Assembly: GCF_032878875.1 (NCBI RefSeq) | Contig: NZ_CP118157.1 | Coordinates: 2,976,001 to 3,040,000, forward strand | Length of the DNA stretch: 64,000 bases | Origin: Microbacterium sp. AB | Lineage (GTDB): Bacteria > Actinomycetota > Actinomycetes > Actinomycetales > Microbacteriaceae | Direction: 5' to 3' | Part shown: positions 1 through 64,000 of the stretch, one piece after another | How the letters are laid out: every line of letters starts with the position of its first letter | Numbering within the stretch: position 1 is the stretch's first letter | Position numbers and translations under genes: made by a program | The notes under the pieces: model-generated | Told to the model about the DNA's origin: nothing | Databases searched by the model: none | Seen by the model: the letters and a program-made list of their open reading frames with translations, nothing else

Positions 1-611
1 GTCGACACCAGGACGACGGTCGGCATCAGCAGTGCGAGCGCCCTGGCGATGCGCGCGTCGCCGAGACGCGTCGCGAGGGAGCGGTAGACCGGCAGCAGCA
101 CGGCGGCGCGACCGGACGTCGACGGCACGAGGAACGACAGCGGCACGACGGCCGCCGTGACCGTCCACATGAGCCCTCGCACGGATCGCGCCCTGCCGAT
201 GATCGCTCCCGTCAGGCGGGCGGCCAGGCCGGAGCCCGCCATCGCCCCGCCGATGACGAAGGCGCCGACGATGAGCCAGACGACGTCGTTCCCCAGCGAG
301 GCGAAGAACTCCTCCTGCCGCCCGACGGGGATGCAGGCGGTCAGCCCGGCTCCCAGGGCGACGTACCCCGGTTCGAGGTCGGTCAGCGTCCACAGCACCG
401 TCGCCGCGCCGAAGGCGAACAGCACGAGTCGAGCGTCGACCGGCAGGTCGCCGGGCAGCGACACCAGCGCGCCGATCGTCACGATGAGCCCGGCCGCCCA
501 GCGCATGCGGACGGGCACCGCGAGCGCACGCTCGCGCCACGACCTCGCCCGAGCCGGCTCGGGGACCGAGGACGACGCGTCCCCCTCCTCGCAGCCGGTG
601 CGCGTGGTCAT
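1..611 (-). CDS. SLC13/DASS-type anion permease, 3' end cut by window edge
   Basis: This is the N-terminal 203 residues of a multi-pass transporter; the rest lies beyond base 1. After about 40 mostly polar residues come hydrophobic segments, then a VWLIVGAFVIGGAM stretch and a PSTSGRAAVLLPV stretch. The second resembles the conserved Ser-Thr/Ser-Gly re-entrant motif of the SLC13 (divalent anion:Na+ symporter) and ArsB/NhaD superfamily, which carries dicarboxylates, citrate or sulfate. The ATG at 611 overlaps the glycerate kinase stop codon (ATGA), so the two are probably cotranscribed and coupled. That context suggests uptake of an organic acid such as glycerate or tartronate, which is inference only. 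Family assignment is fairly sure; the substrate is unknown. Confidence 0.75.
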   Translation of the reverse strand, partial: MTTRTGCEEGDASSSVPEPARARSWRERALAVPVRMRWAAGLIVTIGALVSLPGDLPVDARLVLFAFGAATVLWTLTDLEPGYVALGAGLTACIPVGRQEEFFASLGNDVVWLIVGAFVIGGAMAGSGLAARLTGAIIGRARSVRGLMWTVTAAVVPLSFLVPSTSGRAAVLLPVYRSLATRLGDARIARALALLMPTVVLVS

Positions 612-1828
612 GAGACGCTCCGCAGCAGGGGGCGGGGGCCCTGGCTCTCCGTCTGCCCGAGCTGGCAGCCGATCAGCACGAGACGCATGGAGCGCTCGGC
701 GGCGTCGGTGAGGAGCTGCGGCGAGCGCTCGATCGACTCCTTCAGCGTGAGCGGCAGCGGCACGATCGAGACGACGGCGTCGATGCCGATGTCGTGGACG
801 TCGCGTGCACGCCGGCCGATGGTGCCCGCCAGGGCGAACACCGGCTTGCCCTGGGCCTTCGCGCGCCGAGCGACCTCGGCGGGCACCTTGCCGTGCGGGG
901 TCTGCTCGTCCACGGAGCCCTCGGCCGTGATCACGAGATCGGCTCCGGCGATGAGGCCGTCGAGGTCGACGTGGTCGAGCATGACGTCGAACCTCGGCAT
1001 CAGACGCGCGCCGAGCCCGCCCGCGAGCCCCGCGCCCAGCCCGCCGGAGGCGCCGGTGCAGCTCCCCGTGGCGAGATCGTACGACCTCGGCTGCACGCCG
1101 TCGCGGGTCAGCACCTCCGCCCACCGCTCGAGCGACGCGTCGAGGGCGTCGACCTGCTCGGGCGTCGCCCCCTTCTGCGGGCCGAACACGCGGGCGACGC
1201 CACGAGGACCGGTGAGGACGTTGTGCGGGTTGCAGGCGACGAGCACATCGACGTCGGAGAGCCGGGGGTCGACCCCGGAGAGGTCGACCCCCGCGACGTC
1301 GGCCAGGGCGTTGCCGCCCCGGCCGATCTCGTCGCCGGCGGAGTCGGTGACGCGGGCACCGAGAGCCTGCAGCGCCCCCGCTCCGCCGTCGCACGTGCCG
1401 GAGTCTCCGCAGCCGACGAGGATGCGACGGGCTCCCTCGTCGAGTGCGGCGCGGATGAGCTCGCCGACGCCGTACGTCGTCGTCGCCCCCGGATCGCGCA
1501 GATCCGCCGGGACGAGCCGGAGCCCCGCCGCCTCGGCCATCTCGACGACCGCGGTCCCCTGGGCGCCGCCTCCGAGCAGCGCCAGGACCGCCGTCACAGG
1601 ACGACCCACGGGACCCGTGACCCGACGCTCGACGAGACGGCCTCCCGTCGCCGCCGCGAGCGTGCGCGCCGACCCCTCGCCGCCGTCGACGACGGGGACG
1701 CGGTCGATCACCGCTCCGGGGAGGGTCCTCCGGACGCCCGACGCGATCGCGTCGGCGACCTGCTCGGCGGAGAGGCTCTCCTTGAAACCGCTGGGGGCGA
1801 TCAGGACGCGCCCGGGAACCTTGGTCAT
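608..1828 (-). CDS. glxK: Glycerate kinase (glycerate 2-kinase family)
   Basis: A 406-residue enzyme of the GlxK/GarK family, which phosphorylates D-glycerate with ATP to 2-phosphoglycerate in glyoxylate, glycerate or glucarate breakdown. The family signature is visible: IAPSGFKESLSA at residues 10-21, VVDGGEG around 46-52, GCGDSGTCDGGAGAL near 140-155, and an AEGSVDEQTPHGK block in the last third. I chose ATG 1828 over the longer frame starting at 1909 because a strong GAGGAGG ribosome site precedes it and the family begins at this point. The length is close to the usual 380-400. It overlaps the downstream SLC13 permease, suggesting a two-gene uptake and kinase operon. It is divergent from radA. 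Confidence 0.9.
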   Translation of the reverse strand: MTKVPGRVLIAPSGFKESLSAEQVADAIASGVRRTLPGAVIDRVPVVDGGEGSARTLAAATGGRLVERRVTGPVGRPVTAVLALLGGGAQGTAVVEMAEAAGLRLVPADLRDPGATTTYGVGELIRAALDEGARRILVGCGDSGTCDGGAGALQALGARVTDSAGDEIGRGGNALADVAGVDLSGVDPRLSDVDVLVACNPHNVLTGPRGVARVFGPQKGATPEQVDALDASLERWAEVLTRDGVQPRSYDLATGSCTGASGGLGAGLAGGLGARLMPRFDVMLDHVDLDGLIAGADLVITAEGSVDEQTPHGKVPAEVARRAKAQGKPVFALAGTIGRRARDVHDIGIDAVVSIVPLPLTLKESIERSPQLLTDAAERSMRLVLIGCQLGQTESQGPRPLLRSVS

Positions 1829-1903
1829 CGCTGCCGACCTCCTCGTGCCCGCGACGTCCTTCGCCGGGGCATGAGTCAACAGGCTGCCCACCGGCCACAA
1901 GAC

Positions 1904-1923
1904 GTTCATGAGCCGTTCATGAG
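1904..1923. promoter_or_regulatory. Tandem GTTCATGAG direct repeat, possible operator
   Basis: Two exact copies of GTTCATGAG start 11 bases apart, one helical turn, between the divergent glycerate kinase and radA genes. That spacing suits two regulator subunits bound to one DNA face. No regulator is encoded next to it, so the assignment is speculative. Confidence 0.3.
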
Positions 1924-1980
1924 GAAGATCTCATGCGGCGGGCGCACGGGGGCGACGCTCCGGATGTCGGCGGCGCCTCC

Positions 1981-1986
1981 TACGCT
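1981..1986 (+). promoter_or_regulatory. -10 box TACGCT for leaderless radA
   Basis: TACGCT followed by six bases and then the radA ATG. Initiation 6-7 bases after this box would put the start codon at or near the 5' end of the mRNA. Confidence 0.5.
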
Positions 1987-1992
1987 GGAGAC

Positions 1993-3351
1993 ATGGCCAC
2001 CAAGCGCTCGGCGACAGCCGCATACGTCTGCAGCGAGTGCGGGTGGACCACCGCGAAGTGGGTGGGCCGTTGTGGCGAGTGCCAGCAGTGGAACACCGTC
2101 GTCGAGGCGTCGGCGCCTGCGGGCGGCTCACGCCGGGTCGCCCCGCTGGTCCCGACGTCGTCGGCGCGCCCCATCACGAGCATCGACACGAGCGAGACGC
2201 CGCGACGGGCGAGCGGCGTGGGGGAGTTCGACCGCGTGCTCGGCGGGGGCATCGTGCCGGGCGCGGCCATCCTGCTCTCCGGGGAGCCGGGCGTCGGCAA
2301 GTCGACACTGCTCCTCGAGGTCGCGGCGCAGTCGGCGCGCGAAGGCCGGCGGGTGCTCTACGTCAGCGCGGAGGAGTCGCCCGCGCAGGTCCGGCTGCGC
2401 GCCGAGCGCACGAGCGCCCTGCACGACGAGCTCTACCTCGCGAGCGAGACCGATCTGGCGAGGGTGCTCGGCCACATCGACGAGATCTCCCCCGCCCTCG
2501 TCATCGTCGACTCGGTGCAGACGGTCTCGTCCTCGCTCTCCGACGGCGCCGCCGGCATGCCCGGACAGGTGCGCGAGGTCGCCTCGACCCTCATCCGGGT
2601 CGCCAAGGAACGCGACCTCCCCGTGATCCTCGTCGGCCACGTCACGAAGGACGGCCAGGTCGCGGGCCCCCGCGTGCTCGAGCACCTCGTCGACGTCGTC
2701 TGCCACTTCGAGGGCGACCGGCAGACGAGCCTGCGCTTCCTCCGCGCCCTGAAGAACCGCTTCGGAGCCGCCGATGAGGTGGGCTGCTTCCAGATGGCAG
2801 GTGACGGCATCGTCGGCGTCCCCGACCCGAGTGCGCTCTTCCTCTCGCACGGCGAGCCCGAGCCCGGCACCTGCGTCGCGATCGCGCTCGAGGGCCGGCG
2901 TGCGCTGCCCGTCGAGGTGCAGGCCCTGACGATCCCGACGAGTGCGACGAATCCGCGCCGCGTCGTCAACGGCATGGATGCCTCCCGGGTCGCGATGGTG
3001 CTCGCCGTGCTCGAGCGGAGGGCGGGCATCAGGACGAGCGAGCTGGACGTCTACGTGTCGACCGTGGGCGGCGTGCGCTTCACGGAGCCGGCGGCCGACC
3101 TGGCCATCGCGATCGCCGTCGCGGGCTCGGTGCGGAATCACGCGATCGCCCGCAACGTCGCCGCCGTCGGCGAGCTGAGCCTCGCGGGCGAGGTGCGCCC
3201 CGTCACCCAGGGGGCGCAGCGCCGCGCCGAGGCCGCCCGCCTCGGCTACACGCGCGTCGTGGACGATCGGTCGGGCAAGCTGACGAGCGCTCTGAACGAC
3301 ATCCGCGCGCTGCACCTCGTGTCGCGCGACGCGGGCTTCCCCGAGTTCTGA
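1993..3351 (+). CDS. radA: DNA repair protein RadA
   Basis: RadA (Sms) is a RecA-like branch-migration ATPase used in recombinational repair. The 452-residue protein has the whole family plan: a four-cysteine zinc finger (Cys13, Cys16, Cys27, Cys30), a Walker A motif GEPGVGKST at about residues 97-105, the RadA-specific KNRFG motif at 254-258, and a C-terminal Lon-protease-like domain. I placed the start at ATG 1993 because the zinc finger must begin near residue 10; the upstream extension from 1933 is not family-like. A TACGCT box six bases before the ATG suggests a leaderless transcript. The GGAG lying within that spacer could instead act as a ribosome site. Confidence 0.97.
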   Translation: MATKRSATAAYVCSECGWTTAKWVGRCGECQQWNTVVEASAPAGGSRRVAPLVPTSSARPITSIDTSETPRRASGVGEFDRVLGGGIVPGAAILLSGEPGVGKSTLLLEVAAQSAREGRRVLYVSAEESPAQVRLRAERTSALHDELYLASETDLARVLGHIDEISPALVIVDSVQTVSSSLSDGAAGMPGQVREVASTLIRVAKERDLPVILVGHVTKDGQVAGPRVLEHLVDVVCHFEGDRQTSLRFLRALKNRFGAADEVGCFQMAGDGIVGVPDPSALFLSHGEPEPGTCVAIALEGRRALPVEVQALTIPTSATNPRRVVNGMDASRVAMVLAVLERRAGIRTSELDVYVSTVGGVRFTEPAADLAIAIAVAGSVRNHAIARNVAAVGELSLAGEVRPVTQGAQRRAEAARLGYTRVVDDRSGKLTSALNDIRALHLVSRDAGFPEF

Positions 3352-3358
3352 GACCCGC

Positions 3359-3772
3359 TCAGGCGTCGAGGGCGTCGAGCAGATCGGCCGGCGACGCCTG
3401 CATGGGATGGGGCCCGGCGATGTCGAGGAACACCGTCGTGACCGTCGCCCGATGCTCGGTGAGGAACGCGCGCAGCCATGCGGGCGAGTAGACGCCCACC
3501 CCGGGCGGCAGATTCGCCGGCTTGTGGCGGGCGTCGCTGAAGAGCAGCAGCGCGACGTCGCCGGTGCCCGCATCGCGGTAGGTCCACACCTCGCCGCCGT
3601 CGAGCGGGTTGTCCCGGGGCCCCGGCGCGATCAGCGGCACGACCGTGTTGCCGTTCCGCAGGGCGAGGGCGACGGCCGCCATGTCCTGCTTCTCGAGCGC
3701 CAGGGCGAGCGCCTCCGAACGGAAGGCCGCAGGATCGGCGGCGACGGACTTCTTGCGCTGGGGGGCGGCCAT
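3359..3772 (-). CDS. SseB-like protein of unknown function
   Basis: A 137-residue soluble protein. A short basic start is followed by an alpha/beta region containing VVPLIAPGP, ALLLFSDARHKPANLP and VYSPAWLRAFL. This resembles the N-terminal domain of SseB-family proteins, which are common in actinobacteria and have no settled role. A TAGTCT box seven bases before the ATG suggests a leaderless mRNA. It converges on radA with only seven bases between the stop codons, so no terminator separates them. The family call is tentative and I assign no biochemical function. Confidence 0.6.
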   Translation of the reverse strand: MAAPQRKKSVAADPAAFRSEALALALEKQDMAAVALALRNGNTVVPLIAPGPRDNPLDGGEVWTYRDAGTGDVALLLFSDARHKPANLPPGVGVYSPAWLRAFLTEHRATVTTVFLDIAGPHPMQASPADLLDALDA

Positions 3773-3779
3773 GCCCTCC

Positions 3780-3785
3780 AGACTA
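3780..3785 (-). promoter_or_regulatory. -10 box TAGTCT for leaderless SseB-like gene
   Basis: On the minus strand TAGTCT is followed by seven bases and then the ATG at 3772. Confidence 0.45.
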
Positions 3786-3842
3786 CGGAACGTCCGGAGC
3801 GCGAACCTGCCCCGAGGCCCCTGTTCACCAGTTTCCTCGCGC

Positions 3843-4514
3843 TCAGGCCTTCTTCGGCGCGGTCACGGTCAGCGATGCCGCGGTGCAGCCCTTCATCGCC
3901 TTCTGGATGGCGGTCTTCTCGGCCGCGTCGATGGCCAGCGACCACCGATACTTCACCGCAACCCACTCGGCGACGTACTGGCACCTGTTCTTCGCAGGCA
4001 GCCACTGCGCGGGATCCTTGTCGACCTTCGCCTGGTTCGAGGCCGTGCTCACGGCGTTGAGCGTCCATGCGTAGCCGAGGTCGTTCGCGAACTTCTGGCG
4101 GCGCGACGCGCTCCACTTCTGCGCCCCGGAGTCCCACGCCTCAGACAGAGCGACGAGGTGGTCGATCTCGAGCTTGCTCGCGTCCGTGTACGTCCTGCCG
4201 TCGTACTGGCTGTGCCATCTCCCGGTCTTCACGGTGCACGACGACTTGGCGTGAGTGACGTTCTTCTTCGACTCGGCCATGAGCACCTCGGCGCGGGTGT
4301 TGCACCCGTCCTTGTCGGCGTCGATGCCGTAGTTGAACAGGCTCCGGTCATACTTCGACGTGTTCTCCGCCTTCACCGGGAGTGTGTTCAGCAACGTGCT
4401 GGCGTTGACCGTGGACGCCGCCGAAGCGGCGTCGGGATGCGCCCCCACGAGGAGCGCGGGGACGAGGACAGCCGTCAGTGCCACACGCACGAAGGGGGCT
4501 CGAGGCGACGTCAC
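3843..4514 (-). CDS. Secreted HNH-family nuclease (DUF1524/GmrSD C-terminal type)
   Basis: A 223-residue predicted exported nuclease. The N-terminus (VALTAVLVPALLVGAHPDAASA) is a typical signal peptide. The mature part contains LEIDHLVALSEAWDSGA, then FANDL, a conserved Asn, VDKDPAQWLP and NRC, which is the His-Me finger of the DUF1524 family seen in many extracellular actinobacterial nucleases. Four cysteines (CNTR, SSC, NRC, GC) could form disulfides outside the cell. The start is GTG 4514: it gives a clean signal peptide and lies six bases after a TATCAT box, with no Shine-Dalgarno, so the mRNA is probably leaderless. The longer frame upstream (to 4667) has no signal sequence. Confidence 0.85.
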   Translation of the reverse strand: MTSPRAPFVRVALTAVLVPALLVGAHPDAASAASTVNASTLLNTLPVKAENTSKYDRSLFNYGIDADKDGCNTRAEVLMAESKKNVTHAKSSCTVKTGRWHSQYDGRTYTDASKLEIDHLVALSEAWDSGAQKWSASRRQKFANDLGYAWTLNAVSTASNQAKVDKDPAQWLPAKNRCQYVAEWVAVKYRWSLAIDAAEKTAIQKAMKGCTAASLTVTAPKKA

Positions 4515-4520
4515 AGACGA

Positions 4521-4526
4521 ATGATA
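4521..4526 (-). promoter_or_regulatory. -10 box TATCAT for leaderless HNH nuclease
   Basis: TATCAT on the minus strand, six bases before the GTG at 4514. It decides the start because no ribosome site is present. Confidence 0.5.
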
Positions 4527-4626
4527 GCGGCGTCCGAGGGCATCGACCGACGCCGCGACACCCCGGCGCGGCTCTGCGGGACGTTCGCAGGGCCGACGGT
4601 GCAGCGGCGCTGCTACGAGACGGCCG

Positions 4627-5304
4627 TCAGTACAACAGGAACTGCGTCGTCTCGGCGGCCTCGACACCCGCGATCGCGACCTGCAGATGGTACGACGCTC
4701 CCCCGGCGGGAGCGGCGGGCCGGCTGTCGCTGTCGCACGAGTCGACCGTCGACCGGGTGCGATCCCAGACGACGGGCTCCGCGCTCGTGACGCTCTGCCC
4801 GGCGGTGAGCGTCACCTCCATGTCGCTCGGCTCGGTCTGGCAGTCCGTCGACTGCCACCAGGTGTCGTCGCCGCTGGTCACGACGAAGCTCTGCGTCGAC
4901 GTCCCGACGTTCAGCACGCAGTCGACGGAGCCGGTGTTCGTGAGCTGGATCGAGAAGCTCGGCTGCTGATCGGCGGCGTACTCGCCCTGGTCGGCGATGC
5001 CGACGACCTCGAGCACCCCGGGGTCGCACGCCGCCGGGGTCGCCGAGGCGGACGGCTCGGGGTCGGGCGTCTCGGTCGGATCGGCGGTGGCCACCGGCTC
5101 CTCGGGCTCGGTGGTCGGCGCGGAGGTGGGGGCGGTCGTCTCGGCGGCGGGCTCGGCGTCGCCGCCGAAGAGGCCCTGCCACGGCTGGGCGACGGCCAGC
5201 CAGACGATGCCGCCGATCACCGCGATCGCGAGCAGCAGCACCACGAGCCTGCGCCTCCGGTAGACGGCTGCGGACTGACGGCGACGGCGTCGAGGCGTGC
5301 TCAC
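4627..5304 (-). CDS. Membrane-anchored protein with Pro/Thr-rich linker
   Basis: A 225-residue protein of unknown function. A very basic N-terminus (five or more Arg in a row) leads into one transmembrane segment at about residues 19-41. A linker rich in Thr, Pro, Glu and Ala (about 50-90) follows, then an extracytoplasmic domain that looks like a beta-sandwich: the pattern FSIQLTNTGSVDCVLNVG recalls DUF4232-type domains. Three cysteines (ACDPG, VDCVL, DSCDS) and TDCQT could pair outside the cell. The start is GTG 5304, behind a GAGGAG site. The next gene upstream is the acetyltransferase, 13 bases away on the same strand, so an operon is likely. Confidence 0.7.
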   Translation of the reverse strand: MSTPRRRRRQSAAVYRRRRLVVLLLAIAVIGGIVWLAVAQPWQGLFGGDAEPAAETTAPTSAPTTEPEEPVATADPTETPDPEPSASATPAACDPGVLEVVGIADQGEYAADQQPSFSIQLTNTGSVDCVLNVGTSTQSFVVTSGDDTWWQSTDCQTEPSDMEVTLTAGQSVTSAEPVVWDRTRSTVDSCDSDSRPAAPAGGASYHLQVAIAGVEAAETTQFLLY

Positions 5305-5317
5305 GATTCGCGACTCC

Positions 5318-5821
5318 TCAGAGGTGCTTGAGCATCCGGGTGTTGCCCAGCGTGTTGGGCTTCACGTGGGCGAGGTCGAGGAACTCGGCGACGCCCTCGT
5401 CGGGGCTTCGTACGAGCTGTGAGTAGACGTCGGGCGAGACGACCTGCTCGCCGATGGGCTCGAAGCCCCGGCGGCGGAAGAAATCGACCTCGAAGGTCAG
5501 GCAGAACAGCCTCGAGAGGCCCAGATCGCGCGCCCTGTCCTCGAGGCCAGCGACGATCCCACGGCCGACGCCGCGGTGCAGCCATTCGTCCGCGACGAGC
5601 AGCGTGCGCACCTCGCCGAGGTCGGCCCAGATCACGTGCAGCGCGCCGCATCCGATGACCCGGCCCCCGGCGTCCTCGGCGACGAGGAACTCCTGCGTCG
5701 CCTCGTACAGCACGACGAGATCCTTGCCGAGCAGGATGCGTCGCGACACGAGCGGCTGGAGCATCCGGTGGATCTGCGCCATGTCGGCCGCGCGGGCCGG
5801 CCGCACCGTGAACTCGGTCAT
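5318..5821 (-). CDS. argA: Amino-acid N-acetyltransferase (short-form N-acetylglutamate synthase)
   Basis: A 167-residue stand-alone GNAT enzyme. It closely follows the mycobacterial short ArgA type, which makes N-acetylglutamate from glutamate and acetyl-CoA as the first step of arginine synthesis. Recognisable parts are RRILLGKDLVVLYE near residues 28-40, GCGALHVIWADLGEVRTL near 57-74, the acetyl-CoA loop HRGVGRGI at 82-89, and the conserved tail VKPNTLGNTRMLKHL. The ATG at 5821 follows a GGGAGG site; the long upstream reading frame to 7051 is only the antisense frame of clpC. No other arg gene is in the window, so the pathway assignment rests on the family alone. Confidence 0.85.
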   Translation of the reverse strand: MTEFTVRPARAADMAQIHRMLQPLVSRRILLGKDLVVLYEATQEFLVAEDAGGRVIGCGALHVIWADLGEVRTLLVADEWLHRGVGRGIVAGLEDRARDLGLSRLFCLTFEVDFFRRRGFEPIGEQVVSPDVYSQLVRSPDEGVAEFLDLAHVKPNTLGNTRMLKHL

Positions 5822-5878
5822 CCTCCCACCATAGGACCGCCCGCCCCGGCTCCCGCTGAGCACCGCCGCATCCCGGCA

Positions 5879-5918
5879 CACGAGAGGGGCGGGGCCCGAA
5901 GGCCCCGCCCCTCTCGTG
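5879..5918 (-). terminator. Terminator hairpin of clpC
   Basis: Perfect 18-bp stem (5879-5896 with 5901-5918) closed by a CGAA loop, starting eight bases after the clpC stop. It has no T tract, as is common in GC-rich actinobacteria. Confidence 0.85.
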
Positions 5919-5925
5919 ACGCGCG

Positions 5926-8451
5926 TCAGTCGCCGAGCGCCGCGAGATCCGGCGTCGCCGAGATCTCGCCGCCCGTGTTCACGCCCACGGCCACCTTCTC
6001 GCCGCGGGGTGCGCTGTCGAACGTGAAGGCCCCGTCGACGAGGTCCACCTTGATGTGGTGGCCCGGCTCGAGCTGGCCGTTGAGCAGCTGCTCCGACAGG
6101 CGGTCCTCCACCTCGCGCTGCATGGCGCGACGCAGCGGACGGGCGCCGAGCGCCGGGTCGAACCCGACCTCGATGAGGCGCTCCTTGGCGGCCTGCGACA
6201 GCTCGATCGTCATGTCCCGGTCGAGCAGGCGGTCGGCCAGGCGCTTCGTGAACAGGTCCACGATCTGCACGAGCTCGGCCTTCGACAGCTGCGGGAACAC
6301 GATGATGTCGTCGACGCGGTTGAGGAACTCGGGCTTGAAGTGACGCTTCAGCTCCTCGTCGACCTTGCCCTTCATCCGGTCGTACGTCGTCTGCGCGTTG
6401 CCCTCGACCTGGAAGCCGACCGGGCCGCCCGCGATGGCCGACGAGCCGAGGTTCGTCGTCATGATGATGACCGTGTTCTTGAAGTCGACGATGCGTCCCT
6501 GGCCGTCCGTCAGACGTCCCTCCTCCAGGATCTGGAGGAGCGAGTTGAAGATGTCGGGGTGGGCCTTCTCGATCTCGTCGAAGAGCACGACCGAGAACGG
6601 CTTGCGGCGCACCTTCTCGGTGAGCTGGCCGCCCTCCTCGAAGCCGACGAACCCGGGAGGGGCGCCGAACAGCCGCGAGACGGTGTGCTTCTCGCCGAAC
6701 TCCGACATGTCGAGGGAGATCAGCGCGCCCTCGTCGTCGAAGAGGAACTCCGCGAGCGCCTTGGCGAGCTCGGTCTTGCCGACGCCCGTGGGGCCGGCGA
6801 AGATGAACGAGCCCGAGGGACGCTTCGGGTCCTTGAGTCCGGCACGCTGGCGGCGGATGGTCTTGGAGAGCGCCGCGATGGCCTCCTCCTGACCGATGAC
6901 GCGCTGGTGCAGGGCCTTCTCCATGAAGACGAGACGGCTGGTCTCCTCCTCGGTGAGCTTGAACACCGGGATGCCCGTGGCCTGCGCCAGGACCTCGGCG
7001 ATCAGTCCCTCGTCGACAACCGCGTGCGACGCGACGTCGCCCGAGCGCCACTGCTTCTCGAGGCGCAGACGCTCGCCGAGGAGGGCCTTCTCCTCGTCGC
7101 GCAGGGCCGCGGCCTTCTCGAAGTCCTGCTCCTCCGACGCGGACTCCTTCGACTCGCGGACCTTGGCGATCCGCTCGTCGAACTCGCGCAGCTCCGGCGG
7201 CGACGACAGGATCGACAGGCGCAGGCGTGCGCCGGCCTCGTCGATCAGGTCGATGGCCTTGTCCGGCAGGAACCGGTCGCTGACGTAGCGGTCGGCGAGG
7301 TTCGCCGCCGCGACGATCGCGCCGTCCGTGATCTGCACCTTGTGATGCGCCTCGTAACGGTCGCGCAGCCCCTTGAGGATGTTGATCGCGTGGGGCAGCG
7401 ACGGCTCGGCGACCTGGATGGGCTGGAAGCGGCGCTCGAGGGCGGCGTCCTTCTCGAAGTGCTTGCGGTACTCGTCGAGGGTCGTCGCGCCGATCGTCTG
7501 CAGCTCGCCGCGGGCGAGGAGCGGCTTGAGGATCGAGGCGGCGTCGATCGCGCCCTCCGCGGCGCCCGCGCCCACGAGGGTGTGGATCTCGTCGATGAAG
7601 ACGATGATGTCGCCGCGCGTGCGGATCTCCTTGGTGACCTTCTTCAGGCGCTCCTCGAAGTCTCCGCGGTAGCGGGAGCCGGCGATGAGCGAGCCGAGGT
7701 CGAGCGAGTAGAGCTGCTTGTCCTTGAGCGTCTCGGGCACATCGCCCTTGACGATCGCCTGGGCGAGTCCCTCCACGACGGCGGTCTTGCCGACGCCGGG
7801 CTCGCCGATGAGGACGGGGTTGTTCTTCGAGCGGCGCGAGAGGATCTGCATCACGCGCTCGATCTCCTTCTCGCGCCCGATGACGGGGTCGAGCTTGTTC
7901 TCGCGCGCGGCCTGCGTGAGGTTGCGTCCGAACTGGTCGAGCACCTGCGAGCCGCCCTGGGCCTGCTGCTGCGACTCCTGACCGCTCGGGGCGACGCCCA
8001 CGGGCTCCTTGCCCTGGTAGCCCGAGAGCAGCTGGATGACCTGCTGGCGCACCTTGTTGAGGTCGGCGCCGAGCTTGACGAGCACCTGGGCGGCGACGCC
8101 CTCGCCCTCGCGGATGAGGCCGAGCAGGATGTGCTCGGTGCCGATGTAGTTGTGGCCGAGCTGCAGGGCCTCGCGCAGGGACAGCTCGAGCACCTTCTTG
8201 GCGCGCGGCGTGAAGGGGATGTGGCCGGTCGGCTGCTGCTGACCCTGCCCGATGATGTCCTGCACCTGCTCGCGCACGGCGTCCAGCGAGATGCCGAGCG
8301 ACTCGAGCGCCTTGGCGGCGACGCCCTCGCCCTCGTGGATGAGACCGAGCAGGATGTGCTCGGTGCCGATGTAGTTGTGGTTGAGCATCTTCGCCTCTTC
8401 TTGGGCGAGGACGACCACACGACGGGCACGGTCGGTGAATCTCTCGAACAT
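5926..8451 (-). CDS. clpC: ATP-dependent Clp protease ATPase subunit ClpC
   Basis: ClpC (Hsp100) unfolds proteins and feeds them to ClpP. The 841 residues are the standard length and order: two N-terminal Clp_N repeats (each with [13 protein letters not shown], about residues 27-38 and 101-112), a first AAA+ domain with Walker A GEPGVGKT (216-223) and VFIDEIHTL, a UVR/M-domain-like region near 425-460, and a second AAA+ domain with [16 protein letters not shown] near 555. The start [12 protein letters not shown] is invariant in the family and has GAGGAG before the ATG. It is a single transcript ending at the strong hairpin below it. CtsR, the Firmicutes partner, is absent, as expected for an actinobacterium. 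Confidence 0.98.
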
Positions 8452-8689
8452 GTCACTCCTCTGGGCCAGCGGCCAAGGGACGCGCCGACCAGGGACGTGC
8501 GGCGCGCCGTGGTTCCACCGTAACGACCGATCCCCCGGAGGGCGGCCGTGTTCGCCCTGGGCATAGCGCGGGGTCGAACCGCGAGAATCCCACTGCGCCG
8601 CGAGAGTCCGGGCGGCGGATGCCGTGTCGAGGCGCAGAGGGATTCCCGCCGGGCGGGCGGTCGCCGACCGGGTGCGAGCTGGATCGGGC

Positions 8690-10480
8690 TCAGCCGCGCG
8701 CGGGCGGCGACGGGGGCCGCAGGCTGCCGCGGGTGTCGAGCGCGAGCTCCTCGGCGTCCATCGCGGTGATGAGCTCGCGCATGACCTCCTCGTTGAGGTT
8801 GCCCCTGTCGCGCTCCTCCAGCAGCACCTGGCGGCGCACCTCGAGCCATCCCTTCGACAGGTCGCGCACGCTCTCGTAGCTCGGTCGTCGCTGTCGGGAC
8901 GCCTCGTCGGCGGCCTCCGCGTCCTCCATCTCCCGTTCCGCCTTGCCTGCGTTCCTCTCGACGCGGAGCAGCGAGCGGGCGATGCGGTTGAACCGGTCCA
9001 CCGACTCCTCGCCGTAGGTCTCGGCCCACTCCCGCTGCTTGTCCCGGAGGTACTCCTTCCCCGCCTCGGCGCTGCGCCTACGGACGGCGTCGAGCTGTCG
9101 CTCCTCGTCGGCCCGCTCGGCGTCGGAGTTCACGCCCAGAGCCCGGATGAGCGGGGCGAGCGTCAGCCCCTGCAGCAGGAGGGTGCCGACCGTGACGACG
9201 AACGCGCAGACGATGAGCACCTCGACGTTCCCCTCCGACATGCCGTCGCCGGTGAGGTCGGGCAGCGCGGCCGCCATCGCGAGGGTGACCACGCCGCGCA
9301 TGCCCGCCCACGAGACGACGGCGCGCTCCTGGACGGACAGGGTCGGCTCGACGAGCCGCTGGCGGAGGGCCTTCCCGTCTGTGACACGGACGCGCTTCCC
9401 GAGCCGCTCTTGTCGGCGTCGGACGGCCCGACCGCGCCCGCTGTCCGGGTCCTTCCGGAAGGCCTCCGCCGCGTGCTTCCAGCGCATGAGCCGCCTCCGC
9501 TGCCACAGCTGTCCCCACGCGTAGCTGCTGTAGACGAAGACGGGGCGGACGACGAGCACGACGACGAACACGGCGAGCGCGAGCAGGAGGGTGTGCATGC
9601 CCGACCGCTCGCCCAGTTCGCGGACGACGTCCGGAAACTGCAGCCCGATGTAGGCGAACACGAAGCTCTCGAGCAGGAAGTCCATCGACGACCAGAGGGG
9701 GCCGTCCTGCTGACGCGTGGTGTAGCTCGTCCGCGGCGCGTTGAAGCCGACGTAGAGGCCCATCGCGACGACCGCGAGCACTCCCGACCCGTTCAGATGC
9801 TCGGCGATCGCGTAGGCGCCGAACGGCACGAGCAGCCCGAACGTCCCCGTCACGACGGGGTCGCTGACGCGCAGGCGCAGCTGATGCAGCGCGATGCCGA
9901 AGACGAGGCCGACCACGACTCCGACGACGACCGCCAGGACGAACTCCACGATGCCGTCCCACACGGTCACGGTCGCCCCGGCGACGATCGCGGCGAACAC
10001 GCGCACGAGGGTGAGGGACGTGGCGTCGTTGATGAGGCTCTCGCCCGACATGACGGTCATCACGCGGCGGGGCAGCCCGAGCTTGCGCGCCACGGCCGCC
10101 GCGGAGACGGCGTCGGGCGGCCCGACGATCGCGCCGAGGAGCAGCGCTCCGGCGAGGGTGAGCTCCGGCATGATCCACCACGCGACGAGCCCCACGGCGG
10201 CCGCCGTGACGAGCACGAGCCCGACCCCGAGACGGCGGATGTGCGGCAGCGAGCGCTTGAAGCTCACGAACGAGACCTCCAGCGACGCCGAGTACAGCAG
10301 CGGGGGCAACGTCAGGTTGAGCAGGAGATCGCCGTCGATCTCGATCTGCGGCACGAACGGGAGCAGCGACACGGCCAGGGCCACGCCCGTGACGACGAGG
10401 GGCGCGGGCAGCCCTCTCCACCGCGCGAACGCCGCGACCGCGACGGATCCGACGAGAACCACGAACACCTCGACGCCCAT
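8690..10480 (-). CDS. CPA1-type Na+/H+ antiporter
   Basis: A 596-residue cation/proton antiporter of the monovalent cation:proton antiporter-1 family (NhaP/NHE type) that exports Na+ or K+ in exchange for H+. About 12 membrane segments fill residues 5-430. The ion-binding motifs are visible: AIVGPPDAVSAAAVARK and SGESLINDATSL (the Asn-Asp pair), followed by SWAGMRGVVTLAMAAALP. A cytoplasmic tail of about 150 residues, rich in Arg, Glu and predicted helix, ends the protein and may be regulatory. A TACCCT box six bases before the ATG at 10480 suggests a leaderless mRNA. The 238 bases between its stop and clpC hold only the clpC promoter region. Confidence 0.9.
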   Translation of the reverse strand: MGVEVFVVLVGSVAVAAFARWRGLPAPLVVTGVALAVSLLPFVPQIEIDGDLLLNLTLPPLLYSASLEVSFVSFKRSLPHIRRLGVGLVLVTAAAVGLVAWWIMPELTLAGALLLGAIVGPPDAVSAAAVARKLGLPRRVMTVMSGESLINDATSLTLVRVFAAIVAGATVTVWDGIVEFVLAVVVGVVVGLVFGIALHQLRLRVSDPVVTGTFGLLVPFGAYAIAEHLNGSGVLAVVAMGLYVGFNAPRTSYTTRQQDGPLWSSMDFLLESFVFAYIGLQFPDVVRELGERSGMHTLLLALAVFVVVLVVRPVFVYSSYAWGQLWQRRRLMRWKHAAEAFRKDPDSGRGRAVRRRQERLGKRVRVTDGKALRQRLVEPTLSVQERAVVSWAGMRGVVTLAMAAALPDLTGDGMSEGNVEVLIVCAFVVTVGTLLLQGLTLAPLIRALGVNSDAERADEERQLDAVRRRSAEAGKEYLRDKQREWAETYGEESVDRFNRIARSLLRVERNAGKAEREMEDAEAADEASRQRRPSYESVRDLSKGWLEVRRQVLLEERDRGNLNEEVMRELITAMDAEELALDTRGSLRPPSPPARG

Positions 10481-10486
10481 ACCGGC

Positions 10487-10492
10487 AGGGTA
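10487..10492 (-). promoter_or_regulatory. -10 box TACCCT for leaderless antiporter gene
   Basis: TACCCT on the minus strand, six bases before the ATG at 10480. Confidence 0.45.
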
Positions 10493-10556
10493 TCCCGACG
10501 GCCCCGCCGCGCCGGCGCGCGGAATACCGCGGACGCCGTCCGCGTTGACCGTCTCG

Positions 10557-11609
10557 ATGTCCTCCGCACCTGCTCCCGCCCTGTCCGTGCTCGATCTCGT
10601 CTCCGTCCGAACCGGCCAGACCAGCTCCGAGGCGATCGCCGCCTCCCTGGCGCTCGCGCAGCGGGCGGACGAGCTGGGCTATCGGCGGTACTGGTTCGCC
10701 GAGCACCACAACATGCCCGCCGTCGCCTCGACCGCGCCACCCGTGCTGATCGCCGCCGCCGCGGCGCGCACGACGCGCATCCGCGTCGGCTCGGGCGGCG
10801 TCATGCTGCCCAACCACTCGCCGCTCATCGTCGCCGAGCAGTTCGCGGCGCTGGAGGCGCTGAACCCCGGCCGCATCGACCTCGGTCTCGGGCGTGCGCC
10901 CGGCAGCGACCCCGTCATCACGCAGCTGCTCCGCCAGTCGGGCACGACGAGCGAGGCCGACCGCTTCCCCGACAACGTCACCGACATCCTCGCGATCATG
11001 AGCCCGGACGGCGCCACCGTGCGCTTCACGTCCGGCGGCGAGTACGGGGTGCGCGCGACACCGGCCGCCGCGGGCGTGCCGGAGGTGTGGCTGCTCGGAT
11101 CGAGCGACTTCTCGGCGCAGCTCGCCGCGCGGTTCGGGCTGCCCTACGTGTTCGCGAACCACTTCGCCGGCGACGGCCTCGAACGCGCGATGGCGCTGTA
11201 CCGCAGTCAGTTCACGCCGAGCGCCTGGCTCGACGCGCCGAGGTCGTTCATCACGGCGAACGTCGTCGTCGCGCAGACCGAGGAGGAGGCGGAGCGGCGA
11301 GCGCTCCCCCAGCTGCGACAGTTCGCGCGGCTGCGCACGAACAAGCCGATGCGACCGCTCGAGACGATCGACGAGGTCCTCGCGAACCCCTCCGATCCGA
11401 TGGAGGAGACCCTCGTGCAGCAGGGCCGCTCCCGCTGGTTCGTCGGCACGGCCGATGCGGTGGCGGATGAGCTCCGCGCGTTCGCGGCGACGCACGGTGT
11501 GGACGAGGTGATGGTCTCGCCGTCGGCCGGGTCGTACGACGCCGACCCGAAGGACGCCGCGCCCGGCCGTCTCGAGACCGTCGAGCTGCTCGCCGCCGCA
11601 CTCGCCTGA
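10557..11609 (+). CDS. LLM-class flavin-dependent oxidoreductase (MsnO8 type)
   Basis: A 350-residue luciferase-like monooxygenase using FMN or F420. It begins LSVLDLVSVRTGQTSSEAI and carries YWFAEHHNMP, RVGSGGVMLPNHSPLIVAEQF and GRIDLGLGRAPGSDP, the signature of the single-subunit MsnO8 branch found next to no particular pathway in many actinobacteria. The substrate is unknown. The start is ATG 10557; no clear ribosome site precedes it, and an in-frame TTG at 10545 is an alternative. It is divergent from the antiporter gene (76 bases) and convergent with pheA across a large palindrome. Confidence 0.85.
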   Translation: MSSAPAPALSVLDLVSVRTGQTSSEAIAASLALAQRADELGYRRYWFAEHHNMPAVASTAPPVLIAAAAARTTRIRVGSGGVMLPNHSPLIVAEQFAALEALNPGRIDLGLGRAPGSDPVITQLLRQSGTTSEADRFPDNVTDILAIMSPDGATVRFTSGGEYGVRATPAAAGVPEVWLLGSSDFSAQLAARFGLPYVFANHFAGDGLERAMALYRSQFTPSAWLDAPRSFITANVVVAQTEEEAERRALPQLRQFARLRTNKPMRPLETIDEVLANPSDPMEETLVQQGRSRWFVGTADAVADELRAFAATHGVDEVMVSPSAGSYDADPKDAAPGRLETVELLAAALA

Positions 11610-11633
11610 CGCCCGACCTCATCCCGCCCTACC

Positions 11634-11695
11634 CGTTCGTGGGTGGAAAACGCCGTTTACCCGACCGGGAAAGCGGCGTTTTCCGCCCACGAACG
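11634..11695. repeat. Long intergenic palindrome between LLM and pheA genes
   Basis: Arms 11634-11655 and 11674-11695 pair over 22 bases with one G-T wobble, around an 18-base loop. It sits between two convergent genes, so it can serve as a two-way terminator. The A/T-rich GGAAAACGCCG core is unlike local base composition and suggests a dispersed repeat element. Confidence 0.7.
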
Positions 11696-11739
11696 TGATG
11701 CGGGCGCGGGCGAACGGGGCGCGGGCGCGGGCGCCGCTC

Positions 11740-12708
11740 CTACGACCCGGGCTCGCCCGCGATGAGCCCGCGCAGCCAGTCCCGCGCCTCGACGAAGGCG
11801 TCGTCGCCGTAGCGGTCGGGATGGTGGACGACCCGGCGGTCGGCGCGCGGGTACGAGCCGAGGAACACGACGCTCGGGCTGAACCGGCGCAGTCCCATGA
11901 GGGCGTCGGCCATCCGCTCGTCCGACACGTGCCCGTCCGCGTCGATGACGAAGCGATAGCGCCCGAGCGCGTCGCCGATCGGCCGTGACTCGAGCAGGCT
12001 CAGGTTGATGCCGCGCGTCGAGAACTGCTCGAGCAGCTCGAGCAGGGCGCCGGGCTCGTCCTTCGGCAGCTCGGCGACGAGGGACGTCTTGTCGGCGCCC
12101 GTCGGCGCAGGCGGAGCGACCGTCCCCGTGACGAGGACGAAGCGCGTGACGGCGCTGGCGTTGTCGCCGACGTTCTCCGCGAGCACCTCCACGTCGTAGT
12201 GGTCGGCGACGCCCGGCGCCGCGATCGCGACCTGGGCCGGGAGCGAGCCGTCGAGCATGCCGACGGCGCTGGCGACGTTGCTCGCGGCGACGATGTGCTC
12301 GTGATGGGGGATGCGCTGCCCGAGCCACGCGAGGCACTGGGCGTACGCGACCGGATGGCCGGCCACCGTGACGAGGTCGCGCGCGACGATCTCGTCGAGG
12401 GTCGTTCCGGGCGGCGCGACGAGCGAGAACCGCACGGGCACGATGTACTCGCCGACGATGCGCAGCCCCGGGATGGTCGCGAGCGCGTCCTGCGCGCTCG
12501 ACACGCCGCCCTCGACGGAGTTCTCGATCGCGATCATCGCGGCGTGCGCACGGTTTCCGACCACGTCGTCGAGCGCCTGGCCGACGTTGCTGACGGGCCG
12601 CCAGATCTGGCCGCGTGCCTCGGGGACCTGCGCGAGCGCGGCCTCCGTGAAGGTTCCCGCCGGCCCCAGATAGCTGTACGTGCGGCGTTCCGGGGCATCG
12701 GTGGACAT
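11740..12708 (-). CDS. pheA: Prephenate dehydratase
   Basis: A 322-residue enzyme that converts prephenate to phenylpyruvate in phenylalanine synthesis. The catalytic domain covers about residues 10-190, from YSYLGPAGTFTEAAL through IENSVEGGVSSAQDAL to the Thr-Arg-Phe motif SAVTRFVLV. A C-terminal ACT domain follows at about 207-285, with LLESRPIGDALGRYRFVID as the phenylalanine-binding ESRP region, so feedback inhibition is expected. There is no chorismate mutase domain, as usual in actinobacteria. The start ATG 12708 is seven bases after TAGGCT and has no ribosome site, which argues for leaderless translation. It is divergent from pgm. Confidence 0.95.
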   Translation of the reverse strand: MSTDAPERRTYSYLGPAGTFTEAALAQVPEARGQIWRPVSNVGQALDDVVGNRAHAAMIAIENSVEGGVSSAQDALATIPGLRIVGEYIVPVRFSLVAPPGTTLDEIVARDLVTVAGHPVAYAQCLAWLGQRIPHHEHIVAASNVASAVGMLDGSLPAQVAIAAPGVADHYDVEVLAENVGDNASAVTRFVLVTGTVAPPAPTGADKTSLVAELPKDEPGALLELLEQFSTRGINLSLLESRPIGDALGRYRFVIDADGHVSDERMADALMGLRRFSPSVVFLGSYPRADRRVVHHPDRYGDDAFVEARDWLRGLIAGEPGS

Positions 12709-12715
12709 GAGGATC

Positions 12716-12721
12716 AGCCTA
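12716..12721 (-). promoter_or_regulatory. -10 box TAGGCT for leaderless pheA
   Basis: TAGGCT on the minus strand, seven bases before the ATG at 12708. The identical hexamer precedes the threonine aldolase start. Confidence 0.55.
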
Positions 12722-12775
12722 GACGGCGACCGGGCGCGCGACGTCGGCGACTGTGCACGATCGACCCTCAGCAGG

Positions 12776-12781
12776 CAGACT
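12776..12781 (+). promoter_or_regulatory. -10-like box CAGACT for leaderless pgm
   Basis: CAGACT, six bases before the pgm ATG at 12788. The same hexamer in the same position precedes the helicase and the GntR gene at 38118. Confidence 0.4.
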
Positions 12782-12787
12782 GGGTGC

Positions 12788-14431
12788 ATGACGAGCCGCG
12801 CCGGACTCCCCGCCGAAGCATCCGACCTCATCGACGTCGACGAGCTGATCGCCGCGTACTACGACCGCTCCCCCGACCCCTCCGTCCCGGCGCAGCAGGT
12901 CGCCTTCGGCACGAGCGGCCACCGCGGATCGAGCCTGACCACGAGCTTCAACGAGAACCACATCCTCGCCACGACGCAGGCCATCGTCGACTACCGCCAC
13001 GACCAGGGCATCGCCGGACCGCTGTTCCTCGGCCGCGACACGCACGGGCTCTCGCTTCCCGCCGAGCGCAGCGCGATCGAGGTGCTCGTGGCGAACGGCG
13101 TGGACGTCCGCGTCGACGCGCGCGACTCGTGGGTGCCCACCCCGGCGCTGAGCCACGCCATCCTCGCCTGGAACCGCGGCCGCGAGGCCTCGGATCCGGG
13201 CCGGGCCGACGGCATCGTCGTGACCCCGAGCCACAATCCTCCGGCCGACGGCGGCTTCAAGTACAACCCGCCGCACGGCGGACCGGCGGACACCGACGCG
13301 ACGAGCTGGATCGCCGACCGCGCCAACGCGCTCATCGCCGAAGCGCTCGAGGGCGTGAGGCGCGTGCGCTTCGCCGACCTCGACGCCGACACGCTCGGCC
13401 AGCACGACTTCCGAGACGCATACGTGCGCGATCTGAGCGCGATCATCGACTTCGACGCCATCCGGAAGGCGGGGGTGCGCATCGGCGCCGACCCGCTCGG
13501 CGGCGCCTCGGTGGAGTACTGGGCGCTCATCGCCGAGCGCCACGGCATCGACCTCACGGTCGTCAACCCCGACGTCGATCCGACGTGGCGGTTCATGACC
13601 CTCGACTGGGACGAGAAGATCCGGATGGATCCGTCGTCGCCGTCCGCCATGGCCGCGCTCGTCGCGCGCCGGGACGAGTTCGACATCCTCACGGGGAACG
13701 ACGCCGACGCCGACCGTCACGGCATCGTGACGCCGGACGCGGGGCTGCTGAACCCCAACCACTACCTCGCCGTGGCGATCGACTACCTCTTCTCGCACCG
13801 GCCCGGCTGGCCTGCGGACGCGGCCGTGGGCAAGACGCTCGTCTCGTCGATGATCATCGACAAGGTCACGTCCGCGCTCGGCCGGCCGCTCCTCGAGGTG
13901 CCCGTCGGCTTCAAGTGGTTCGTCCCCGGCCTGCTCGACGGCTCCGTCGCCTTCGGCGGGGAGGAGTCGGCCGGGGCGTCCTTCCTCCGCGCCGACGGAT
14001 CGGTCTGGACGACCGACAAGGACGGCATCCTGCTGTGCCTGCTCGCCGCGGAGATCCTCGCCGTCACCGGCAAGACGCCGTCGCAGCGCTACGCGGAGCT
14101 GGAGGCCGAGTACGGCGCCTCCGCGTACCAGCGCGTGGACGCCCCGGCGTCCCCCGAGCAGAAGGCCGCGCTGAAGGCGCTCTCCCCCGACGACGTGACC
14201 GCGACCGAGCTCGCGGGCGAGGCCATCACGGCGAAGCTCTCGGAGGCGCCGGGCAACGGAGCCGCGATCGGCGGCCTCAAGGTGCAGACCGAGCACGCCT
14301 GGTTCGCCGCGCGGCCGTCCGGCACGGAGGACGTCTACAAGCTCTACGCCGAGTCGCTGAGGGGCGAGGAGCACCTCCGCCAGGTCCAGGAAGAGGCACG
14401 GGGCGTCGTCACTGCGGCACTCGGCGGCTGA
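12788..14431 (+). CDS. pgm: Phosphoglucomutase (alpha-D-glucose 1,6-bisphosphate-dependent)
   Basis: A 547-residue Pgm that interconverts glucose-1-phosphate and glucose-6-phosphate for glycogen, trehalose and wall sugar supply. It has the four expected sites: the phosphoserine loop TPSHNPPADGG with the catalytic Ser at residue 148, the Mg2+ loop GNDADADRHG, the sugar-binding GGEESAG, and the phosphate-binding ARPSGTEDVYKLYAES near the end. The length matches the E. coli Pgm class. The start at ATG 12788 gives the normal N-terminus (AFGTSGHRGS near residue 40); a CAGACT box lies six bases ahead and no ribosome site is seen. It is convergent with the AI-2E permease, whose stop is eight bases away. 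Confidence 0.96.
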   Translation: MTSRAGLPAEASDLIDVDELIAAYYDRSPDPSVPAQQVAFGTSGHRGSSLTTSFNENHILATTQAIVDYRHDQGIAGPLFLGRDTHGLSLPAERSAIEVLVANGVDVRVDARDSWVPTPALSHAILAWNRGREASDPGRADGIVVTPSHNPPADGGFKYNPPHGGPADTDATSWIADRANALIAEALEGVRRVRFADLDADTLGQHDFRDAYVRDLSAIIDFDAIRKAGVRIGADPLGGASVEYWALIAERHGIDLTVVNPDVDPTWRFMTLDWDEKIRMDPSSPSAMAALVARRDEFDILTGNDADADRHGIVTPDAGLLNPNHYLAVAIDYLFSHRPGWPADAAVGKTLVSSMIIDKVTSALGRPLLEVPVGFKWFVPGLLDGSVAFGGEESAGASFLRADGSVWTTDKDGILLCLLAAEILAVTGKTPSQRYAELEAEYGASAYQRVDAPASPEQKAALKALSPDDVTATELAGEAITAKLSEAPGNGAAIGGLKVQTEHAWFAARPSGTEDVYKLYAESLRGEEHLRQVQEEARGVVTAALGG

Positions 14432-14438
14432 GCCCCAC

Positions 14439-15590
14439 TCAGACGGCCGGGCGCTCCTTCTTGCGCGCCCATCTCGCCGGCGTGTTCGGACCGTCCCAGA
14501 CCTGCACGATGCCCCACACGACGGCGGCGAGGGGCGCGGCGAGGATGGCGCCCAGGATGCCGCCCAGGACGGTGCCGATCGTCAGCGCGATGAGGATGAC
14601 GAGCGAGTGGAGCTTGAGCGCGCGGCCCATGAGGACCGGCTGCAGCAGGTTGCCCTCGAGCTGGTTGACGACGATGACGATGGCGACGGCGATGACGGCC
14701 GCGACCGGTCCGTTCGCGACGAGCGCGACGAGAGCGGCGAGGACGCCCGCCACCGTGGCGCCGACGATGGGGATGAACGCCAGCAGGAAGACGAGCACCG
14801 TCAGCGGCAGCGCGAGCGGCACGCCGAGGATGAAGAGACCGGCCCCGATGCCGATCGCGTCGACGGCCGCGACGGCCGCCGTGCCGCGGATGTACGCGCC
14901 GAACGTCTCGACGGTCTTCACCCCGGCACGCTGCACGCGCGCGTACCACTCGCCCTCGAAGGGCCGGCTGAGGAACGCCCACAGCTGCGGGCCGTCCTTG
15001 AGGAAGAAGAACAGCACGACGACCAGGAGCACGAGGCCCGTGACGAAGGTCGCCACGGCCCCGACCCCTGCGACGGCGCCCGAGCCGAGGGCGTTGCCGA
15101 ACTGCGAGCTCGTGACGAAGTCGGTGATCGACGCGAACCACTCGTCGAGCTGATCCTGCGAGGGGGCGAAGGGCAGGGTGTTCACCCAGGCCAGCACCTG
15201 CTGGAAGCCCTCCGTCGCGCTGTCGTAGAGGTCCTCCCACTGGCTGCGCACGGCGGCGACCATCGCCCACACGATGCCGCCGAGGACGACGACGATACCC
15301 AGCAGGACGATGACGGTCGCGAGAGTGGCGTTGATCCGTGCGCGCAGCCACCTCATGATCGGCTCGAAGGCGCACGCGAGGATGAGCGCGAGGAGGACGG
15401 GGACGACGACGACCGAGAGGGACTGATACGCGATCACGAGACCCGCGGCGAGGACGGCGACGGCGATGATCTGGATCGACCGCGTCGCCAGCGTGCCGAA
15501 TCCGTCGCTCCACAGCGTCCGCGGCGTCGTGACCGATGCCGTGTGGATCGCCGCGCTGCGCTCAGCCGCTCGTCTGCCTCGTCCGAACAT
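14439..15590 (-). CDS. AI-2E transporter family permease (PerM/TqsA type)
   Basis: A 383-residue membrane protein with about eight transmembrane segments, in the family that includes TqsA, YdiK and PerM. Typical features are the paired N-terminal helices, a charged extracytoplasmic stretch of about 70 residues, the FFFLKDGPQLWAFL motif, and the C-terminal LPLTVLVFLLAFIPIVGATVAGVLAALVALVANGP and NQLEGNLLQPVLMGR blocks shared by the family. Members export various compounds or Na+; AI-2 export is shown for few, so the substrate is open. ATG 15590 is chosen over 15629 because an AGGGG site precedes it. Confidence 0.88.
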   Translation of the reverse strand: MFGRGRRAAERSAAIHTASVTTPRTLWSDGFGTLATRSIQIIAVAVLAAGLVIAYQSLSVVVVPVLLALILACAFEPIMRWLRARINATLATVIVLLGIVVVLGGIVWAMVAAVRSQWEDLYDSATEGFQQVLAWVNTLPFAPSQDQLDEWFASITDFVTSSQFGNALGSGAVAGVGAVATFVTGLVLLVVVLFFFLKDGPQLWAFLSRPFEGEWYARVQRAGVKTVETFGAYIRGTAAVAAVDAIGIGAGLFILGVPLALPLTVLVFLLAFIPIVGATVAGVLAALVALVANGPVAAVIAVAIVIVVNQLEGNLLQPVLMGRALKLHSLVILIALTIGTVLGGILGAILAAPLAAVVWGIVQVWDGPNTPARWARKKERPAV

Positions 15591-15674
15591 CGTCCGCCCC
15601 CTGTCGTCGTGACCGTGCCTTGAGCCCATCCTGCCCGATGAGCCCCGAACTTCCCGCAGCCTGACCGCGACGTC

Positions 15675-16769
15675 TCAGCTGCGCCAGCGCTCCCGACCGG
15701 CGAACGGGACCGCCTCGGGCCGGTCCGTCGACGTCGTGAGCACGACCCTGCGCCCCTCCTCCGCGGCGCGCAGGACTCCCGTCATGATGTCGAGCACGTG
15801 CAGCGCCATCGCTCCGCCCGCCCGCGGCTCGGCTCCCGGCGTCGTGCGGATGAAGTCGAGGAGGCCGACTCCGCGCGCGCCGTCCTCGTAGCCGCCGGAG
15901 ACGGGGAGCACGCGCTCCGTCCCGTCAGCCCCGCGCAGGACCACGTCCCCGTCGAAGCGGTTGGGGTCCGGCACGAGGAGCGTGCCGTCCGCGCCGTGCA
16001 CCTCGAGGGGCGAGGCCGTGGTCGCCGTGCCGTCGAAGCTCGTCACGATCGTCGAGAGCGCCCCGTTCGCGTGCTCGAGGATGCCCGACACGTGGGTGTC
16101 GACCTCGACGCGGATCGTCTCGCCCGCGCGAGGACCGGAGCCGATCACCCGCTCCGGACGCAGCCGCGACGCCGCTCCGCTCACGGCCACGACGGGGCCG
16201 AGGAGCGTGACGAGCGCGGACACGTAGTAGGGCCCCATGTCGAGCAGGGGGCCGCCGCCGGGCAGGTAGTAGAAGTCGGGGCTCGGATGCCAGCGCTCGT
16301 GCCCGGCGGTGACCATCGTGGCCGACGCCGCCAGCGGGCGCCCGATGAGGCCGTCGTCCACGGCGCGGCGCGCGGTCTGCACGCCGGTGCCGAGCACGGT
16401 GTCGGGGGCGGATCCCACGGAGACGCCCGCACGAGCGGCCGCGTCCACGATCTCGCGCCCCGACTCCACCGACAGGGCCAGCGGCTTCTCCCCGTACACC
16501 GCGCGACCGGCGCGGATCGCGGCGAGCGCGATCTCGGCGTGCGCAGCCGGGATCGTGAGGTTGAGCACGGTCTGCACGTCGGGGTGGCGGACGAGCTCGT
16601 CGACCGTCACCGCCCGCGCACCGGTCTCGTCCGCGACCGCACGGGCTCGATCGTCCGACAGGTCGGAGACGGCCGCGATGCGCACCGCGGGATGATCGCC
16701 GAGGGCGTCGAGGTACTGGCGCGAGATGTTCCCGAGCCCGACGATCCCTATGCCGTGCGGCCGGCCCAC
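15675..16769 (-). CDS. Gfo/Idh/MocA family oxidoreductase
   Basis: A 364-residue NAD(P)-dependent sugar or polyol dehydrogenase. The Rossmann start GIGIVGLGNISRQY is followed by AVYGEKPLALSVESGREIVDAA, the Glu-Lys-Pro of the active site, and a C-terminal alpha/beta domain with GPLLDMGPYYVSALVTLLGP. I chose GTG 16769: it lies in frame 22 bases inside the ThuA gene behind a GAGAGGGGG ribosome site, whereas no ATG is close. It is the last gene of a three-gene operon (Gfo, ThuA, Gfo). The arrangement points to oxidation of a sugar or glycoside by paired dehydrogenases; the substrate cannot be read from sequence. Confidence 0.88.
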   Translation of the reverse strand: MGRPHGIGIVGLGNISRQYLDALGDHPAVRIAAVSDLSDDRARAVADETGARAVTVDELVRHPDVQTVLNLTIPAAHAEIALAAIRAGRAVYGEKPLALSVESGREIVDAAARAGVSVGSAPDTVLGTGVQTARRAVDDGLIGRPLAASATMVTAGHERWHPSPDFYYLPGGGPLLDMGPYYVSALVTLLGPVVAVSGAASRLRPERVIGSGPRAGETIRVEVDTHVSGILEHANGALSTIVTSFDGTATTASPLEVHGADGTLLVPDPNRFDGDVVLRGADGTERVLPVSGGYEDGARGVGLLDFIRTTPGAEPRAGGAMALHVLDIMTGVLRAAEEGRRVVLTTSTDRPEAVPFAGRERWRS

Positions 16770-17449
16770 AGCAGCCCCCTCTCGACGATCCGGCGGACGT
16801 CGTCGTCCTGCAGCACCTCGGGGCTGTGTCCGGGGGTCGCGACGAACACGCGGCCCTCGCCCCACTCCCGCGTCCACACCGCGGGCGAGGTGACGGGCCG
16901 GTGCCACGGATGCCACGGACGGACGGGATGGGTCGTCGTCGCGAGCACGTCGATGAGATCGTCGTGCAGGACCCAGTACTGCTCCGTCGTGAGGGTGAAG
17001 TCGCCGATGCCCGCCGTGATGGGATGCGTGCGCCCGGCCTCGGTGATCTCGACCGTGTATTCGAGATAGTTGTCGCTCGGGTCCCCCACGACGAGGTCGG
17101 GGTGCGTGCTCGGATGCGTCGCGAACTGCCCTCCCACGAGCTGCAGGTAGTCGGAGCTGTTGCGGAACGAGTCGGCGATGCCGCCGTGCCATCCGGCGAG
17201 CCCCGTCCCCGCGCGCACCGCGGCGATGAGCCCGCGCAGCTCCTCGGGCTCGATCGTCGACATCGTCACGCTCTGCAGGATGAGGTCGGTCGACGCGAGC
17301 TCGTCCGCGTCGGCGTACACCTCGGTCGACTCCTCGACGCGCACGCGGTAGCCGTGCTCCTCGAGGAAGGGGATGAACAGCTCCGTCGCCTCGACGGGGC
17401 GATGCCCGTCCCAGCCGCCGCGGACGACGAGCGCCTTGGCCTCGGTCAT
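16748..17449 (-). CDS. ThuA-like domain protein
   Basis: A 233-residue protein of the ThuA (trehalose utilisation) family, which has a class I glutamine amidotransferase-like fold. The family motifs GGWDGHRP (11-18), LAGWHGGIADSFR (84-96), YWVLHDDLIDVLATT and PAVWTREWGEGRVFVATPGHSPEVL are present. Members are usually paired with Gfo/Idh oxidoreductases in disaccharide or sugar-amide breakdown, and here one lies on each side. The ATG at 17449 overlaps the stop of the upstream Gfo gene, and its own 3' end overlaps the next start, so all three are translationally coupled. Enzymatic activity of the family is still unsettled. Confidence 0.9.
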   Translation of the reverse strand: MTEAKALVVRGGWDGHRPVEATELFIPFLEEHGYRVRVEESTEVYADADELASTDLILQSVTMSTIEPEELRGLIAAVRAGTGLAGWHGGIADSFRNSSDYLQLVGGQFATHPSTHPDLVVGDPSDNYLEYTVEITEAGRTHPITAGIGDFTLTTEQYWVLHDDLIDVLATTTHPVRPWHPWHRPVTSPAVWTREWGEGRVFVATPGHSPEVLQDDDVRRIVERGLLWAGRTA

Positions 17450-18624
17450 GATGCTCCATCCACGGGTGTGAGGATCGATTCGGATGCCGCGCTGCGCTCG
17501 ACGGCGTCGAGGACGCGCTGCACGCCGAGCGCCTCGTCGAATCCGGGCGACGGCTGGCGCCCCTCGGCGATGGCCGTGACCAGATCGACGACCTGGTGGG
17601 TGAAGACGTGCTCGTAGCCGAGGCCGTGCCCGGCCGGCCACCAGTTGCCCGTGTAGGGATGGACCGGCTCGGTGACCTGGATCCGCCGGAAGCCCTGGAC
17701 GCCGTCCGCGTCGGACGCGTCGTAGAGCTCCAGCTCGTTCATCCGCTCGAAGTCGAACGCGATCGAGCCCCGGTCGCCGTTGACCTCGATGCGGTTGGCG
17801 TTGCGGCGCCCGAGCGCGAAGCGCGTCGCCTCGAAGACGCCGAGCGCCCCGCTGCCGAAGGAGGCGGTGAAGGCCACGGCGTCGTCGACCGTCACGGGGC
17901 CGCGCTCTGCGCCGGTGTCGGCACGTCCGCCGAGGCCGCGCTGCTCCGCGAGCACGGGCCGGGAGCCGACGAACGTGCGCAGCTGGGCGGACACGGCCTC
18001 GATGGGCTCGCCGACGAGCCACTGCGCGGTGTCGACGCTGTGCGCTCCGATGTCGCCGAGCGCGCCCGACCCGGCGATCTCCTTGTCGAGCCGCCAGGTG
18101 AGCGGCGCGTCCGGATCGCTCAGCCAGTCCTGAAGGTACTGCGCGCGCACATGGCGCACGGTGCCGATCCTGCCGTCCTCGACGAGGCGCCTCGCGTACG
18201 CGAGCGCCGGCGTGCGGCGGTAGCTGAAGCCGCACATCGCGCGCGTGCCGACGGGCGCGGCGCGCGCGGCCTGCGCCATCCGCTCGGCCTCCGCGACGGT
18301 GCGCGCCAGCGGCTTCTCGCACAGCACGTGCTTGCCCGCGCGGAGCGCCGCGATCGCCACGTCGGCGTGGATGTCGCCCGGCGCGCACACGTCCACGAGG
18401 TCGATGTCGGGCCGCGCCACGACGGCGCGCCAGTCGTCCGACCACTCCGCCGCGCCGAGCTCGGCGGCGGCCGCCGCCGCGCGGTCGGGCGACCTGCCCA
18501 CGACGACCGTCAGCTCGGGGTCGAGGGGAAGGTCGAAGAAGCGCGGGGCGGTGCGCCAGGCGTGCGCATGCGCACGCCCCATGAAGGCGTGTCCGACCAG
18601 TGCCACCCGCAGCGTCGAGGTCAT
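17446..18624 (-). CDS. Gfo/Idh/MocA family oxidoreductase
   Basis: First gene of the Gfo-ThuA-Gfo operon, 392 residues. The N-terminus RVALVGHAFMGRAHAHAWR is a variant nucleotide-binding loop, followed by VLCEKPLARTVAEAERMAQAAR and a substrate domain with GSGALGDIGAHSVDTAQWLVGEP. The IGAHSVD segment matches the His that acts with the Lys of EKP in this family. The start is ATG 18624, directly behind AGGAGGA; an ATG at 18648 lacks such a site. It resembles the dehydrogenase at 32963-34129 more than the one at the end of its own operon. The substrate is not known, though a sugar is likely from ThuA. Confidence 0.9.
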   Translation of the reverse strand: MTSTLRVALVGHAFMGRAHAHAWRTAPRFFDLPLDPELTVVVGRSPDRAAAAAAELGAAEWSDDWRAVVARPDIDLVDVCAPGDIHADVAIAALRAGKHVLCEKPLARTVAEAERMAQAARAAPVGTRAMCGFSYRRTPALAYARRLVEDGRIGTVRHVRAQYLQDWLSDPDAPLTWRLDKEIAGSGALGDIGAHSVDTAQWLVGEPIEAVSAQLRTFVGSRPVLAEQRGLGGRADTGAERGPVTVDDAVAFTASFGSGALGVFEATRFALGRRNANRIEVNGDRGSIAFDFERMNELELYDASDADGVQGFRRIQVTEPVHPYTGNWWPAGHGLGYEHVFTHQVVDLVTAIAEGRQPSPGFDEALGVQRVLDAVERSAASESILTPVDGAS

Positions 18625-18707
18625 GGCGTCTCCTCCTGTGTCGCTCACATCGTGCCATATCGATGGAGCGTCAACAAATACGGCGTCGGCACCGCCGGCG
18701 ATCTCGA

Positions 18708-19280
18708 TCAGCCGCGCGGCATGAGCCCGAGGGAGAACACCGACCGGGCCCGCCGCGCCACAGCCTCCCGTTCGCCGGCCGGCGCGTCCGCGACCGTTCG
18801 CGCGAGCATCGCCACGACGAGCATGACGTCGTCGCGTCCGATGTCGTCGGCGAGAGCGCCCGTGGCGCGGCCCCGGTCCACGAGAGCCCCGATGAGGGAG
18901 ATCATCCGTGCGCCGATGCGCTGCACGGCCGGGACGTCGCGAGCGGCGGCGACGGCGTCGACGAACGCCGCAGAGACCTTCGCCTGAGCGACGACGCTGT
19001 CGAACAGGTCGTCGAGGGTCGCGTCCGCCGCACGGGCGACGTGCTCGAGGTCGTCGATGTTGTCCTCGAAGACGGCCACCGCCAGCTCGATCTTCGTGGG
19101 GAAGTGCCGGTAGAGGCTGCCCTGCCCGACTCCGGCGCGCCGGGCGATCGCGCTGAACGGCGCGGCGAGCCCCTGCTCGGAGAAGATCTCGCGCGCGGCG
19201 TCGATGAGCGCGCGGCGGTTCTCCGCGGCCGCGGCGGGACCGCGATTCCTTCGGGACACCCCCTCGCTGCTCTCCGCCAT
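18708..19280 (-). CDS. TetR-family transcriptional regulator
   Basis: A 190-residue repressor. The helix-turn-helix lies at about residues 20-65 (RRALIDAAREIFSEQGL, then FSAIARRAGVGQGSLYRHFPTKIELAVAVF), and the remaining helices form the ligand and dimer domain. The start ATG 19280 is seven bases after a TACGAT box without a ribosome site. It is divergent from the SDR gene at 19357, with a perfect inverted repeat in between that overlaps its own promoter. This is the usual layout for a TetR that represses itself and its neighbour. The natural ligand is probably the substrate of the SDR, which is inference. Confidence 0.92.
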   Translation of the reverse strand: MAESSEGVSRRNRGPAAAAENRRALIDAAREIFSEQGLAAPFSAIARRAGVGQGSLYRHFPTKIELAVAVFEDNIDDLEHVARAADATLDDLFDSVVAQAKVSAAFVDAVAAARDVPAVQRIGARMISLIGALVDRGRATGALADDIGRDDVMLVVAMLARTVADAPAGEREAVARRARSVFSLGLMPRG

Positions 19281-19287
19281 AAGGCGT

Positions 19288-19293
19288 ATCGTA
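19288..19293 (-). promoter_or_regulatory. -10 box TACGAT for leaderless TetR gene
   Basis: TACGAT on the minus strand, seven bases before the ATG at 19280. The adjacent operator at 19296-19315 would block it. Confidence 0.45.
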
Positions 19294-19295
19294 TA

Positions 19296-19315
19296 ACCGG
19301 ACAGGGTTGTCCGGT
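19296..19315. promoter_or_regulatory. TetR operator, perfect inverted repeat
   Basis: ACCGGACA and TGTCCGGT flank GGGT, an 8-4-8 perfect inverted repeat between the divergent TetR and SDR genes. Size and position fit a TetR dimer site. Confidence 0.75.
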
Positions 19316-19356
19316 GGGCGGCTCGAACGCCCGCCCTCTCACGAAAGGAAGTCGCC

Positions 19357-20154
19357 ATGAGCGATGCAGCAGCATCCGGCCCGCAGATTCAGGAGTGGGA
19401 CGAGAAGATCACCGACGGCAGATTCGCCGGCAAGACCGTCATCGTGACCGGCGCCGGCTCCGGCATCGGACGCGCGACGGCCTCGCGCATCGCCCGCGAG
19501 GGCGGCAGGATCGTCGCGGTCGACGTGAGCCAGGAGCGTCTCGACGAGTTCGCCGCAGAGCTGCCCCAGGCGGCGATCGTCACGATCGTCGCGGACATCA
19601 CCGACGATGCCGGGGTCGCCGCGATCGTCGAGGCGGCGGGCGGGCCGGCGGACGGGCTGGCGAACGTCGCGGGCATCATGGACCGCATGCAGCCGGCTCA
19701 CGAGGTCGACCAGGACGTCTGGGACCGCGTGATCGCGGTGAACCTCACCGGAACGTTCAAGCTCATGAAGGCCGTGATCCCCGGCATGCTCGAGCGCGGC
19801 TCCGGCGCCATCGTGAACATCACGTCGGAGGCGGGCCTGCGCGGGTCGGCCGCCGGTGCGGCGTACACGGCCTCGAAGCACGCCGTCGTCGGGCTGACCA
19901 AGAGCAGCGCGTTCCTCTACGCGAACACGGGCCTGCGCGTGAACGCCGTCGCCCCGGGAGCCACGGCGACCAACATCGAGTCGTCGTTCGCCTCCGAGCT
20001 CGCCGCGCCTCGTCTCCAGCGGGGCATGGCTCTCATCCCGAGCGTCGCCCAGGCGAAGCAGCTCGCCTCGTCGATCGGCTATCTGCTCAGCGACGACGCC
20101 ACGAACCTCAACGGCGTCATCCTCCCGTCGGACGGCGGCTGGTCGGCGGCATAG
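19357..20154 (+). CDS. SDR family NAD(P)-dependent oxidoreductase
   Basis: A 265-residue classical short-chain dehydrogenase. It has the cofactor loop TGAGSGIG near residue 31-38, the NVAG motif in the middle ([11 protein letters not shown]), the catalytic Ser in NITSEAG, the active-site YTASK, and [13 protein letters not shown]. The sequence is closest to the generic FabG-like group; no substrate can be named. A GAAAGGAAG site precedes ATG 19357. It is regulated most likely by the divergent TetR through the inverted repeat 42 bases upstream, and ends before a strong hairpin. Confidence 0.92.
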
Positions 20155-20172
20155 CCCGGCGCGCACGCCCCG

Positions 20173-20208
20173 AGCGCCCCGGCCGTCCGAGCGGACGGCC
20201 GGGGCGCT
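20173..20208. terminator. Terminator after the SDR gene
   Basis: Perfect 16-bp stem (20173-20188 with 20193-20208) with a GAGC loop and TTC after it, 18 bases past the SDR stop. It lies between convergent genes and may also serve the YbaK gene. Confidence 0.85.
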
Positions 20209-20322
20209 TCGTGTCGGCGGGACTCGGGCTCGCCGATCGCGCGCCCGCTCGCGCCGGCTCGGTCGCCGCGGCCGGGCGGACCAGGGCGGAACCGGCGCCG
20301 GGACGCATAGACGCCTGAGCCC

Positions 20323-20820
20323 CTACGCGGCGCCGCCCTGCGCCGGCTCGCCGAGCCGGGTCACCTCGACCCAGCCGACCGCGCCGGTGAGGGTCTCGAG
20401 CTCGTCCACCTCGACGCCGATCGCGGTGTGGGCGGCACCGGCCGCAGGATAGACCCGGTCGAAGCGACGCAGGGACTCGTCCAGCCAGACCTCCGCGCCG
20501 TCGGGGTTGCCGAAGGGACAGACGCCGCCGATGGGGTGGCCCGTCAAGGGCTCCACGTCGTCTGGGGCGAGGAACCGGGCCTTGTGCCCGAAGCGGCGCT
20601 TGAAGGCGCCGCTCACGAGGCGCGCGTCTCCCGCCGCCACGACGAGGATGGCCGACCGCTGGTCGGACGCGTACAGCGACAGCGTCTTGGCGATCCGGGC
20701 CGGCTCCACGCCGAGCCCCGCGGCGGCCAGCTCCACCGTGGCGCTGGAGCCGGGGAGCTCGATGACGTCGTCCGCCCGCCCGAACTCCGACAGATGCGCA
20801 CGGACGGCGGAGACGCTCAT
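20323..20820 (-). CDS. YbaK/EbsC-family aminoacyl-tRNA deacylase
   Basis: A 165-residue protein of the YbaK/ProX editing family, which hydrolyses mischarged tRNA, typically Cys-tRNA(Pro). Family marks are the catalytic-lysine region RIAKTLSLYA, the VVAAGDARLVSGAFKRRFG stretch, and the GHPIGGVCPFGNPDGAEVWLDESL block. The start ATG 20820 has GTGGAGG just before it, and a TAGAGT box seven bases before the ATG that could make it leaderless. It sits beside tRNA-Arg on the same strand but is not obviously linked to it. The exact tRNA edited is unknown. Confidence 0.88.
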   Translation of the reverse strand: MSVSAVRAHLSEFGRADDVIELPGSSATVELAAAGLGVEPARIAKTLSLYASDQRSAILVVAAGDARLVSGAFKRRFGHKARFLAPDDVEPLTGHPIGGVCPFGNPDGAEVWLDESLRRFDRVYPAAGAAHTAIGVEVDELETLTGAVGWVEVTRLGEPAQGGAA

Positions 20821-20827
20821 GGCCTCC

Positions 20828-20833
20828 ACTCTA
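20828..20833 (-). promoter_or_regulatory. -10 box TAGAGT before YbaK-type gene
   Basis: TAGAGT on the minus strand, seven bases before the ATG at 20820. The GGAGG in the spacer could also act as a ribosome site for a longer transcript. Confidence 0.4.
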
Positions 20834-20879
20834 GAGCCGACCGGCGGGGCGGGTCCGGCGAGACCGCGCCGTGGACGCA

Positions 20880-20911
20880 GAGACGGCCCCCGCCGCAGCG
20901 GAGGCCGTCTC
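20880..20911 (-). terminator. Terminator hairpin after tRNA-Arg
   Basis: GAGACGGCC (20880-20888) pairs with GGCCGTCTC (20903-20911), about 21 bases past the tRNA 3' end. Confidence 0.65.
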
Positions 20912-20931
20912 GCTACTGTCTCAACACAGTG

Positions 20932-21004
20932 TGCGCCCCGAGGGACTCGAACCCCCAACCTTCTGATCCGTAGTCAGATGCTCTATCCATTGAGCTAGGG
21001 GCGC
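20932..21004 (-). tRNA. tRNA-Arg (anticodon ACG)
   Basis: A 73-base cloverleaf on the minus strand. The acceptor stem GCGCCCC pairs with GGGGCGC, the D arm contains the AGCTCAATGGATAGAGC stretch, the anticodon stem TCTGA/TCAGA encloses the loop CTACGGA with anticodon ACG, and the T arm has the GGTTCGAGTCC core. The discriminator is A. The CCA end is not encoded and must be added. In bacteria the A of ACG is normally converted to inosine by TadA to read CGU, CGC and CGA. Confidence 0.97.
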
Positions 21005-21102
21005 ATCTTTCGCTGCCGAAGCAACCCCACGAGCATACAACGGGAGCGAGACCCTCGCAAAACCGGCATTCCTAGCGGGGTGTCGCAGAGAACTCAACCC
21101 CC

Positions 21103-21131
21103 TTCACCGATCCGCGCTCCCGGTCTATCGT
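21103..21131 (+). promoter_or_regulatory. Promoter of the small helical protein
   Basis: TTCACC, a 17-base spacer and TATCGT lie 31 bases before the start codon, a normal sigma-70 layout. Confidence 0.4.
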
Positions 21132-21162
21132 GAAGCTTCTAGACCACACGAAGGGAGTCGAC

Positions 21163-21363
21163 ATGGGAATCCTCGACGACGCCAAGGAGACCGCGGAGAC
21201 CGCGGCCCGCAAGGCCAAGGACGCGTGGGACGACGCCAAGGACAAGATCGGCGATCGCGCCGACGAGGCCAAGGCGGAGGCCGACGTGAAGAAGGCCGAG
21301 GCCGAGCGCGACTCGGTGAAGACGCGCAACGAGGCCAAGGAAAGCCTCCGCGACGAGAACTGA
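21163..21363 (+). CDS. Small charged helical protein (CsbD/LEA-like)
   Basis: A 66-residue, highly charged protein made almost wholly of Ala, Lys, Asp and Glu. It has repeated AKD and DEAKAE steps and no aromatic core beyond one Trp. It is predicted to be one long amphipathic helix, like CsbD or LEA-type stress proteins of actinobacteria. I chose ATG 21163 because a GAAGGGAG site precedes it; the ATG at 21130 has none. It is monocistronic, with its own promoter and a terminator directly after it. A role in stress is inferred from composition only. Confidence 0.8.
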   Translation: MGILDDAKETAETAARKAKDAWDDAKDKIGDRADEAKAEADVKKAEAERDSVKTRNEAKESLRDEN

Positions 21364-21373
21364 CGCCGCAGCG

Positions 21374-21407
21374 AAGAGCGGGTCCCTCCTCGGAGGGGCC
21401 CGCTCTT
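21374..21407. terminator. Bidirectional terminator
   Basis: Stem of 16 bp (one G-T pair) with a two-base minimal loop, between the small helical protein and the convergent gene ending at 21413. A T-rich end faces the plus strand. Confidence 0.8.
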
Positions 21408-21412
21408 GCGCG

Positions 21413-21979
21413 TCAGTCCGCGGACACCCTGTTCTCTGATCGACGATCCTTCGTCTCGACCGAGAGCCTCTGCAGGTCGACGAGCCGCAGCGCCTGCATG
21501 CGCGCCTCCCGCATCGAGACGTAGTCGGGATCCTGGTCGGGGCGCATGGCCTCCACGCGCAGGCGGCTGTCGAGGGTCGACGCGACGTCGCCCCACGCCG
21601 CCTCCCGCGACTGCTCGATGATCGCGAGCAGCGTCGACTCGTCCTCGAGCTCCGTGCGCAGCGCCTTCGCCACGCCGGCGTACTGCTTGGCCCGCCGCCG
21701 GAGGTTGCGCACGTCGCGGTCGCGGTAGTCGTGCGTCCCGTGCGGCTGGGAGTGCCGCCCCCACGCCGCCTTGCGCGCCTTGACGATGCCGAGCGCGGCC
21801 TGCTCCGACTCGTCGGCCAGTGACGTGACGGCCTGCCGCGCCGCGGGCAGGAAATGGGATGCGTCGAACGCCTCGTCGAGCGAGATCGTGCTCACGAGGA
21901 TCCGGTTCTTCACCGCCAGTCTCGCGGCGGCATGAGCGATCGCGAGGCCTTCGGCGATCGCATCGGCGTTTCGTCCCAC
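21413..21979 (-). CDS. Hypothetical protein, helical and charged
   Basis: A 188-residue protein that I do not recognise. It reads as an alpha-helical cytosolic protein: an N-terminal RNADAIAEGLAIAHAAARLAVKNRI helix, then alternating charged helices (ALGIVKARKAAWGRH, RDRDVRNLRRRAKQYAGVAKALRTELEDEST, MREARMQALRLVDLQRL). There is no signal peptide, membrane segment or cysteine motif. Start GTG 21979 is chosen for the GGGAGG site five bases upstream. It lies downstream of the inositol transporter on the same strand but behind a hairpin, so it is probably a separate unit. Confidence 0.65.
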   Translation of the reverse strand: MGRNADAIAEGLAIAHAAARLAVKNRILVSTISLDEAFDASHFLPAARQAVTSLADESEQAALGIVKARKAAWGRHSQPHGTHDYRDRDVRNLRRRAKQYAGVAKALRTELEDESTLLAIIEQSREAAWGDVASTLDSRLRVEAMRPDQDPDYVSMREARMQALRLVDLQRLSVETKDRRSENRVSAD

Positions 21980-22018
21980 CGCACCTCCCGCCACCACATT
22001 AGCCGGGGATGCCGACAA

Positions 22019-22046
22019 GGTCGCGGGGCGCGAAGGCCCCGCGACC
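22019..22046 (-). terminator. Terminator of the inositol operon
   Basis: An 11-bp perfect stem (22019-22029 with 22036-22046) directly after the transporter stop at 22057. Confidence 0.7.
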
Positions 22047-22056
22047 CGACGAGCCG

Positions 22057-23523
22057 CTACTCCGTGCGCGCCAGCCGCGCCCGGCGCTTGGAGATGGTGT
22101 AGATGCTGCCGGTCGTCACGCCCTCCTCTACCTCCTCGAGAGTGCGCCCCCGGCTCTCGGGAACCTGGGTGTAGACGAAGAGCACGGCGAAGATGCCGAT
22201 CACCCCGAACCCGAAGAACGTCCCCGTGATGCCGACGGCGTCGACGACCGACGGGAAGTACAGGCTGAGGAACGCGTTCGCGATCCACAGCATGAACACC
22301 GCGATGCCCATTCCGAGCGCGCGCATGTGCATGGGGAAGATCTCGCTCAGGAGCACCCACGTCGCGATGTTGAGGAAGGTCTGCATCGACCCGACGAAGG
22401 CGACGACGAGGAAGAGGATCACGTACGGCCGCGCGGGGTTTCCCGCGGGCAGCGCGACGGATGCGATGCCGATGAGGAAGTGACAGATCGTCGTGAGCGA
22501 GTAACCGATGAGCAGCGTCGTGCGCCGGTTGATCTTCTCCATCATCCACAGCGCGATGACGCCGCCGACGACGGCGATGACGCCGGGCGCGATGTTGGCG
22601 ATGAGGGCGGCCTGGGCCTCGAAGCCCGACTCGATGAGCACCGTCTGGCCGTAGTACATGATCGAGTTGATGCCGGTGAGCTGCTGGAACACCCCGATGC
22701 CGACGCCGACGAGCACGATGCGGATGAGCCACTTGCTGGAGAAGATGGAGCGCCACCCGATGCGCTCCTGGCTGCGCTCCGCCTCGGCCGTGAGCCGGAT
22801 GTCGGTGAGCTCGGCCTCCGCGCGCTCGTCCGAGCGGATTGTGCGGAGCACGGCGAGCGCCTCCTCGTTGCGCCCCTGGGAGGCGAGCCAGCGCGGAGAC
22901 TCCGGCACGCGCAGCATCCCGACGAAGAGGGCGATGGCCGGCAGGGCGCAGATCGCGAGCATGATGCGCCAGACGCCGTCGAGGTGGCCGAGGACGTTGC
23001 CGATGACGGCGTTGACGACGAAGGCGGCGAGCTGGCCGATGACGATCATGAGCTCGTTGCGCCCGGAGAGCGAGCCGCGGATCTCGTACGGGGCGAGCTC
23101 CGCGAGGAAGACCGGGACGACGGTCGAGGCTCCTCCCACGGCCAGGCCGAGCAGCACGCGGCCGACGACGATGACGCCGAACGACGGAGCGAACACGCAC
23201 GTGAGCGTGCCGACGAAGAAGAGCACCGCGAGGGCGATGATCGTCTTCCTGCGCCCCCACCCGTCGGAGATGCGGCCTCCGAGCATCGCCCCCGCGGCCG
23301 CGCCGAAGAGCAGCGAGCTGGTGACGACGCCCTCCGTGAAGCTCGTGAGACCGAGCTCCTCCGTCATGGGCAGGAGGGCGCCGTTGATCACCCCGGTGTC
23401 ATAGCCGAAGAGCAGGCCGCCGAAGGTCGCGATGAGGGCGACCGTCCCGAGGCGCTTGCGATGCGGCCCCGGGACGAGCGGCGGCAGGGTGGTACTCGAT
23501 CCCTCCGAGGATGTGCTGGTCAT
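22057..23523 (-). CDS. iolT: MFS sugar porter, probable myo-inositol transporter
   Basis: A 488-residue transporter of the SP (sugar porter) branch of the major facilitator superfamily, with 12 membrane segments. Family signatures are GYDTGVINGALLPM in TM1, GRISDGWGRRK in loop 2-3, PVFLAELAPYEIRG, PESPRWLASQGR, and FQQLTGINSIMYYG. IolT-type inositol/H+ symporters belong here, and it is the last gene of the inositol operon, 114 bases after iolG. ATG 23523 is preferred to the adjacent ATG 23526 because AGGAG then has a five-base spacing. It has its own regulatory region: one IolR-like box and a long palindrome lie upstream. Confidence 0.88.
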   Translation of the reverse strand: MTSTSSEGSSTTLPPLVPGPHRKRLGTVALIATFGGLLFGYDTGVINGALLPMTEELGLTSFTEGVVTSSLLFGAAAGAMLGGRISDGWGRRKTIIALAVLFFVGTLTCVFAPSFGVIVVGRVLLGLAVGGASTVVPVFLAELAPYEIRGSLSGRNELMIVIGQLAAFVVNAVIGNVLGHLDGVWRIMLAICALPAIALFVGMLRVPESPRWLASQGRNEEALAVLRTIRSDERAEAELTDIRLTAEAERSQERIGWRSIFSSKWLIRIVLVGVGIGVFQQLTGINSIMYYGQTVLIESGFEAQAALIANIAPGVIAVVGGVIALWMMEKINRRTTLLIGYSLTTICHFLIGIASVALPAGNPARPYVILFLVVAFVGSMQTFLNIATWVLLSEIFPMHMRALGMGIAVFMLWIANAFLSLYFPSVVDAVGITGTFFGFGVIGIFAVLFVYTQVPESRGRTLEEVEEGVTTGSIYTISKRRARLARTE

Positions 23524-23560
23524 CATGACTCCTTCGTCTCCCGACGCTTCGACGCGTCTT

Positions 23561-23572
23561 ATGTCCTGACAT
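23561..23572 (-). promoter_or_regulatory. IolR-like operator before the transporter
   Basis: ATGTCCTGACAT, a perfect 5-2-5 palindrome 38 bases upstream of the iolT start. It contains TGTCCTGACA, which also occurs before iolC. Confidence 0.7.
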
Positions 23573-23583
23573 TCTGTCACCGG

Positions 23584-23611
23584 ACATATGTCTGGTCAAC
23601 CAGACATATGT
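23584..23611. promoter_or_regulatory. 28-bp perfect palindrome in the iolT promoter region
   Basis: Arms of 13 bases separated by CA. It contains two copies of GACATATGTC (23583-23592 and 23603-23612) exactly 20 bases, or two helical turns, apart. It is likely a double operator, perhaps for the same GntR regulator. Confidence 0.6.
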
Positions 23612-23637
23612 CACATTTCGAGCAGAGTCTCGACGGC

Positions 23638-24648
23638 TCAGGAGAGGTCGATCGCGACGGCGACGCCTTCCCGCGCCGACCGGGTCGCGGCGTCCGCCAG
23701 CACCAGCGCGGCGCGTCCGTCGTCGAACGACGGGCTGGAGGAGGCGCGCCCGTGCACGAGCGACACGAACGCGCGGAGCTCGGCCGCGTAGGCGTGGGCG
23801 TACCGCTCGAGGAAGAAGTCCTGGTACGGCGGCTTCGCCTCCACGGCTTCCGCCGTCGAAAGGCTCACGAGGCTCGTCGGCGCATTCGCCACCTGGAGCG
23901 AGCCGCGGGCGCCGAACGCCTCCAGCCGCTGGTCGTATCCGACGGCGCTGTGCCGGGAGTTGACGATCGTCACGACGGCGCCGGACGCCGCACGCAGCGT
24001 CGTCACGGCCGTGTCGAAGTCGCCGTGCTCTCGCGCACCCGGGTCGAACGTCGTCGAGCCCGTGGCGTGGACCTCCACGATGTCGGGCAGGAAGAACCGC
24101 GCCATGTCGAAGTCGTGGATGGTCATGTCGCGGAAGATGCCGCCCGACACCGCGACGTAGGCCGCAGGCGGCGCGGCGGGGTCGCGGCTGACGATCGTGA
24201 GCTGCTCCAGAGGGCCGATCTCACCGGCGGCGACGCGTTCGCGCACGCTCGCGAAGGCCGGGTCGAACCGGCGGTTGAAGCCGAGCGCGACGGGCACGCC
24301 CGCGGCCGCGATCCGGGGCCGGAGCGCGTCCACGCGGTCGATGTCGAGGTCGATCGGCTTCTCGCAGAGGACGGGAAGACCGAGCTCCACCGAACGCGCG
24401 ATGAGATCGACGTGCGTGGGCGTCGGCGATGCGACGAGGACCGCGTCGATCTCTCCCGAGGAGAGGAGCTCCTCCGGGTCGTCGGTCACGCGTCCGCCGT
24501 GGCGGGATGCGACGGACTCCGCGCCGCTCACGAACGGGTCCGCGATCCACGACAGCGTCGTCTCGGGGTCGGAGGCGATGTTCGCGGCGTGCACCTGGCC
24601 GATGCGGCCCGTGCCGATGAGGCCGAGGCGAACGGGGTTCTGGGTCAT
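23638..24648 (-). CDS. iolG: myo-Inositol 2-dehydrogenase
   Basis: A 336-residue Gfo/Idh/MocA enzyme that oxidises myo-inositol to 2-keto-myo-inositol with NAD+, the first step of the pathway. It begins VRLGLIGTGRIGQVHAANI (Rossmann loop). The catalytic region PVLCEKPIDLDIDRVDAL is followed by the inositol-dehydrogenase pattern GFNRRFDPAF and the SGGIFRDMTIHDFDMARF stretch, where the His-Asp pair with Lys acts in catalysis. Length and motifs match characterised IolG. A GAAAGAG site precedes ATG 24648. It lies between iolE and iolT in the same order as in Corynebacterium, which supports the substrate. Confidence 0.93.
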   Translation of the reverse strand: MTQNPVRLGLIGTGRIGQVHAANIASDPETTLSWIADPFVSGAESVASRHGGRVTDDPEELLSSGEIDAVLVASPTPTHVDLIARSVELGLPVLCEKPIDLDIDRVDALRPRIAAAGVPVALGFNRRFDPAFASVRERVAAGEIGPLEQLTIVSRDPAAPPAAYVAVSGGIFRDMTIHDFDMARFFLPDIVEVHATGSTTFDPGAREHGDFDTAVTTLRAASGAVVTIVNSRHSAVGYDQRLEAFGARGSLQVANAPTSLVSLSTAEAVEAKPPYQDFFLERYAHAYAAELRAFVSLVHGRASSSPSFDDGRAALVLADAATRSAREGVAVAIDLS

Positions 24649-24678
24649 TGCGTGTGCTCTTTCTCGAAGGGGAGGGAT

Positions 24679-25596
24679 TCAGGCCCAGGCGCGCAGCGCC
24701 TCGCGGTTGACGCGCTGGTCGTCCGCGCGCTCCGCCCGGAAGGCGCCGATCGCGATGTCGGGACCGTTCAGCACGTCCTGCTCCACGACGACCCAGCCGT
24801 CGTAGCCGCCGCCGTGGACGAGGTCCATCACCCCGGCGAGGTCGACGTCGCCCCGTCCGAAGGCGACGAACGACCCTCCCGACCACACCTCGGGCATCCC
24901 GCCGCCGACCGCGAGGATCTCGCGCAGCCGCGCGAGATCGACGTCCTTCAGGTGCAGGTGGTTGATGCGCCCGCCCCAGCGGCGCACGGCGTCCACGGGG
25001 TCCCCGCCCGCGATGAGGAGATGGCCGGTGTCGAGCGTGAGCCCGACGTCGGTGTGCGCGATGAAGGCGTCGACCTCGTCCGGCGACTCCACGAACGTGC
25101 CGGCGTGATGGTGGAAGGTCGGCTCGAAGCCCGCGTCACGCACGATGCGGGCCGCCCTGTCGACGTTCGCGTACAGGCGCTGCGCGGCGTCGGCCGTGAG
25201 CGGGTCCGCCTCGGCGCCTCGCCCGGGAGACGCCCTCCGCGCCACGGATCCGTCGTCGGCGAGCGTCGGCAGCGGAAGCCTGGCGGGGCCGGTCTCCGCC
25301 CCCTCGGCGAAGACCGCGAGAGCCTCGCGCAGCTCCGGAAGCGATGCGGCGAACGCCTCGTCGTCCGAGAACGGCAGCTGGATCCATCCGCCGGACAGAG
25401 CGAGCCCGAAGCGCTCGAGCCGGCGCCGCAGCTCCGCTCCCCGCCCGAGGTATCCGACCGGGCCGAGGTCGACGCCCGCGTACCCCGTCTCCTGGAGCAC
25501 CTCGCCGAGCGCGTCCGCGGCGACGGTCTCGGCGCCCTCCGGGGTGAGCTCGAACACTCCGAAGCTGACGGGCGCGCCCGCGACCGTGACGCTCAC
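24679..25596 (-). CDS. iolE: Inosose dehydratase-type TIM-barrel protein
   Basis: A 305-residue AP-endonuclease-2 (xylose isomerase-like) TIM barrel. It starts APVSFGVFELTPEGAE, close in layout to the SWGV of IolE, and carries metal ligands in FEPTFHHHAGTF, LTLDTGHLLIAGGDP, INHLHLKDVD and VVVEQD. IolE removes water from 2-keto-myo-inositol to give the diketone used by IolD. IolI or IolH isomerases have the same fold, so the name rests on its position between iolD and iolG and on the absence of another dehydratase. The GTG at 25596 overlaps the iolD stop (GTGA) behind a GGGGAGG site. Confidence 0.8.
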   Translation of the reverse strand: MSVTVAGAPVSFGVFELTPEGAETVAADALGEVLQETGYAGVDLGPVGYLGRGAELRRRLERFGLALSGGWIQLPFSDDEAFAASLPELREALAVFAEGAETGPARLPLPTLADDGSVARRASPGRGAEADPLTADAAQRLYANVDRAARIVRDAGFEPTFHHHAGTFVESPDEVDAFIAHTDVGLTLDTGHLLIAGGDPVDAVRRWGGRINHLHLKDVDLARLREILAVGGGMPEVWSGGSFVAFGRGDVDLAGVMDLVHGGGYDGWVVVEQDVLNGPDIAIGAFRAERADDQRVNREALRAWA

Positions 25597-27527
25597 GACC
25601 GCACCTCCCCGCTGCCCCCGAGGAGCGGTCGCCGCGCCCGGACCTGCTCCTCGTACTCGACGCGCGCGGCCTGCGTCGACGCGAGGGTCGACGTCTGCGC
25701 GACGGGCACGTCCCACCATCCGCCGCCGTCGGGCGCGTAGACGTGCGGATCGCTGTCGATGTGGATGAACGTGGCACGATCGGATGCCTTCGCCCGTGCG
25801 ATCGCCGCCCTCAGGTCGTCCACGGCCGATGCGCCGGGCGCGATCTCGATGGTGTCGATCCCGTAGCTGCGGGCGTTCAGCGCGAGGTCGACGGGCAGCA
25901 CCTCCTCGCCCTGGAAGTTGCGGGCGAGCGGATCGTAACGCCGGTACTTCGTGCCGAAGCGCTGCGATCCGACCGTCTCGGAGAGATGGCCGATCGAGGC
26001 GTAGCCGTGGTTCTGGACGAGCACGACGATGATCTTGATGCCCTCGGCGACGGCGGTCACGAGCTCGGTGTTGAGCATGAGGTAGGAGCCGTCGCCCACC
26101 ATGACGATGACGTCGCGGTCGGAGCCGTCCGCCACGGCGCCGCGTTTGACGCCGATGCCGCCCGCGATCTCGTAGCCCATGCAGGAGAAGGCGTACTCGA
26201 CGTGATAGCCGAGCGGATCACGCACCCGCCACAGCTTGTGCAGGTCGCCGGGGAGCGACCCGGCAGCCTGGACGATGACGTCCTCCGGCGCGCTCGCCTG
26301 CTGCACGGCGCCGATGATCTCGGGCTGGCCGGGGAGGTCGCGGCCGGACGGGGCGAGCGCAGCGTCGACCGTCGCGTCCCATTCCGCCTTCTCCCGCGCG
26401 ATCCGCGCGGCGTAGGACGGGTCCACGCGGAGGCCCTCCAGCGCCGCGGAGAGCTCGACGAGGGTCTCGCGCGCATCCGCGACGACGGGCAGCTGCGTGC
26501 CGTGCTTGTAGGCGTCGAACGCGGCGACGTTGACGTTGACGAACGTCACGTCGGGGTCTTGGAACGCCGTGCGGGACGCCGTGGTGAAGTCGCTGTACCG
26601 GGTTCCGATGCCGATCACGACGTCGGCCTCGGCCGCGAGCCGGTTGGCCGCGAGAGAGCCGGTCGCGCCCACCCCGCCGAGGTACTGCGGGTGGTCCCAG
26701 ACGAGCGCGCCGCCACCCGCCTGCGAGGTGCCGACGGGGATGCCCGTCGCCTCGACGAAGGCGCGGAGCTCCTCCTCGGCGCCGGAGTAGACGACGCCGC
26801 CGCCCGCCACGACGAGCGGTCGCCTCGCCCCGCGGATCGCCTGCACGGCGCGAGCGAGCGCATCGCGGTCGGGACGCGGACGGCGGATGCGCCATTCGCG
26901 CTGCTGCAGGAACTCCCGCGGGACGTCGAGCGCCTCGGCCTGCACGTCCTCCGGCAGGGCGATCGTCACGGCTCCCGTCTCGGCGGGGTCGGTGAGCACG
27001 CGCAGCGCGGCGAGCGCGATCGAGTACAGCTGCTCGGGGCGCTCTACGCGGTCGAAGAAGCGCGAGACGGGGCGGAACGCGTCGGTCACCTGGATGCCGG
27101 TGTCGTGCGGATGCTCGAGCTGCTGCAGCACGGGGTCGGCGACGCGTGTGGCGAAGGTGTCGCTCGGGAGCAGCAGTGCGGGGAGGCGGTTCGACGTCGC
27201 GACCGCGGCTCCCGTGAGCATGTTCGCGGCTCCCGGGCCGACCGAGGCCGTCGAGGCGAACGTGCCACGGCGACGGTGGATGCGCGCGTAGCCCACGGAC
27301 TGGTGGACCATGGCCTGCTCGTTGCGCGCCTGATAGTAGGGAAGCAGGTCGGGGTCGGCCTCGTTCAGCTGCCGCAGCGCCTGCCCGAGACCCGCGACGT
27401 TGCCGTGCCCGAAGATCCCGAACACTCCGGGGATCGTCCGCTCGCGGACATCGCCGTCCACGGTCCACTGCCTCGCCAGGAACTCGACGAGCGCCTGGCC
27501 CACGGTCATCCGCTGGGTGCCGCCCAT
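25593..27527 (-). CDS. iolD: 3D-(3,5/4)-trihydroxycyclohexane-1,2-dione acylhydrolase
   Basis: A 644-residue thiamine diphosphate enzyme that opens the inositol-derived ring to 5-deoxy-glucuronate. The N-terminal TPP domain contains PGVFGIFGHGNVAGLG and the YYQARNEQAMVHQSVGYAR stretch with the catalytic Glu. The C-terminal TPP/Mg2+ motif runs from VGDGSYLMLNTELVTA to QNHGYASIG. The length is that of IolD, longer than most acetolactate synthases. ATG 27527 was chosen because it has a GGAAGG site and gives the family N-terminus; the frame extends uselessly to 27605 inside iolB. It is part of the operon, coupled to iolE. Confidence 0.95.
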   Translation of the reverse strand: MGGTQRMTVGQALVEFLARQWTVDGDVRERTIPGVFGIFGHGNVAGLGQALRQLNEADPDLLPYYQARNEQAMVHQSVGYARIHRRRGTFASTASVGPGAANMLTGAAVATSNRLPALLLPSDTFATRVADPVLQQLEHPHDTGIQVTDAFRPVSRFFDRVERPEQLYSIALAALRVLTDPAETGAVTIALPEDVQAEALDVPREFLQQREWRIRRPRPDRDALARAVQAIRGARRPLVVAGGGVVYSGAEEELRAFVEATGIPVGTSQAGGGALVWDHPQYLGGVGATGSLAANRLAAEADVVIGIGTRYSDFTTASRTAFQDPDVTFVNVNVAAFDAYKHGTQLPVVADARETLVELSAALEGLRVDPSYAARIAREKAEWDATVDAALAPSGRDLPGQPEIIGAVQQASAPEDVIVQAAGSLPGDLHKLWRVRDPLGYHVEYAFSCMGYEIAGGIGVKRGAVADGSDRDVIVMVGDGSYLMLNTELVTAVAEGIKIIVVLVQNHGYASIGHLSETVGSQRFGTKYRRYDPLARNFQGEEVLPVDLALNARSYGIDTIEIAPGASAVDDLRAAIARAKASDRATFIHIDSDPHVYAPDGGGWWDVPVAQTSTLASTQAARVEYEEQVRARRPLLGGSGEVRS

Positions 27528-27531
27528 GGGA

Positions 27532-28434
27532 TCAGCCTTCCTTGTTCTCGTACGGGAGGCGGGTGTCGAGCTCCTGCCCCTCCCAGGTCTCGCGCACCCA
27601 GGCATGGCCGGGGTCGTCGCTGATGAGCCACACGCGCTCCGCGTCGGGCCCCGCCATGACGTTGAGGTAGTAGAGGTCGTACCCGGGCGGGGCCACGGCG
27701 GGGCCGTGATAGCCGTAGGGCACGAGGGCGACGTCGCCGGTCCGCACCCGCGCGTCGATGTCGATGCTCCCGGCGGGCGAGGAGTACGTGCTGAACAGCC
27801 CGAACGACGCCTCGGAGGTGCCGCTCTCGCCGCCGACGCGCGAGGGAGCCGTCTCGAAGTAGTAGATCTCCTCGAGGCGCGACTCGCGTCCCGGCTCCTG
27901 CTCGTCGTGCTTGTGCGGCGGATACGACGACCAGTTCTCGGCCGGCGTGATGACCTCGCACACGATGAACCGTGCCGCGTCGAGCGCCTGCGGGGTGCCG
28001 AAGTTGTGCACCTGACGGCTGGACGCGCCGGCTCCCCGGAGCTCGACGGGGATGTCGGACGCCGGGATCCTCCGCGTCGGGAAGACCTCGTCCGTGGGCG
28101 AGCTCGCCACCGCCACGCGCCCCGAGCCCGTCAGCACGCCCGTGGCCGCGGCCGAGAGGTAGAGGACGTCCGTCGGCCCGTCGAACACCGAGGGCCGCCC
28201 CGCGAGCTCGACCTCGTCGTCCGCCCCGCCCTCGCTCACCCGCACCGCGAACGAGCCGGCGAGCGGGACGACGAGCTTCTCCGTCCCGCTCTCGAGCGCG
28301 AGCTCCTGGCCGGCCTCGATCCGCGCGACGCGCAGGCCCGTGTGCTCCCAGCCGTCGATCGTCCCGTCGACGACGGTCTCCCATCCGTCGCGGGCGAGTG
28401 CGCCCCGGGGATGGAACCATCGCTGATCCGTCAT
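27532..28434 (-). CDS. iolB: 5-Deoxy-glucuronate isomerase
   Basis: A 300-residue bicupin that isomerises 5-deoxy-glucuronate to 2-deoxy-5-keto-gluconate. Two cupin halves are visible. The metal-binding signature SYPPHKHDE with the following EEIYYFE supplies the His, His and Glu ligands, and a later VPYGYHGPAVAPPGYDLYYLNVMAGP segment completes the second half. The length matches the family. It lies between iolA and iolD with four bases to the iolD start, so the genes are cotranscribed. There is little doubt about function, given the motifs and the operon. Confidence 0.94.
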   Translation of the reverse strand: MTDQRWFHPRGALARDGWETVVDGTIDGWEHTGLRVARIEAGQELALESGTEKLVVPLAGSFAVRVSEGGADDEVELAGRPSVFDGPTDVLYLSAAATGVLTGSGRVAVASSPTDEVFPTRRIPASDIPVELRGAGASSRQVHNFGTPQALDAARFIVCEVITPAENWSSYPPHKHDEQEPGRESRLEEIYYFETAPSRVGGESGTSEASFGLFSTYSSPAGSIDIDARVRTGDVALVPYGYHGPAVAPPGYDLYYLNVMAGPDAERVWLISDDPGHAWVRETWEGQELDTRLPYENKEG

Positions 28435-28494
28435 GTCCGTTCTCCTTCGAACCTCCCGGCGGCCGCCGCTCTCTCACGGCGGCCGGCGGGGCGC

Positions 28495-30018
28495 TCAGTC
28501 GTTCTGCGGGAAGCCGAGGTCGATGCCGCCGTGCGTCGCCGGGTCGAGCCACCGGCTCGTGACGGCCTTCTCCCGCGTGAAGAAGTCGAAGCCGTGCACG
28601 CCGTAGGCCTTCGCGTCGCCGAACAGCGACGCCTTCCATCCGCCGAACGAGTGGTACGCGACCGGCACCGGGATCGGCACGTTGATGCCGATCATCCCGA
28701 CCTGGATCTCGTGCTGGAACCGCCGGGCGGCGCCGCCGTCGTTCGTGAAGATCGCCGTGCCGTTGCCGAAGGCGCCGGAGTTGATGAGGTCGACGCCCTC
28801 CTGGAACGTCTTCACCCGCACGATCTCGAGGACGGGACCGAAGATCTCCTCCCGGTACGCCCGCGACGTCGTCGGCACGTTGTCGATGAGCGTGGGGCCG
28901 AAGAAGAACCCGTCCTCCCGCCCCTCGACCGAGAAGGCGCGGCCGTCGACGACGATCGTCGCCCCGTCCGCCTCGGCGATGTCCACGTAGCCCGACACCT
29001 TCTCCCTGTGCTGCGCCGTGATGAGCGGCCCCATGTCGGGCTCCACGCCGTCGGCGCCGGCGCCGTCGCCGATGCGCAGCCTCCCGATGCGCTCGGTGAT
29101 CTTCGCGATCAGCTCGTCGGCGACGGGCTCGACCGCCAGGACGACGGAGATCGCCATGCAGCGCTCGCCCGCCGCGCCGTATCCGGCGTTGACCGCCTGG
29201 TCTGCGACGAGGTCGAGATCGGCGTCCGGCAGCACGAGCATGTGGTTCTTCGCCCCGCCCAGCGCCTGCACGCGCTTGCCGTTCTTCGACGCCGTCTCGT
29301 AGATGTACTGCGCGATCGGCGTCGAGCCGACGAACGACACCGACTGCACGACGGGGTCGGTCAGCAGACCGTCGACCGCGAGCTTGTCGCCCTGGAGCAC
29401 CGTGAACACGCCGTCGGGGAGCCCGGCCTCCCGCCACAGCCGCGCGAGCCAGAGCGCCGCCGACGGGTCCTTCTCGCTCGGCTTCAGCACGACGCTGTTG
29501 CCCGCGGCGATCGCGACGGGGAAGAACCACAGCGGCACCATCGCGGGGAAGTTGAACGGGCTGACGATGCCCACCACGCCCAGGGGCTGCTTGATGGAGT
29601 AGACGTCGATGCCCGTGGAGACGTTCTCGCTGTACGCTCCCTTGACGAGGTGCGGGAAGCCCGTCGCCAGCTCGACGACCTCCTGTCCGCGAAGGATCTC
29701 GCCGACCGCGTCGGAGAGGACCTTGCCGTGCTCGGCCGTGATGATCTCGGCGAGCTCGCGCTTGCGGGCGTTCAGCAGCTCGCGGAACGTGAACAGCACC
29801 GCCTGGCGCTTCGCGATCGAGTAGCGGCTCCACACCTCGAAGCCGCGCTGGGCGGAGGCGATCGCCTCGTCGATCTCGGCCTGGTCGGCGAGCGCGACGT
29901 GGGCCGTCACCTCGCCCGTGGCGGGGTTGTGGACGGGTGCCGTCCGGCCGCTCGTCGAGGCGCGGTGCGCTCCGTCGATCCAGTGCCCGATGACCGTGGT
30001 CTCCGTGATGGTGCTCAT
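28495..30018 (-). CDS. iolA: CoA-acylating methylmalonate-semialdehyde dehydrogenase
   Basis: A 507-residue aldehyde dehydrogenase (MmsA/IolA class). It oxidises malonate semialdehyde or methylmalonate semialdehyde with NAD+ and CoA to acetyl-CoA or propionyl-CoA, the last step of inositol breakdown. It shows SPFNFPAMVPLWFFPVAIAAGN, the cofactor motif SFVGSTPIAQYIYE, and the active-site Cys at about residue 287 in AAGERCMAISVVL, which is the MmsA form (Arg-Cys-Met) rather than the common GQxC. ATG 30018 has a GAAGGGCG site and overlaps the stop of the TIM-barrel gene upstream (ATGA). Confidence 0.95.
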   Translation of the reverse strand: MSTITETTVIGHWIDGAHRASTSGRTAPVHNPATGEVTAHVALADQAEIDEAIASAQRGFEVWSRYSIAKRQAVLFTFRELLNARKRELAEIITAEHGKVLSDAVGEILRGQEVVELATGFPHLVKGAYSENVSTGIDVYSIKQPLGVVGIVSPFNFPAMVPLWFFPVAIAAGNSVVLKPSEKDPSAALWLARLWREAGLPDGVFTVLQGDKLAVDGLLTDPVVQSVSFVGSTPIAQYIYETASKNGKRVQALGGAKNHMLVLPDADLDLVADQAVNAGYGAAGERCMAISVVLAVEPVADELIAKITERIGRLRIGDGAGADGVEPDMGPLITAQHREKVSGYVDIAEADGATIVVDGRAFSVEGREDGFFFGPTLIDNVPTTSRAYREEIFGPVLEIVRVKTFQEGVDLINSGAFGNGTAIFTNDGGAARRFQHEIQVGMIGINVPIPVPVAYHSFGGWKASLFGDAKAYGVHGFDFFTREKAVTSRWLDPATHGGIDLGFPQND

Positions 30019-30956
30019 GAAATTCGCCCTTCGGTGATGGTGGGGATGCGCCGGACGGCGGCAGGGAGCTCGCGATGCACGAGCCGCGCGGCCGTGTCGA
30101 CGGCCGCGGCGACGTCGCCGTCGGGCGGGTAGAGGAGTGTGCGGCCGACGGTGAGACCGCGGACGCCCGGAAGCGCGAGCGCGTCCTCCCAGGCGGCGAA
30201 CGTCTCGTCCGGGTCCGCACCCGAGTCGCCGCCCAGCAGGAGCGTCGGCAGGGTGGTGGCGGCCAGAACGCGCTCCATGTCGGCCACGACGGGGAGCTTC
30301 ATCCACGTGTAGGCGCTGTCGGCCCCGAGCCCGGAGGCGATGGCGGTCGACAGGATGACGGCGTCCGTCGAGAGGTCGTTGACGATGCGGCCGTCGCGCC
30401 ACTCGCTCATGAACGGCTCGAGCATGATGGGAAGCCGTGCCGCCGCGGCCTGGTCGACGGCCCTGGCCGTCGCCTCGAGCGTCGAGACGGTCGCCGGGTC
30501 CGCGAGGTTCACCCGCACGAGCGTCTTGGCGAAGTCGAGGCCCTTCGCCGCCAGCGTCGGCACGTCGTAGCCCGTGTAGCGGTCGTCCATCTCGAACGCC
30601 GCCCCGCGCAGCCCGCCGCGGTTCATCGAGCCGACGACGACCTTGCCGTCGAGCAGGCCGAGCGCCGCGAGGTCGTCGACGATGTCGGGGGTCCCCAGCA
30701 CCCCGTCGACGCCGGGATGGCCCAAGGCGACGGCGAGGCGTTCGAGGAGCAGATAGCGGTCGGCCATCGCTGTGGGATCGGAGCCGACGGCGAGCGCGCC
30801 GCGGGCCGGGTGGTCGGCGGCGATGATGAAGAGGCGGCCGTCGCCCTGCAGCACGTCGCGGCGACGCCTCGTGGCGAGCGCCGTGCCGATCGCGTCGGGT
30901 CGATGCGCCCGGATGTCACGGAGCCGTTCGAAGTCCGCAGACGTCAGTTCGGTCAT
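30015..30956 (-). CDS. Cgl0158-family TIM-barrel protein, candidate aldolase of the inositol pathway
   Basis: A 313-residue (beta/alpha)8 barrel of the family known from Corynebacterium Cgl0158 (cg0198), which also lies between iolC and iolA. Class I aldolase-like parts are LFIIAADHPARGAL near residue 43-56, FAKTLVRVNLADPATV with a possible Schiff-base Lys, LPIMLEPFMSEWR and TWMKLPVV. The pathway needs an aldolase (IolJ role) to split 2-deoxy-5-keto-gluconate 6-phosphate into dihydroxyacetone phosphate and malonate semialdehyde, and no other candidate is in the cluster. That role is inferred from position. The start at 30956 is two bases after the iolC stop. Confidence 0.8.
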   Translation of the reverse strand: MTELTSADFERLRDIRAHRPDAIGTALATRRRRDVLQGDGRLFIIAADHPARGALAVGSDPTAMADRYLLLERLAVALGHPGVDGVLGTPDIVDDLAALGLLDGKVVVGSMNRGGLRGAAFEMDDRYTGYDVPTLAAKGLDFAKTLVRVNLADPATVSTLEATARAVDQAAAARLPIMLEPFMSEWRDGRIVNDLSTDAVILSTAIASGLGADSAYTWMKLPVVADMERVLAATTLPTLLLGGDSGADPDETFAAWEDALALPGVRGLTVGRTLLYPPDGDVAAAVDTAARLVHRELPAAVRRIPTITEGRIS

Positions 30957-30957
30957 G

Positions 30958-31902
30958 TCATGCCCCCTGAAGGATGTTCTCGACCTCGTCGGCCGTGGGC
31001 ATCGCCGTCGAGCACTCGCGGCGTGAGGCGACGACGGCGCCCGCCACGTTCGCGAAGCGGAGGGTGCGCTCGAGGCCCCAGCCCTCGAGGAGGCCGTGGC
31101 ACAGCGCGCCGCCGAACGCATCGCCGGCGCCGAGCCCGTTGACGACGTCGACGGCGTGCACCGGCACCTCGACGACCTCGTCCCGTGTCTTCGCGAGCAC
31201 GCCGCGCGGACCCTGCTTGACGATGGCGAGCTCGACGCCGCGTTCGAGGAGCGCGTCGGCGGCGCGCTGCGGCTCGCCCTCCCCCACCGCCACGAGGCAC
31301 TCCTCGCGGTTGCCGACGGCGACGGTGACGTGATCCAGCACGCGGGAGATCTGCTCGGTGGCCTCGGACGGCTCCGCCCAGAACATCGGCCGGTAGTCGA
31401 GATCGAGGATCGTGTGCCGCGCGCGACCGCGCGCGGCGAGGGCGACGTGGTGTGCCTCGCGGCTCGGCTCCTCGCTCAGGCCCGTCGTCGTGAGCCAGAG
31501 GATCCGTGCCGCCCGCACGGCGTCGAGGTCGAGCTGCGCGACGTCGACGTTCATGTCGGGAGCCTTCGGCTCGCGGTAGAAGTAGAGCGGGAAGTCGTCC
31601 GGCGGGAAGATCTCGCAGAACGTCACGGGAGTGTTGAGCACCGGATCCGTCGCGACGTGCCGGTCGTCGACGCCGAGGCGGGCGAGCTCGCCGAGGAGGT
31701 AGCGTCCGAACGGGTCGTCGCCCACGCGGGAGACGAGCGCCGGGTCGTGGCCGTAGCGGGCCACGGCGACCGTCACGTTGGCAGCCGTTCCGCCGAGGTA
31801 CTTGCCGAACGTCTCGACCTTCTCGAGGCCGACACCGTCCTGGAGGGGATAGATGTCGACGCCGAGGCGGCCGATGGCGAGAACGTCGGGTGAGTGGCTC
31901 AT
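30958..31902 (-). CDS. iolC: 5-Dehydro-2-deoxygluconokinase
   Basis: A 314-residue PfkB/ribokinase-family enzyme that phosphorylates 2-deoxy-5-keto-gluconate at C6. It shows the N-terminal substrate motif YLGGTAANVTVAVARYG and the C-terminal ATP and catalytic motif VNGLGAGDAFGGAL with the catalytic Asp near residue 260. IolC-specific features include RLGVDIYPLQDGVGLE and the PLYFYREPKAPDMN stretch. It is the first gene of the long minus-strand operon. IolR-like boxes lie 50 and 75 bases upstream. GGAG precedes ATG 31902. Confidence 0.94.
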   Translation of the reverse strand: MSHSPDVLAIGRLGVDIYPLQDGVGLEKVETFGKYLGGTAANVTVAVARYGHDPALVSRVGDDPFGRYLLGELARLGVDDRHVATDPVLNTPVTFCEIFPPDDFPLYFYREPKAPDMNVDVAQLDLDAVRAARILWLTTTGLSEEPSREAHHVALAARGRARHTILDLDYRPMFWAEPSEATEQISRVLDHVTVAVGNREECLVAVGEGEPQRAADALLERGVELAIVKQGPRGVLAKTRDEVVEVPVHAVDVVNGLGAGDAFGGALCHGLLEGWGLERTLRFANVAGAVVASRRECSTAMPTADEVENILQGA

Positions 31903-31951
31903 CGTCGTACTCCGTTGTCCTGATGGGGCGGCACCGCCCGGGCGCCTTGGT

Positions 31952-31963
31952 ATGTCCTGACAA
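31952..31963 (-). promoter_or_regulatory. IolR-like operator before iolC
   Basis: ATGTCCTGACAA, 50 bases before the iolC start, with TGTCCTGACA identical to the iolT site. A partial second copy, ATGTCCTG, lies at 31977-31984, 25 bases further upstream. Confidence 0.7.
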
Positions 31964-32021
31964 TATCACAAGCTCGATGTCCTGCAAGAGCGCGCCATCC
32001 GCCGACAATGCCTCGCACGGG

Positions 32022-32040
32022 TAATGTTGTCGCGACATTA
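32022..32040. promoter_or_regulatory. Palindrome before iolR, probable autoregulatory site
   Basis: TAATGT and ACATTA arms around TGTCGCG, with an inner perfect TGTCGCGACA. It lies 36 bases before the iolR ATG and fits a variant of the same GntR site. Confidence 0.55.
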
Positions 32041-32075
32041 GGTCGAGCCCCTCGGCCCCTCGAAGGAGTGCAGCG

Positions 32076-32837
32076 ATGGCAGCCGATCAGGCGGTGTGGC
32101 CCGACGACCTGTTCGCCGACCTGGACCGGACAGGACCGGTGCCCCTCTACTTCCAGGTCTCGAGCCGGCTCGAAGCCGCCATCCGCTCGGGCGACATTCC
32201 GCCCGGCGCCCGACTGGAGAACGAGATCGCGATAGGCCACCGCCTCGGCCTCTCGCGCCCGACCGTGCGCCGCGCCATCCAGGAGGTCGTCGACAAGGGC
32301 CTGCTCGTCCGACGGCGCGGGATCGGCACCCAGGTCGTGCAGGGCCAGGTGACACGCCAGGTGGAGCTGACGAGCCTCTACGAAGACCTCCAGAACGCAC
32401 AGCACGACCCTGCGACGCGCGTGCTCACACACGAGACGCGCACCGTCCCCGCCGACGTCGCCGACCAGCTGGGCGTCTCGACGGGGAGCGACGTGCTGTA
32501 CCTGAGGCGCCAGCGCAGCAGCGACGGAGTGCCCGTCGCACTGCTGGAGAACTGGCTCCCCGCGGATTTCTCGGACATCCCCCGCGAACAGCTCGAGCAG
32601 CAGGGCCTGTACCAGATCCTGCGATCGCGGGGAGTGGCCATCCGCGTCGCGAAGCAGCGCATCGGAGCACGGCGCGAGCACGGCGACGAGGCCGAGCTTC
32701 TCGACATCGAGCGGGGCGGACCCCTGCTCACGATGGAACGCGTCGCCTACGACGCCTCCGGCCACGCCGTCGAGTTCGGCCGGCACTGCTACCGCCCCGA
32801 CATGTACAGCTTCGAGACGACGCTCGTCGCGAAGTAG
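32076..32837 (+). CDS. iolR: GntR-family regulator of the inositol genes (IolR-like)
   Basis: A 253-residue HutC-subfamily repressor. The winged helix-turn-helix covers about residues 25-90 (VPLYFQVSSRLEAAIRSGDIPPGARLENEIAIGHRLGLSRPTVRRAIQEVVDKGLLVRRRG). A UTRA effector domain follows (about 105-245), with LYLRRQRSSDGVPVALLENWLP and MERVAYDASGHAVEFGRH. It is divergent from iolC, as iolR is in Corynebacterium. A GAAGGAG site precedes ATG 32076. Palindromes with ATGTC/GACAT halves lie before iolC, itself, the next gene and the transporter. An inositol-related ligand is expected but not shown. Confidence 0.88.
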   Translation: MAADQAVWPDDLFADLDRTGPVPLYFQVSSRLEAAIRSGDIPPGARLENEIAIGHRLGLSRPTVRRAIQEVVDKGLLVRRRGIGTQVVQGQVTRQVELTSLYEDLQNAQHDPATRVLTHETRTVPADVADQLGVSTGSDVLYLRRQRSSDGVPVALLENWLPADFSDIPREQLEQQGLYQILRSRGVAIRVAKQRIGARREHGDEAELLDIERGGPLLTMERVAYDASGHAVEFGRHCYRPDMYSFETTLVAK

Positions 32838-32902
32838 GGTCTCCCCAGGTCAGCGAGAGTCCATCTGCGCCGCGTTGACGAAGGCGTGCACGCATCCTAT
32901 GT

Positions 32903-32914
32903 TTGACAGGACAT
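32903..32914 (+). promoter_or_regulatory. IolR-like operator before the extra dehydrogenase
   Basis: TTGACAGGACAT, the reverse complement of ATGTCCTGTCAA, one base different from the iolC site, 48 bases before the ATG at 32963. Confidence 0.6.
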
Positions 32915-32962
32915 TAGATCTTTCGGCGTGCGCCGCCGCACGCCCGCTTCGAAGGAGAAGTC

Positions 32963-34129
32963 ATGGCTGATCGCGTGGGCGTCGGGCTCGTCTCGGTCGG
33001 GTGGATGGGGCGCCTGCACTCGCGCGCCTACCTCGCGGCTCGGCACCATTTCCCCGAGCTGCCGCTCCGGCCCGAGCTGGTCGTCGCGGCCGATCCGGAC
33101 GCGGGTGGGCGTGCCTACGCCACCGACGTGCTCGGATACGGGGAGGCCGTCGCCGACCACCGCGATCTCATCGGACGAGACGACGTCGACGTCGTCTCGA
33201 TCTGCTCGCCGAACTTCCTGCACCGCGAGATCGCGCTCGCCGCCATCGCGGCGGGGAAGCCGTTCTGGATCGAGAAGCCGATGGGACGCGGCGCGACGGA
33301 GTCCGGCGAGATCGCCCGGGCCGCGGCCGAGCGCGGCATCGTCAACGCCGTGGGCTTCAACTACCGTCATGCGCCCGCCGTGGCGAAGGCGCGCGAGCTC
33401 GTGCACGCCGGAGCGCTCGGACGGATCACGAACGTGCGGGTCTCACTCCTCGCGGACTATTCGTCCGACCCGGCCGGCGCACTCACCTGGCGGTTCCGAC
33501 GAGACAGGGCGGTCTCCGGGGTGCTCGGCGATCTGCTCTCGCACGGCGTCGACCTCGTGCAGCACGTCGTGGGGCGCATCGCGCGAGTCTCCGCGCTCAC
33601 CGAGACCTTCATCCGCGAGAGGCCCCTGCCCGCCGCCGGAGCCGCGAGCCACTTCTCGAGGGGGAACGAGGGAGGTCCCGCCGGCACCGTCGAGAACGAG
33701 GACTACGCAGCCGTCCTCGCCCGCCTCGACGACGGCGTCGCCGCCGTGCTGGAGTCGAGCCGCGTGGCGATCGGCCCGCGTGCCGAGTACGGGCTCGAGG
33801 TGTACGGCACGAAGGGGTCTCTCCGATGGGACTTCCAGCGGATGAACGAGCTTCGGCTCGCCGACGACGCCTCCGGATATCGGACGATCATGGCCGGCCC
33901 CGGCTTCGGCCACTTCGAACGCTTCCAGCCGGGCGCGGGGACGAGCATGGGCTTCGACGACCTCAAGACGATCGAGGCGGCGCAGTTCCTCGCGTCCGTC
34001 GCCGAGGGCCGCCAGCTCGCGCCGTCCGCCGCCGACGCGTGGAGCGCCGCATCCGTCGTCGACGCCGCGCTCGAGAGCGCCGCTTCCGGACGATGGATCG
34101 ACATCCGGGCCCTCGAGCCCGACGCCTGA
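32963..34129 (+). CDS. Gfo/Idh/MocA family oxidoreductase, inositol-regulon candidate
   Basis: A 388-residue NAD-dependent dehydrogenase. It has the variant Rossmann start GLVSVGWMGRLHSRAYLA, the active-site stretch KPFWIEKPMGRGATESGEI, NAVGFNYRHAPAV, and the substrate segment SGVLGDLLSHGVDLVQHVVG with the His-Gly-Val-Asp catalytic pattern. GAAGGAG precedes ATG 32963. It follows iolR on the same strand but has its own IolR-like box, so it is probably a separate unit of the regulon. It may handle an inositol isomer or a keto-inositol, as OxiA/IolW-type enzymes do in Corynebacterium; this is inference. Confidence 0.88.
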   Translation: MADRVGVGLVSVGWMGRLHSRAYLAARHHFPELPLRPELVVAADPDAGGRAYATDVLGYGEAVADHRDLIGRDDVDVVSICSPNFLHREIALAAIAAGKPFWIEKPMGRGATESGEIARAAAERGIVNAVGFNYRHAPAVAKARELVHAGALGRITNVRVSLLADYSSDPAGALTWRFRRDRAVSGVLGDLLSHGVDLVQHVVGRIARVSALTETFIRERPLPAAGAASHFSRGNEGGPAGTVENEDYAAVLARLDDGVAAVLESSRVAIGPRAEYGLEVYGTKGSLRWDFQRMNELRLADDASGYRTIMAGPGFGHFERFQPGAGTSMGFDDLKTIEAAQFLASVAEGRQLAPSAADAWSAASVVDAALESAASGRWIDIRALEPDA

Positions 34130-34171
34130 GCCCGGCACCCGCCATCCATCGCCGGCGAGAATCCGGTCCGT

Positions 34172-34231
34172 CGGCGAGAAGTCATCCGGCGCACGCGTTC
34201 TCGCCGGCCGGATGGGTTCTCGCGGGAGAGA
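34172..34231. repeat. GC-rich hairpin repeat, copy 1
   Basis: About 60 bases. GGCGAGAA pairs with TTCTCGCC, and a CTCGCGGGAGAG hairpin ends the unit. The last 35 bases match copy 2 almost exactly. Confidence 0.6.
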
Positions 34232-34365
34232 CGCTGCGCGATGTCGGAGGCGGCATCCGTCTGCGCCCTCCCCCGGACCGCGACGGACGCCGCCTCACCG
34301 CACCGTCCGGCGCCGCACCGCCCCCTCGGAGTCGCCCTCGACGCGCAGCGACAATCCGACTGCCC

Positions 34366-34424
34366 CGCGAGAACGCCGGCGTCGTGCGGACTCTCGCCGG
34401 CCGGATGGATACTCGCGGGAGAGA
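34366..34424. repeat. GC-rich hairpin repeat, copy 2
   Basis: About 59 bases in the same orientation as copy 1. The shared core CTCGCCGGCCGGATGG is identical, with CTCGCGGGAGAGA following. Confidence 0.6.
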
Positions 34425-34497
34425 GGCCCGTTCCCGCTCGGAGCCCGGTTCCCGCCGAGAGCACGGTTCCGGATGGAGGGCGGCAGACGCTCGGGCG

Positions 34498-36000
34498 TCA
34501 TACCGGGGTGGGGACCGCGTCGTCGGCGATCGAGGGGGCGCCGATGACCACGGGATCGCGCACCGGCAGGATGGTCGGATGCGTGTTCGACATCTTCTCG
34601 AGCACGCGCACGACCTGACGCGAGTAGCCGTACTCGTTGTCGTACCAGACGTAGAGCACGACGCTCTGCTCGCCCGCGATCGTCGCGAGGCCGTCGACGA
34701 TGCCCGCGCGGTTGTTGCCGACGAAGTCGGTGGAGACGACCTCGGGCGACTCGATGTAGTCGATCTGCTGGCGCAGCGGCGACGTGAGCGAGGTCTGGCG
34801 CAGGTACGCGTTGATCTCGTCCTTCGTCGTCGGGCGCTCCAACTGCAGGTTCAGGATCGCCAGCGAGACGTCGGGCGTCGGCACGCGGATGGCGCTGCCG
34901 GAGAGCTTCCCCGTCAGCTGCGGAAGGGCCTTCGCGACGGCCCTGGCGGCGCCCGTCTCGGCGATCACCATGTTGAGCGCGGCGGAGCGCCCGCGGCGGT
35001 CGCCCCTGTGGAAGTTGTCGATGAGGTTCTGGTCGTTCGTGTACGAGTGGACCGTCTCGACGTGGCCGTGCCGGATGCCGAACGCGGCGTCGACGGCGGC
35101 GAGCACGGGCGTGATGGCGTTGGTCGTGCACGACGCCGCCGAGAGGATCGCGTCGTCGGCCGTGATGTCGTCGCTGTTGATGCCCGCGACGATGTTCCTG
35201 ATCGCGCCCTTGCCCGGCGCCGTCAGCAGCACGCGCGAGACGCCCCTCGCGAGGAGGTGCTGCCCGAGCCCCTCCTCGTCGCGCCACCGCCCGGTGTTGT
35301 CCACGACGATCGCGTCGCGGATGCCGTGCCGCGTGTAGTCGACGGACGCCGGATCGTCCGAGTAGATCACCTGGATGAGCGTGCCGTTCGCGAGGATGGT
35401 GTCGTTCTCCTCGTCGACCTCGATCGTGCCGGCGAACGGGCCGTGCACGGAGTCGCGGCGCAGCAGGCTCGCGCGCTTCTCGAGGTCGGCGGAGGAGCCC
35501 CGCCGGACGACGATCGCGCGCAGACGCAGCCCCGCCCCGTCCCCCTGGTGCGCGATGAGGACGCGCGCGAGCAGGCGGCCGATCCGGCCGAACCCGTAGA
35601 GCACGACGTCGGTCGGCGCCGACTCCCGGGCGTCGAGCACGGCGACGAGCTCCTCGCGGAGGAAGCCGACCAGCTCGTCCTGCCCGTACCGGCCGCCCCG
35701 GGCGTCGAAGCGCGCGACGAGACGCGCGACGTCGATCGAGGCCGGACCGGGCCGCAGCGCCTCGAGGGCCTCGAGCACCGCGAACGTCTTCTCGGGAGGC
35801 AGCTCCCGATCGCCGACCTCGCGCGTGGAGCGGTGGGTCCGGAGGATCTCGACGGGCGAGATGTTGAGGAGACGGCGACCGTGGATGGAGGTCACGACGC
35901 CGCGCTCGCGATAGAGGCGTCCGATGAGCGGGATCATCCGCTCGGCCAGCTCCTCACGGGCGATCCACTCGGCACGCCGGACTTCGAACTGCTCGCTCAC
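34498..36000 (-). CDS. Glyceraldehyde-3-phosphate dehydrogenase, long GapB type
   Basis: A 500-residue GAPDH with an extra N-terminal region of about 120 residues (SEQFEVRRAEWIAREELAERM and following). It is like the 480-residue GapB of Corynebacterium, which works mainly in gluconeogenesis. The core has VLYGFGRIGRLLARVL (Rossmann), the active-site Cys at about residue 291 in SAASCTTNAITPVL, HSYTNDQNLIDN, and the final WYDNEYGYSRQVVRVLEKM. I took GTG 36000 as the start; the frame runs back to 36219 without family-like sequence. A glycolytic GAPDH is probably elsewhere in the genome. It stands alone. Confidence 0.9.
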   Translation of the reverse strand: MSEQFEVRRAEWIAREELAERMIPLIGRLYRERGVVTSIHGRRLLNISPVEILRTHRSTREVGDRELPPEKTFAVLEALEALRPGPASIDVARLVARFDARGGRYGQDELVGFLREELVAVLDARESAPTDVVLYGFGRIGRLLARVLIAHQGDGAGLRLRAIVVRRGSSADLEKRASLLRRDSVHGPFAGTIEVDEENDTILANGTLIQVIYSDDPASVDYTRHGIRDAIVVDNTGRWRDEEGLGQHLLARGVSRVLLTAPGKGAIRNIVAGINSDDITADDAILSAASCTTNAITPVLAAVDAAFGIRHGHVETVHSYTNDQNLIDNFHRGDRRGRSAALNMVIAETGAARAVAKALPQLTGKLSGSAIRVPTPDVSLAILNLQLERPTTKDEINAYLRQTSLTSPLRQQIDYIESPEVVSTDFVGNNRAGIVDGLATIAGEQSVVLYVWYDNEYGYSRQVVRVLEKMSNTHPTILPVRDPVVIGAPSIADDAVPTPV

Positions 36001-36322
36001 GCTCGTCGCGTCTCCCTCTGGTCGGCGGGCGCCTGCGTCCGCGCGCGGTGTGTGACGCCTCCAGCTAAACGCGGCATCGACGATCCTTTCGGGAGTTCTG
36101 CGAAGTAAAATCACCGCTTCTTGCCGAATATGCAAGCAGAGCGTGCGCGCGGCCCGGTCCGGGACGGCACGACGCGGACCGGCGGCCACCGCGCGTCTCA
36201 CGCGCCCGCCGCCCGTCACATGGGCACATCTGCCCGGAAGGATGCGGAGAGCCGACTGACTAGGCTATGGAGGACGGTTCGCCGAGCACGTCGGCCTTCC
36301 CCTTCCAGAGGAGATCCACCAG
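36001..36322. promoter_or_regulatory. Divergent promoter spacer between GapB-type and ParA-type genes
   Basis: These 322 bases hold no gene that I can support. An A/T-richer stretch at 36085-36135 is the likely promoter of the minus-strand GAPDH. TAGGCT at 36261-36266 is a -10 candidate for the plus-strand ATPase, 57 bases before its ATG. Confidence 0.5.
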
Positions 36323-37987
36323 ATGCAGGACGACTCGACGCAGACCGGGCTCTCGGCGGTCATCCGCCCGGACGGGTCCGCGGAGCTCATCGTCGACGAG
36401 ACGCCGCAGCAGATCCCGACGACCCTCGTGGAAGACGCTCGCCGCGAGATCGTCCGCCGTGCCGCCGAGATCGCGGAGCTGCTCGACGGTCCGGTGCACG
36501 TGACCGTCCACGAGCCCGACGGCGACTGGCCGCTTCTCGTCCACCCCGACGGCCGCGTCGACTCCGACGAGGGCTCGCGCAGCAGCGCCGCCCCCGGGAC
36601 GGTCGAGGCGCCGGCCGCACCGGAGACGCCGGCCGACGCACCCGTCGAGGAGGGCCCGGAGCCGGCCGAGCCGAGCGCGGAGCGCCCTGCCTCCGCGGAC
36701 GCCACGGCGACGACGGCGCCCGAGCCGTCCGCACCCGGGACGACCGCCGTGCCCGCGTCGGCGCCCGCCGCCGAGGGCATCGTTCCCGCAGGATCCGCAA
36801 CCGCCCCCGGCCCCGTCCGCGCCGGCAACGCTCCCGACGCCGCGGCGCCCGCCGTCCCCGGTCCGGTCCGGTCCGGCAACGCTCCCGTCGCAGCGGCCCC
36901 GGCGACGGCGGGCCCCGTTCCCGCAGCGGCCTCCGACGGAGCAGGTCCCCGGCCCGGTGCCGACGCGCCCCCTCGCCGACGCACGTCCGCGCCGTCCGAC
37001 GTCGCCCCCGACTCCGCCGCTGTGCCCGACTCCGCCGCTGCCCCCGAGGAGCAGGGGCGCCGGTCGTTCCTCACGTCCGAGCAGAGCGCCGAGGAGCTCG
37101 CCACCCGCGGCTGGCGCGGCGCGCTCGTCCGCGCGGGGGCACGCATCCCGCCGGGTGCGGCCGAGCGCGCGGAGCGCGACGACCAGGCCGCCGTCGCACA
37201 GCACTGGTTCGGGCCCCGCACCATCGCCGTCGTCAACGGCAAGGGCGGAGCGGGCAAGACGCCCACGACCATCCTCACCGCCGCCGTCTTCGCCCGCTTC
37301 GGCGGCGCAGGAGTGCTCGCGTGGGACAACAACCAGACGCGAGGCACCCTCGGCTGGCGGACGGAGCAGGGGCCGCACGACGCCACGCTGCACGAGCTGC
37401 TGCCCGAGACCGGACACCTCCTGTCGTCCTCCGCGCAGGCGGCCGACCTCGCGCGCTTCGTGCACCACCAGACGCGCGACCGGTTCGACGTGCTGCGCTC
37501 GAAGCCCATGGTGCTCGCCGAGCAGCAGCGCATCCACTCCGACGACGTCGACCGCATCCACGCCGTCGCCGCGAAGTACTACCGGCTGATCGTCATGGAC
37601 TCGGGCAACGACGAGTCGGACCCGATGTGGCTGCGGATGATCGATCACACCGACCAGATCGTCGTCGCGACGACGTCGCGCGCGGAGCACGCCGAGGCCG
37701 GCGCCCTGCTGCTCGAGGCGCTCGCGACGCGCGACGCGCGCTCCGCGGCCCTCGCGCAGAACGCCGTGGCGGTCGTGAGCCAGGCGGATCCGAACGCCCC
37801 CTCGAACGAGCACCGCAAGGTCGTCGACGGCTACCGCGCCCTCGCCCGCGACGTCGTGAGCATCCCGTACGACCCCGCCATGATCGGCGGCCTCCTCCAC
37901 TACGGCGCGCTGCGTCCCGCCACGCAGCGCGCATGGCTCTCGGCCGCCGCCGCCGCCGCCCGCGGCCTGGGCGGCGCATCGGCATAG
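36323..37987 (+). CDS. ParA/MinD-type ATPase with long disordered N-terminal region
   Basis: A 554-residue protein. Residues 1-80 form a small domain (SAVIRPDGSAELIVDETPQQ). Residues 85-250 are Ala/Pro/Glu-rich and disordered, with GPVRAGNAP and GPVRSGNAP as internal repeats. The rest is a SIMIBI ATPase with a deviant Walker A KGGAGKTPTT at about 307-316, LAWDNNQTRGTLGWR in place of the usual ParA Asp-Asp, and LIVMDSGNDESDPMW. Family members act in chromosome, plasmid or protein positioning, and related actinobacterial ones sit with secretion genes. No ParB or secretion gene is near, so the cargo is unknown. GAGGAG precedes ATG 36323. Confidence 0.8.
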   Translation: MQDDSTQTGLSAVIRPDGSAELIVDETPQQIPTTLVEDARREIVRRAAEIAELLDGPVHVTVHEPDGDWPLLVHPDGRVDSDEGSRSSAAPGTVEAPAAPETPADAPVEEGPEPAEPSAERPASADATATTAPEPSAPGTTAVPASAPAAEGIVPAGSATAPGPVRAGNAPDAAAPAVPGPVRSGNAPVAAAPATAGPVPAAASDGAGPRPGADAPPRRRTSAPSDVAPDSAAVPDSAAAPEEQGRRSFLTSEQSAEELATRGWRGALVRAGARIPPGAAERAERDDQAAVAQHWFGPRTIAVVNGKGGAGKTPTTILTAAVFARFGGAGVLAWDNNQTRGTLGWRTEQGPHDATLHELLPETGHLLSSSAQAADLARFVHHQTRDRFDVLRSKPMVLAEQQRIHSDDVDRIHAVAAKYYRLIVMDSGNDESDPMWLRMIDHTDQIVVATTSRAEHAEAGALLLEALATRDARSAALAQNAVAVVSQADPNAPSNEHRKVVDGYRALARDVVSIPYDPAMIGGLLHYGALRPATQRAWLSAAAAAARGLGGASA

Positions 37988-38005
37988 GCGTGGGCGCCGG
38001 CGGAG

Positions 38006-38091
38006 ACGACGCACCCCTCGCACGGGCCCCGCGCGCCGGGGCGGGGTGCACCTTCCGGCCACCCGCCGTTCACGTGCGGGGAGTGCGTCGT
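38006..38091. repeat. Large inverted repeat between ATPase and GntR genes
   Basis: Arms 38006-38024 and 38073-38091 pair at 17 of 19 positions around a 48-base GC-rich centre that holds a second hairpin. It ends 14 bases before the GntR promoter box and follows the ATPase stop, so it may be terminator, operator or mobile repeat. Confidence 0.5.
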
Positions 38092-38105
38092 TTCCGTGGA
38101 GCGCG

Positions 38106-38111
38106 CAGACT
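38106..38111 (+). promoter_or_regulatory. -10-like box CAGACT for leaderless GntR gene
   Basis: CAGACT, six bases before the ATG at 38118, as before pgm. Confidence 0.35.
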
Positions 38112-38117
38112 GCGGAG

Positions 38118-38870
38118 ATGCCCGCGCGCCCCCGCTACGAGGAGATCGCGCAGCATCTCCTCGCGCGGCTCCGCGACGGCACGTTCGTCACCGGCGAGCC
38201 CCTCCCCACCGAGACCGCGCTGGCCGCGGAGCTCGACGTCGCCCGGGGGACGCTGCGCCGCGCGCTCGAGCGCATCGAGAGCACGCACGGACTCGTCGTC
38301 AAGCGCGGGAACGGGTGGATCGCCCGCGAGCGCCCCCTCGTACGGAGCCTGGACGTCCTCGGCTCGTTCGGCGAGTGGGCGCGAGCGATCGGCGTCGAGC
38401 CGGCGGGCGAGATCGTCCGCCGGGGGATGGGCCGGGCCACCCCCGACGAGGCGCACGCGCTGAGGCTCCGTCCCCGCGACGGCGTGCTCCGCATCACCCG
38501 CGTGCGCAGCCTGCGCGACCGACCGGTCATGGTCGCGCGGACGACGTTCCCCGAACGCTTCGCCGCGCTCGTCGAGCCGCTCCCCGCCGATGTCCCCTCG
38601 ATCATGGCGGCGCTCTCACGCGACCACGGCGTCCGCCTCCGGCATGCCGAGCAGCTCATCGGCGCGCTCACCGCGAACGCCGAGGACGCGCGCCTCCTGC
38701 GAAGGACACGCGGCGAGCCGCTCCTCCGGATCGTCCGGACGGCACGGGCCGCCGACGGCACGGTGTTCGAGTACAGCGACGACCGCTACCTGCCGGACAG
38801 CGTGAGCTTCGCGCTCGTCACGAGCGCACCCGGATCCGTCCCGGCGGCCTGGGACCGCACCGCGACGTGA
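38118..38870 (+). CDS. GntR-family transcriptional regulator (HutC subfamily)
   Basis: A 250-residue regulator. The winged helix-turn-helix at residues 5-70 includes RYEEIAQHLLARLRDGTFVTGEPLPTETALAAELDVARGTLRRALERIE. A UTRA ligand domain follows, with LRITRVRSLRDRPVMVARTTFPERFAALV and GEPLLRIVRTARAADGTVFEYSDDRYLPD. The start ATG 38118 fits the family; the frame upstream to 38046 reads through the inverted repeat. Its neighbours are a ParA-type ATPase and an exported glycerophosphodiesterase. Neither clearly names the target, though the phosphodiester genes are plausible. Confidence 0.88.
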   Translation: MPARPRYEEIAQHLLARLRDGTFVTGEPLPTETALAAELDVARGTLRRALERIESTHGLVVKRGNGWIARERPLVRSLDVLGSFGEWARAIGVEPAGEIVRRGMGRATPDEAHALRLRPRDGVLRITRVRSLRDRPVMVARTTFPERFAALVEPLPADVPSIMAALSRDHGVRLRHAEQLIGALTANAEDARLLRRTRGEPLLRIVRTARAADGTVFEYSDDRYLPDSVSFALVTSAPGSVPAAWDRTAT

Positions 38871-39020
38871 CCGTTGCGGCGTCTCGTCACCGGGAGTCAC
38901 GGGAGCGTCACCCGCGCGACCCGTCGGGGCCGGCCGGCGCTCATCCGCTCGTCGTCGGGGATGTCTTGACTCGAGGCCGGTCGGCAGCCGCCGCCGCTCT
39001 CAGGAAAGGCCCTCCTCCCG

Positions 39021-39890
39021 ATGCCCCCACGACACCTCCGACGCGCCACCCGCGTGACCCTGGGAACGGTCGTCTCCGCCGCGATCGTCGCGAGCGGCGC
39101 GCTCGTCGTGACGAACGCAGCCGCAGACGCCGCCGCGAGCCCCCGCGAGGTCGCCGGCCAGCCGCTCGTCATCGCACACCGCGGCAACTCCTCCCTAGCC
39201 CCCGAGAACACGCTGCCCGCCCTCGACAGCGCGGCCCGGAGCGGCGCCGACCTTCTCGAGATCGACGTCGACTACACCCGTGACGGCGAGATCGTCGTCC
39301 TCCACGACGACTCCGTGGACCGGACGACGGACGGCACCGGCAACGTCCGCGAGCTCACGTCGAGCGACGTCCGCGCACTCGATGCGGGCGGATGGTTCTC
39401 CCCTCTCTACGCGGGGACGCCGATTCCGACGCTCGACGATGTCCTCGACTTCGTCACCGCGAGCGATGCCACCCTGCTCCTCGAGTTCAAGTCGTCGTGG
39501 AGCGAGAGGCGCATCGGCGAGGCGCTGGCCCTGATCGAGAGCCACGGGGCCGAGGACCGGGTGATCGCGCAGAGCTTCGACACCACGACGCTCGCAAGTC
39601 TCCGCGACGCCGCGCCGGGTCTGGCCCGGATGGTGCTCGTCGACGAGATCGACGATCCGGTCGCCTCCGCCGAGGAGTTCGACGCCATCGGGGTGAATCC
39701 GCGCGGCGAGGACGTGCTCGGACGTCGCGAGATCGTCGACGAGATCCACGACGCGGGGCTGCTGACCTATGTGTGGACCGTCGACGACGCCCAGGACTGG
39801 GCCGGCCTCGCCGATGCGGGGGTGGATGGGATCGTCACGAATCGACCGGACCGCCTCGCCGGATGGCTCGCGTCCGACGGCACGCGCTGA
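39021..39890 (+). CDS. Exported glycerophosphodiester phosphodiesterase
   Basis: A 289-residue GDPD-family enzyme that cleaves glycerophosphodiesters to glycerol-3-phosphate and an alcohol. Residues 1-38 form a signal peptide (basic start, then VTLGTVVSAAIVASGALVVTNAAADA). The catalytic core follows: IAHRGNSSLAPENT with the HR pair and Glu, LLEIDVDYTRDGEIVVLHDDSVDRTTDGTG, LLLEFK, and VWTVDD near the end. No lipobox cysteine is seen, so it is released or wall-associated. A second, cytoplasmic GDPD is encoded convergently, ending 63 bases away. Together they could process diesters outside and inside the cell. Confidence 0.93.
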   Translation: MPPRHLRRATRVTLGTVVSAAIVASGALVVTNAAADAAASPREVAGQPLVIAHRGNSSLAPENTLPALDSAARSGADLLEIDVDYTRDGEIVVLHDDSVDRTTDGTGNVRELTSSDVRALDAGGWFSPLYAGTPIPTLDDVLDFVTASDATLLLEFKSSWSERRIGEALALIESHGAEDRVIAQSFDTTTLASLRDAAPGLARMVLVDEIDDPVASAEEFDAIGVNPRGEDVLGRREIVDEIHDAGLLTYVWTVDDAQDWAGLADAGVDGIVTNRPDRLAGWLASDGTR

Positions 39891-39904
39891 GCCCCCTCCG
39901 GACG

Positions 39905-39943
39905 GGAACGCCCCGGACGCCCGACGGGCGTCCGGGGCGTTCC
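39905..39943. terminator. Bidirectional terminator between two GDPD genes
   Basis: Perfect 18-bp stem (39905-39922 with 39926-39943) and a three-base loop, between convergent genes ending at 39890 and 39953. Confidence 0.88.
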
Positions 39944-39952
39944 GCCGTGCGG

Positions 39953-40810
39953 CTACGACGGCGACCAGGCGGCATACCCCTCGGGGTCGTCGGTGATGAC
40001 GCCATCCGCCCCGGACCGCGCGGCGAGCGCCCAGGCGTCCGGCGCGTTGAGCGTCCACACCATCGCCCGCAGCCCCGCCGCGTGGATGCGGTCGACGAGC
40101 GTCGGGTCGGAGGCGAGGAAGGACCCCATCGGGTTGAGCATCTCCGCCTCCAGGTCCGCCGCCGTCCGGATCGCCTCGTCCACGGCGGCGAACCGCAGCG
40201 GCCCTCGCCGGTACGTCTCCGCCTCCTCCTCGGTCACCTCGGGAGCGCTCGACGGATCCCACGCCGAGAGGTCGAGCACGAGAAGCCCCCGGCGCAGCGA
40301 CGGCAGAGCGTCACGGCATGCGGCGACCGACGACGGCCAGAAGCTCTGCGCGATCACGCGCGGCGCGAGGTGAGCGAACGCGCCGCCCGGGGCGAGCGGG
40401 GCGAGCAGGATCTCGACCGCGTCGATCCCCCACTCGCCCTTGATCTCCAGGAGGATCTCGAGGTGCGGTTCGCGATCGGCGAAGCGGAGGAACTCCTCCC
40501 ATGTCGGGACGCGCTCCCCGGCGAAGCCGGGGCCGAACCACGATCCCGCGTCCAGGGCGCGCAGCTCCGCGACCGTGAGCCGGGCGATCGCGCCCGTGCC
40601 GTCGGTCGTCGCATCGACGGTGTCGTCGTGCATCAGCACGACGACGCCGTCTCGCGTGAGATGCACGTCGATCTCGACGCCCGAGGCGCCGCTGCGGGCC
40701 GCCCGCTCGAACGCCGCCATCGTGTTCTGCGGAGCGCGCGCAGAGCTTCCGCGATGCGCGAACGAGAGGGGACGATCCGGAGCCGGTGTGCCGGCTGCGG
40801 CGTGGGTCAC
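39953..40810 (-). CDS. Cytoplasmic glycerophosphodiester phosphodiesterase
   Basis: A 285-residue GDPD without signal peptide. Catalytic motifs: LSFAHRGSSARAPQNTMAAFERA, VEIDVHLTRDGVVVLMHDDTVDATTDGTG, LLEIKGEW, and MVWTLNAPD near the C-terminus. The GTG at 40810 overlaps the stop of the substrate-binding protein gene (GTGA) with no clear ribosome site, so it is translated by coupling. Its place at the end of a ugp-type uptake operon matches UgpQ, which hydrolyses imported glycerophosphodiesters to glycerol-3-phosphate. It is an independent paralogue of the exported enzyme rather than a recent copy, as the two differ widely. Confidence 0.92.
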   Translation of the reverse strand: MTHAAAGTPAPDRPLSFAHRGSSARAPQNTMAAFERAARSGASGVEIDVHLTRDGVVVLMHDDTVDATTDGTGAIARLTVAELRALDAGSWFGPGFAGERVPTWEEFLRFADREPHLEILLEIKGEWGIDAVEILLAPLAPGGAFAHLAPRVIAQSFWPSSVAACRDALPSLRRGLLVLDLSAWDPSSAPEVTEEEAETYRRGPLRFAAVDEAIRTAADLEAEMLNPMGSFLASDPTLVDRIHAAGLRAMVWTLNAPDAWALAARSGADGVITDDPEGYAAWSPS

Positions 40811-42168
40811 AGGTAGGGCTCGACGTTCTCGGCGTACGCGGTCTCCAGCTGGGGCGTGATCTTCTCGAAGGCCGTCTGCGCATCCGTCCCGCTCAACACG
40901 ATCTCCTCGATCGCGCCGCTGAGGATCGCGTCCGCACCCGGCACGAACACGCGCACGTCGTCCTGCACCCGCGCACGCTCGGCGAGCTGGTCGACCGCCG
41001 TGCGCATCTGCGGGACCTCGTCGTAGACCTGCTTCATCGTGTCGGATTCGACCGCGGACGTCCGCACCGGCATGTAGCCCGTGTTCTGGGAGAAGTACGC
41101 GGTGTTGTCGGTGTTCGTGAGGAACTCCAGGAACATCGCCGCAGCGAGCTGCTGCTCCGGCGAGCGCGAGGAGGGGATGGCCAGGCCGGTGCCGCCCGTC
41201 GGGGTTCCCGCCTCCACCTCTCCGTCGGGCAGGAAGGCCGTGCCGACCTCGAACGCCGCCGCGTCGAGGGTTCCCGTGAGGCTGCCGGTCGAGCCGATGG
41301 TCGACGCGACGATGCCCGCGGAGAAGTCCGCCTGCGAGTCCTGCGAGACGGTGGCCATCCCGTCCTCCGCGAAGATCCCGCCCAGCCAGTCGCCCGCCTC
41401 GATCGCCTCCGGGGTGTCGAGCGTCGGCGTGAAGCCGTCGGAGTACGCCCCGCCGTGGCCCCAGATCATGTTCTCGAACCACCACGCGCCCCACGACGGA
41501 CCCACCGACAGACCGAGCGTCGACCCGTCCTCGGGCAGGACGGCGGCGAGGTCGGCGTTCCACTCCTCGAGCTCCTGCCAGGTCTCGGGTCCGCGATCGG
41601 GCAGACCGGCCGCGCTCCAGAGGTCCTTGTTGTAATAGAACAGCGGCGTCGAACGGGCATACGGGACCGCCCAGTGCCGGTCGTCGAACTCGTAGTCCGA
41701 GTAGAGGCTCTGCTGGAAGTCAGCGGCGTCGGCGTCGATCGCGTCGAGGACGTCGTCGAGCGGCATGATCTGGTCGTTGAGCTGGTAGCGGAACCACCAG
41801 ACGTCCGATGCGATGACGACGTCCGGCAGGGCGTCCGGCGACTGGCTCGTCGACTGGAACTTCTGCGCGACCTCGTCGTAGTCGGCTCCCGCGGTCACCA
41901 GATCGACGGCGATGCCCGTCTCCTCGGTGAACTGCGCGATGAGCTCCTCCTCGACCTGCTGCGACATCCCGGGATGGTTGCTCCAGAAGGTGATCTCGGT
42001 CGCGGGTTCGATCGTCGACCAGTCGATCACCTCGTCCGCTTCGGCGGCGGGCGCTCCGGCGGTGCTCGGTCCCGCGCAGGCCGCCAGGCCGAGCGCGGCG
42101 ACGACGGCTCCGGCGGCGAACGCGGTGCGACGTCCGATCGTGCCGCGGGGGGACAGACGCTGATACAC
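40807..42168 (-). CDS. ABC transporter substrate-binding lipoprotein (UgpB-like)
   Basis: A 453-residue extracellular solute-binding protein of the family 1 type. The N-terminus FAAGAVVAALGLAACAG is a lipoprotein signal with the lipobox Leu-Ala-Ala-Cys. Mature features are ITFWSNHPGMSQQVEEELIAQFTEETGI, VPYARSTPLFYYNKDLWSAAGLPDRGPETWQELEEW and GTGLAIPSSRSPEQQLAAAMFLEFL, the hallmarks of UgpB and related sugar-phosphate or sugar binders. With two permeases upstream and a phosphodiesterase downstream, sn-glycerol-3-phosphate or its diesters are the likely ligands. AAGGAG precedes ATG 42168. Confidence 0.88.
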   Translation of the reverse strand: MYQRLSPRGTIGRRTAFAAGAVVAALGLAACAGPSTAGAPAAEADEVIDWSTIEPATEITFWSNHPGMSQQVEEELIAQFTEETGIAVDLVTAGADYDEVAQKFQSTSQSPDALPDVVIASDVWWFRYQLNDQIMPLDDVLDAIDADAADFQQSLYSDYEFDDRHWAVPYARSTPLFYYNKDLWSAAGLPDRGPETWQELEEWNADLAAVLPEDGSTLGLSVGPSWGAWWFENMIWGHGGAYSDGFTPTLDTPEAIEAGDWLGGIFAEDGMATVSQDSQADFSAGIVASTIGSTGSLTGTLDAAAFEVGTAFLPDGEVEAGTPTGGTGLAIPSSRSPEQQLAAAMFLEFLTNTDNTAYFSQNTGYMPVRTSAVESDTMKQVYDEVPQMRTAVDQLAERARVQDDVRVFVPGADAILSGAIEEIVLSGTDAQTAFEKITPQLETAYAENVEPYL

Positions 42169-42252
42169 GGTTACTCCTTCGATTGGTGAGGATGGCCCCG
42201 CAGGGCCGACGGCGGGCGACCTGGCCCGCCGAGATCGGATGCCCCGTCGCCG

Positions 42253-43086
42253 TCAGCCGGTGACGGCGCCGGCCACGAGGCCCTGCGCCAGTCGCCGCTG
42301 GAGGAACAGGAACACGATGAGAACGGGCAGCATGACCACGACGGTCGCCGACAGGAGGACTCCCCAGTTGCTCAGACCGTCGATGTTCTTCAGCAGCGTG
42401 AGCCCGACGGGGAGCGTCATCATGTCCGCGCGCTCGGTGACGAGGAACGGCCAGAGGTAGTCGTTCCACTCGGCCACGACCGACACCAGCGCGACGGCCG
42501 CGACGGTGGGCCACGACAGCGGGACGACGAAGCGCCAAAGCTTGCGCCAGTGCCCCGCGCCGTCCAGCTCGGCGGCTTCGAGGACGGAGACGGGGAGGCC
42601 TCGGAAGCTCTGCCGGAACAGGAACGTCCCGAAGGCGCTCGCCAGACCCGGCAGGATGATGCCGGCGTACGTGTTCAGCCAGCCGAGCTGCGCCACGAGG
42701 GCGTAGTTCGGGATGATCGTGATCTGCGCGGGGATCATCAGCGTGCCGATCACGAGCGCGAAGAAGAACCCCCGGAACGGGATGTCGAGGAAGACGAGCG
42801 CATAGGCGCAGCAGATGCCGAGCACGACCTTGAGCCCCGCTCCCAGCGTCGTGATGACGACGCTGTTCAGGAAGAGGCGCCCGAGCGGGATCGTGTCCGC
42901 GGCCGCCGCGTAGTTGTCGAGCGTCATCCGCTCCGGGAGCCACTGGATCGGCAGCGCGTACATCTCCTGCGGCGACTTGAGGCTCGCGATGAGGAGCCAG
43001 ACGAGCGGAAGCGCCATGACGACCGTGAGGAGCAGCATGAGGGCGCCGCCCGACACGCGGGTCGCCGTCCGGGTCCGCCCGGCCAT
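42253..43086 (-). CDS. ABC transporter permease (UgpE/MalG type)
   Basis: A 277-residue inner-membrane permease with six membrane segments. The cytoplasmic coupling loop EAAELDGAGHWRKLWRFVVPLSWP is the EAA motif that contacts the ATPase, and the C-terminus FLFLQRRLAQGLVAGAVTG is typical of the MalG/UgpE group. Its ATG overlaps the stop of the partner permease (TGATG), so synthesis is coupled. The ATP-hydrolysing subunit is missing from this operon; such carbohydrate importers often share one UgpC/MsmK ATPase encoded elsewhere. Confidence 0.9.
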   Translation of the reverse strand: MAGRTRTATRVSGGALMLLLTVVMALPLVWLLIASLKSPQEMYALPIQWLPERMTLDNYAAAADTIPLGRLFLNSVVITTLGAGLKVVLGICCAYALVFLDIPFRGFFFALVIGTLMIPAQITIIPNYALVAQLGWLNTYAGIILPGLASAFGTFLFRQSFRGLPVSVLEAAELDGAGHWRKLWRFVVPLSWPTVAAVALVSVVAEWNDYLWPFLVTERADMMTLPVGLTLLKNIDGLSNWGVLLSATVVVMLPVLIVFLFLQRRLAQGLVAGAVTG

Positions 43087-44054
43087 CAGTAGTGCACCTT
43101 CTTCTCGACGAAACGCATCTGGACCGCGGTGATGGCGATGAGCACGACGAAGAGCACCGTCGCGATCGCCGACGCGTAGCCGGCTCGTCCGTTGACGAAG
43201 CTCTCCAGATACACCTGGTACATCACCGTGGTCGTCGACGAGAGGGGGCCGCCCTGGGTCATCGCCTGGATGACATCGAAGGCCTGCAGCGAGCTCAGCA
43301 GCAGCGTGATGAACAGGAAGAAGGTCGTCGGACCGAGGAGCGGCAGGATCACCGACCGGAGCGTGCGGAGCGTTCCGGCCCCGTCGAGCGCGGCGGCGTC
43401 CTTGACGTCCTGCGGGATCGCCTGGAGTCCTGCGAGATAGATGAGCGCCACATAGCCGAGATTCCGCCAGAGGTAGACGACGACGATCATCACCATCGGC
43501 CAGGGCGGCTCCGTGTACCACTGCGGGCCGTCGACGCCGATGCTCCTCAGCAGCGCGTTCATCGCCCCGTAGCGGGGGTCGAAGATGAACAGCCACAGCA
43601 CGCCGACGGCGAACCCGGAGAGGACGTAGGGCGCGAAGACGATCGTGCGGGCGACGGCGCTGCCGCGAAGACCCTGGTTGAGGAGGAGAGCCGTGCCCAG
43701 CCCGAGCGCCATCGCCCCGCCGACCGTCACGACCCCGAAGACGACCGTCGTCGTCACCACACGCGGCGTGCTGGACGCGGTGAACCACTCGATGTAGTTG
43801 CCGAGGCCGATCTGCCTCGCCACGGGAGAGCCGAGATTCCATTGCAGCGTCGAGTAGTAGACGCTCTGCAGCATCGGGGCGTACACGAAGACGAGGAGCA
43901 GGGCGATGTTCGGCCCCGCGAGCAGCGCGAACCAGGCGAGGTCTCGTCGACGCCTCCGGGTGCGAGGGGGCCTCGACGGGCGAGGAGCGGGTCGCGGGGC
44001 GGGGCGCGCCGGCGCAGGCGGCACGCGCAGGGGCTCGGTGAGGAGAGGAGTCAT
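43086..44054 (-). CDS. ABC transporter permease (UgpA/MalF type)
   Basis: A 322-residue permease, the first gene of the ugp-like operon. A Pro/Arg-rich cytoplasmic N-terminus of about 38 residues precedes six membrane segments. The EAA-like coupling loop is DVKDAAALDGAGTLRTLRSVILPLLGP. Motifs such as YAPMLQSVYYSTLQWN and QAFDVIQAMTQGGPLSSTTTVMYQVY fit the UgpA family. I took ATG 44054; the frame extends upstream to 44306 through unrelated sequence. The ribosome site is weak. Confidence 0.9.
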   Translation of the reverse strand: MTPLLTEPLRVPPAPARPAPRPAPRPSRPPRTRRRRRDLAWFALLAGPNIALLLVFVYAPMLQSVYYSTLQWNLGSPVARQIGLGNYIEWFTASSTPRVVTTTVVFGVVTVGGAMALGLGTALLLNQGLRGSAVARTIVFAPYVLSGFAVGVLWLFIFDPRYGAMNALLRSIGVDGPQWYTEPPWPMVMIVVVYLWRNLGYVALIYLAGLQAIPQDVKDAAALDGAGTLRTLRSVILPLLGPTTFFLFITLLLSSLQAFDVIQAMTQGGPLSSTTTVMYQVYLESFVNGRAGYASAIATVLFVVLIAITAVQMRFVEKKVHY

Positions 44055-44386
44055 CGTCAGGGCACGGCTTTCTTGGCCTCGGGGCGAAGGCGTCGGGACG
44101 AGAAGAAGGGGGAATCGCCCGCATCCGGGCGACTCTCCCGAGGCTATGAGCTGCGCGGGCGTGCTCCCCGCCGTTTCGCAGACGATTGCCGCAGTGTTCG
44201 CCCGGGCTTTCCCTGCGCGTCGCCCGGCCACCGGGAGGCGTCGTCGGGCCGACCAGAGGGGGCCGTATCGGTTCACCGCGACCGAACGGCGCTCACCCCA
44301 CGGCATCGCCGTCAGGCGTGTTCACCGACGCGACCCCTGTGCGTCGCCTCCGGTTCGCCTCAGCCCTTCAGCGCCCCGGCGCCCGC

Positions 44387-44433
44387 TGGCGCCGACGTGC
44401 GCTTCTCACGCGTCAAGACCCCACATCCGCACC
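44387..44433. repeat. Palindromic repeat unit 1 (degenerate)
   Basis: A weaker copy of the unit at 44458-44509. GGCGCCGACGTG and CACATCCGCACC form the arms around TTCTCACGCGTCAAGA. Confidence 0.55.
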
Positions 44434-44457
44434 GATGACCGAGCCCGCCCTACGGCG

Positions 44458-44509
44458 ATTGGTGCCGATGTGGGGTTCTCAGCGCCCAGAACGTCACATC
44501 GGCGCCAAT
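44458..44509. repeat. Palindromic repeat unit 2
   Basis: TTGGTGCCGATGTG and CACATCGGCGCCAA pair as outer arms, TTCT and AGAA as inner arms, with three mismatched bases between them and an eight-base loop. It lies just past the helicase stop and can act as its terminator. Confidence 0.7.
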
Positions 44510-44529
44510 AATGAGCGGAACGCTCGACG

Positions 44530-47034
44530 CTACAGCCGCACGACCTCGGTGACGCGGACGACGGCGGCGCCCTCCTCCGCCGACGCGCCGAGGTCGACCT
44601 CGGCGCGGATGCGCCAGTCGTGGTCGCCCGCGGGGTCGTCGATCGTCTGCTCGACGCGCCAGAGCGCGGGCTCCTCCTCGATGCGGCAGAGCGCGGGCGA
44701 TCGAGACGCCCCGCCCGTCCCGATCGCGTCGTGCTCGACGTAGTACCGGTCGAGCACCGCCGGCCAGTCGACGTCGGGGTCGAGTGCCGCGAGCTCGGCG
44801 TCCTTCTCGAGCGCCGCGAGCTGCACGCGCCGGAACATCTCGTTGCGCACGAGGACCGTGAACGCGCGCCGGTTGACGACGACGGACGGCGGCGCCGGCG
44901 GCACGACGGAGGTCGCGTCGTCGCCGTCGGCGCCCGATGCGAGCGCCTCCCACTCGTCGACGAGGCTCGAGTCGACCTGCCGGACGAGCTCGCCGAGCCA
45001 CTCGATGATGTCGCGCAGCTCCTCCGTCCGAGCCTCGGCGGGGACGGTCTGCCGGATGGCCCGGTACGCGTCGCTGAGATACCGCAGCACGAGCCCCTCG
45101 CTGCGGCCGAGCTGGTACCAGTTCACGAACTCCGCGAACGACATCGCCTGCTCGAACATGTCGCGCACGACCGACTTCGGACGCAGCTCGAAGTCGCGCA
45201 CCCAGGGCTGGCTCGACGCGAACACCTCGAACGACTGCTGGAGCAGGTCGGCGAGCGGCTTGGCGTACGTGACGTCCTCGAGGGCGTTCATCCGCTCCTC
45301 GTACTCGACGCCCTCGCGCTTCATCGCCGCGACGGCCTCGCCGCGCGCCTTGTACTCCTGCTGGGAGAGGACGGCGCGCGGGTCGTCGAGCGTCGCCTCG
45401 ATGACGCTCACGACGTCGAGCGCGTACGATCCCGTGCCGACGCCGTCCGCTCCCCCGTCCGGGTCGAGGAGCTCGATCGCGGCGAGCGCGAAGGGCGACA
45501 GCGGCTGGTTGAGGGCGAAGTTCGGCTGCAGCTCGACGACGAGGCGGATGGCGCCGTGCGCGTCGACCTCGACGATGCCGGCATCGCGCAGCGTGCGGAA
45601 GATCGCCAGGGCCCGGCGCGCGAGCGCGTACTGCCGTGCGCGCGGCTCGTGGTTGTCGAACACGAGCGAGCGGACGTTCTCGAAGACGTCGCCGCCGCGT
45701 CCGATGACGTTGATGAGCATGGCGCTCGTGATCTGCAGCTGCGGCTGCAGCGGCTCCGGCTCGGCGCCGACGAGCTTCTCGAACGTCTGCTCGCTCCACG
45801 AGACGAAGCCCTGCGGCGCCTTCTTCCGCTGCACCCTCTTGCGCTTGACGGGATCGTCGCCGGCCTTCCGCAGCGCCTGGGCGTTCTCGATCTCGTGATC
45901 GGGGGCGAGGACGAGCACGTTGCCGTAGGGGTCGAAGCCCGCCCGGCCCGCCCGTCCCGCGATCTGGTGGAACTCGCGGGCCGAGAGCCGCCGCATCCGC
46001 GTGCCGTCGTACTTCGACAGGGCGGTGATCATGACGGTGCGGATGGGCACGTTGATGCCGACCCCGAGCGTGTCCGTCCCGCAGATGACGCGGAGGAGGC
46101 CGCGCTGGGCGAGCGTCTCGACGAGCCGCCGGTACCGCGGGAGCATCCCGGCGTGATGCACGCCGATGCCGGAGCGGACGAGGCGCGAGAGCGTCTTGCC
46201 GAACGCCGTCGTGAAGCGGAACCCGCCGATGGCCTCGGCGATCTCGTCGCGCTGCGCGCGCGTGGTGACCTTGACGCTCGCGAGCGCCTGCGCCCGTTCC
46301 ATCGCGGCGGCCTGCGAGAAGTGCACGATGTAGACCGGCGTCTCTCGCTCCTCGAGGAGCTTCTCGACCGTCTCGTGCACGGGATGCGTGGAGTACTCGA
46401 AGTGCAGCGGCACGGGACGCTCCGCCCCCGAGACGAGCGTCGTCTGGCGCCCCGTCCGCCGGGACAGGTCGGCCTGGATGGCCGACGTGTCGCCGAGCGT
46501 CGCCGACATGAGGAGGAACTGGGCGCGTGGCAGGAGCAGCAGCGGCACCTGCCACGCCCATCCGCGGTCGGCGTCGCCGTAGTAGTGGAACTCGTCCATC
46601 ACGACCTGGTCGACGTCGGCGTCCGCCCCCTGACGGAGTGCGAGGTTGGCGAGGATCTCCGCTGTGCAGCAGACGATGGGCGCATCCGGGTTGACCGAGG
46701 AGTCGCCCGTGACCATCCCGACGTTCTCGGCGCCGAAGACGTCGACGAGCGCGAAGAACTTCTCGCTCACGAGAGCCTTGATGGGCGCCGTGTAGTAGGT
46801 GCGCCCGCCGCGGGCGAAGGCGGCGGCGTGCGCGGCGACCGCGACGAGCGACTTCCCCGTGCCCGTCGGCGTGGCGAGGACGACGTTGCTGCCCGAGACG
46901 AGCTCGATGACCGCCTCGTCCTGCGCGGCGTACAGCACGAGGCCGCGCCCGGTCGTCCACTCGACGAACGCGTCGTAGAGCGCGTCCGCATCGCCGTCGG
47001 TCGTTCGGATGCGGTCGAGCAGGGAGGAGGCCAT
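44530..47034 (-). CDS. DEAD/DEAH-box helicase, Ski2/HelY-like with DUF3516 tail
   Basis: An 834-residue superfamily 2 helicase. The helicase core has Walker A ATPTGTGKS (54-62), the DEFHYY box (DEVH variant) near 145, LMSATLGD (motif III), and HQIAGRAGRAGFD (motif VI). The region after about 450, with KRKRVQRKKAPQGFVSWSEQTFEKLVG and RVQLAALEKDAELAALDPDVDWPAVLDRYY, is the DUF3516 extension typical of actinobacteria. Ski2-like proteins unwind RNA; the bacterial role is not well defined. The ATG at 47034 is seven bases after CAGACT, without a clear ribosome site. Confidence 0.93.
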   Translation of the reverse strand: MASSLLDRIRTTDGDADALYDAFVEWTTGRGLVLYAAQDEAVIELVSGSNVVLATPTGTGKSLVAVAAHAAAFARGGRTYYTAPIKALVSEKFFALVDVFGAENVGMVTGDSSVNPDAPIVCCTAEILANLALRQGADADVDQVVMDEFHYYGDADRGWAWQVPLLLLPRAQFLLMSATLGDTSAIQADLSRRTGRQTTLVSGAERPVPLHFEYSTHPVHETVEKLLEERETPVYIVHFSQAAAMERAQALASVKVTTRAQRDEIAEAIGGFRFTTAFGKTLSRLVRSGIGVHHAGMLPRYRRLVETLAQRGLLRVICGTDTLGVGINVPIRTVMITALSKYDGTRMRRLSAREFHQIAGRAGRAGFDPYGNVLVLAPDHEIENAQALRKAGDDPVKRKRVQRKKAPQGFVSWSEQTFEKLVGAEPEPLQPQLQITSAMLINVIGRGGDVFENVRSLVFDNHEPRARQYALARRALAIFRTLRDAGIVEVDAHGAIRLVVELQPNFALNQPLSPFALAAIELLDPDGGADGVGTGSYALDVVSVIEATLDDPRAVLSQQEYKARGEAVAAMKREGVEYEERMNALEDVTYAKPLADLLQQSFEVFASSQPWVRDFELRPKSVVRDMFEQAMSFAEFVNWYQLGRSEGLVLRYLSDAYRAIRQTVPAEARTEELRDIIEWLGELVRQVDSSLVDEWEALASGADGDDATSVVPPAPPSVVVNRRAFTVLVRNEMFRRVQLAALEKDAELAALDPDVDWPAVLDRYYVEHDAIGTGGASRSPALCRIEEEPALWRVEQTIDDPAGDHDWRIRAEVDLGASAEEGAAVVRVTEVVRL

Positions 47035-47041
47035 CCCCTCG

Positions 47042-47047
47042 AGTCTG
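47042..47047 (-). promoter_or_regulatory. -10-like box CAGACT for leaderless helicase gene
   Basis: CAGACT on the minus strand, seven bases before the ATG at 47034. Confidence 0.35.
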
Positions 47048-47066
47048 CCCCATCGAGGCCGCCACG

Positions 47067-47200
47067 CCGCCGACGTCTCCCGGGCGATCAGTCGTATCCG
47101 AGGACGACGACCGCCTCGGTGCTCGGAGGCGGCTCGGCCTCTCGCCCCTCGTCCGCGGCCTCGGCGTCGCTCATACGACCGCCGCTGTCTCCCGGGCGAT
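47067..47200. repeat. 22-bp direct repeats flanking a 28-codon ORF
   Basis: The 22 bases at 47067-47088 and at 47179-47200 match at 20 positions (shared GTCTCCCGGGCGAT). The second copy is the 3' end of the threonine aldolase gene, the first lies just past the small ORF. Confidence 0.5.
47088..47174 (-). CDS. Possible 28-residue protein coupled to threonine aldolase
   Basis: A short frame, MSDAEAADEGREAEPP through VVVLGYD, whose ATG overlaps the threonine aldolase stop (ATGA). It is acidic, has no known motif, and is flanked by the repeat described here. It may be a genuine coupled small protein or simply an open frame left by a local duplication. Support is the start-stop overlap only. Confidence 0.25.
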   Translation of the reverse strand: MSDAEAADEGREAEPPPSTEAVVVLGYD

Positions 47201-48244
47201 CGCCGCGACGAAGGCGTCGACGTCCGCCTCGGTCGTGTCGAAGGCGCACATCCAGCGCACCTCGCCCGTCGCCTCGTCCCAGTCGTAGAAGCGGAAGCCC
47301 TCGCGGAGCCGGTCCGCCACGCCGCCGGGCAGGATGGCGAACACGCCGTTCGCCTGCGTCTCGCGCGTGAGGCGCACGCCGCGGATCGATCCGTCCGCGA
47401 GACCCGCCTCGACGCCCGCCCGCAGCCGCTGCGCCATCGCGTTCGCGTGACGGGCGTTGCGCAGCCAGAGGTCGCCGTCGAACAGCGCGAGCAGCTGCGC
47501 CGACACGAACCGCATCTTCGACGCCAGCTGCATGTTGAGCTTGCGGAGATAGGCGAGCCCGGTCGACGCCTCCGGGTTCAGGACGACGATCGCCTCGGCG
47601 AGCATCGCGCCGTTCTTCGTGCCGCCGAGGCTCAGCACGTCGACGCCCGCGTCGCGCGTGAACGCCCGCAGCGGCAGGTCGAGGGCCGCTGCGGCGTTCG
47701 CGATGCGCGCGCCGTCGACGTGCACGTGCATCCCGAGCTCGTGCGCGTGATCGGCGATCGCGCGGATCTCCTCCGGCGTGTACACCGTGCCGAGCTCGGT
47801 CGACTGCGTGATCGACACCGCCAGCGGCTGCGCGCGATGCACGTCGCCCCATCCCCACGCCTCCCTGTCGACGAGCTCGGGCGTGAGCTTGCCGTCCGGC
47901 GTCGGGACGGTCAGCAGCTTGATGCCGCCGATGCGCTCCGGGGCCCCCTGCTCGTCGACGTGGATGTGCGCCGTCGACGCGGCGACGACCCCGCCCCAGC
48001 GCGGCAGCATCGACTGCAGCGCCGTCACGTTGGCGCCCGTGCCGTTGAAGACGGGGAACGCCTCGACGGGCTCGCCGAGGTGCCCGGCGAGCACCTCCTG
48101 GAGGCGGGCGGTGTACGAGTCCTCGCCGTAGGCGACCTGGTGCCCGTCGTTCGCCGCCGCGATCGCGGCGAGCACATCGGGGTGGACGCCCGCGTAGTTG
48201 TCTGAGGCGAATCCACGCGGGGCCGTGTCATGCAGAGGGGTCAC
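47171..48244 (-). CDS. ltaE: Low-specificity L-threonine aldolase
   Basis: A 357-residue PLP enzyme of the beta-eliminating lyase type that splits threonine or allo-threonine to glycine and acetaldehyde. It begins with the family pattern FASDNYAGVHPDVLAAIAAAN, continues through YGEDSYTARLQEVLAGHLG, VFNGTGANVTALQSM, and HVDGARIANAAAAL, and has the PLP-binding Lys at about residue 210 in LSLGGTKNGAMLAEAIV. The start is GTG 48244: TAGGCT lies six bases upstream and no ribosome site exists, so translation is probably leaderless. It is divergent from the YigZ gene. Confidence 0.93.
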   Translation of the reverse strand: MTPLHDTAPRGFASDNYAGVHPDVLAAIAAANDGHQVAYGEDSYTARLQEVLAGHLGEPVEAFPVFNGTGANVTALQSMLPRWGGVVAASTAHIHVDEQGAPERIGGIKLLTVPTPDGKLTPELVDREAWGWGDVHRAQPLAVSITQSTELGTVYTPEEIRAIADHAHELGMHVHVDGARIANAAAALDLPLRAFTRDAGVDVLSLGGTKNGAMLAEAIVVLNPEASTGLAYLRKLNMQLASKMRFVSAQLLALFDGDLWLRNARHANAMAQRLRAGVEAGLADGSIRGVRLTRETQANGVFAILPGGVADRLREGFRFYDWDEATGEVRWMCAFDTTEADVDAFVAAIARETAAVV

Positions 48245-48250
48245 CGTCTC

Positions 48251-48256
48251 AGCCTA
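48251..48256 (-). promoter_or_regulatory. -10 box TAGGCT for leaderless ltaE
   Basis: TAGGCT on the minus strand, six bases before the GTG at 48244; identical to the pheA box. Confidence 0.5.
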
Positions 48257-48401
48257 GGCCGGGGCCGCCCGACACGACGCAGGACGAAAGCCCCACGGTG
48301 ACCCAGCGACCTGCGTGAGCCCGCGGCCCCACACGACGGTCGCGGGAAGATCTCCTGCGTTGTGCACGGCGCCACGGCCTGCCTCCGCGGAGACCCGTCG
48401 G

Positions 48402-48407
48402 TATCCT
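48402..48407 (+). promoter_or_regulatory. -10 box TATCCT for leaderless YigZ gene
   Basis: TATCCT, six bases before the ATG at 48414. Confidence 0.5.
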
Positions 48408-48413
48408 CGACGG

Positions 48414-49061
48414 ATGAGCCGCCGGTATCCCGCAACGATCGCCGCGCCGGTGGACCGCGAGCTCGTGGTCAGGAAGTCGCGCTTCATCGCGCGCCTCTCC
48501 CCCGTCTCGTCGCCGGAGGAGGCCGACGCCGTCATCGCCGCGGTCCGCAAGAGCTCCTGGGACGCACGGCACCACTGCGTCGCGATGGTCACGGGAGTGC
48601 TCGGCGACCAGGCGCGATCGTCCGACGACGGCGAGCCGTCGGGGACGGCCGGCATCCCGATGCTCGAGGTGCTGCGGCGCCGCGAGCTGACCGACGTCGT
48701 CGCGGTCGTGACGCGCTATTTCGGCGGAGTCAAGCTCGGCACGGGCGGCCTCGTCCGCGCCTACTCGACGGCCGTGTCGGAGGCGCTCGACCACGCCGCG
48801 ATCGTGCGTCGGGCGGCGCTCACGCGGATGACCGTCGAGGTGCCGCACACCGACGCCGGCCGCATCGACAACCTGCTGCGCGAGTGGGTGACGACGCACG
48901 GCGCGACGCTCGGCGAGACGGGATACAGCGCCGCGGCGACCTTCGACCTCTGGGTGCCGGAGACGCTCGTTTCTCGGCTCCGCGACGACCTCGCCTCCGC
49001 CTCGTCGGGCGCGCTCGTCCCCGTCGTGGGCGAGGAGCGCATCGTCGACGTCCGCGCGTGA
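48414..49061 (+). CDS. YigZ/IMPACT-family protein
   Basis: A 215-residue member of the UPF0029/IMPACT family. The N-terminal domain holds the signature SRFIARLSPVSSPEEADAVIAAVRK, ARHHCVA, DDGEPSGTAGIPMLEVL and VVAVVTRYFGGVKLGTGGLVRAYSTAV; the C-terminal half is a ferredoxin-like DUF1949 domain. Family members are linked to translation or to factor binding, but no enzymatic activity is established in bacteria. The start is ATG 48414 because the family begins just before this point and a TATCCT box lies six bases ahead. It precedes the sensor kinase gene by 94 bases. Confidence 0.92.
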   Translation: MSRRYPATIAAPVDRELVVRKSRFIARLSPVSSPEEADAVIAAVRKSSWDARHHCVAMVTGVLGDQARSSDDGEPSGTAGIPMLEVLRRRELTDVVAVVTRYFGGVKLGTGGLVRAYSTAVSEALDHAAIVRRAALTRMTVEVPHTDAGRIDNLLREWVTTHGATLGETGYSAAATFDLWVPETLVSRLRDDLASASSGALVPVVGEERIVDVRA

Positions 49062-49155
49062 GGCATGTCCCGATTGGCCCCGGCGCGGGCATCCGCCGTA
49101 TCGTTGAGGCCGAACAGGGATCCGACCCTGCCCGCCCCCGCAGCCGAGGTGACCC

Positions 49156-50859
49156 GTGACGACCGGCCCGGACATCGAGTTCCCCGACGTGCCCCGCTCA
49201 GAGCTCGAGCACGCGATCGAGGACCTGCTCGACAAGGCCCAGCGCGTGCTGCACACGCAGGGGCGTCTCCGCCGGCTGCTGGCCGCGACGCGGTCGGTGG
49301 GCGAGGGTCTCGACCTGCCCGTCGTGCTGAACCGGATCGTCGAGGCCGCCACCGATCTGGTGGGCGCGCGATACGGCGCGCTCGGCGTCATCGGGCCGGA
49401 CGGCGCTCTCGAGGAGTTCTTCCACGTCGGCATCGACGACGAGACGGCCGCGCGCATCGGGGAGCCCCCGCGCGGTCGAGGGATCCTCGGCGCCGTCGTC
49501 GAGGGGGCCGAGCCGGTGCGTCTCGACCGGATCGGCGACGACCCCCGCGCATACGGCTTCCCCGCGCACCATCCGCCCATGGAGGGCTTCCTCGGCGTCC
49601 CGATCGCGATCCGCGGCGAGGTGTACGGGAGCCTCTACCTCGCCGACCGGGAAGACGGCCCGTTCTCCGTCGAGGACGAGGAGCTCCTCACGGCGCTCGC
49701 CGCGTCGGCGGCCGCCGCGATCGACAACGCGCGCCTCTTCGGGCAGGCCGAGCGGCGCCGGCGGTGGGCCGTCGCGTCCGCCGAGACCGCCGCGGCCGTG
49801 CTCGACGCCGACACCGCCGATCCGCTCACCGTCGTGACCGAGACCCTCCTGCACCTCGCCGACGCCGCGGTCGTCGCCCTCCTGACCGCCGCACCCGTCG
49901 GCGGGGTGCGGGTGGACTCGGCGTGGGGCGAGGCGGCCGCGACGCTGGAGGGCCGGCTGCTCGCCGCCGGCACGACGGTCGCCGAAGAGGTCATCGCCGC
50001 GGGAGACGCCCGGGTGTCGGGATCCGGGCCGGTCGCCTCCCTGGGCCCCGGCACGGGGCTCGGGCCGTTCCTGACCGTCCCGATCTCGCTCCCGGGCGGC
50101 GGACGGGCCGCGCTCGCGGTCGCGCGCAGTGCAGGGGGGAGGCAGTTCACGGACGTCGACCTCGACATGGCGATGGAGTTCGCGTCGCACGCGGGCGTCG
50201 CCCTGCAGCTGCACGACGCACGGCGGGTGCGCGAACGCCTGACGCTCCTGGAGGACCGCGAGCGCATCGCCCGGGATCTGCACGACAACGTCATCCAGCG
50301 CCTGTTCGGGGCGGGGATGACGCTGAACGCGCTGGATCCGGGAAGCGTGCCGCCCGAGGTGTCCGGCAAGATCGACACCGTGACGAGGCTGCTGGACGAG
50401 GCGATCGCGGAGATCCGCGCCTCGGTGTTCGCCCTCCGCGAGGTGCCGGCGGAGCGTCCCTCGCTCCGGCAGCGGCTCCTCGACGTGGCGGGCGACGTCG
50501 CCGCGGCGTTCCCGACGCCGGCCAGGGTGCTCTTCGAGGGCGACGTCGACGAGGCGATCCCCGTCGCCGTCCTGCCCGACATCGAGGCCGTCGTGCGCGA
50601 GGGGCTCTCCAACGCCGCACGCCACGCCGCCGCGTCCGAGGTGGCCGTCACGGTCGTCGCCGACGACGAGGGCATCCGCGTGAGCGTGGCCGACGACGGC
50701 ACGGGGGTCGCCGCGCCGAAGAGGTCGAGCGGGCTGGCGAACCTCTCCGCCCGCGCGGCCGCATGGAGCGGCACCAGCTCCCTGCTCCCCCGCGAGGGGG
50801 GCGGGGCCGTGCTGGACTGGCGCATCCCCGCACCGCCGAGAGACAAGGACGACGCATGA
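49156..50859 (+). CDS. GAF-domain sensor histidine kinase, DevS/DosS-like
   Basis: A 567-residue cytoplasmic kinase. It has two GAF domains (about 60-200 and 220-365), a HisKA_3 dimerisation domain with the phospho-accepting His at about residue 376 in ARDLHDNVIQRLFGAGM, and a C-terminal ATPase (EGLSNAARHAAAS; VADDGTGVAAPKRSSGLANL). GAF-A keeps GFPAHHPPMEGFLGVPI, the stretch that carries the heme-ligand His in mycobacterial DosS, so oxygen, NO or CO sensing is plausible. The start is GTG 49156 behind GAGGTG. Its stop overlaps the regulator gene (ATGA). The pair sits next to pyruvate formate-lyase genes. Confidence 0.9.
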   Translation: MTTGPDIEFPDVPRSELEHAIEDLLDKAQRVLHTQGRLRRLLAATRSVGEGLDLPVVLNRIVEAATDLVGARYGALGVIGPDGALEEFFHVGIDDETAARIGEPPRGRGILGAVVEGAEPVRLDRIGDDPRAYGFPAHHPPMEGFLGVPIAIRGEVYGSLYLADREDGPFSVEDEELLTALAASAAAAIDNARLFGQAERRRRWAVASAETAAAVLDADTADPLTVVTETLLHLADAAVVALLTAAPVGGVRVDSAWGEAAATLEGRLLAAGTTVAEEVIAAGDARVSGSGPVASLGPGTGLGPFLTVPISLPGGGRAALAVARSAGGRQFTDVDLDMAMEFASHAGVALQLHDARRVRERLTLLEDRERIARDLHDNVIQRLFGAGMTLNALDPGSVPPEVSGKIDTVTRLLDEAIAEIRASVFALREVPAERPSLRQRLLDVAGDVAAAFPTPARVLFEGDVDEAIPVAVLPDIEAVVREGLSNAARHAAASEVAVTVVADDEGIRVSVADDGTGVAAPKRSSGLANLSARAAAWSGTSSLLPREGGGAVLDWRIPAPPRDKDDA

Positions 50860-51506
50860 TCAGGATCTTCCTCGCCGACGACCACGAGCTCGTCCGCCGG
50901 GGCATCGCGGAGATCCTCGAACGCGAGCCCGACATGACCGTGGTCGGCGAGGCGGGGACGGCGCGCGCCGCCGTCGCGCGCATCGACGCGCTGGAGGTCG
51001 ACGTCGCCGTGCTCGACTACCGCCTTCCGGACGGCACCGGCGTGGGCGTGTGCCGGGAGGTGCGGTCTCGCCGGCCGGCTCTGCCGTGCATCATCCTCAC
51101 CGCCTTCGACGACGAGGCGGCGCTCGACGCCGCCGTGCTCGCGGGGGCGAGCGGATGGCTGCTGAAGGACATCCGGGGTACGGGGCTCGTCGAGGCCGTG
51201 CGCGACGTCGCGGCGGGGCGGCGGCTGATCGGCGACGCCGTGCGGCGCAGGGCGCACGAGCGTCTCGTGCAGCAGCGCGAGGACGACGCCGCCGACCTCA
51301 CCCTCCGGGAGCGGCAGATCCTGGGCCTCATCACCGAGGGGCTCACCAACCGGCAGATCGGCGAGCGACTCGGGATCGCCGAGAAGACCGTGAAGAACTA
51401 CGTCACGGGCCTGCTCGACAAGCTCGGCCTCGAGCGCCGCACCCAGGCCGCGGTGTACGGCATGGCGCACCGCCGGCCCGGTGGGGGGACGGCTCCGGGT
51501 CAGTAG
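50856..51506 (+). CDS. LuxR/NarL-type response regulator, DevR/DosR-like
   Basis: A 216-residue regulator. The receiver domain (1-120) has the acidic pair Asp8-Asp9, the phosphorylated Asp54 in VLDYRLPDG, the Thr in ILTAF and the Lys in GWLLKDI. A LuxR-type helix-turn-helix follows (about 145-210), with LTLRERQILGLITEGLTNRQIGERLGIAEKTVKNYVTGLLDKLGL. The order and the VKNYV recognition helix are those of DevR/DosR. It is coupled to the kinase gene. Its last seven bases overlap the 3' end of the convergent pflA. Likely targets are the two boxes upstream of pflB. Confidence 0.92.
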   Translation: MIRIFLADDHELVRRGIAEILEREPDMTVVGEAGTARAAVARIDALEVDVAVLDYRLPDGTGVGVCREVRSRRPALPCIILTAFDDEAALDAAVLAGASGWLLKDIRGTGLVEAVRDVAAGRRLIGDAVRRRAHERLVQQREDDAADLTLRERQILGLITEGLTNRQIGERLGIAEKTVKNYVTGLLDKLGLERRTQAAVYGMAHRRPGGGTAPGQ

Positions 51507-52288
51507 ACCGTCAGGCCGCGGGCGCGGAACTGCGACCGCACCCGCTCGACGGTCGCCTCGTCGGGCGACCGGACGTCCTCGAGGGCGTAGCGCAGGCCAC
51601 GCTCCGCCCACTTCGACGCGCCGAGCTGGTGGAACGGAAGCACCTCCACGCGCTCCACGGTCCTCCAGCGCGCGACGATGTCGGCGACGGCGCCGACGTT
51701 GTCGATGGCGTCGGTCAGCCCCGGGACGAGCACGAACCGCACCCAGATGCGGTTTCCGCGCGCGCTCAGCCGGTCGCCGAACGCCACGGTCGGCTCGAGC
51801 TCGCGCCCGGTGACCCGCCGGTAGACGTCCTCGGTCCCCGACTTCACGTCGAGCAGGACGAGGTCCGTGGCGTCGAGCAGCCGGTCGGTGGCGCGTACGC
51901 CGAGGAACCCGGAGGTGTCCAGCGCCGTGGAGACGCCCGCGTCGTGGCAGGCGGTGAAGACCCGCTCGACGAAGGCCGACTGCAGCAGCGGCTCCCCGCC
52001 GGAGATCGTGAGCCCGCCTCCGGTCCGGGCGAACACGTCGCGGTAGCGCAGGACGCGGTCGACGATCTCGCTCGCGGCGGTCTCCGTGCCGTCGCGCATC
52101 ACCCACGTGTCGGGGTTCTGGCAGTACTGGCAGCGGAGCGGGCAGCCGCTGAGGAACAGCGTCATCCGTGTTCCGGGGCCGTCGACGGCTGTCACGAGCT
52201 CCCAGGAGTGCACCGTCCCCCGCTCGCCCGAACGGCGCGCGGCGAGCGCGTCCCTTCGGGCGGGCGGGGAGAGGAGGGCGGCGCTCAT
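51500..52288 (-). CDS. pflA: Pyruvate formate-lyase-activating enzyme
   Basis: A 262-residue radical SAM enzyme that installs the glycyl radical on PflB. The iron-sulfur cluster motif CX3CX2C lies at Cys49, Cys53 and Cys56 (SGCPLRCQYCQNPDTW). The SAM-binding GGLTISGGEPLLQ and the later DTSGF and LLDVKS stretches follow. N-terminal VHSWELVTAVDGPGTRM is the usual PflA opening. It is downstream of pflB, five bases after its stop, so the two are one operon. PFL works only without oxygen, so the cell must face low-oxygen growth or survival. Confidence 0.95.
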   Translation of the reverse strand: MSAALLSPPARRDALAARRSGERGTVHSWELVTAVDGPGTRMTLFLSGCPLRCQYCQNPDTWVMRDGTETAASEIVDRVLRYRDVFARTGGGLTISGGEPLLQSAFVERVFTACHDAGVSTALDTSGFLGVRATDRLLDATDLVLLDVKSGTEDVYRRVTGRELEPTVAFGDRLSARGNRIWVRFVLVPGLTDAIDNVGAVADIVARWRTVERVEVLPFHQLGASKWAERGLRYALEDVRSPDEATVERVRSQFRARGLTVY

Positions 52289-52295
52289 GGCCGTT

Positions 52296-54572
52296 TCACA
52301 CCGCCCCGTGGAAGGTCCGGCTGATGACGTCGCGCTGTTGCTCGGGCGTCAGCCGGATGAAGTTCACCGCGTACCCCGACACGCGGATGGTGAGCTGCGG
52401 GTACTCCTCGGGGTGCTCCATCGCGTCCAGCAGCGTCTCGCGGTTGAGGACGTTGACGTTGAGGTGGTACCCGTCCGATGCGGTGTAGGCGTCGAGGAGC
52501 CCGACGAGGTTGTCCGTCTGCTCGTCGCGGGTGCGGCCGAGCCCCGAGGGGATGACCGTCGAGGTCAGCGAGATGCCGTCCTGCGCGTCCGTGTAGGGGA
52601 GCTTGGCGACGCTCAGCCCGGCCGTCAGCATCCCGTGCCGGTCGCGGCCGTTCATCGGGTTGGCGCCGGGGGCGAAGGGCTCGCCCGCACGGCGTCCGTC
52701 CGGGGTGTTGCCGGTGTGCGCCCCGTACACGACGTTCGAGGTGATCGTGAGCACCGACTGCGTGTGGGTCGCACCGCGGTAGGCGGGGTGCTTCCTCAGC
52801 ATCTCCATGAAGCGTTCCACGATCTCGACCGCGATGGCGTCGACGCGGTCGTCGTCGTTGCCGAACGCCGGGTACTCGCCCTCGATCCGGTAGTCCGTCA
52901 CGAGACCGCTCTCGTCGCGGATCGGGGTCACCCGCGCGTACCGGATGGCGGACAGCGAGTCGGCCGCGACGCTGAGCCCCGCGATGCCGCAGGCGAGGGT
53001 GCGCAGCACGTCGCCGTCGTGGAGGGCCATCTCCAGCCGCTCGTACGCGTACTTGTCGTGCATCGCGTGGATGCAGTTGAGCGCCTCGACGTACTGCGCG
53101 GCGAGCCACTCGAGGAGGCTCATGTACGCCTCCCACACGGTGTCGTAGTCGAGCACCTCCTCGCCGAGCGGAGCGGAGACGGGCGCGATCTGCTCCCCGG
53201 TGAGCTCGTCGCGCCCGCCGTTGATCGCGTAGAGCAGCGCCTTGGCGAGGTTCACGCGGGCTCCGAAGAACTGCATCTGCTTGCCGACGCGCATGGGCGA
53301 GACGCAGCAGGCGATCGCGGCGTCGTCGCCCGAGGAGCCGCGGATGAGGCGGTCGGACTCGTACTGGATGGCCGAGGTCTCGATCGAGATGCCGGCGCAG
53401 AACCGCTTGAAGCCCTCGGGGAGGTCGGGCGACCAGAGCACGGTGAGGTTGGGCTCGGGCGACGGGCCGAGGTTGATGAGCGTCTGGAGGAGCCGGAACG
53501 CCGTCTTCGTGACGAGCGTCCGTCCGTCCTCGCCCGTGCCGCCGAGCGTCTCGGTGACCCAGGTGGGGTCGCCGGAGAAGAGCGAGTCGTACTCGGGGGT
53601 GCGGAGGAACCGCACGAGCCTCAGCTTGATGACGAGGTCGTCGACGAGCTCCTGGGCGTCGCGCTCGGTGAGCGTCCCCTCCGCGATGTCGCGCTCGAAG
53701 TAGATGTCGAGGAAGGCGGAGTTGCGCCCGATCGACATCGCCGCGCCGTTCTGCTCCTTGACCGCGCCGAGGTAGGCGAAGTACAGCCACTGCACGGCCT
53801 CCCGGGCGGTGCGCGCCGGGCCCGAGATGTCGTAGCCGTACGTGGCGGCCATCCGCACGAGCTCCTGCAGCGCGCGGATCTGCTCGGCGTTCTCCTCGCG
53901 GGCGCGGATGACGTCCTCCGTCGCGAAGGTCGCGTCGAGCTCCGCCCGCTCGCCGCGCTTCGCGGCGATGAGCGCGTCGACCCCGTAGAGCGCCACGCGA
54001 CGGTAGTCGCCGATGATGCGGCCGCGGCCGTAGGCGTCGGGGAGACCGGTGATGAGGTGGCTGTGACGCGCTCGCTTCACGGCGGGCGGGTAGACGTCGA
54101 AGACGCCGTCGTTGTGCGTCTTGCGGTAGGTCGTGAAGGTGCGCTCGAGGTCCTCGGGGACCTCGTATCCGTAGGTCTTCAGCGCGGTCGCCACGAGGCG
54201 CCATCCGCCGAAGGGCATGATCGCGCGCTTCAGCGGCGCATCGGTCTGGAGGCCGACGATGAGCTCTTCGGGCTCGTCGATGTACCCCGGCGCGTGCGAC
54301 GTGATGGTCGACGGCGTCGTGGCGTCGACGTCGTAGACGCCGCGCTCGCGCTCCTCGGGGAACATGTGCATGAGCTTCCGCCACAGCCCGATCGTGCGGG
54401 CGGTCGGGCCGTGCAGGAACGTGTCGTCGCCGGTGTACGGCGTGTAGTTGCGCTGGATGAAGTCGCGTACGTCGATGCCCGCCGTCCAGGTTCCGGTGTC
54501 GAAGCCACGCCATGCGGGCTGGCCGGTCCCCTCGTCGGCGAGCGAACGGGTTCCGGGGTCGGTGATGGTCAT
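52296..54572 (-). CDS. pflB: Formate C-acetyltransferase (pyruvate formate-lyase)
   Basis: A 758-residue glycyl-radical enzyme that converts pyruvate and CoA to acetyl-CoA and formate. The catalytic cysteine pair is at residues 422-423 in [11 protein letters not shown], and the radical glycine at about 733 in [13 protein letters not shown]. Other family blocks are [28 protein letters not shown] and [24 protein letters not shown]. Length and motifs are those of true PFL rather than glycerol or choline lyases. TAGCGT lies seven bases before ATG 54572, and two DevR/DosR-like boxes lie further upstream. It is in one operon with pflA. Confidence 0.96.
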
Positions 54573-54579
54573 GTCCGCG

Positions 54580-54585
54580 ACGCTA
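54580..54585 (-). promoter_or_regulatory. -10 box TAGCGT for leaderless pflB
   Basis: TAGCGT on the minus strand, seven bases before the ATG at 54572. Confidence 0.5.
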
Positions 54586-54608
54586 CGCCGGCGACGCGCA
54601 CGCGGGCA

Positions 54609-54622
54609 GGGACCTTGGGCCC
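54609..54622 (-). promoter_or_regulatory. DevR/DosR-like box, proximal
   Basis: GGGACCTTGGGCCC, close to the mycobacterial DosR core GGGACTWWAGTCCC. Its centre is about 43 bases upstream of the pflB start codon, the usual class II activator position. Confidence 0.55.
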
Positions 54623-54640
54623 GCGGGGTGGGCGGGTCTC

Positions 54641-54654
54641 GGGACCTTCGACCC
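54641..54654 (-). promoter_or_regulatory. DevR/DosR-like box, distal
   Basis: GGGACCTTCGACCC, followed by TAT, 32 bases (three helical turns) from the proximal box. Confidence 0.6.
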
Positions 54655-54741
54655 TATGGCGGATTCCCCGGCAGGGGGAGCATCGGATCAACACACAACC
54701 GAAAGTGACCGGGGCTCACGCCCTCTGGAAGGAATCCGATC

Positions 54742-55332
54742 ATGGCCATCACCGCGTCCCACCCTCGCGTCTTCGCAGGCGACCGCCCAGCGCGGTCACG
54801 CGAGGCCGTCGCGCAGAGCGCCGTCGCCGGCACGACGACGTCGCGTCGCACCCTCGCCGTGCTCCGGCTCGCGACGGGCTTCATCTTCCTCTGGGCGTTC
54901 CTCGACAAGACCTTCGGGCTCGGATTCTCGACTCCCGTCGAGCGCGCCTGGCTCAACGGCGGCACGCCGGCACAGGGCTTCCTGAAGGGCGACGCGGTCA
55001 CGGGCCCGCTCAAGGGCTTCTTCGCCTCGCTCGCGACGCCCCTCACCGACGTGCTGTTCATGCTCGGCATGCTCGGCATCGGCCTCGCCGTGATGCTCGG
55101 CATCGGGATGCGCGTCGCCGCCGTCGCCGGCAGCGCCATGATGCTCCTGATGTACCTCGCGGAATGGCCCTTCATCGCGAACGCCGCGTCGACCAACCCC
55201 GTCGTGGACTACCACATCATCTACGCGCTCGCCCTGATCGTCCTGGCGGCCACGGCGGCGGGCGACACCTGGGGCCTCGGCGCCTGGTGGAAGAGCCTGC
55301 CGATCGTGCAGAAGCAGCGCTGGCTCGTCTGA
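54742..55332 (+). CDS. DoxX-family membrane protein
   Basis: A 196-residue integral membrane protein of the DoxX/DoxD group with about four membrane segments after a polar N-terminus of 35 residues (LAVLRLATGFIFLWAFLDKTFG; TDVLFMLGMLGIGLAVMLGIGMRVAAVAGSAMMLLMYLAEW; IIYALALIVLAATAAG). DoxX proteins are tied to quinone, thiosulfate or redox-stress functions in some bacteria, with no general activity shown. GGAAGG precedes ATG 54742. It is divergent from pflB and shares its regulatory spacer, so the DevR-like boxes might also serve it. Confidence 0.85.
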   Translation: MAITASHPRVFAGDRPARSREAVAQSAVAGTTTSRRTLAVLRLATGFIFLWAFLDKTFGLGFSTPVERAWLNGGTPAQGFLKGDAVTGPLKGFFASLATPLTDVLFMLGMLGIGLAVMLGIGMRVAAVAGSAMMLLMYLAEWPFIANAASTNPVVDYHIIYALALIVLAATAAGDTWGLGAWWKSLPIVQKQRWLV

Positions 55333-55346
55333 TGCCCCTCCCCGAA

Positions 55347-55382
55347 GCCGGGGCCGCGGGACGCACGTCCCGCGGCCCCGGC
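55347..55382. terminator. Bidirectional terminator between DoxX and CorA genes
   Basis: Perfect 16-bp stem (55347-55362 with 55367-55382) and a GCAC loop between convergent genes ending at 55332 and 55398. Confidence 0.88.
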
Positions 55383-55397
55383 CGTCGGCTGCCCGCC

Positions 55398-56396
55398 CTA
55401 CATCCACTTCTTCCGCTTGAAGACCACCCACAGCGCGAGGCTCGTCGTCGCCATGAGACCGAGCGCGGCGGGGTATCCCCACACCCAGTGCAGCTCGGGC
55501 ATGACGTCGAAGTTCATGCCGTAGATCGCGCCGACGAGCGTCGGGCCGAAGAGGATGGCCGCCCAGCCGGAGATCTTCTTGACCTGCTCGTTCTGCACGA
55601 GCGACGTCTCCGTCTGCCGCTGCGTCACGATCGTCGCGTTGACGGTCAGCGCGTTGTCGAGGATGGCTCGGAACGACACGATGCGGTCGTTCAGCCGCAG
55701 GACGTGGTCGTTCACGTCGCGCAGCAGACGCTGCAGCTCGACGTCGACCCCGTACTTCGAGCCGCCGCGCAGCAGGGCGTCCAGCATCCCCGTGAGCGGC
55801 TGGGTGCCGCGCTGGAAGGCGATCACCTCGCCCGAGAGCTCGTAGATCCGTCGCGAGAGCGGCGTTCCGGTGTCGGCGAACAGCGCGTCCTCGATCTCGT
55901 CGATGTCGTTCTCGACGCCGCGGATGACCGGGTCGTACTGGTCGACGACCTCGTCGAGGATGGCGTAGAGGACGGATTCGGCGCCGCGTCTCAGCAGGTC
56001 GGGGTCGGCTTCCATCCGCCGGCGCACGCGGGAGAGGTCCGGAGCGTCCCCGTGGCGGACGGTGACGACGAAGTCGTGACCCACGAACACGTGCAGCTCG
56101 CCGAACTCGACCGTCTCGGCGGCGTCGTCGTACCAGGCGGGACGCAGGACGACGAAGAGCGTGTCGCCGTAGCGCTCGAGCTTGGCGCGCTGATGCCCGT
56201 TCCGCGCGTCGTCGACGGCGAGGCCGTGGAGGCCGAACTCGGCCGCGACGGTCGTCAGCTCCTCGTCGGTCGGCCGCACCAGGCCGATCCACGCCAGTCC
56301 CTTCCTGGCACGCATGTACTCGAAGGTCTGGTCGAGGCTCACGGGGTCTGCGATCCTGGTGCCGTCCACGTACACGGCGTTGTCGATGATGGGCAT
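55398..56396 (-). CDS. corA: CorA-family magnesium/cobalt transporter
   Basis: A 332-residue divalent-cation channel. A large cytoplasmic domain comes first, then two C-terminal membrane segments. The first ends in the invariant Gly-Met-Asn at 293-295 (IYGMNFDVMPEL), the selectivity-filter signature. Residues 150-250 form the long stalk helix with DEVVDQYDPVIRGVENDIDEIEDALF. The C-terminus FKRKKWM is the typical basic end. A CACAAT box lies six bases before ATG 56396, suggesting leaderless translation. It is monocistronic. Confidence 0.94.
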   Translation of the reverse strand: MPIIDNAVYVDGTRIADPVSLDQTFEYMRARKGLAWIGLVRPTDEELTTVAAEFGLHGLAVDDARNGHQRAKLERYGDTLFVVLRPAWYDDAAETVEFGELHVFVGHDFVVTVRHGDAPDLSRVRRRMEADPDLLRRGAESVLYAILDEVVDQYDPVIRGVENDIDEIEDALFADTGTPLSRRIYELSGEVIAFQRGTQPLTGMLDALLRGGSKYGVDVELQRLLRDVNDHVLRLNDRIVSFRAILDNALTVNATIVTQRQTETSLVQNEQVKKISGWAAILFGPTLVGAIYGMNFDVMPELHWVWGYPAALGLMATTSLALWVVFKRKKWM

Positions 56397-56402
56397 TCGT
56401 CC

Positions 56403-56408
56403 ATTGTG
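56403..56408 (-). promoter_or_regulatory. -10 box CACAAT for leaderless corA
   Basis: CACAAT on the minus strand, six bases before the ATG at 56396. Confidence 0.45.
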
Positions 56409-56509
56409 GGCGAGGCGCGTCGTCGCCCGACACCCGCCGCGTGCCGTGGCGACCCCCGCGTGCGGTAAAACCGAGAGTGCACCACCCCCATCGAGAGGAA
56501 AACTCCCCC

Positions 56510-56971
56510 ATGAGCAACACAGCCACCATCCTCAGCACCGGCAGGGCACGCGCAGTGCGCCTGATCGGCATCCTCGGCCTCGTCGCCGGCATCGTCCTCA
56601 TCGTGGGCGGCGGCGTCGTGTGGGGCACCGTCAGCTCGCAGCTGGCCGCGGAGAAGATCACGGTGTCGGAAGACGCGTCCTTCCTCGCCGGAGCCGAGGT
56701 GCGCGGCCCGCTGACGGCGTTCGCGCAGGCCGACATCATCCAGGAGCACGCCCTCGCGGCGAGCGACGGCCTCACCTACGCCGAGCTCGAGCAGGACGAC
56801 CCGGTCCGCACGACGATGATGAACGCCTCGTTCCTGCGCGCGTCGCTGTTCACGTCCGTCGTCTCCTTCGGCGTCTCCGCTTTCGCGATCGGCACGGGCC
56901 TCGTCGTCGGAGCCTTCGGCTGGGCGCTCACCGCGCTCGTGCCCCGCGCCTCGAAGCAGCTCGCCGACTGA
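56510..56971 (+). CDS. Small two-helix membrane protein of unknown function
   Basis: A 153-residue protein with two membrane segments, at about residues 18-42 (LIGILGLVAGIVLIVGGGVVWGTV) and 112-140 (LFTSVVSFGVSAFAIGTGLVVGAFGWALTAL). An extracytoplasmic loop of about 70 residues lies between them, with an acidic LTYAELEQDDPVR stretch. Proteins of this type are frequent in Microbacteriaceae and often carry an aromatic-ring dioxygenase label that I do not believe. GAGAGGA precedes ATG 56510. It is divergent from corA and ends before a long perfect hairpin. Confidence 0.75.
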   Translation: MSNTATILSTGRARAVRLIGILGLVAGIVLIVGGGVVWGTVSSQLAAEKITVSEDASFLAGAEVRGPLTAFAQADIIQEHALAASDGLTYAELEQDDPVRTTMMNASFLRASLFTSVVSFGVSAFAIGTGLVVGAFGWALTALVPRASKQLAD

Positions 56972-57012
56972 CGACCGCCGACTGACGACCGCCGCGGGCT
57001 CCCAGCCCGCGG

Positions 57013-57056
57013 CGAAGCGCCCCTCCGAACCGTCGACGGTTCGGAGGGGCGCTTCG
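57013..57056. terminator. 44-base perfect palindrome, terminator
   Basis: CGAAGCGCCCCTCCGAACC and its complement meet with almost no loop, 42 bases past the stop of the small membrane protein. Confidence 0.85.
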
Positions 57057-57130
57057 TGTCCGGGCGGCCGGGCGCGATGAGAACCCGCGCCGACTCGCGG
57101 CAGGACGAGATGTAGCATGTCGGAAACAAG

Positions 57131-57142
57131 TGGGCTATACCA
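57131..57142 (+). promoter_or_regulatory. HutC/GntR-type operator over the PTS promoter
   Basis: TGGGCTATACCA, of the TGG-N6-CCA type used by HutC-subfamily regulators. It overlaps a TACCAT -10 box at 57138-57143, 33 bases before the PTS start. Confidence 0.45.
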
Positions 57143-57174
57143 TTGCGGCACACCCGACACCGGCAGGAGTCCTC

Positions 57175-59007
57175 ATGTCATCGTTCGAAGGCCTCATCGA
57201 GGTCATCACCAACAACCTCTTCAGCCAGGTCGCCGTCCTCATCGGCGTCATCGCGATCGTCGGGCTCGCCCTGCAGCGCAAACCGTTCGAACAGGTCATC
57301 GCCGGCGGACTTCGCGCCACGATCGGCGTGGTCGTGCTCAACATCGGCGTCGAGATCTTCGTCGGCGGGCTCTCCAGCTTCCAGATCATCGTCGCGAGCG
57401 CCATGGGACTGCAGCCGCCGGCGGCGCAGGCGACCCTCGCCGAGTTCACCGCGGGACGGGGCTCGGTCGTCCCCCTCATCATCGCGGGCGGCTTCGTCGT
57501 GCACCTCGCCTTCGTGCGGCTCTTCCCCGCGGCCCGCTTCGTCTACCTCACCGGTCACCTCATGTACTGGATGAGCGTGGTCATCGCGGCGAGCCTCATC
57601 GAGGCATTCGGCGATGTGAACCGCTGGGTGCTCGCCGGCGTCGGATCGCTCCTCATCGGCTGCTACTGGGTCCTGCAGCCTCTGTGGACCGCGCCGCTCA
57701 TGCGCAAGGTCATGGGCAACGACGACGTCGGCCTCGCGCACACGGACTCGACGATCGCCATCGCGGCAGGATACGGCGCGAAGGCGCTCCGCCTGGGCGA
57801 CCCGGCGAAGCACGACTCCGAGAGCCTCCGGCTGCCCCGCGCGCTGTCGTTCTTCAAGGACATCAACGTCTCGACCGCGTTCGTCATCGGCGTCATCATG
57901 CTCGTCGCGATCCTCTTCGCGGACGCCGACGTGGTCTCCGAGCAGATGGCGGACTCCACCGTGCTGCCGTGGGTCTGGGCTCTGCTGCAGGCCCTGCGGT
58001 TCGCCGCGGGCATCGCGATCCTCCTGTACGGCGTGCGGATGTTCCTCTCCGAGATCGTGCCGGCGTTCAAGGGGCTCTCCGAGCGCGCGCTGCCCGGCGC
58101 GAAGCCGGCCCTCGACCTCCCCGTGACCTTCACGCAGGCGCCGACGGCCGTGATGATCGGCTTCCTCGCCTCGACTCTCACGTTCCTCGTCCTCATGGGC
58201 GTCTTCGCAGGAGCGGGATGGTTCGTGCTCGTCCCGCCGATGATCATGCTCTTCTTCGGCGGCGGTGCCGGCGGCGTGTTCGGCAACGCCGTGGCCGGAT
58301 GGCGAGGCGCGCTGTTCGGCGGCGTCCTCAACGGCGTCGTGCTCGCGTTCGGCCAGTGGATCGGATGGGGCGTGTGGGGCGGCACCGCCCCCGAGCTCGC
58401 GACGCTCGCCGACTCCGACTGGTTCGTCGTCGGCTGGTCGCTCCGCGGCCTCGGGGAGCTCCTCTCCCCGTTCGGCGAGGCGGGCCTGTGGATCCTCGCC
58501 GCGGCGGTCGTCGCCGTCACGGTGGCCGTGCTCGTCCTCGTGGGGCGGAGGACGCGGAACGCCGCGGCGACGACGGCCACGGTGCGGGAGACCGAGCCCT
58601 CCGGGGCGCCCCTCGACGTGACATGGTCGTCTTCGCCGTCGGCCCGGAACGCCGCAGCGTCCCCCGCGTACGGCGCAGAGCCGCTCACACGCCGGGCAGC
58701 GCGCGCGACGAGCCGCCCCGAGACGCTCTCCGTGCTCGCCGTCTGCGGTGCCGGCATGGGGTCCAGCCTCATCCTGCGCACCACCGCGGAGCGCGCGCTC
58801 GAGCAGCTCGGCGTGCCCGCGTCGCTCGATCACGCCGATGTCGGATCCGCCCGCGGCCAGCGCGTCGACGTCGTGATCGGCCAGCCGACCTACCTGTCCG
58901 AGGTCGGAGAGGTCGCGCCGGTCCGCGTCGCGATCACGAGCTTCGTCGACGTCGTGCACGTCCGCGAACGCCTCGAACGGGCGCTGACGGAGAAGGGATG
59001 GCTGTGA
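57175..59007 (+). CDS. PTS ascorbate-type permease, EIIC-EIIB fusion
   Basis: A 610-residue fusion. Residues 1-450 are a UlaA/SgaT-type EIIC with 10 or more membrane segments (FEGLIEVITNNLFSQVAVLIGVIAIVGLALQ at the start; FGGGAGGVFGNAVAGWRGALFGG in the middle). A polar linker of about 65 residues follows, then an EIIB of the UlaB/lactose-type fold with the phosphorylated Cys at about residue 524 in LAVCGAGMGSSLILR. An EIIA is not encoded next to it. GGCAGGAG precedes ATG 57175. The gene is followed by a coupled SIS protein and a convergent GntR regulator, so the substrate is probably a sugar acid or amino sugar. Confidence 0.88.
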   Translation: MSSFEGLIEVITNNLFSQVAVLIGVIAIVGLALQRKPFEQVIAGGLRATIGVVVLNIGVEIFVGGLSSFQIIVASAMGLQPPAAQATLAEFTAGRGSVVPLIIAGGFVVHLAFVRLFPAARFVYLTGHLMYWMSVVIAASLIEAFGDVNRWVLAGVGSLLIGCYWVLQPLWTAPLMRKVMGNDDVGLAHTDSTIAIAAGYGAKALRLGDPAKHDSESLRLPRALSFFKDINVSTAFVIGVIMLVAILFADADVVSEQMADSTVLPWVWALLQALRFAAGIAILLYGVRMFLSEIVPAFKGLSERALPGAKPALDLPVTFTQAPTAVMIGFLASTLTFLVLMGVFAGAGWFVLVPPMIMLFFGGGAGGVFGNAVAGWRGALFGGVLNGVVLAFGQWIGWGVWGGTAPELATLADSDWFVVGWSLRGLGELLSPFGEAGLWILAAAVVAVTVAVLVLVGRRTRNAAATTATVRETEPSGAPLDVTWSSSPSARNAAASPAYGAEPLTRRAARATSRPETLSVLAVCGAGMGSSLILRTTAERALEQLGVPASLDHADVGSARGQRVDVVIGQPTYLSEVGEVAPVRVAITSFVDVVHVRERLERALTEKGWL

Positions 59008-59699
59008 TGGAGAGCCTCGCCGAGTACGTCGACCTCGTCGGGACGCGCAACCGCGACGCCATCGCGCAGGCCGCGCGCGCCATCGCCCGCACCGCGGAGG
59101 ACGGCGGGCTCGTGCGCGCGACGGGCGCCGGGCACTCCCTCGCCGCCGTGCTGGAGACGTTCTTCCGCGCCGGCGGGCTCGCCTTCGTCCGGCCGATCTG
59201 GCACCCGCGCGTGCTTCCGTTCCACGGTGCCCGCACGGCCACCGACGCCGAACGCGAGGAGGGGCTCGGGGCTGCGACGGCGCGCGAGGCCGGCATCCAC
59301 GCCGAGGACACGGTCGTCGTGTTCTCCAACTCCGGCGCGAACCCCTTTCCCGTCGAGGTCGCGGAGGTCGCCGCGTCGGCCGGAGCGACCGTCGTCGCGG
59401 TGACCTCGCGTGATGCGAACAGGGCGACCCCTCGGCGCGCGGCGCGTCGTCTCGTGGACATCGCCGACATCGTCGTCGACACCGCCGTGCCCGCCGGCGA
59501 CGCGACCTGGCCGCCGGACGCACCGGTCACCGCTCCCGTGTCGAGCCTCGCCACGAACACGGTCTGGACGCTCATCCTCCGAGAGGTGTACGAGCTCGCC
59601 CCCGACGCACCGCGCTGGAAGAGCGCGAACGTGCCGGGCAACGACGCGTTCAATCACGAGCTCGTAGAGCGCTTCGCGGCACGGATCCCTGAACTGTGA
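59007..59699 (+). CDS. SIS-domain protein (UPF0309-like)
   Basis: A 230-residue protein with one sugar-isomerase (SIS) domain. It resembles the UPF0309 group: GAGHSLAAVLETFFRAGGLAFVRPI (phosphosugar loop), VVVFSNSGANPFPVEVAEVAASAGATVVAVTSR and the C-terminal WKSANVPGNDAFNHELVERF. SIS proteins isomerise or cleave phosphosugars. Placed after a PTS permease, it probably acts on the imported phosphosugar. The ATG at 59007 overlaps the PTS stop (TGATG); an in-frame ATG at 58998 is an alternative. The last 50 bases overlap the 3' end of the convergent GntR gene. Confidence 0.85.
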   Translation: MESLAEYVDLVGTRNRDAIAQAARAIARTAEDGGLVRATGAGHSLAAVLETFFRAGGLAFVRPIWHPRVLPFHGARTATDAEREEGLGAATAREAGIHAEDTVVVFSNSGANPFPVEVAEVAASAGATVVAVTSRDANRATPRRAARRLVDIADIVVDTAVPAGDATWPPDAPVTAPVSSLATNTVWTLILREVYELAPDAPRWKSANVPGNDAFNHELVERFAARIPEL

Positions 59700-60396
59700 C
59701 CGGGGCGATCCGAGCGGACAGCTCGAACCGCGACGCCGGATAGGTGGAGGTGGTCCACTCGACGACGCTCCCGCGCGAGACCGAGACGCGCACGAGCTCG
59801 AGCACCGCAGCGCCCTTCGAGACGCGCAGGCTCTCCGCATCCGCGTCGCGCACGATCCCCGCGCGGATGACCTGCTCCCCGGCCTCGAACCGGACTCCGT
59901 AGTCTTCGATCAGGACACGGTAGAGCGACTCCTCCGCGAAGTCGTAGCGGTCGAGGCCGGGGAACACGTCCGTACGCAGATGGCTGCGCTCGATCGCCAT
60001 CGGCACGCCGTCGGCCATGCGCAGACGCGAGAGCAGCATGACCGGCGCGCCGACCTCGATGCTGAACACCGTCGCGACCTGTTCGTTCGCGGGGACGTCG
60101 CCGAGGTGGAGGAGACGGCTGGACGGGACATGGCCCCGTGCCCGCATGTCCTCCGTGAAGCTCGTCAGCTGCAACGGCACGCTCACCGTGGGCCGCGCGA
60201 CGAACGTTCCTCTTCCCACCTCGCGCGTCAGCAGGCCCTCCTTCACCAGCTCGTCGATCGCCCGGCGGGCGGTCATCCGGGAGACGCCGGTGTCCTCGGC
60301 CAGCTGACGCTCGCTCGGCGTCGATGTCCCGATCGGCGACTGCGCGATCCGCTTCCTGAGCATGTCGGCGAGTTCACGGTACTTCGGCGCAGTCAC
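59650..60396 (-). CDS. GntR-family regulator (HutC subfamily)
   Basis: A 248-residue regulator. The winged helix-turn-helix occupies residues 4-70, with KYRELADMLRKRIAQSPIGTSTPSERQLAEDTGVSRMTARRAIDELVKEGLLTREVGRGTFV. A UTRA domain follows, with VMLLSRLRMADGVPMAIERSHL and LELVRVSVSRGSVVEWTTSTYPASRFELSAR. It starts at GTG 60396, six bases after a weak GATGAT box. It is convergent with the PTS-SIS pair and overlaps SIS by 50 bases, so it is the likely local regulator; the TGG-N6-CCA element at 57131 is a candidate site. The UTRA ligand would be a phosphosugar. Confidence 0.9.
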   Translation of the reverse strand: MTAPKYRELADMLRKRIAQSPIGTSTPSERQLAEDTGVSRMTARRAIDELVKEGLLTREVGRGTFVARPTVSVPLQLTSFTEDMRARGHVPSSRLLHLGDVPANEQVATVFSIEVGAPVMLLSRLRMADGVPMAIERSHLRTDVFPGLDRYDFAEESLYRVLIEDYGVRFEAGEQVIRAGIVRDADAESLRVSKGAAVLELVRVSVSRGSVVEWTTSTYPASRFELSARIAPVTVQGSVPRSALRARD

Positions 60397-60402
60397 TCCC
60401 CG

Positions 60403-60408
60403 ATCATC
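60403..60408 (-). promoter_or_regulatory. Weak -10 box GATGAT before GntR gene
   Basis: GATGAT on the minus strand, six bases before the GTG at 60396. Confidence 0.25.
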
Positions 60409-60435
60409 CCACGCACCGCCGTCGCACCTCGTGCG

Positions 60436-61464
60436 TCAGCCGACCGGCGAGAACTCGCCGACCAGTCCGTAGAGGTCTTTGGGGTCTTCGGGCTCGGCGA
60501 CCAGGTCGATGTCGGCCGACAGCCCCTGCGCACGGGCGACATCGCGCAGGTAGCGCAACGCCGAGAAGTCCTCGATCGCGAACCCGACCGAGTCGTAGAT
60601 CGTCACCTCCTCGGCGCGACTGCGCCCCGGGTGGATCCCCTGCACGACCTGCCAGAACTCCACGACCGGGAAGTCCTCCGGCATCTGCTGGATCTCGCCC
60701 TCGATTCGGGTCTGCGGCGTGAACTCGACGAAGACCGGGCCGGAGTCCAGGATCGCGGGCTCGAGCTCGGTCTTGCCCGGGCAGTCGCCGCCGATCGCGT
60801 TGATGTGCACGCCGGGCTCGATCTGTGCGGCGTGCAACACCGTCGCCATCGCCTTGTCGGCGGTGCACGTCGTGACGATGTCCGCGCCGCGCACGGCATC
60901 GGCCGCGCTCGTCGCACGCACGATCTCGATGCCGAGCGGTGACATGTTGCGCTCGAACTTGTCCATGGCGGCGGCGTCGACGTCCCAGATACGCAGCTGC
61001 CGGAGCGAGCGGACGGTGCTCAGACCGATCGCCTGGAACTCCGACTGGCTCCCGGTGCCGATGAAGGCGGCGACGCTCGCGTCGGCACGGGCGAGATAGC
61101 GGGCCACCAGCGACGACGTCGCCGCGGTGCGCAGCGCGGTGAGCAGCGTCATCTCGGACACGAAGACCGGGTAGCCGTTGTGCACGTCGGCGAGCACGCC
61201 GAACGCCGTGACGGTCTGGTAGCCCGAGGCGGGGTTCCACGGATGACCGTTGACGTACTTGAACGCGTACGTCTCGGCATCCGATGCCGGCATGAGCTCG
61301 ATCACGCCGAACGGCGTGTGCGACGGGATGCGGGGAAGCTTCTCGAACTCCTGCCAGCGAGAGAAATCGTGCTCGAGGTAGCCGATCATGCCGGAGATCA
61401 TGCGGGCGACGCCCTCCCGGGCGACGATCTCGGCGGTGTGGCGGACGCCGACGAAGGTGGTCAT
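60436..61464 (-). CDS. Ornithine cyclodeaminase family protein
   Basis: A 342-residue member of the long OCD group, which converts ornithine to proline and ammonia with bound NAD+. It carries FGVIELMPASDAETYAFKYVNGHP, the Lys-containing substrate site, LTLLTALRTAATSSLVARYLA, the Rossmann loop FIGTGSQSEF at about 134-143, HINAIGGDCPGKTEL, and DSVGFAIEDFSALRYLRD. Related enzymes act on other amino acids, and here the neighbours (CoA-transferase, acrylyl-CoA-reductase-type enzyme, branched-chain-type ABC transporter) suggest a non-standard substrate. ATG 61464 overlaps the upstream stop (ATGA). Confidence 0.88.
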   Translation of the reverse strand: MTTFVGVRHTAEIVAREGVARMISGMIGYLEHDFSRWQEFEKLPRIPSHTPFGVIELMPASDAETYAFKYVNGHPWNPASGYQTVTAFGVLADVHNGYPVFVSEMTLLTALRTAATSSLVARYLARADASVAAFIGTGSQSEFQAIGLSTVRSLRQLRIWDVDAAAMDKFERNMSPLGIEIVRATSAADAVRGADIVTTCTADKAMATVLHAAQIEPGVHINAIGGDCPGKTELEPAILDSGPVFVEFTPQTRIEGEIQQMPEDFPVVEFWQVVQGIHPGRSRAEEVTIYDSVGFAIEDFSALRYLRDVARAQGLSADIDLVAEPEDPKDLYGLVGEFSPVG

Positions 61465-62492
61465 GCGGAGTGCTCCTGGTTCTGTGCGTACGGGGCGTCG
61501 CCGCCGATCCGCACGACGATCCGGCCCTGCACGCTGCCCGCGAGGAACGCGTCGAACGCGCCGGGCAGGTCGTCGAGCTCGATCGTGCGTGCCATCTCGT
61601 GCAGTCGTGCGGGCTTGAGGTCGGTGGCGAGCCGCTGCCAGAGCGCGACGCGCAGGTCGTGGTCGAAACGCCCGGTGTTGATTCCGAGCAGGCTCACACC
61701 GCGCAGGATGAACGGAAGCACCGATGTCTGCAGGGCGTTCCCGAGCACGTTGCCATAGGCGGCGACCGAGCCGTCGCGGCGTGTCGTGCGAAGGAGCCAC
61801 GACAGGATGTCGCCGCCCACCGAGTCGATCGCGCCCGCCCAGCGGCCGGACTCGAGCGGACGGGCGTGCAGCGTGGTGTCGGGCCGAGCGATCACGTCGG
61901 ACGCTCCCAGGGAACGCAGCCAGTCGGCCGCGTCCGCCTTGCCCGAGATCGCGGTCACCTCGTAGCCCCGCGCGGCGAGCAGCGCCACGGCGACCGCGCC
62001 CACTCCCCCGCTCGCGCCCGAGACGGCGACCGGACCGGTGCCGGGGACGAGCCCGTTGTGCTCCAGGCGGTGGATGGCGAGCGCCGCGGTGATCCCGGCG
62101 GTGCCGAGTGCCATCGACTCCCAGTCGGTGAGCCCCGCGGGCAGCGGCACCGCCCAGTCGGCGGGGATGCGGAACCAGTCCGCGTAGCCGCCGTCATGGT
62201 CTTCGTTCATGCCTTCGCCGGTCACGAGCACCCGGTCGCCCGGCCGGTACCGGGCGTCGCTCGAGTCAGCGACGACGCCGACGGCGTCGATCCCGCCCGT
62301 CAGCGGGAAACGGCGCATCACCTTGCCGGCACCGGTGGCCGCCAGGGCATCCTTGTAGTTCACGCTCGAGTACGTCGTGCGCACGAGCAGCTCTCCCCCG
62401 CCGATCGCGGCGACAGGGATCCGTTCCACTGCTCCCCACACGCGTGAGCCGTCGCTGTCGATGCGGAAGGCTCGGGCTGTCGCGGCGTTCAT
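61461..62492 (-). CDS. YhdH/AcuI-type NADPH oxidoreductase (acrylyl-CoA reductase-like)
   Basis: A 343-residue medium-chain dehydrogenase of the YhdH/YhfP group; AcuI members reduce acrylyl-CoA to propionyl-CoA. The shared pattern is VRTTYSSVNYKDALAATGAGKVMRRFPLTGGIDAVG, LVTGEGMNEDHDGGYADWFRIP, ALGTAGITAALAIHRLE, the NADP loop SGASGGVGAVAVALL, and WAGAIDSVGGDILSWLLR. No zinc ligands are present, as expected. Its ATG overlaps the CoA-transferase stop. The link to a CoA-transferase supports an acyl-CoA substrate, though which one is not known. Confidence 0.88.
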   Translation of the reverse strand: MNAATARAFRIDSDGSRVWGAVERIPVAAIGGGELLVRTTYSSVNYKDALAATGAGKVMRRFPLTGGIDAVGVVADSSDARYRPGDRVLVTGEGMNEDHDGGYADWFRIPADWAVPLPAGLTDWESMALGTAGITAALAIHRLEHNGLVPGTGPVAVSGASGGVGAVAVALLAARGYEVTAISGKADAADWLRSLGASDVIARPDTTLHARPLESGRWAGAIDSVGGDILSWLLRTTRRDGSVAAYGNVLGNALQTSVLPFILRGVSLLGINTGRFDHDLRVALWQRLATDLKPARLHEMARTIELDDLPGAFDAFLAGSVQGRIVVRIGGDAPYAQNQEHSA

Positions 62493-63736
62493 GCCGTCAC
62501 TCCCCGGTGGACGCCCCCGAGCACGCCGTCTGCATGCAGCCGCGCGATGCGATCGTCGTCATAGCCGAGTTCCCGCAGGATGGCGATGTTGTCCTCGCCG
62601 AGCAGGCGCGGTGCAGTGCGCACGGTCGCCGGGGTTTCGGAGAGCGCGATCGGCGGACCGACCAGCCGCAGGGTGCCGACGACCTCGTGGGTGGTCTCGG
62701 CGATCAGCCCGTTGTGCAGCACCTGCGGATCGGCGAAGACCTCGGGGTATCCGTTCACGGGCGTCGCCAGCACGTCGTGCTCCTCGAGCCGTGCGATCGC
62801 ATCGTCCAGAGAGTGTCGTGCGAAGGCTGCGCGGAGGATCGCGACGGCTTCGTGCTCATGCTCGATGACGCCGGCGACCGTCTGGAGACGCGGGTCGCCG
62901 GTCACCTCGTCGGGCTCGCCGAGTGCCGAGGCGACCCGCCACCACTGGCGGTCGACGTAGTACTCGCCGACGAGGGCGACGTGACGCCCCTCCGCGGTCT
63001 CGTACACGCCGTACAGAGCGCTCTGGTGCGCGTGCGCGAGCGGGCTGATCGGCCGGGGGAAATCGCCGGCGGTGTTGAGGAACTCGGTGCCCTCCTGAAA
63101 ATGCACCGCGACCGAGGCGTTCAGCAGGCTCGTGTCCACGACCTGGCCGCGTCCGGTGCGCTCGCGCGCGGCGAGGGCGGTGAGGATGCCGATGGCGAAC
63201 TGCATCCCGGCGATGTAGTCGACGATCCAGGTGCCCGCCGGCACCGGCCCGGTCTCGGCATGGCCGGTCAGCGCGAGGAATCCGCCCATCGCCTGCAGAG
63301 CGAGGTCCTGACCGCGTCGATGCCGGTACGGTCCGGTGCGCCCGTAGCCGGAGGCGAAGGCCGAGATGATCCGCGGGTTGATCGCGGCGAGTTCCTCGTG
63401 GCCCAAGGCCAGCTTCTCCATCACGCCGGGGCGGAAGTTCGATGTCACGACATCCGCGGAGGCGACCAGCTCACGCACGATCGCGAGTCCGTCCGGCGAC
63501 TTCAGGTCGACGCTCACGCACTCCTTGTTGCGGTTGTTCGCCGCCCAGTGGTAGCTCATGCCGTTCTGGGTGATCCCCTGCCGACGACCGATGTCGCCGA
63601 GGCCGCTGTTCTCGATCTTGATCACCCGCGCGCCGAAGTCGGCGAGCACCTGGGTGGCCACGGGCCCCTGCAGCAGCTGGGTGAAGTCGAGGATCGTGAC
63701 GCCGTCGAGTGCTCCGGGGGCAACGGGCTCAGTCAT
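62489..63736 (-). CDS. CaiB/BaiF-type CoA-transferase
   Basis: A 415-residue class III CoA-transferase. Typical features are LDFTQLLQGPVATQVLADFGARVIKIE, SYHWAANNRNKECVSVDLKSPDGLAIVREL, SNFRPGVMEKLALGHEEL, and an Asp in WIVDYIAGMQFAIGILTAL at the position of the catalytic aspartate of formyl-CoA transferase. The family moves CoA between carboxylic acids in carnitine, oxalate and aromatic acid metabolism. The ATG at 63736 overlaps the 3' end of the ABC ATPase gene, so the four minus-strand genes form one operon running in from beyond the window. Confidence 0.92.
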   Translation of the reverse strand: MTEPVAPGALDGVTILDFTQLLQGPVATQVLADFGARVIKIENSGLGDIGRRQGITQNGMSYHWAANNRNKECVSVDLKSPDGLAIVRELVASADVVTSNFRPGVMEKLALGHEELAAINPRIISAFASGYGRTGPYRHRRGQDLALQAMGGFLALTGHAETGPVPAGTWIVDYIAGMQFAIGILTALAARERTGRGQVVDTSLLNASVAVHFQEGTEFLNTAGDFPRPISPLAHAHQSALYGVYETAEGRHVALVGEYYVDRQWWRVASALGEPDEVTGDPRLQTVAGVIEHEHEAVAILRAAFARHSLDDAIARLEEHDVLATPVNGYPEVFADPQVLHNGLIAETTHEVVGTLRLVGPPIALSETPATVRTAPRLLGEDNIAILRELGYDDDRIARLHADGVLGGVHRGVTA

Positions 63737-64000
63737 GCTCTTCCAATCCGAGGTACAGGTTCTTCACGCGCGGGTCGACGAGCAGCTCGGTCGAGCGGCC
63801 TTCGAGTGCGAGGCGTCCGAGGTCGAGGATGTAACCGCGATCCGAGTGCTCGAGCGCCTCGACGGCGTTCTGCTCGACCATGAGCACTGTGACACCCGTC
63901 TCGCGCACGATCTCGATGCGCTCGAAGACCTCGTCGACGTTGGTCGGCGAGAGCCCGGCCGACGGCTCGTCGAGCAGGAGGACGGACGGCGCGGTCATCA
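63729..64000 (-). CDS. ABC transporter ATPase (LivF type), 5' part beyond window
   Basis: The C-terminal 90 residues of a branched-chain amino acid-type ATPase. They include the Walker B stretch SVLLLDEPSAGLSP, the switch VLMVEQNAVEAL, and the LivF-type end YILDLGRLALEGRSTELLVDPRVKNLYLGL. The signature motif and Walker A lie beyond base 64000. The HAAT family imports amino acids, amides and aromatic or other organic acids, so its cargo may feed the downstream enzymes. The reading frame is open to the edge. Confidence 0.85.
   Translation of the reverse strand, partial: MTAPSVLLLDEPSAGLSPTNVDEVFERIEIVRETGVTVLMVEQNAVEALEHSDRGYILDLGRLALEGRSTELLVDPRVKNLYLGLEEHD

Follow-up and report, generated by a model that had tools for sequence, protein, structure and literature searches.

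DosR (DevR) of Mycobacterium tuberculosis, which acts with the kinases DosS and DosT, has been studied mainly as a regulator of dormancy. The dosRS genes are autoregulated, and autoregulation is usual, though not required, for membership in this type of system. Enterobacterial FNR belongs to another regulator family, relies on another sensor and recognizes an unrelated DNA site. It exerts oxygen-dependent control on pfl and adhE (PMC4601167), fermentation genes of the kind that appear to be likewise controlled in the case described here. In Streptomyces coelicolor, the OsdR-OsdK pair is regarded by the authors who described it as orthologous to the DevR system, a view expressed for DevR (PMC5069765). 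OsdR bound the SCO5978-5979 region, with the predicted site CGGGACCTTCGGCCCT, in EMSA, and Table 1 of that paper names universal stress proteins (USPs), PPDK, nitrate reductase and zinc-type alcohol dehydrogenases along with other entries, and no PFL, AdhE or NrdD (PMC5069765). Among the matches listed from the open-licence PMC literature, we found no report of DosR/DevR control of pyruvate formate-lyase (PFL), AdhE or anaerobic ribonucleotide reductase; in the passages concerned, PMC3087520 has only Rv3138 annotated as PFL-activating, and the PFL in PMC5705676 belongs to Paenibacillus.

Here we compare with these systems the pflB locus of Microbacterium sp. AB, the host, whose genome is a single contig of 3,636,743 bp with 71 percent GC; the locus lies in a stretch of 64,000 nt that was analysed as a whole (the window). 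With the M. tuberculosis system, taken with its generally known list of targets, the host shares the regulator, the recognition helix, a GAF sensor with the heme-ligand position, the core of the box and, as a predicted target, a USP gene. It differs from that system in its candidate targets, PFL, AdhE and class III ribonucleotide reductase, and in that no box is found at its devSR genes. USP genes are among the targets of OsdR and the predicted targets of the host DevR alike (PMC5069765).

The pflB locus and its DevSR neighbours

The sequence-only reading of the window had placed two elements upstream of pflB, at 54609 and 54641, three helical turns apart and with the proximal centre about 43 bases from the gene start, and had seen a DevS/DevR pair converging on pflA. 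All of this holds: both elements are exact copies of GGGACCTTNGNCCC, with centres 32 bp apart (about three turns) and 43.5 bp between the proximal centre and the A of the pflB ATG, and devS and devR both run towards pflA, whose end is overlapped by devR over 7 bp. PFL and its activase are both matched at the equivalog level. Helical phasing was rejected as a general rule for paired boxes, given that the spacings vary in other genomes (25, 26, 32, 34, 39, 41, 43, 57, 63, 70 and 92 bp, some of the boxes being one-mismatch copies).

Table. Features of the pflB region, with positions in the window, and the nrdDG locus, with its position in the host genome
Feature	Position	Strand	Remarks
devS-like sensor kinase, 567 aa	49156..50859	+	GAF-GAF-HisKA_3-HATPase
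devR-like NarL/FixJ response regulator, 216 aa	50856..51506	+	recognition helix AEKTVKNYV as in DevR/DosR
pflA, radical-SAM PFL activase, 262 aa	51500..52288	-	TIGR02493, 302 bits (cutoff 232)
pflB, pyruvate formate-lyase, 758 aa	52296..54572	-	TIGR01255, 1129 bits (cutoff 994); PF02901; PF01228 (glycyl-radical domain)
predicted -10 element of pflB, TAGCGT	54580..54585	-	first T 30 nt from proximal box centre
proximal DevR box (putative), GGGACCTTGGGCCC	54609..54622	+	centre 54615.5; matrix score 20.9
distal DevR box (putative), GGGACCTTCGACCC	54641..54654	+	centre 75.5 bp from pflB ATG; matrix score 23.5
divergent DoxX-like membrane protein	54742..55332	+	name given on resemblance alone; the intergenic region with the boxes is common to it and pflB
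nrdDG, class III anaerobic ribonucleotide reductase	G000:C1:2972214-2974942 (L209)		one-mismatch DevR box in front

Both boxes are close to the stringent DosR consensus GGGACTTNNGNCCCT (PMC6448022), from which they depart in having C where the consensus has its first T (GGGACC, not GGGACT), the proximal box departing also at the last T. The OsdR sites at SCO5979, SCO0167 and narG2 (PMC5069765) carry this C too, and their core, GGGACCTTCGGCCC, is identical to that of the box at the host USP gene and conforms to GGGACCTTNGNCCC, as do the pflB boxes. The proximal box occupies the -35 position in front of a SigA-type -10 element, as in the promoters of the M. tuberculosis DosR regulon, where the proximal DosR site overlaps the -35 (PMC5360333). 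A leaderless pflB start is plausible because the last T of TAGCGT lies 7 nt before the ATG (A at 54572); M. smegmatis makes prominent use of leaderless mRNAs and of TANNNT -10 elements (PMC6448022). Moreover, the start codon is found 41.5-44.5 nt from the box centre in 12 of 78 box-gene pairs of other genus genomes, and thus such a start at pflB would be of a recurring type. The TAGCGTCGCGGACATG stretch of the pflB promoter recurs after a box in another genus genome (G139, L180). A Pfam search with the divergent DoxX-like protein gave no match. Further along the window, GGGACGCACGTCCC at 55358-55371, between convergent gene ends, can be read as a loose-pattern box in both orientations, though it may belong to a terminator hairpin.

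Multiple features of the two regulatory proteins point to the DosR type. The closest solved relative of the response regulator is DevR itself (3c3w, E 5e-64), followed by VraR (3e-34); the AEKTVKNYV helix is unchanged relative to DevR/DosR, and the alignment reads VLD at the position of Asp54, which we take to be the phospho-acceptor of DevR. The kinase has the tandem GAF, HisKA_3 and HATPase domains of the DosS/DosT kinases, together with the His and Tyr of their first GAF domain: the closest solved relatives of this domain are the GAF domains of DosT and DevS (2vzw and 2w3d alignment), and His139 aligns with DevS His149, presumably the heme ligand, and Tyr161 with DevS Tyr171, presumably the distal Tyr. 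Heme binding and phosphotransfer by the host DevS can be predicted from this correspondence. No box lies upstream of devSR (best matrix score -2.4, before devS), so that the mark of DosRS-type autoregulation is lacking in the host; in some of the other genomes, devS or devR has boxes in front. In a DevR tree of 30 rows, 21 of them from the genus, rooted on two host paralogues, the host protein groups with those of G035, G136 and five other rows (99/98).

Box copies and candidate targets in the host genome

The exact GGGACCTTNGNCCC form occurs four times in the 3.64-Mb genome, against one occurrence of the reversed control, and for this reason the count by itself is unremarkable; what is remarkable is the positions, as all four copies lie outside called genes: pflB has two, and adhE and a USP gene have one each, 99.5 and 90.5 bp upstream, respectively. 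The loose pattern GGGACNNNNGNCCC, by comparison, was rejected as evidence, since its genome-wide count (32+41) hardly exceeds that of the reversed control (31+31). The sequence-only reading had taken equally good matches at random positions as counting against its proposal; this describes the loose pattern, which behaves about like its control, but not the exact copies, which are intergenic and confined to pflB, adhE and the USP gene. For scoring, we used a weight matrix of 61 sites chosen by the sequence-only reading's pattern with at most one mismatch, the host genome being left out; at these sites the two free positions of the pattern are constrained as well (C or G in 61/61; A, G or T in 60/61). 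With this matrix, two sites in the window score at least 20, a value that no site attains in 20 Markov simulations.

Copies with one mismatch number 22 in the genome, 18 of them inside called genes. The four outside lie before nrdDG, in the gap that separates a cueP-like from a P-type ATPase gene, and at the loci L024 and L037. The products of the candidate targets were annotated as follows: AdhE matches PRK13805 (1360 bits, cutoff 951), NrdD matches PRK09263 (1116 bits, cutoff 657), NrdG matches TIGR02491 (165 bits, cutoff 126), and the USP and cueP-like products match Usp (PF00582) and CueP (PF21172), respectively. The L024 box is flanked by transporter-like and TetR-like genes and the L037 box precedes a transporter-like gene, all named by sight only; we know of no link of these genes to anoxia, and they were left out of the assigned targets. 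The L024 box itself, GGGACATTGGTCCC (G000:C1:1935299-1935312, one mismatch), could be either a DevR target or a TetR operator.

With respect to promoter geometry, a TANNNT hexamer lies 30 nt from the box centre at pflB (proximal box) and adhE, 31 nt at the USP gene and the cueP-like gene, and 29 nt at nrdD, that is, at 29-31 nt in all five assigned promoters. At L024 one is found at 32 nt in one direction, towards the transporter, and at L037 there is none; altogether the spacing is present at six of the eight boxes outside genes. No TANNNT occurs at 29-32 nt from the distal pflB box, nor towards the P-type ATPase gene. Regulation of the latter by the box at G000 1412721 was rejected, the -10 element being on the opposite, cueP-like side. 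By background, a 4-nt slot contains the hexamer with a frequency of 0.0098 (184/18718), or twice this if a hexamer in either direction is accepted. The 29-32 nt slot was fixed after inspection of the histogram; the other genomes of the genus give the same peak, with.A...T falling in this slot for 40 of 78 box-gene pairs, whereas none of eleven other slots has more than 13, and strict TANNNT falling in it for nine of 78 against at most one.

A beta-eliminating lyase gene (47171-48244 in the window) may be a further leaderless DevR target: a weak box (48281-48294, score 8.6) is found 43.5 bp upstream of its GTG start, and TAGGCT is present 31 nt from the box.

Thus, of the compact oxygen-response module that the sequence-only reading had proposed, the link between DevSR and PFL is supported, and the compactness is not: the adhE, USP, nrdDG and cueP-like targets lie elsewhere in the genome.

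DevR boxes and a GntR-type operator in the genus and beyond

An orthologue of DevR (E<=1e-50) is present in 47 of 149 genomes of the genus, and the number of boxes follows its distribution. Exact boxes number 143 in the genomes with DevR (mean 3.04) and 26 in the 102 genomes without it (0.25), whereas the reversed control amounts to 0.60 per genome in both sets alike; at least two boxes are found in 34 of the 47 and in none of the 102. No association of DevR with PFL is seen in the genus (DevR in 10 of 25 genomes with PFL and 37 of 124 without it, p 0.35, a value that, like the others obtained from these 149 related genomes, overstates their independence). PFL is found in 25 genomes (E<=1e-150) and AdhE in 19, all of which have PFL.

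Boxes at pflB are present in three of these 25 genomes, namely the host (two), G136 (one exact) and G035 (one with one mismatch), and the same three have strong adhE boxes (scores 20.9 to 23.5). Among the other 16 adhE genes, a score of 8 is reached only by a weak site at that of G097 (8.5), the upstream region of G046 adhE being mostly cut off by a contig end (116 bases scanned); G046 pflB has no box upstream. The best matrix score does not differ significantly between genomes with and without DevR, either at pflB (p 0.19; 23 of 25 genomes, without G025 and G134) or at adhE (p 0.06; 17 of 19, without G010 and G037), and the four genomes set apart have no box when scored separately (best -3.8 to 0.1). 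The adhE gene of G136 is split into two overlapping frames (G136:C1:3098145-3100824; L249, L250), owing either to a sequencing error or to decay.

In most relatives that have pflB and adhE, these genes are preceded by a different element, the operator of a GntR/FadR-type regulator, which is comparable to the DevR boxes of the host in its placement and differs from the two-component DevSR in that its regulator is a one-component protein. The palindromic operator, TGTGGTCWGACCACA (genus loci L252-L281), accompanies a GntR/FCD regulator gene, often directly before that gene, and fits the TKGT/ACMA form of the FadR subfamily (PMC4494728). With its centre A or T, the exact operator occurs in 118 of the 149 genomes, against none for the reversed control; regulator (E<=1e-45) and operator are both present in 116 genomes, both missing in 20, and found one without the other in 13. 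Of 30 operator loci viewed, 15 lie before a GntR-type regulator gene and seven before the gene for subunit I of cytochrome bd, others being at adhE, FMN-dependent (lactate-type) dehydrogenase, formate/nitrite transporter, alcohol dehydrogenase-like and DoxX-like genes, with one example checked per family. At pflB, TGTGGTCNGACCACA with at most two mismatches is found in 19 of 25 genomes, all of which have the GntR regulator, and at adhE it is found exactly in 15 of 19. G035 and G136, which lack the regulator, show three-mismatch TGTGGTCNGACCACA remnants at both genes. The host has no such operator at pflB or adhE; the adhE of G046 is cut off by the contig end, and three genomes with PFL (G054, G079 and G123) have neither a DevR box nor a GntR-type operator at pflB. 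The host keeps a GntR regulator of 63 percent identity, with a single exact operator (centre C/G) just upstream of its gene (G000:C1:1315709-1315723, L286); operators with two mismatches number three in the host, the same as in the control.

Outside the genus, we considered the best 80 of at least 582 PFL relatives, 38 of which were classed as actinobacterial from their titles. A box with at most two mismatches lies within 500 bp upstream of 27 of the 38 actinobacterial pfl genes and none of the 42 others, a comparison in which GC content differs, so that it is not a clean control. In a comparison within the same loci, matrix scores of at least 8 are reached by 25 of 38 pflB upstream regions and 33 of 272 other regions (p 4e-12), and scores of at least 14 by 11 of 38 and 24 of 272 (p 0.001); this control is conservative because among its top matches are genes recognized by sight as USP-like, AdhE and DevR. 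The devSR genes stand beside pfl in six of the 38 loci. Thus, the conservation of the two boxes at pflB orthologues, on which the sequence-only reading had staked its proposal, does not extend through the genus (3/25, with two boxes only in the host) but is seen, in the form of a box-like site, in other actinobacteria (25/38). In the PFL tree, the host protein is placed next to Cryobacterium (SH-aLRT 94) and away from those of G035 and G136; DevR control of pflB in the genus would therefore have arisen repeatedly or else persist from an older state. The PFL of Microbacterium sp. VKM Ac-2870 (L063) nests among the genus genomes in this tree.

Proposed regulon and alternative readings

The recognition helix, the GAF sensor, the tracking of DevR by boxes through the genus and the -10 spacing all agree with what the sequence-only reading had supposed, namely DevR/DosR-like boxes with a DevSR-like system next door. 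We consider it very likely that DevSR of the host controls pflB, adhE and the USP gene, and probably nrdDG and the cueP-like gene, as a scattered anoxia regulon. What is new, and in our view well supported, is a DosR-type regulon with PFL, AdhE and class III ribonucleotide reductase among its targets. The proteins, boxes, promoter spacing and co-occurrence are read directly from the genomes; DNA binding, the direction of regulation and its signal, an oxygen response, are what we infer from them.

Under the proposed mechanism, DevS, as a heme-GAF histidine kinase, would respond to loss of O2 (and probably to NO and CO) by phosphorylating DevR, which would then occupy both pflB boxes and, from the proximal one in the -35 position, recruit RNA polymerase, the outcome probably being a leaderless pflBA mRNA. 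The same DevR would activate adhE and the USP gene, and probably nrdDG and the cueP-like gene. In metabolic terms, the pflBA products would convert pyruvate to acetyl-CoA and formate, AdhE would turn acetyl-CoA into ethanol with recycling of NADH, and NrdDG would allow oxygen-independent synthesis of dNTPs, while the regulon would also yield stress proteins.

Among the alternatives, the one to be taken most seriously, although we regard it as unlikely, is that the boxes are indeed those of DevR, yet signal and outcome concern general stress or dormancy, with pflB a bystander of little fermentative role. The USP gene among the host targets fits such a reading, as do the box islands of other genus genomes, which hold typical dormancy genes; the 20 stretches viewed, chosen at boxes, carry USP-like, PPDK, PfkB, P-type ATPase, pyridoxamine oxidase-like and flavodoxin genes. 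Three of the five host targets, however, form a coherent set for anaerobic growth in which the activases are present (pflA and nrdG), and nrdD (E<=1e-150) is found in a single one of the 149 genus genomes, that of the host.

Two further readings would leave less to the neighbouring DevR or to pflB, and we hold both to be very improbable. The boxes might be bound by another NarL-family regulator of the host, whose genome yields 20 NarL-type matches at E<=0.001, DevR included, and the target sites of NarL relatives can be alike; yet the next best match is only 41 percent identical, KTVKNYV is absent from the seven regulators read among the 19 other matches, and it is DevR that the box number tracks through the genus. 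Similarly, the boxes might serve mainly the divergent DoxX-like gene, which shares the intergenic region and has a G013 homologue (46 percent identical to the 54742-55332 product) with a GntR-type operator in front; DoxX-like genes are also found close to pfl at L078, L080 and L085, three further actinobacterial loci. In the DoxX direction, however, no TANNNT lies at 29-32 nt from either box, whereas one lies at 30 nt towards pflB. A chance origin of the pflB boxes, as GC-rich matches to a common pattern, might be suggested by the near-control count of the loose pattern and the location of 18 of the 22 one-mismatch copies inside genes, but is scarcely credible given four exact matches before functionally related genes, the -10 spacing at pflB, adhE and the USP gene, and the recurrence of box-like sites at pflB in other families.

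Returning to the proposed anoxia regulon under DevSR, a broader conjecture, which we offer tentatively and would not ourselves bet on, is that in much of the actinobacterial phylum DevSR acts more as a fermentation switch than as a dormancy switch, and that within the genus the control of pflB and adhE has been exchanged between GntR and DevR, G035 and G136 having been caught with a decayed GntR operator alongside DevR boxes. The wiring proposed for the host would already suggest that a DosR-type switch can ready a cell for life without oxygen and not only for dormancy. A DosR system wired to fermentation and to dNTP synthesis without oxygen, in a genus that the sequence-only reading had termed aerobic, would show what else such a system can do, and the host would offer a non-mycobacterial organism in which to study DevR promoters. 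Furthermore, the replacement of one operator by another at orthologous genes would be clearly exemplified in the genus, and such a system would predict which actinobacteria are able to ferment, and when.
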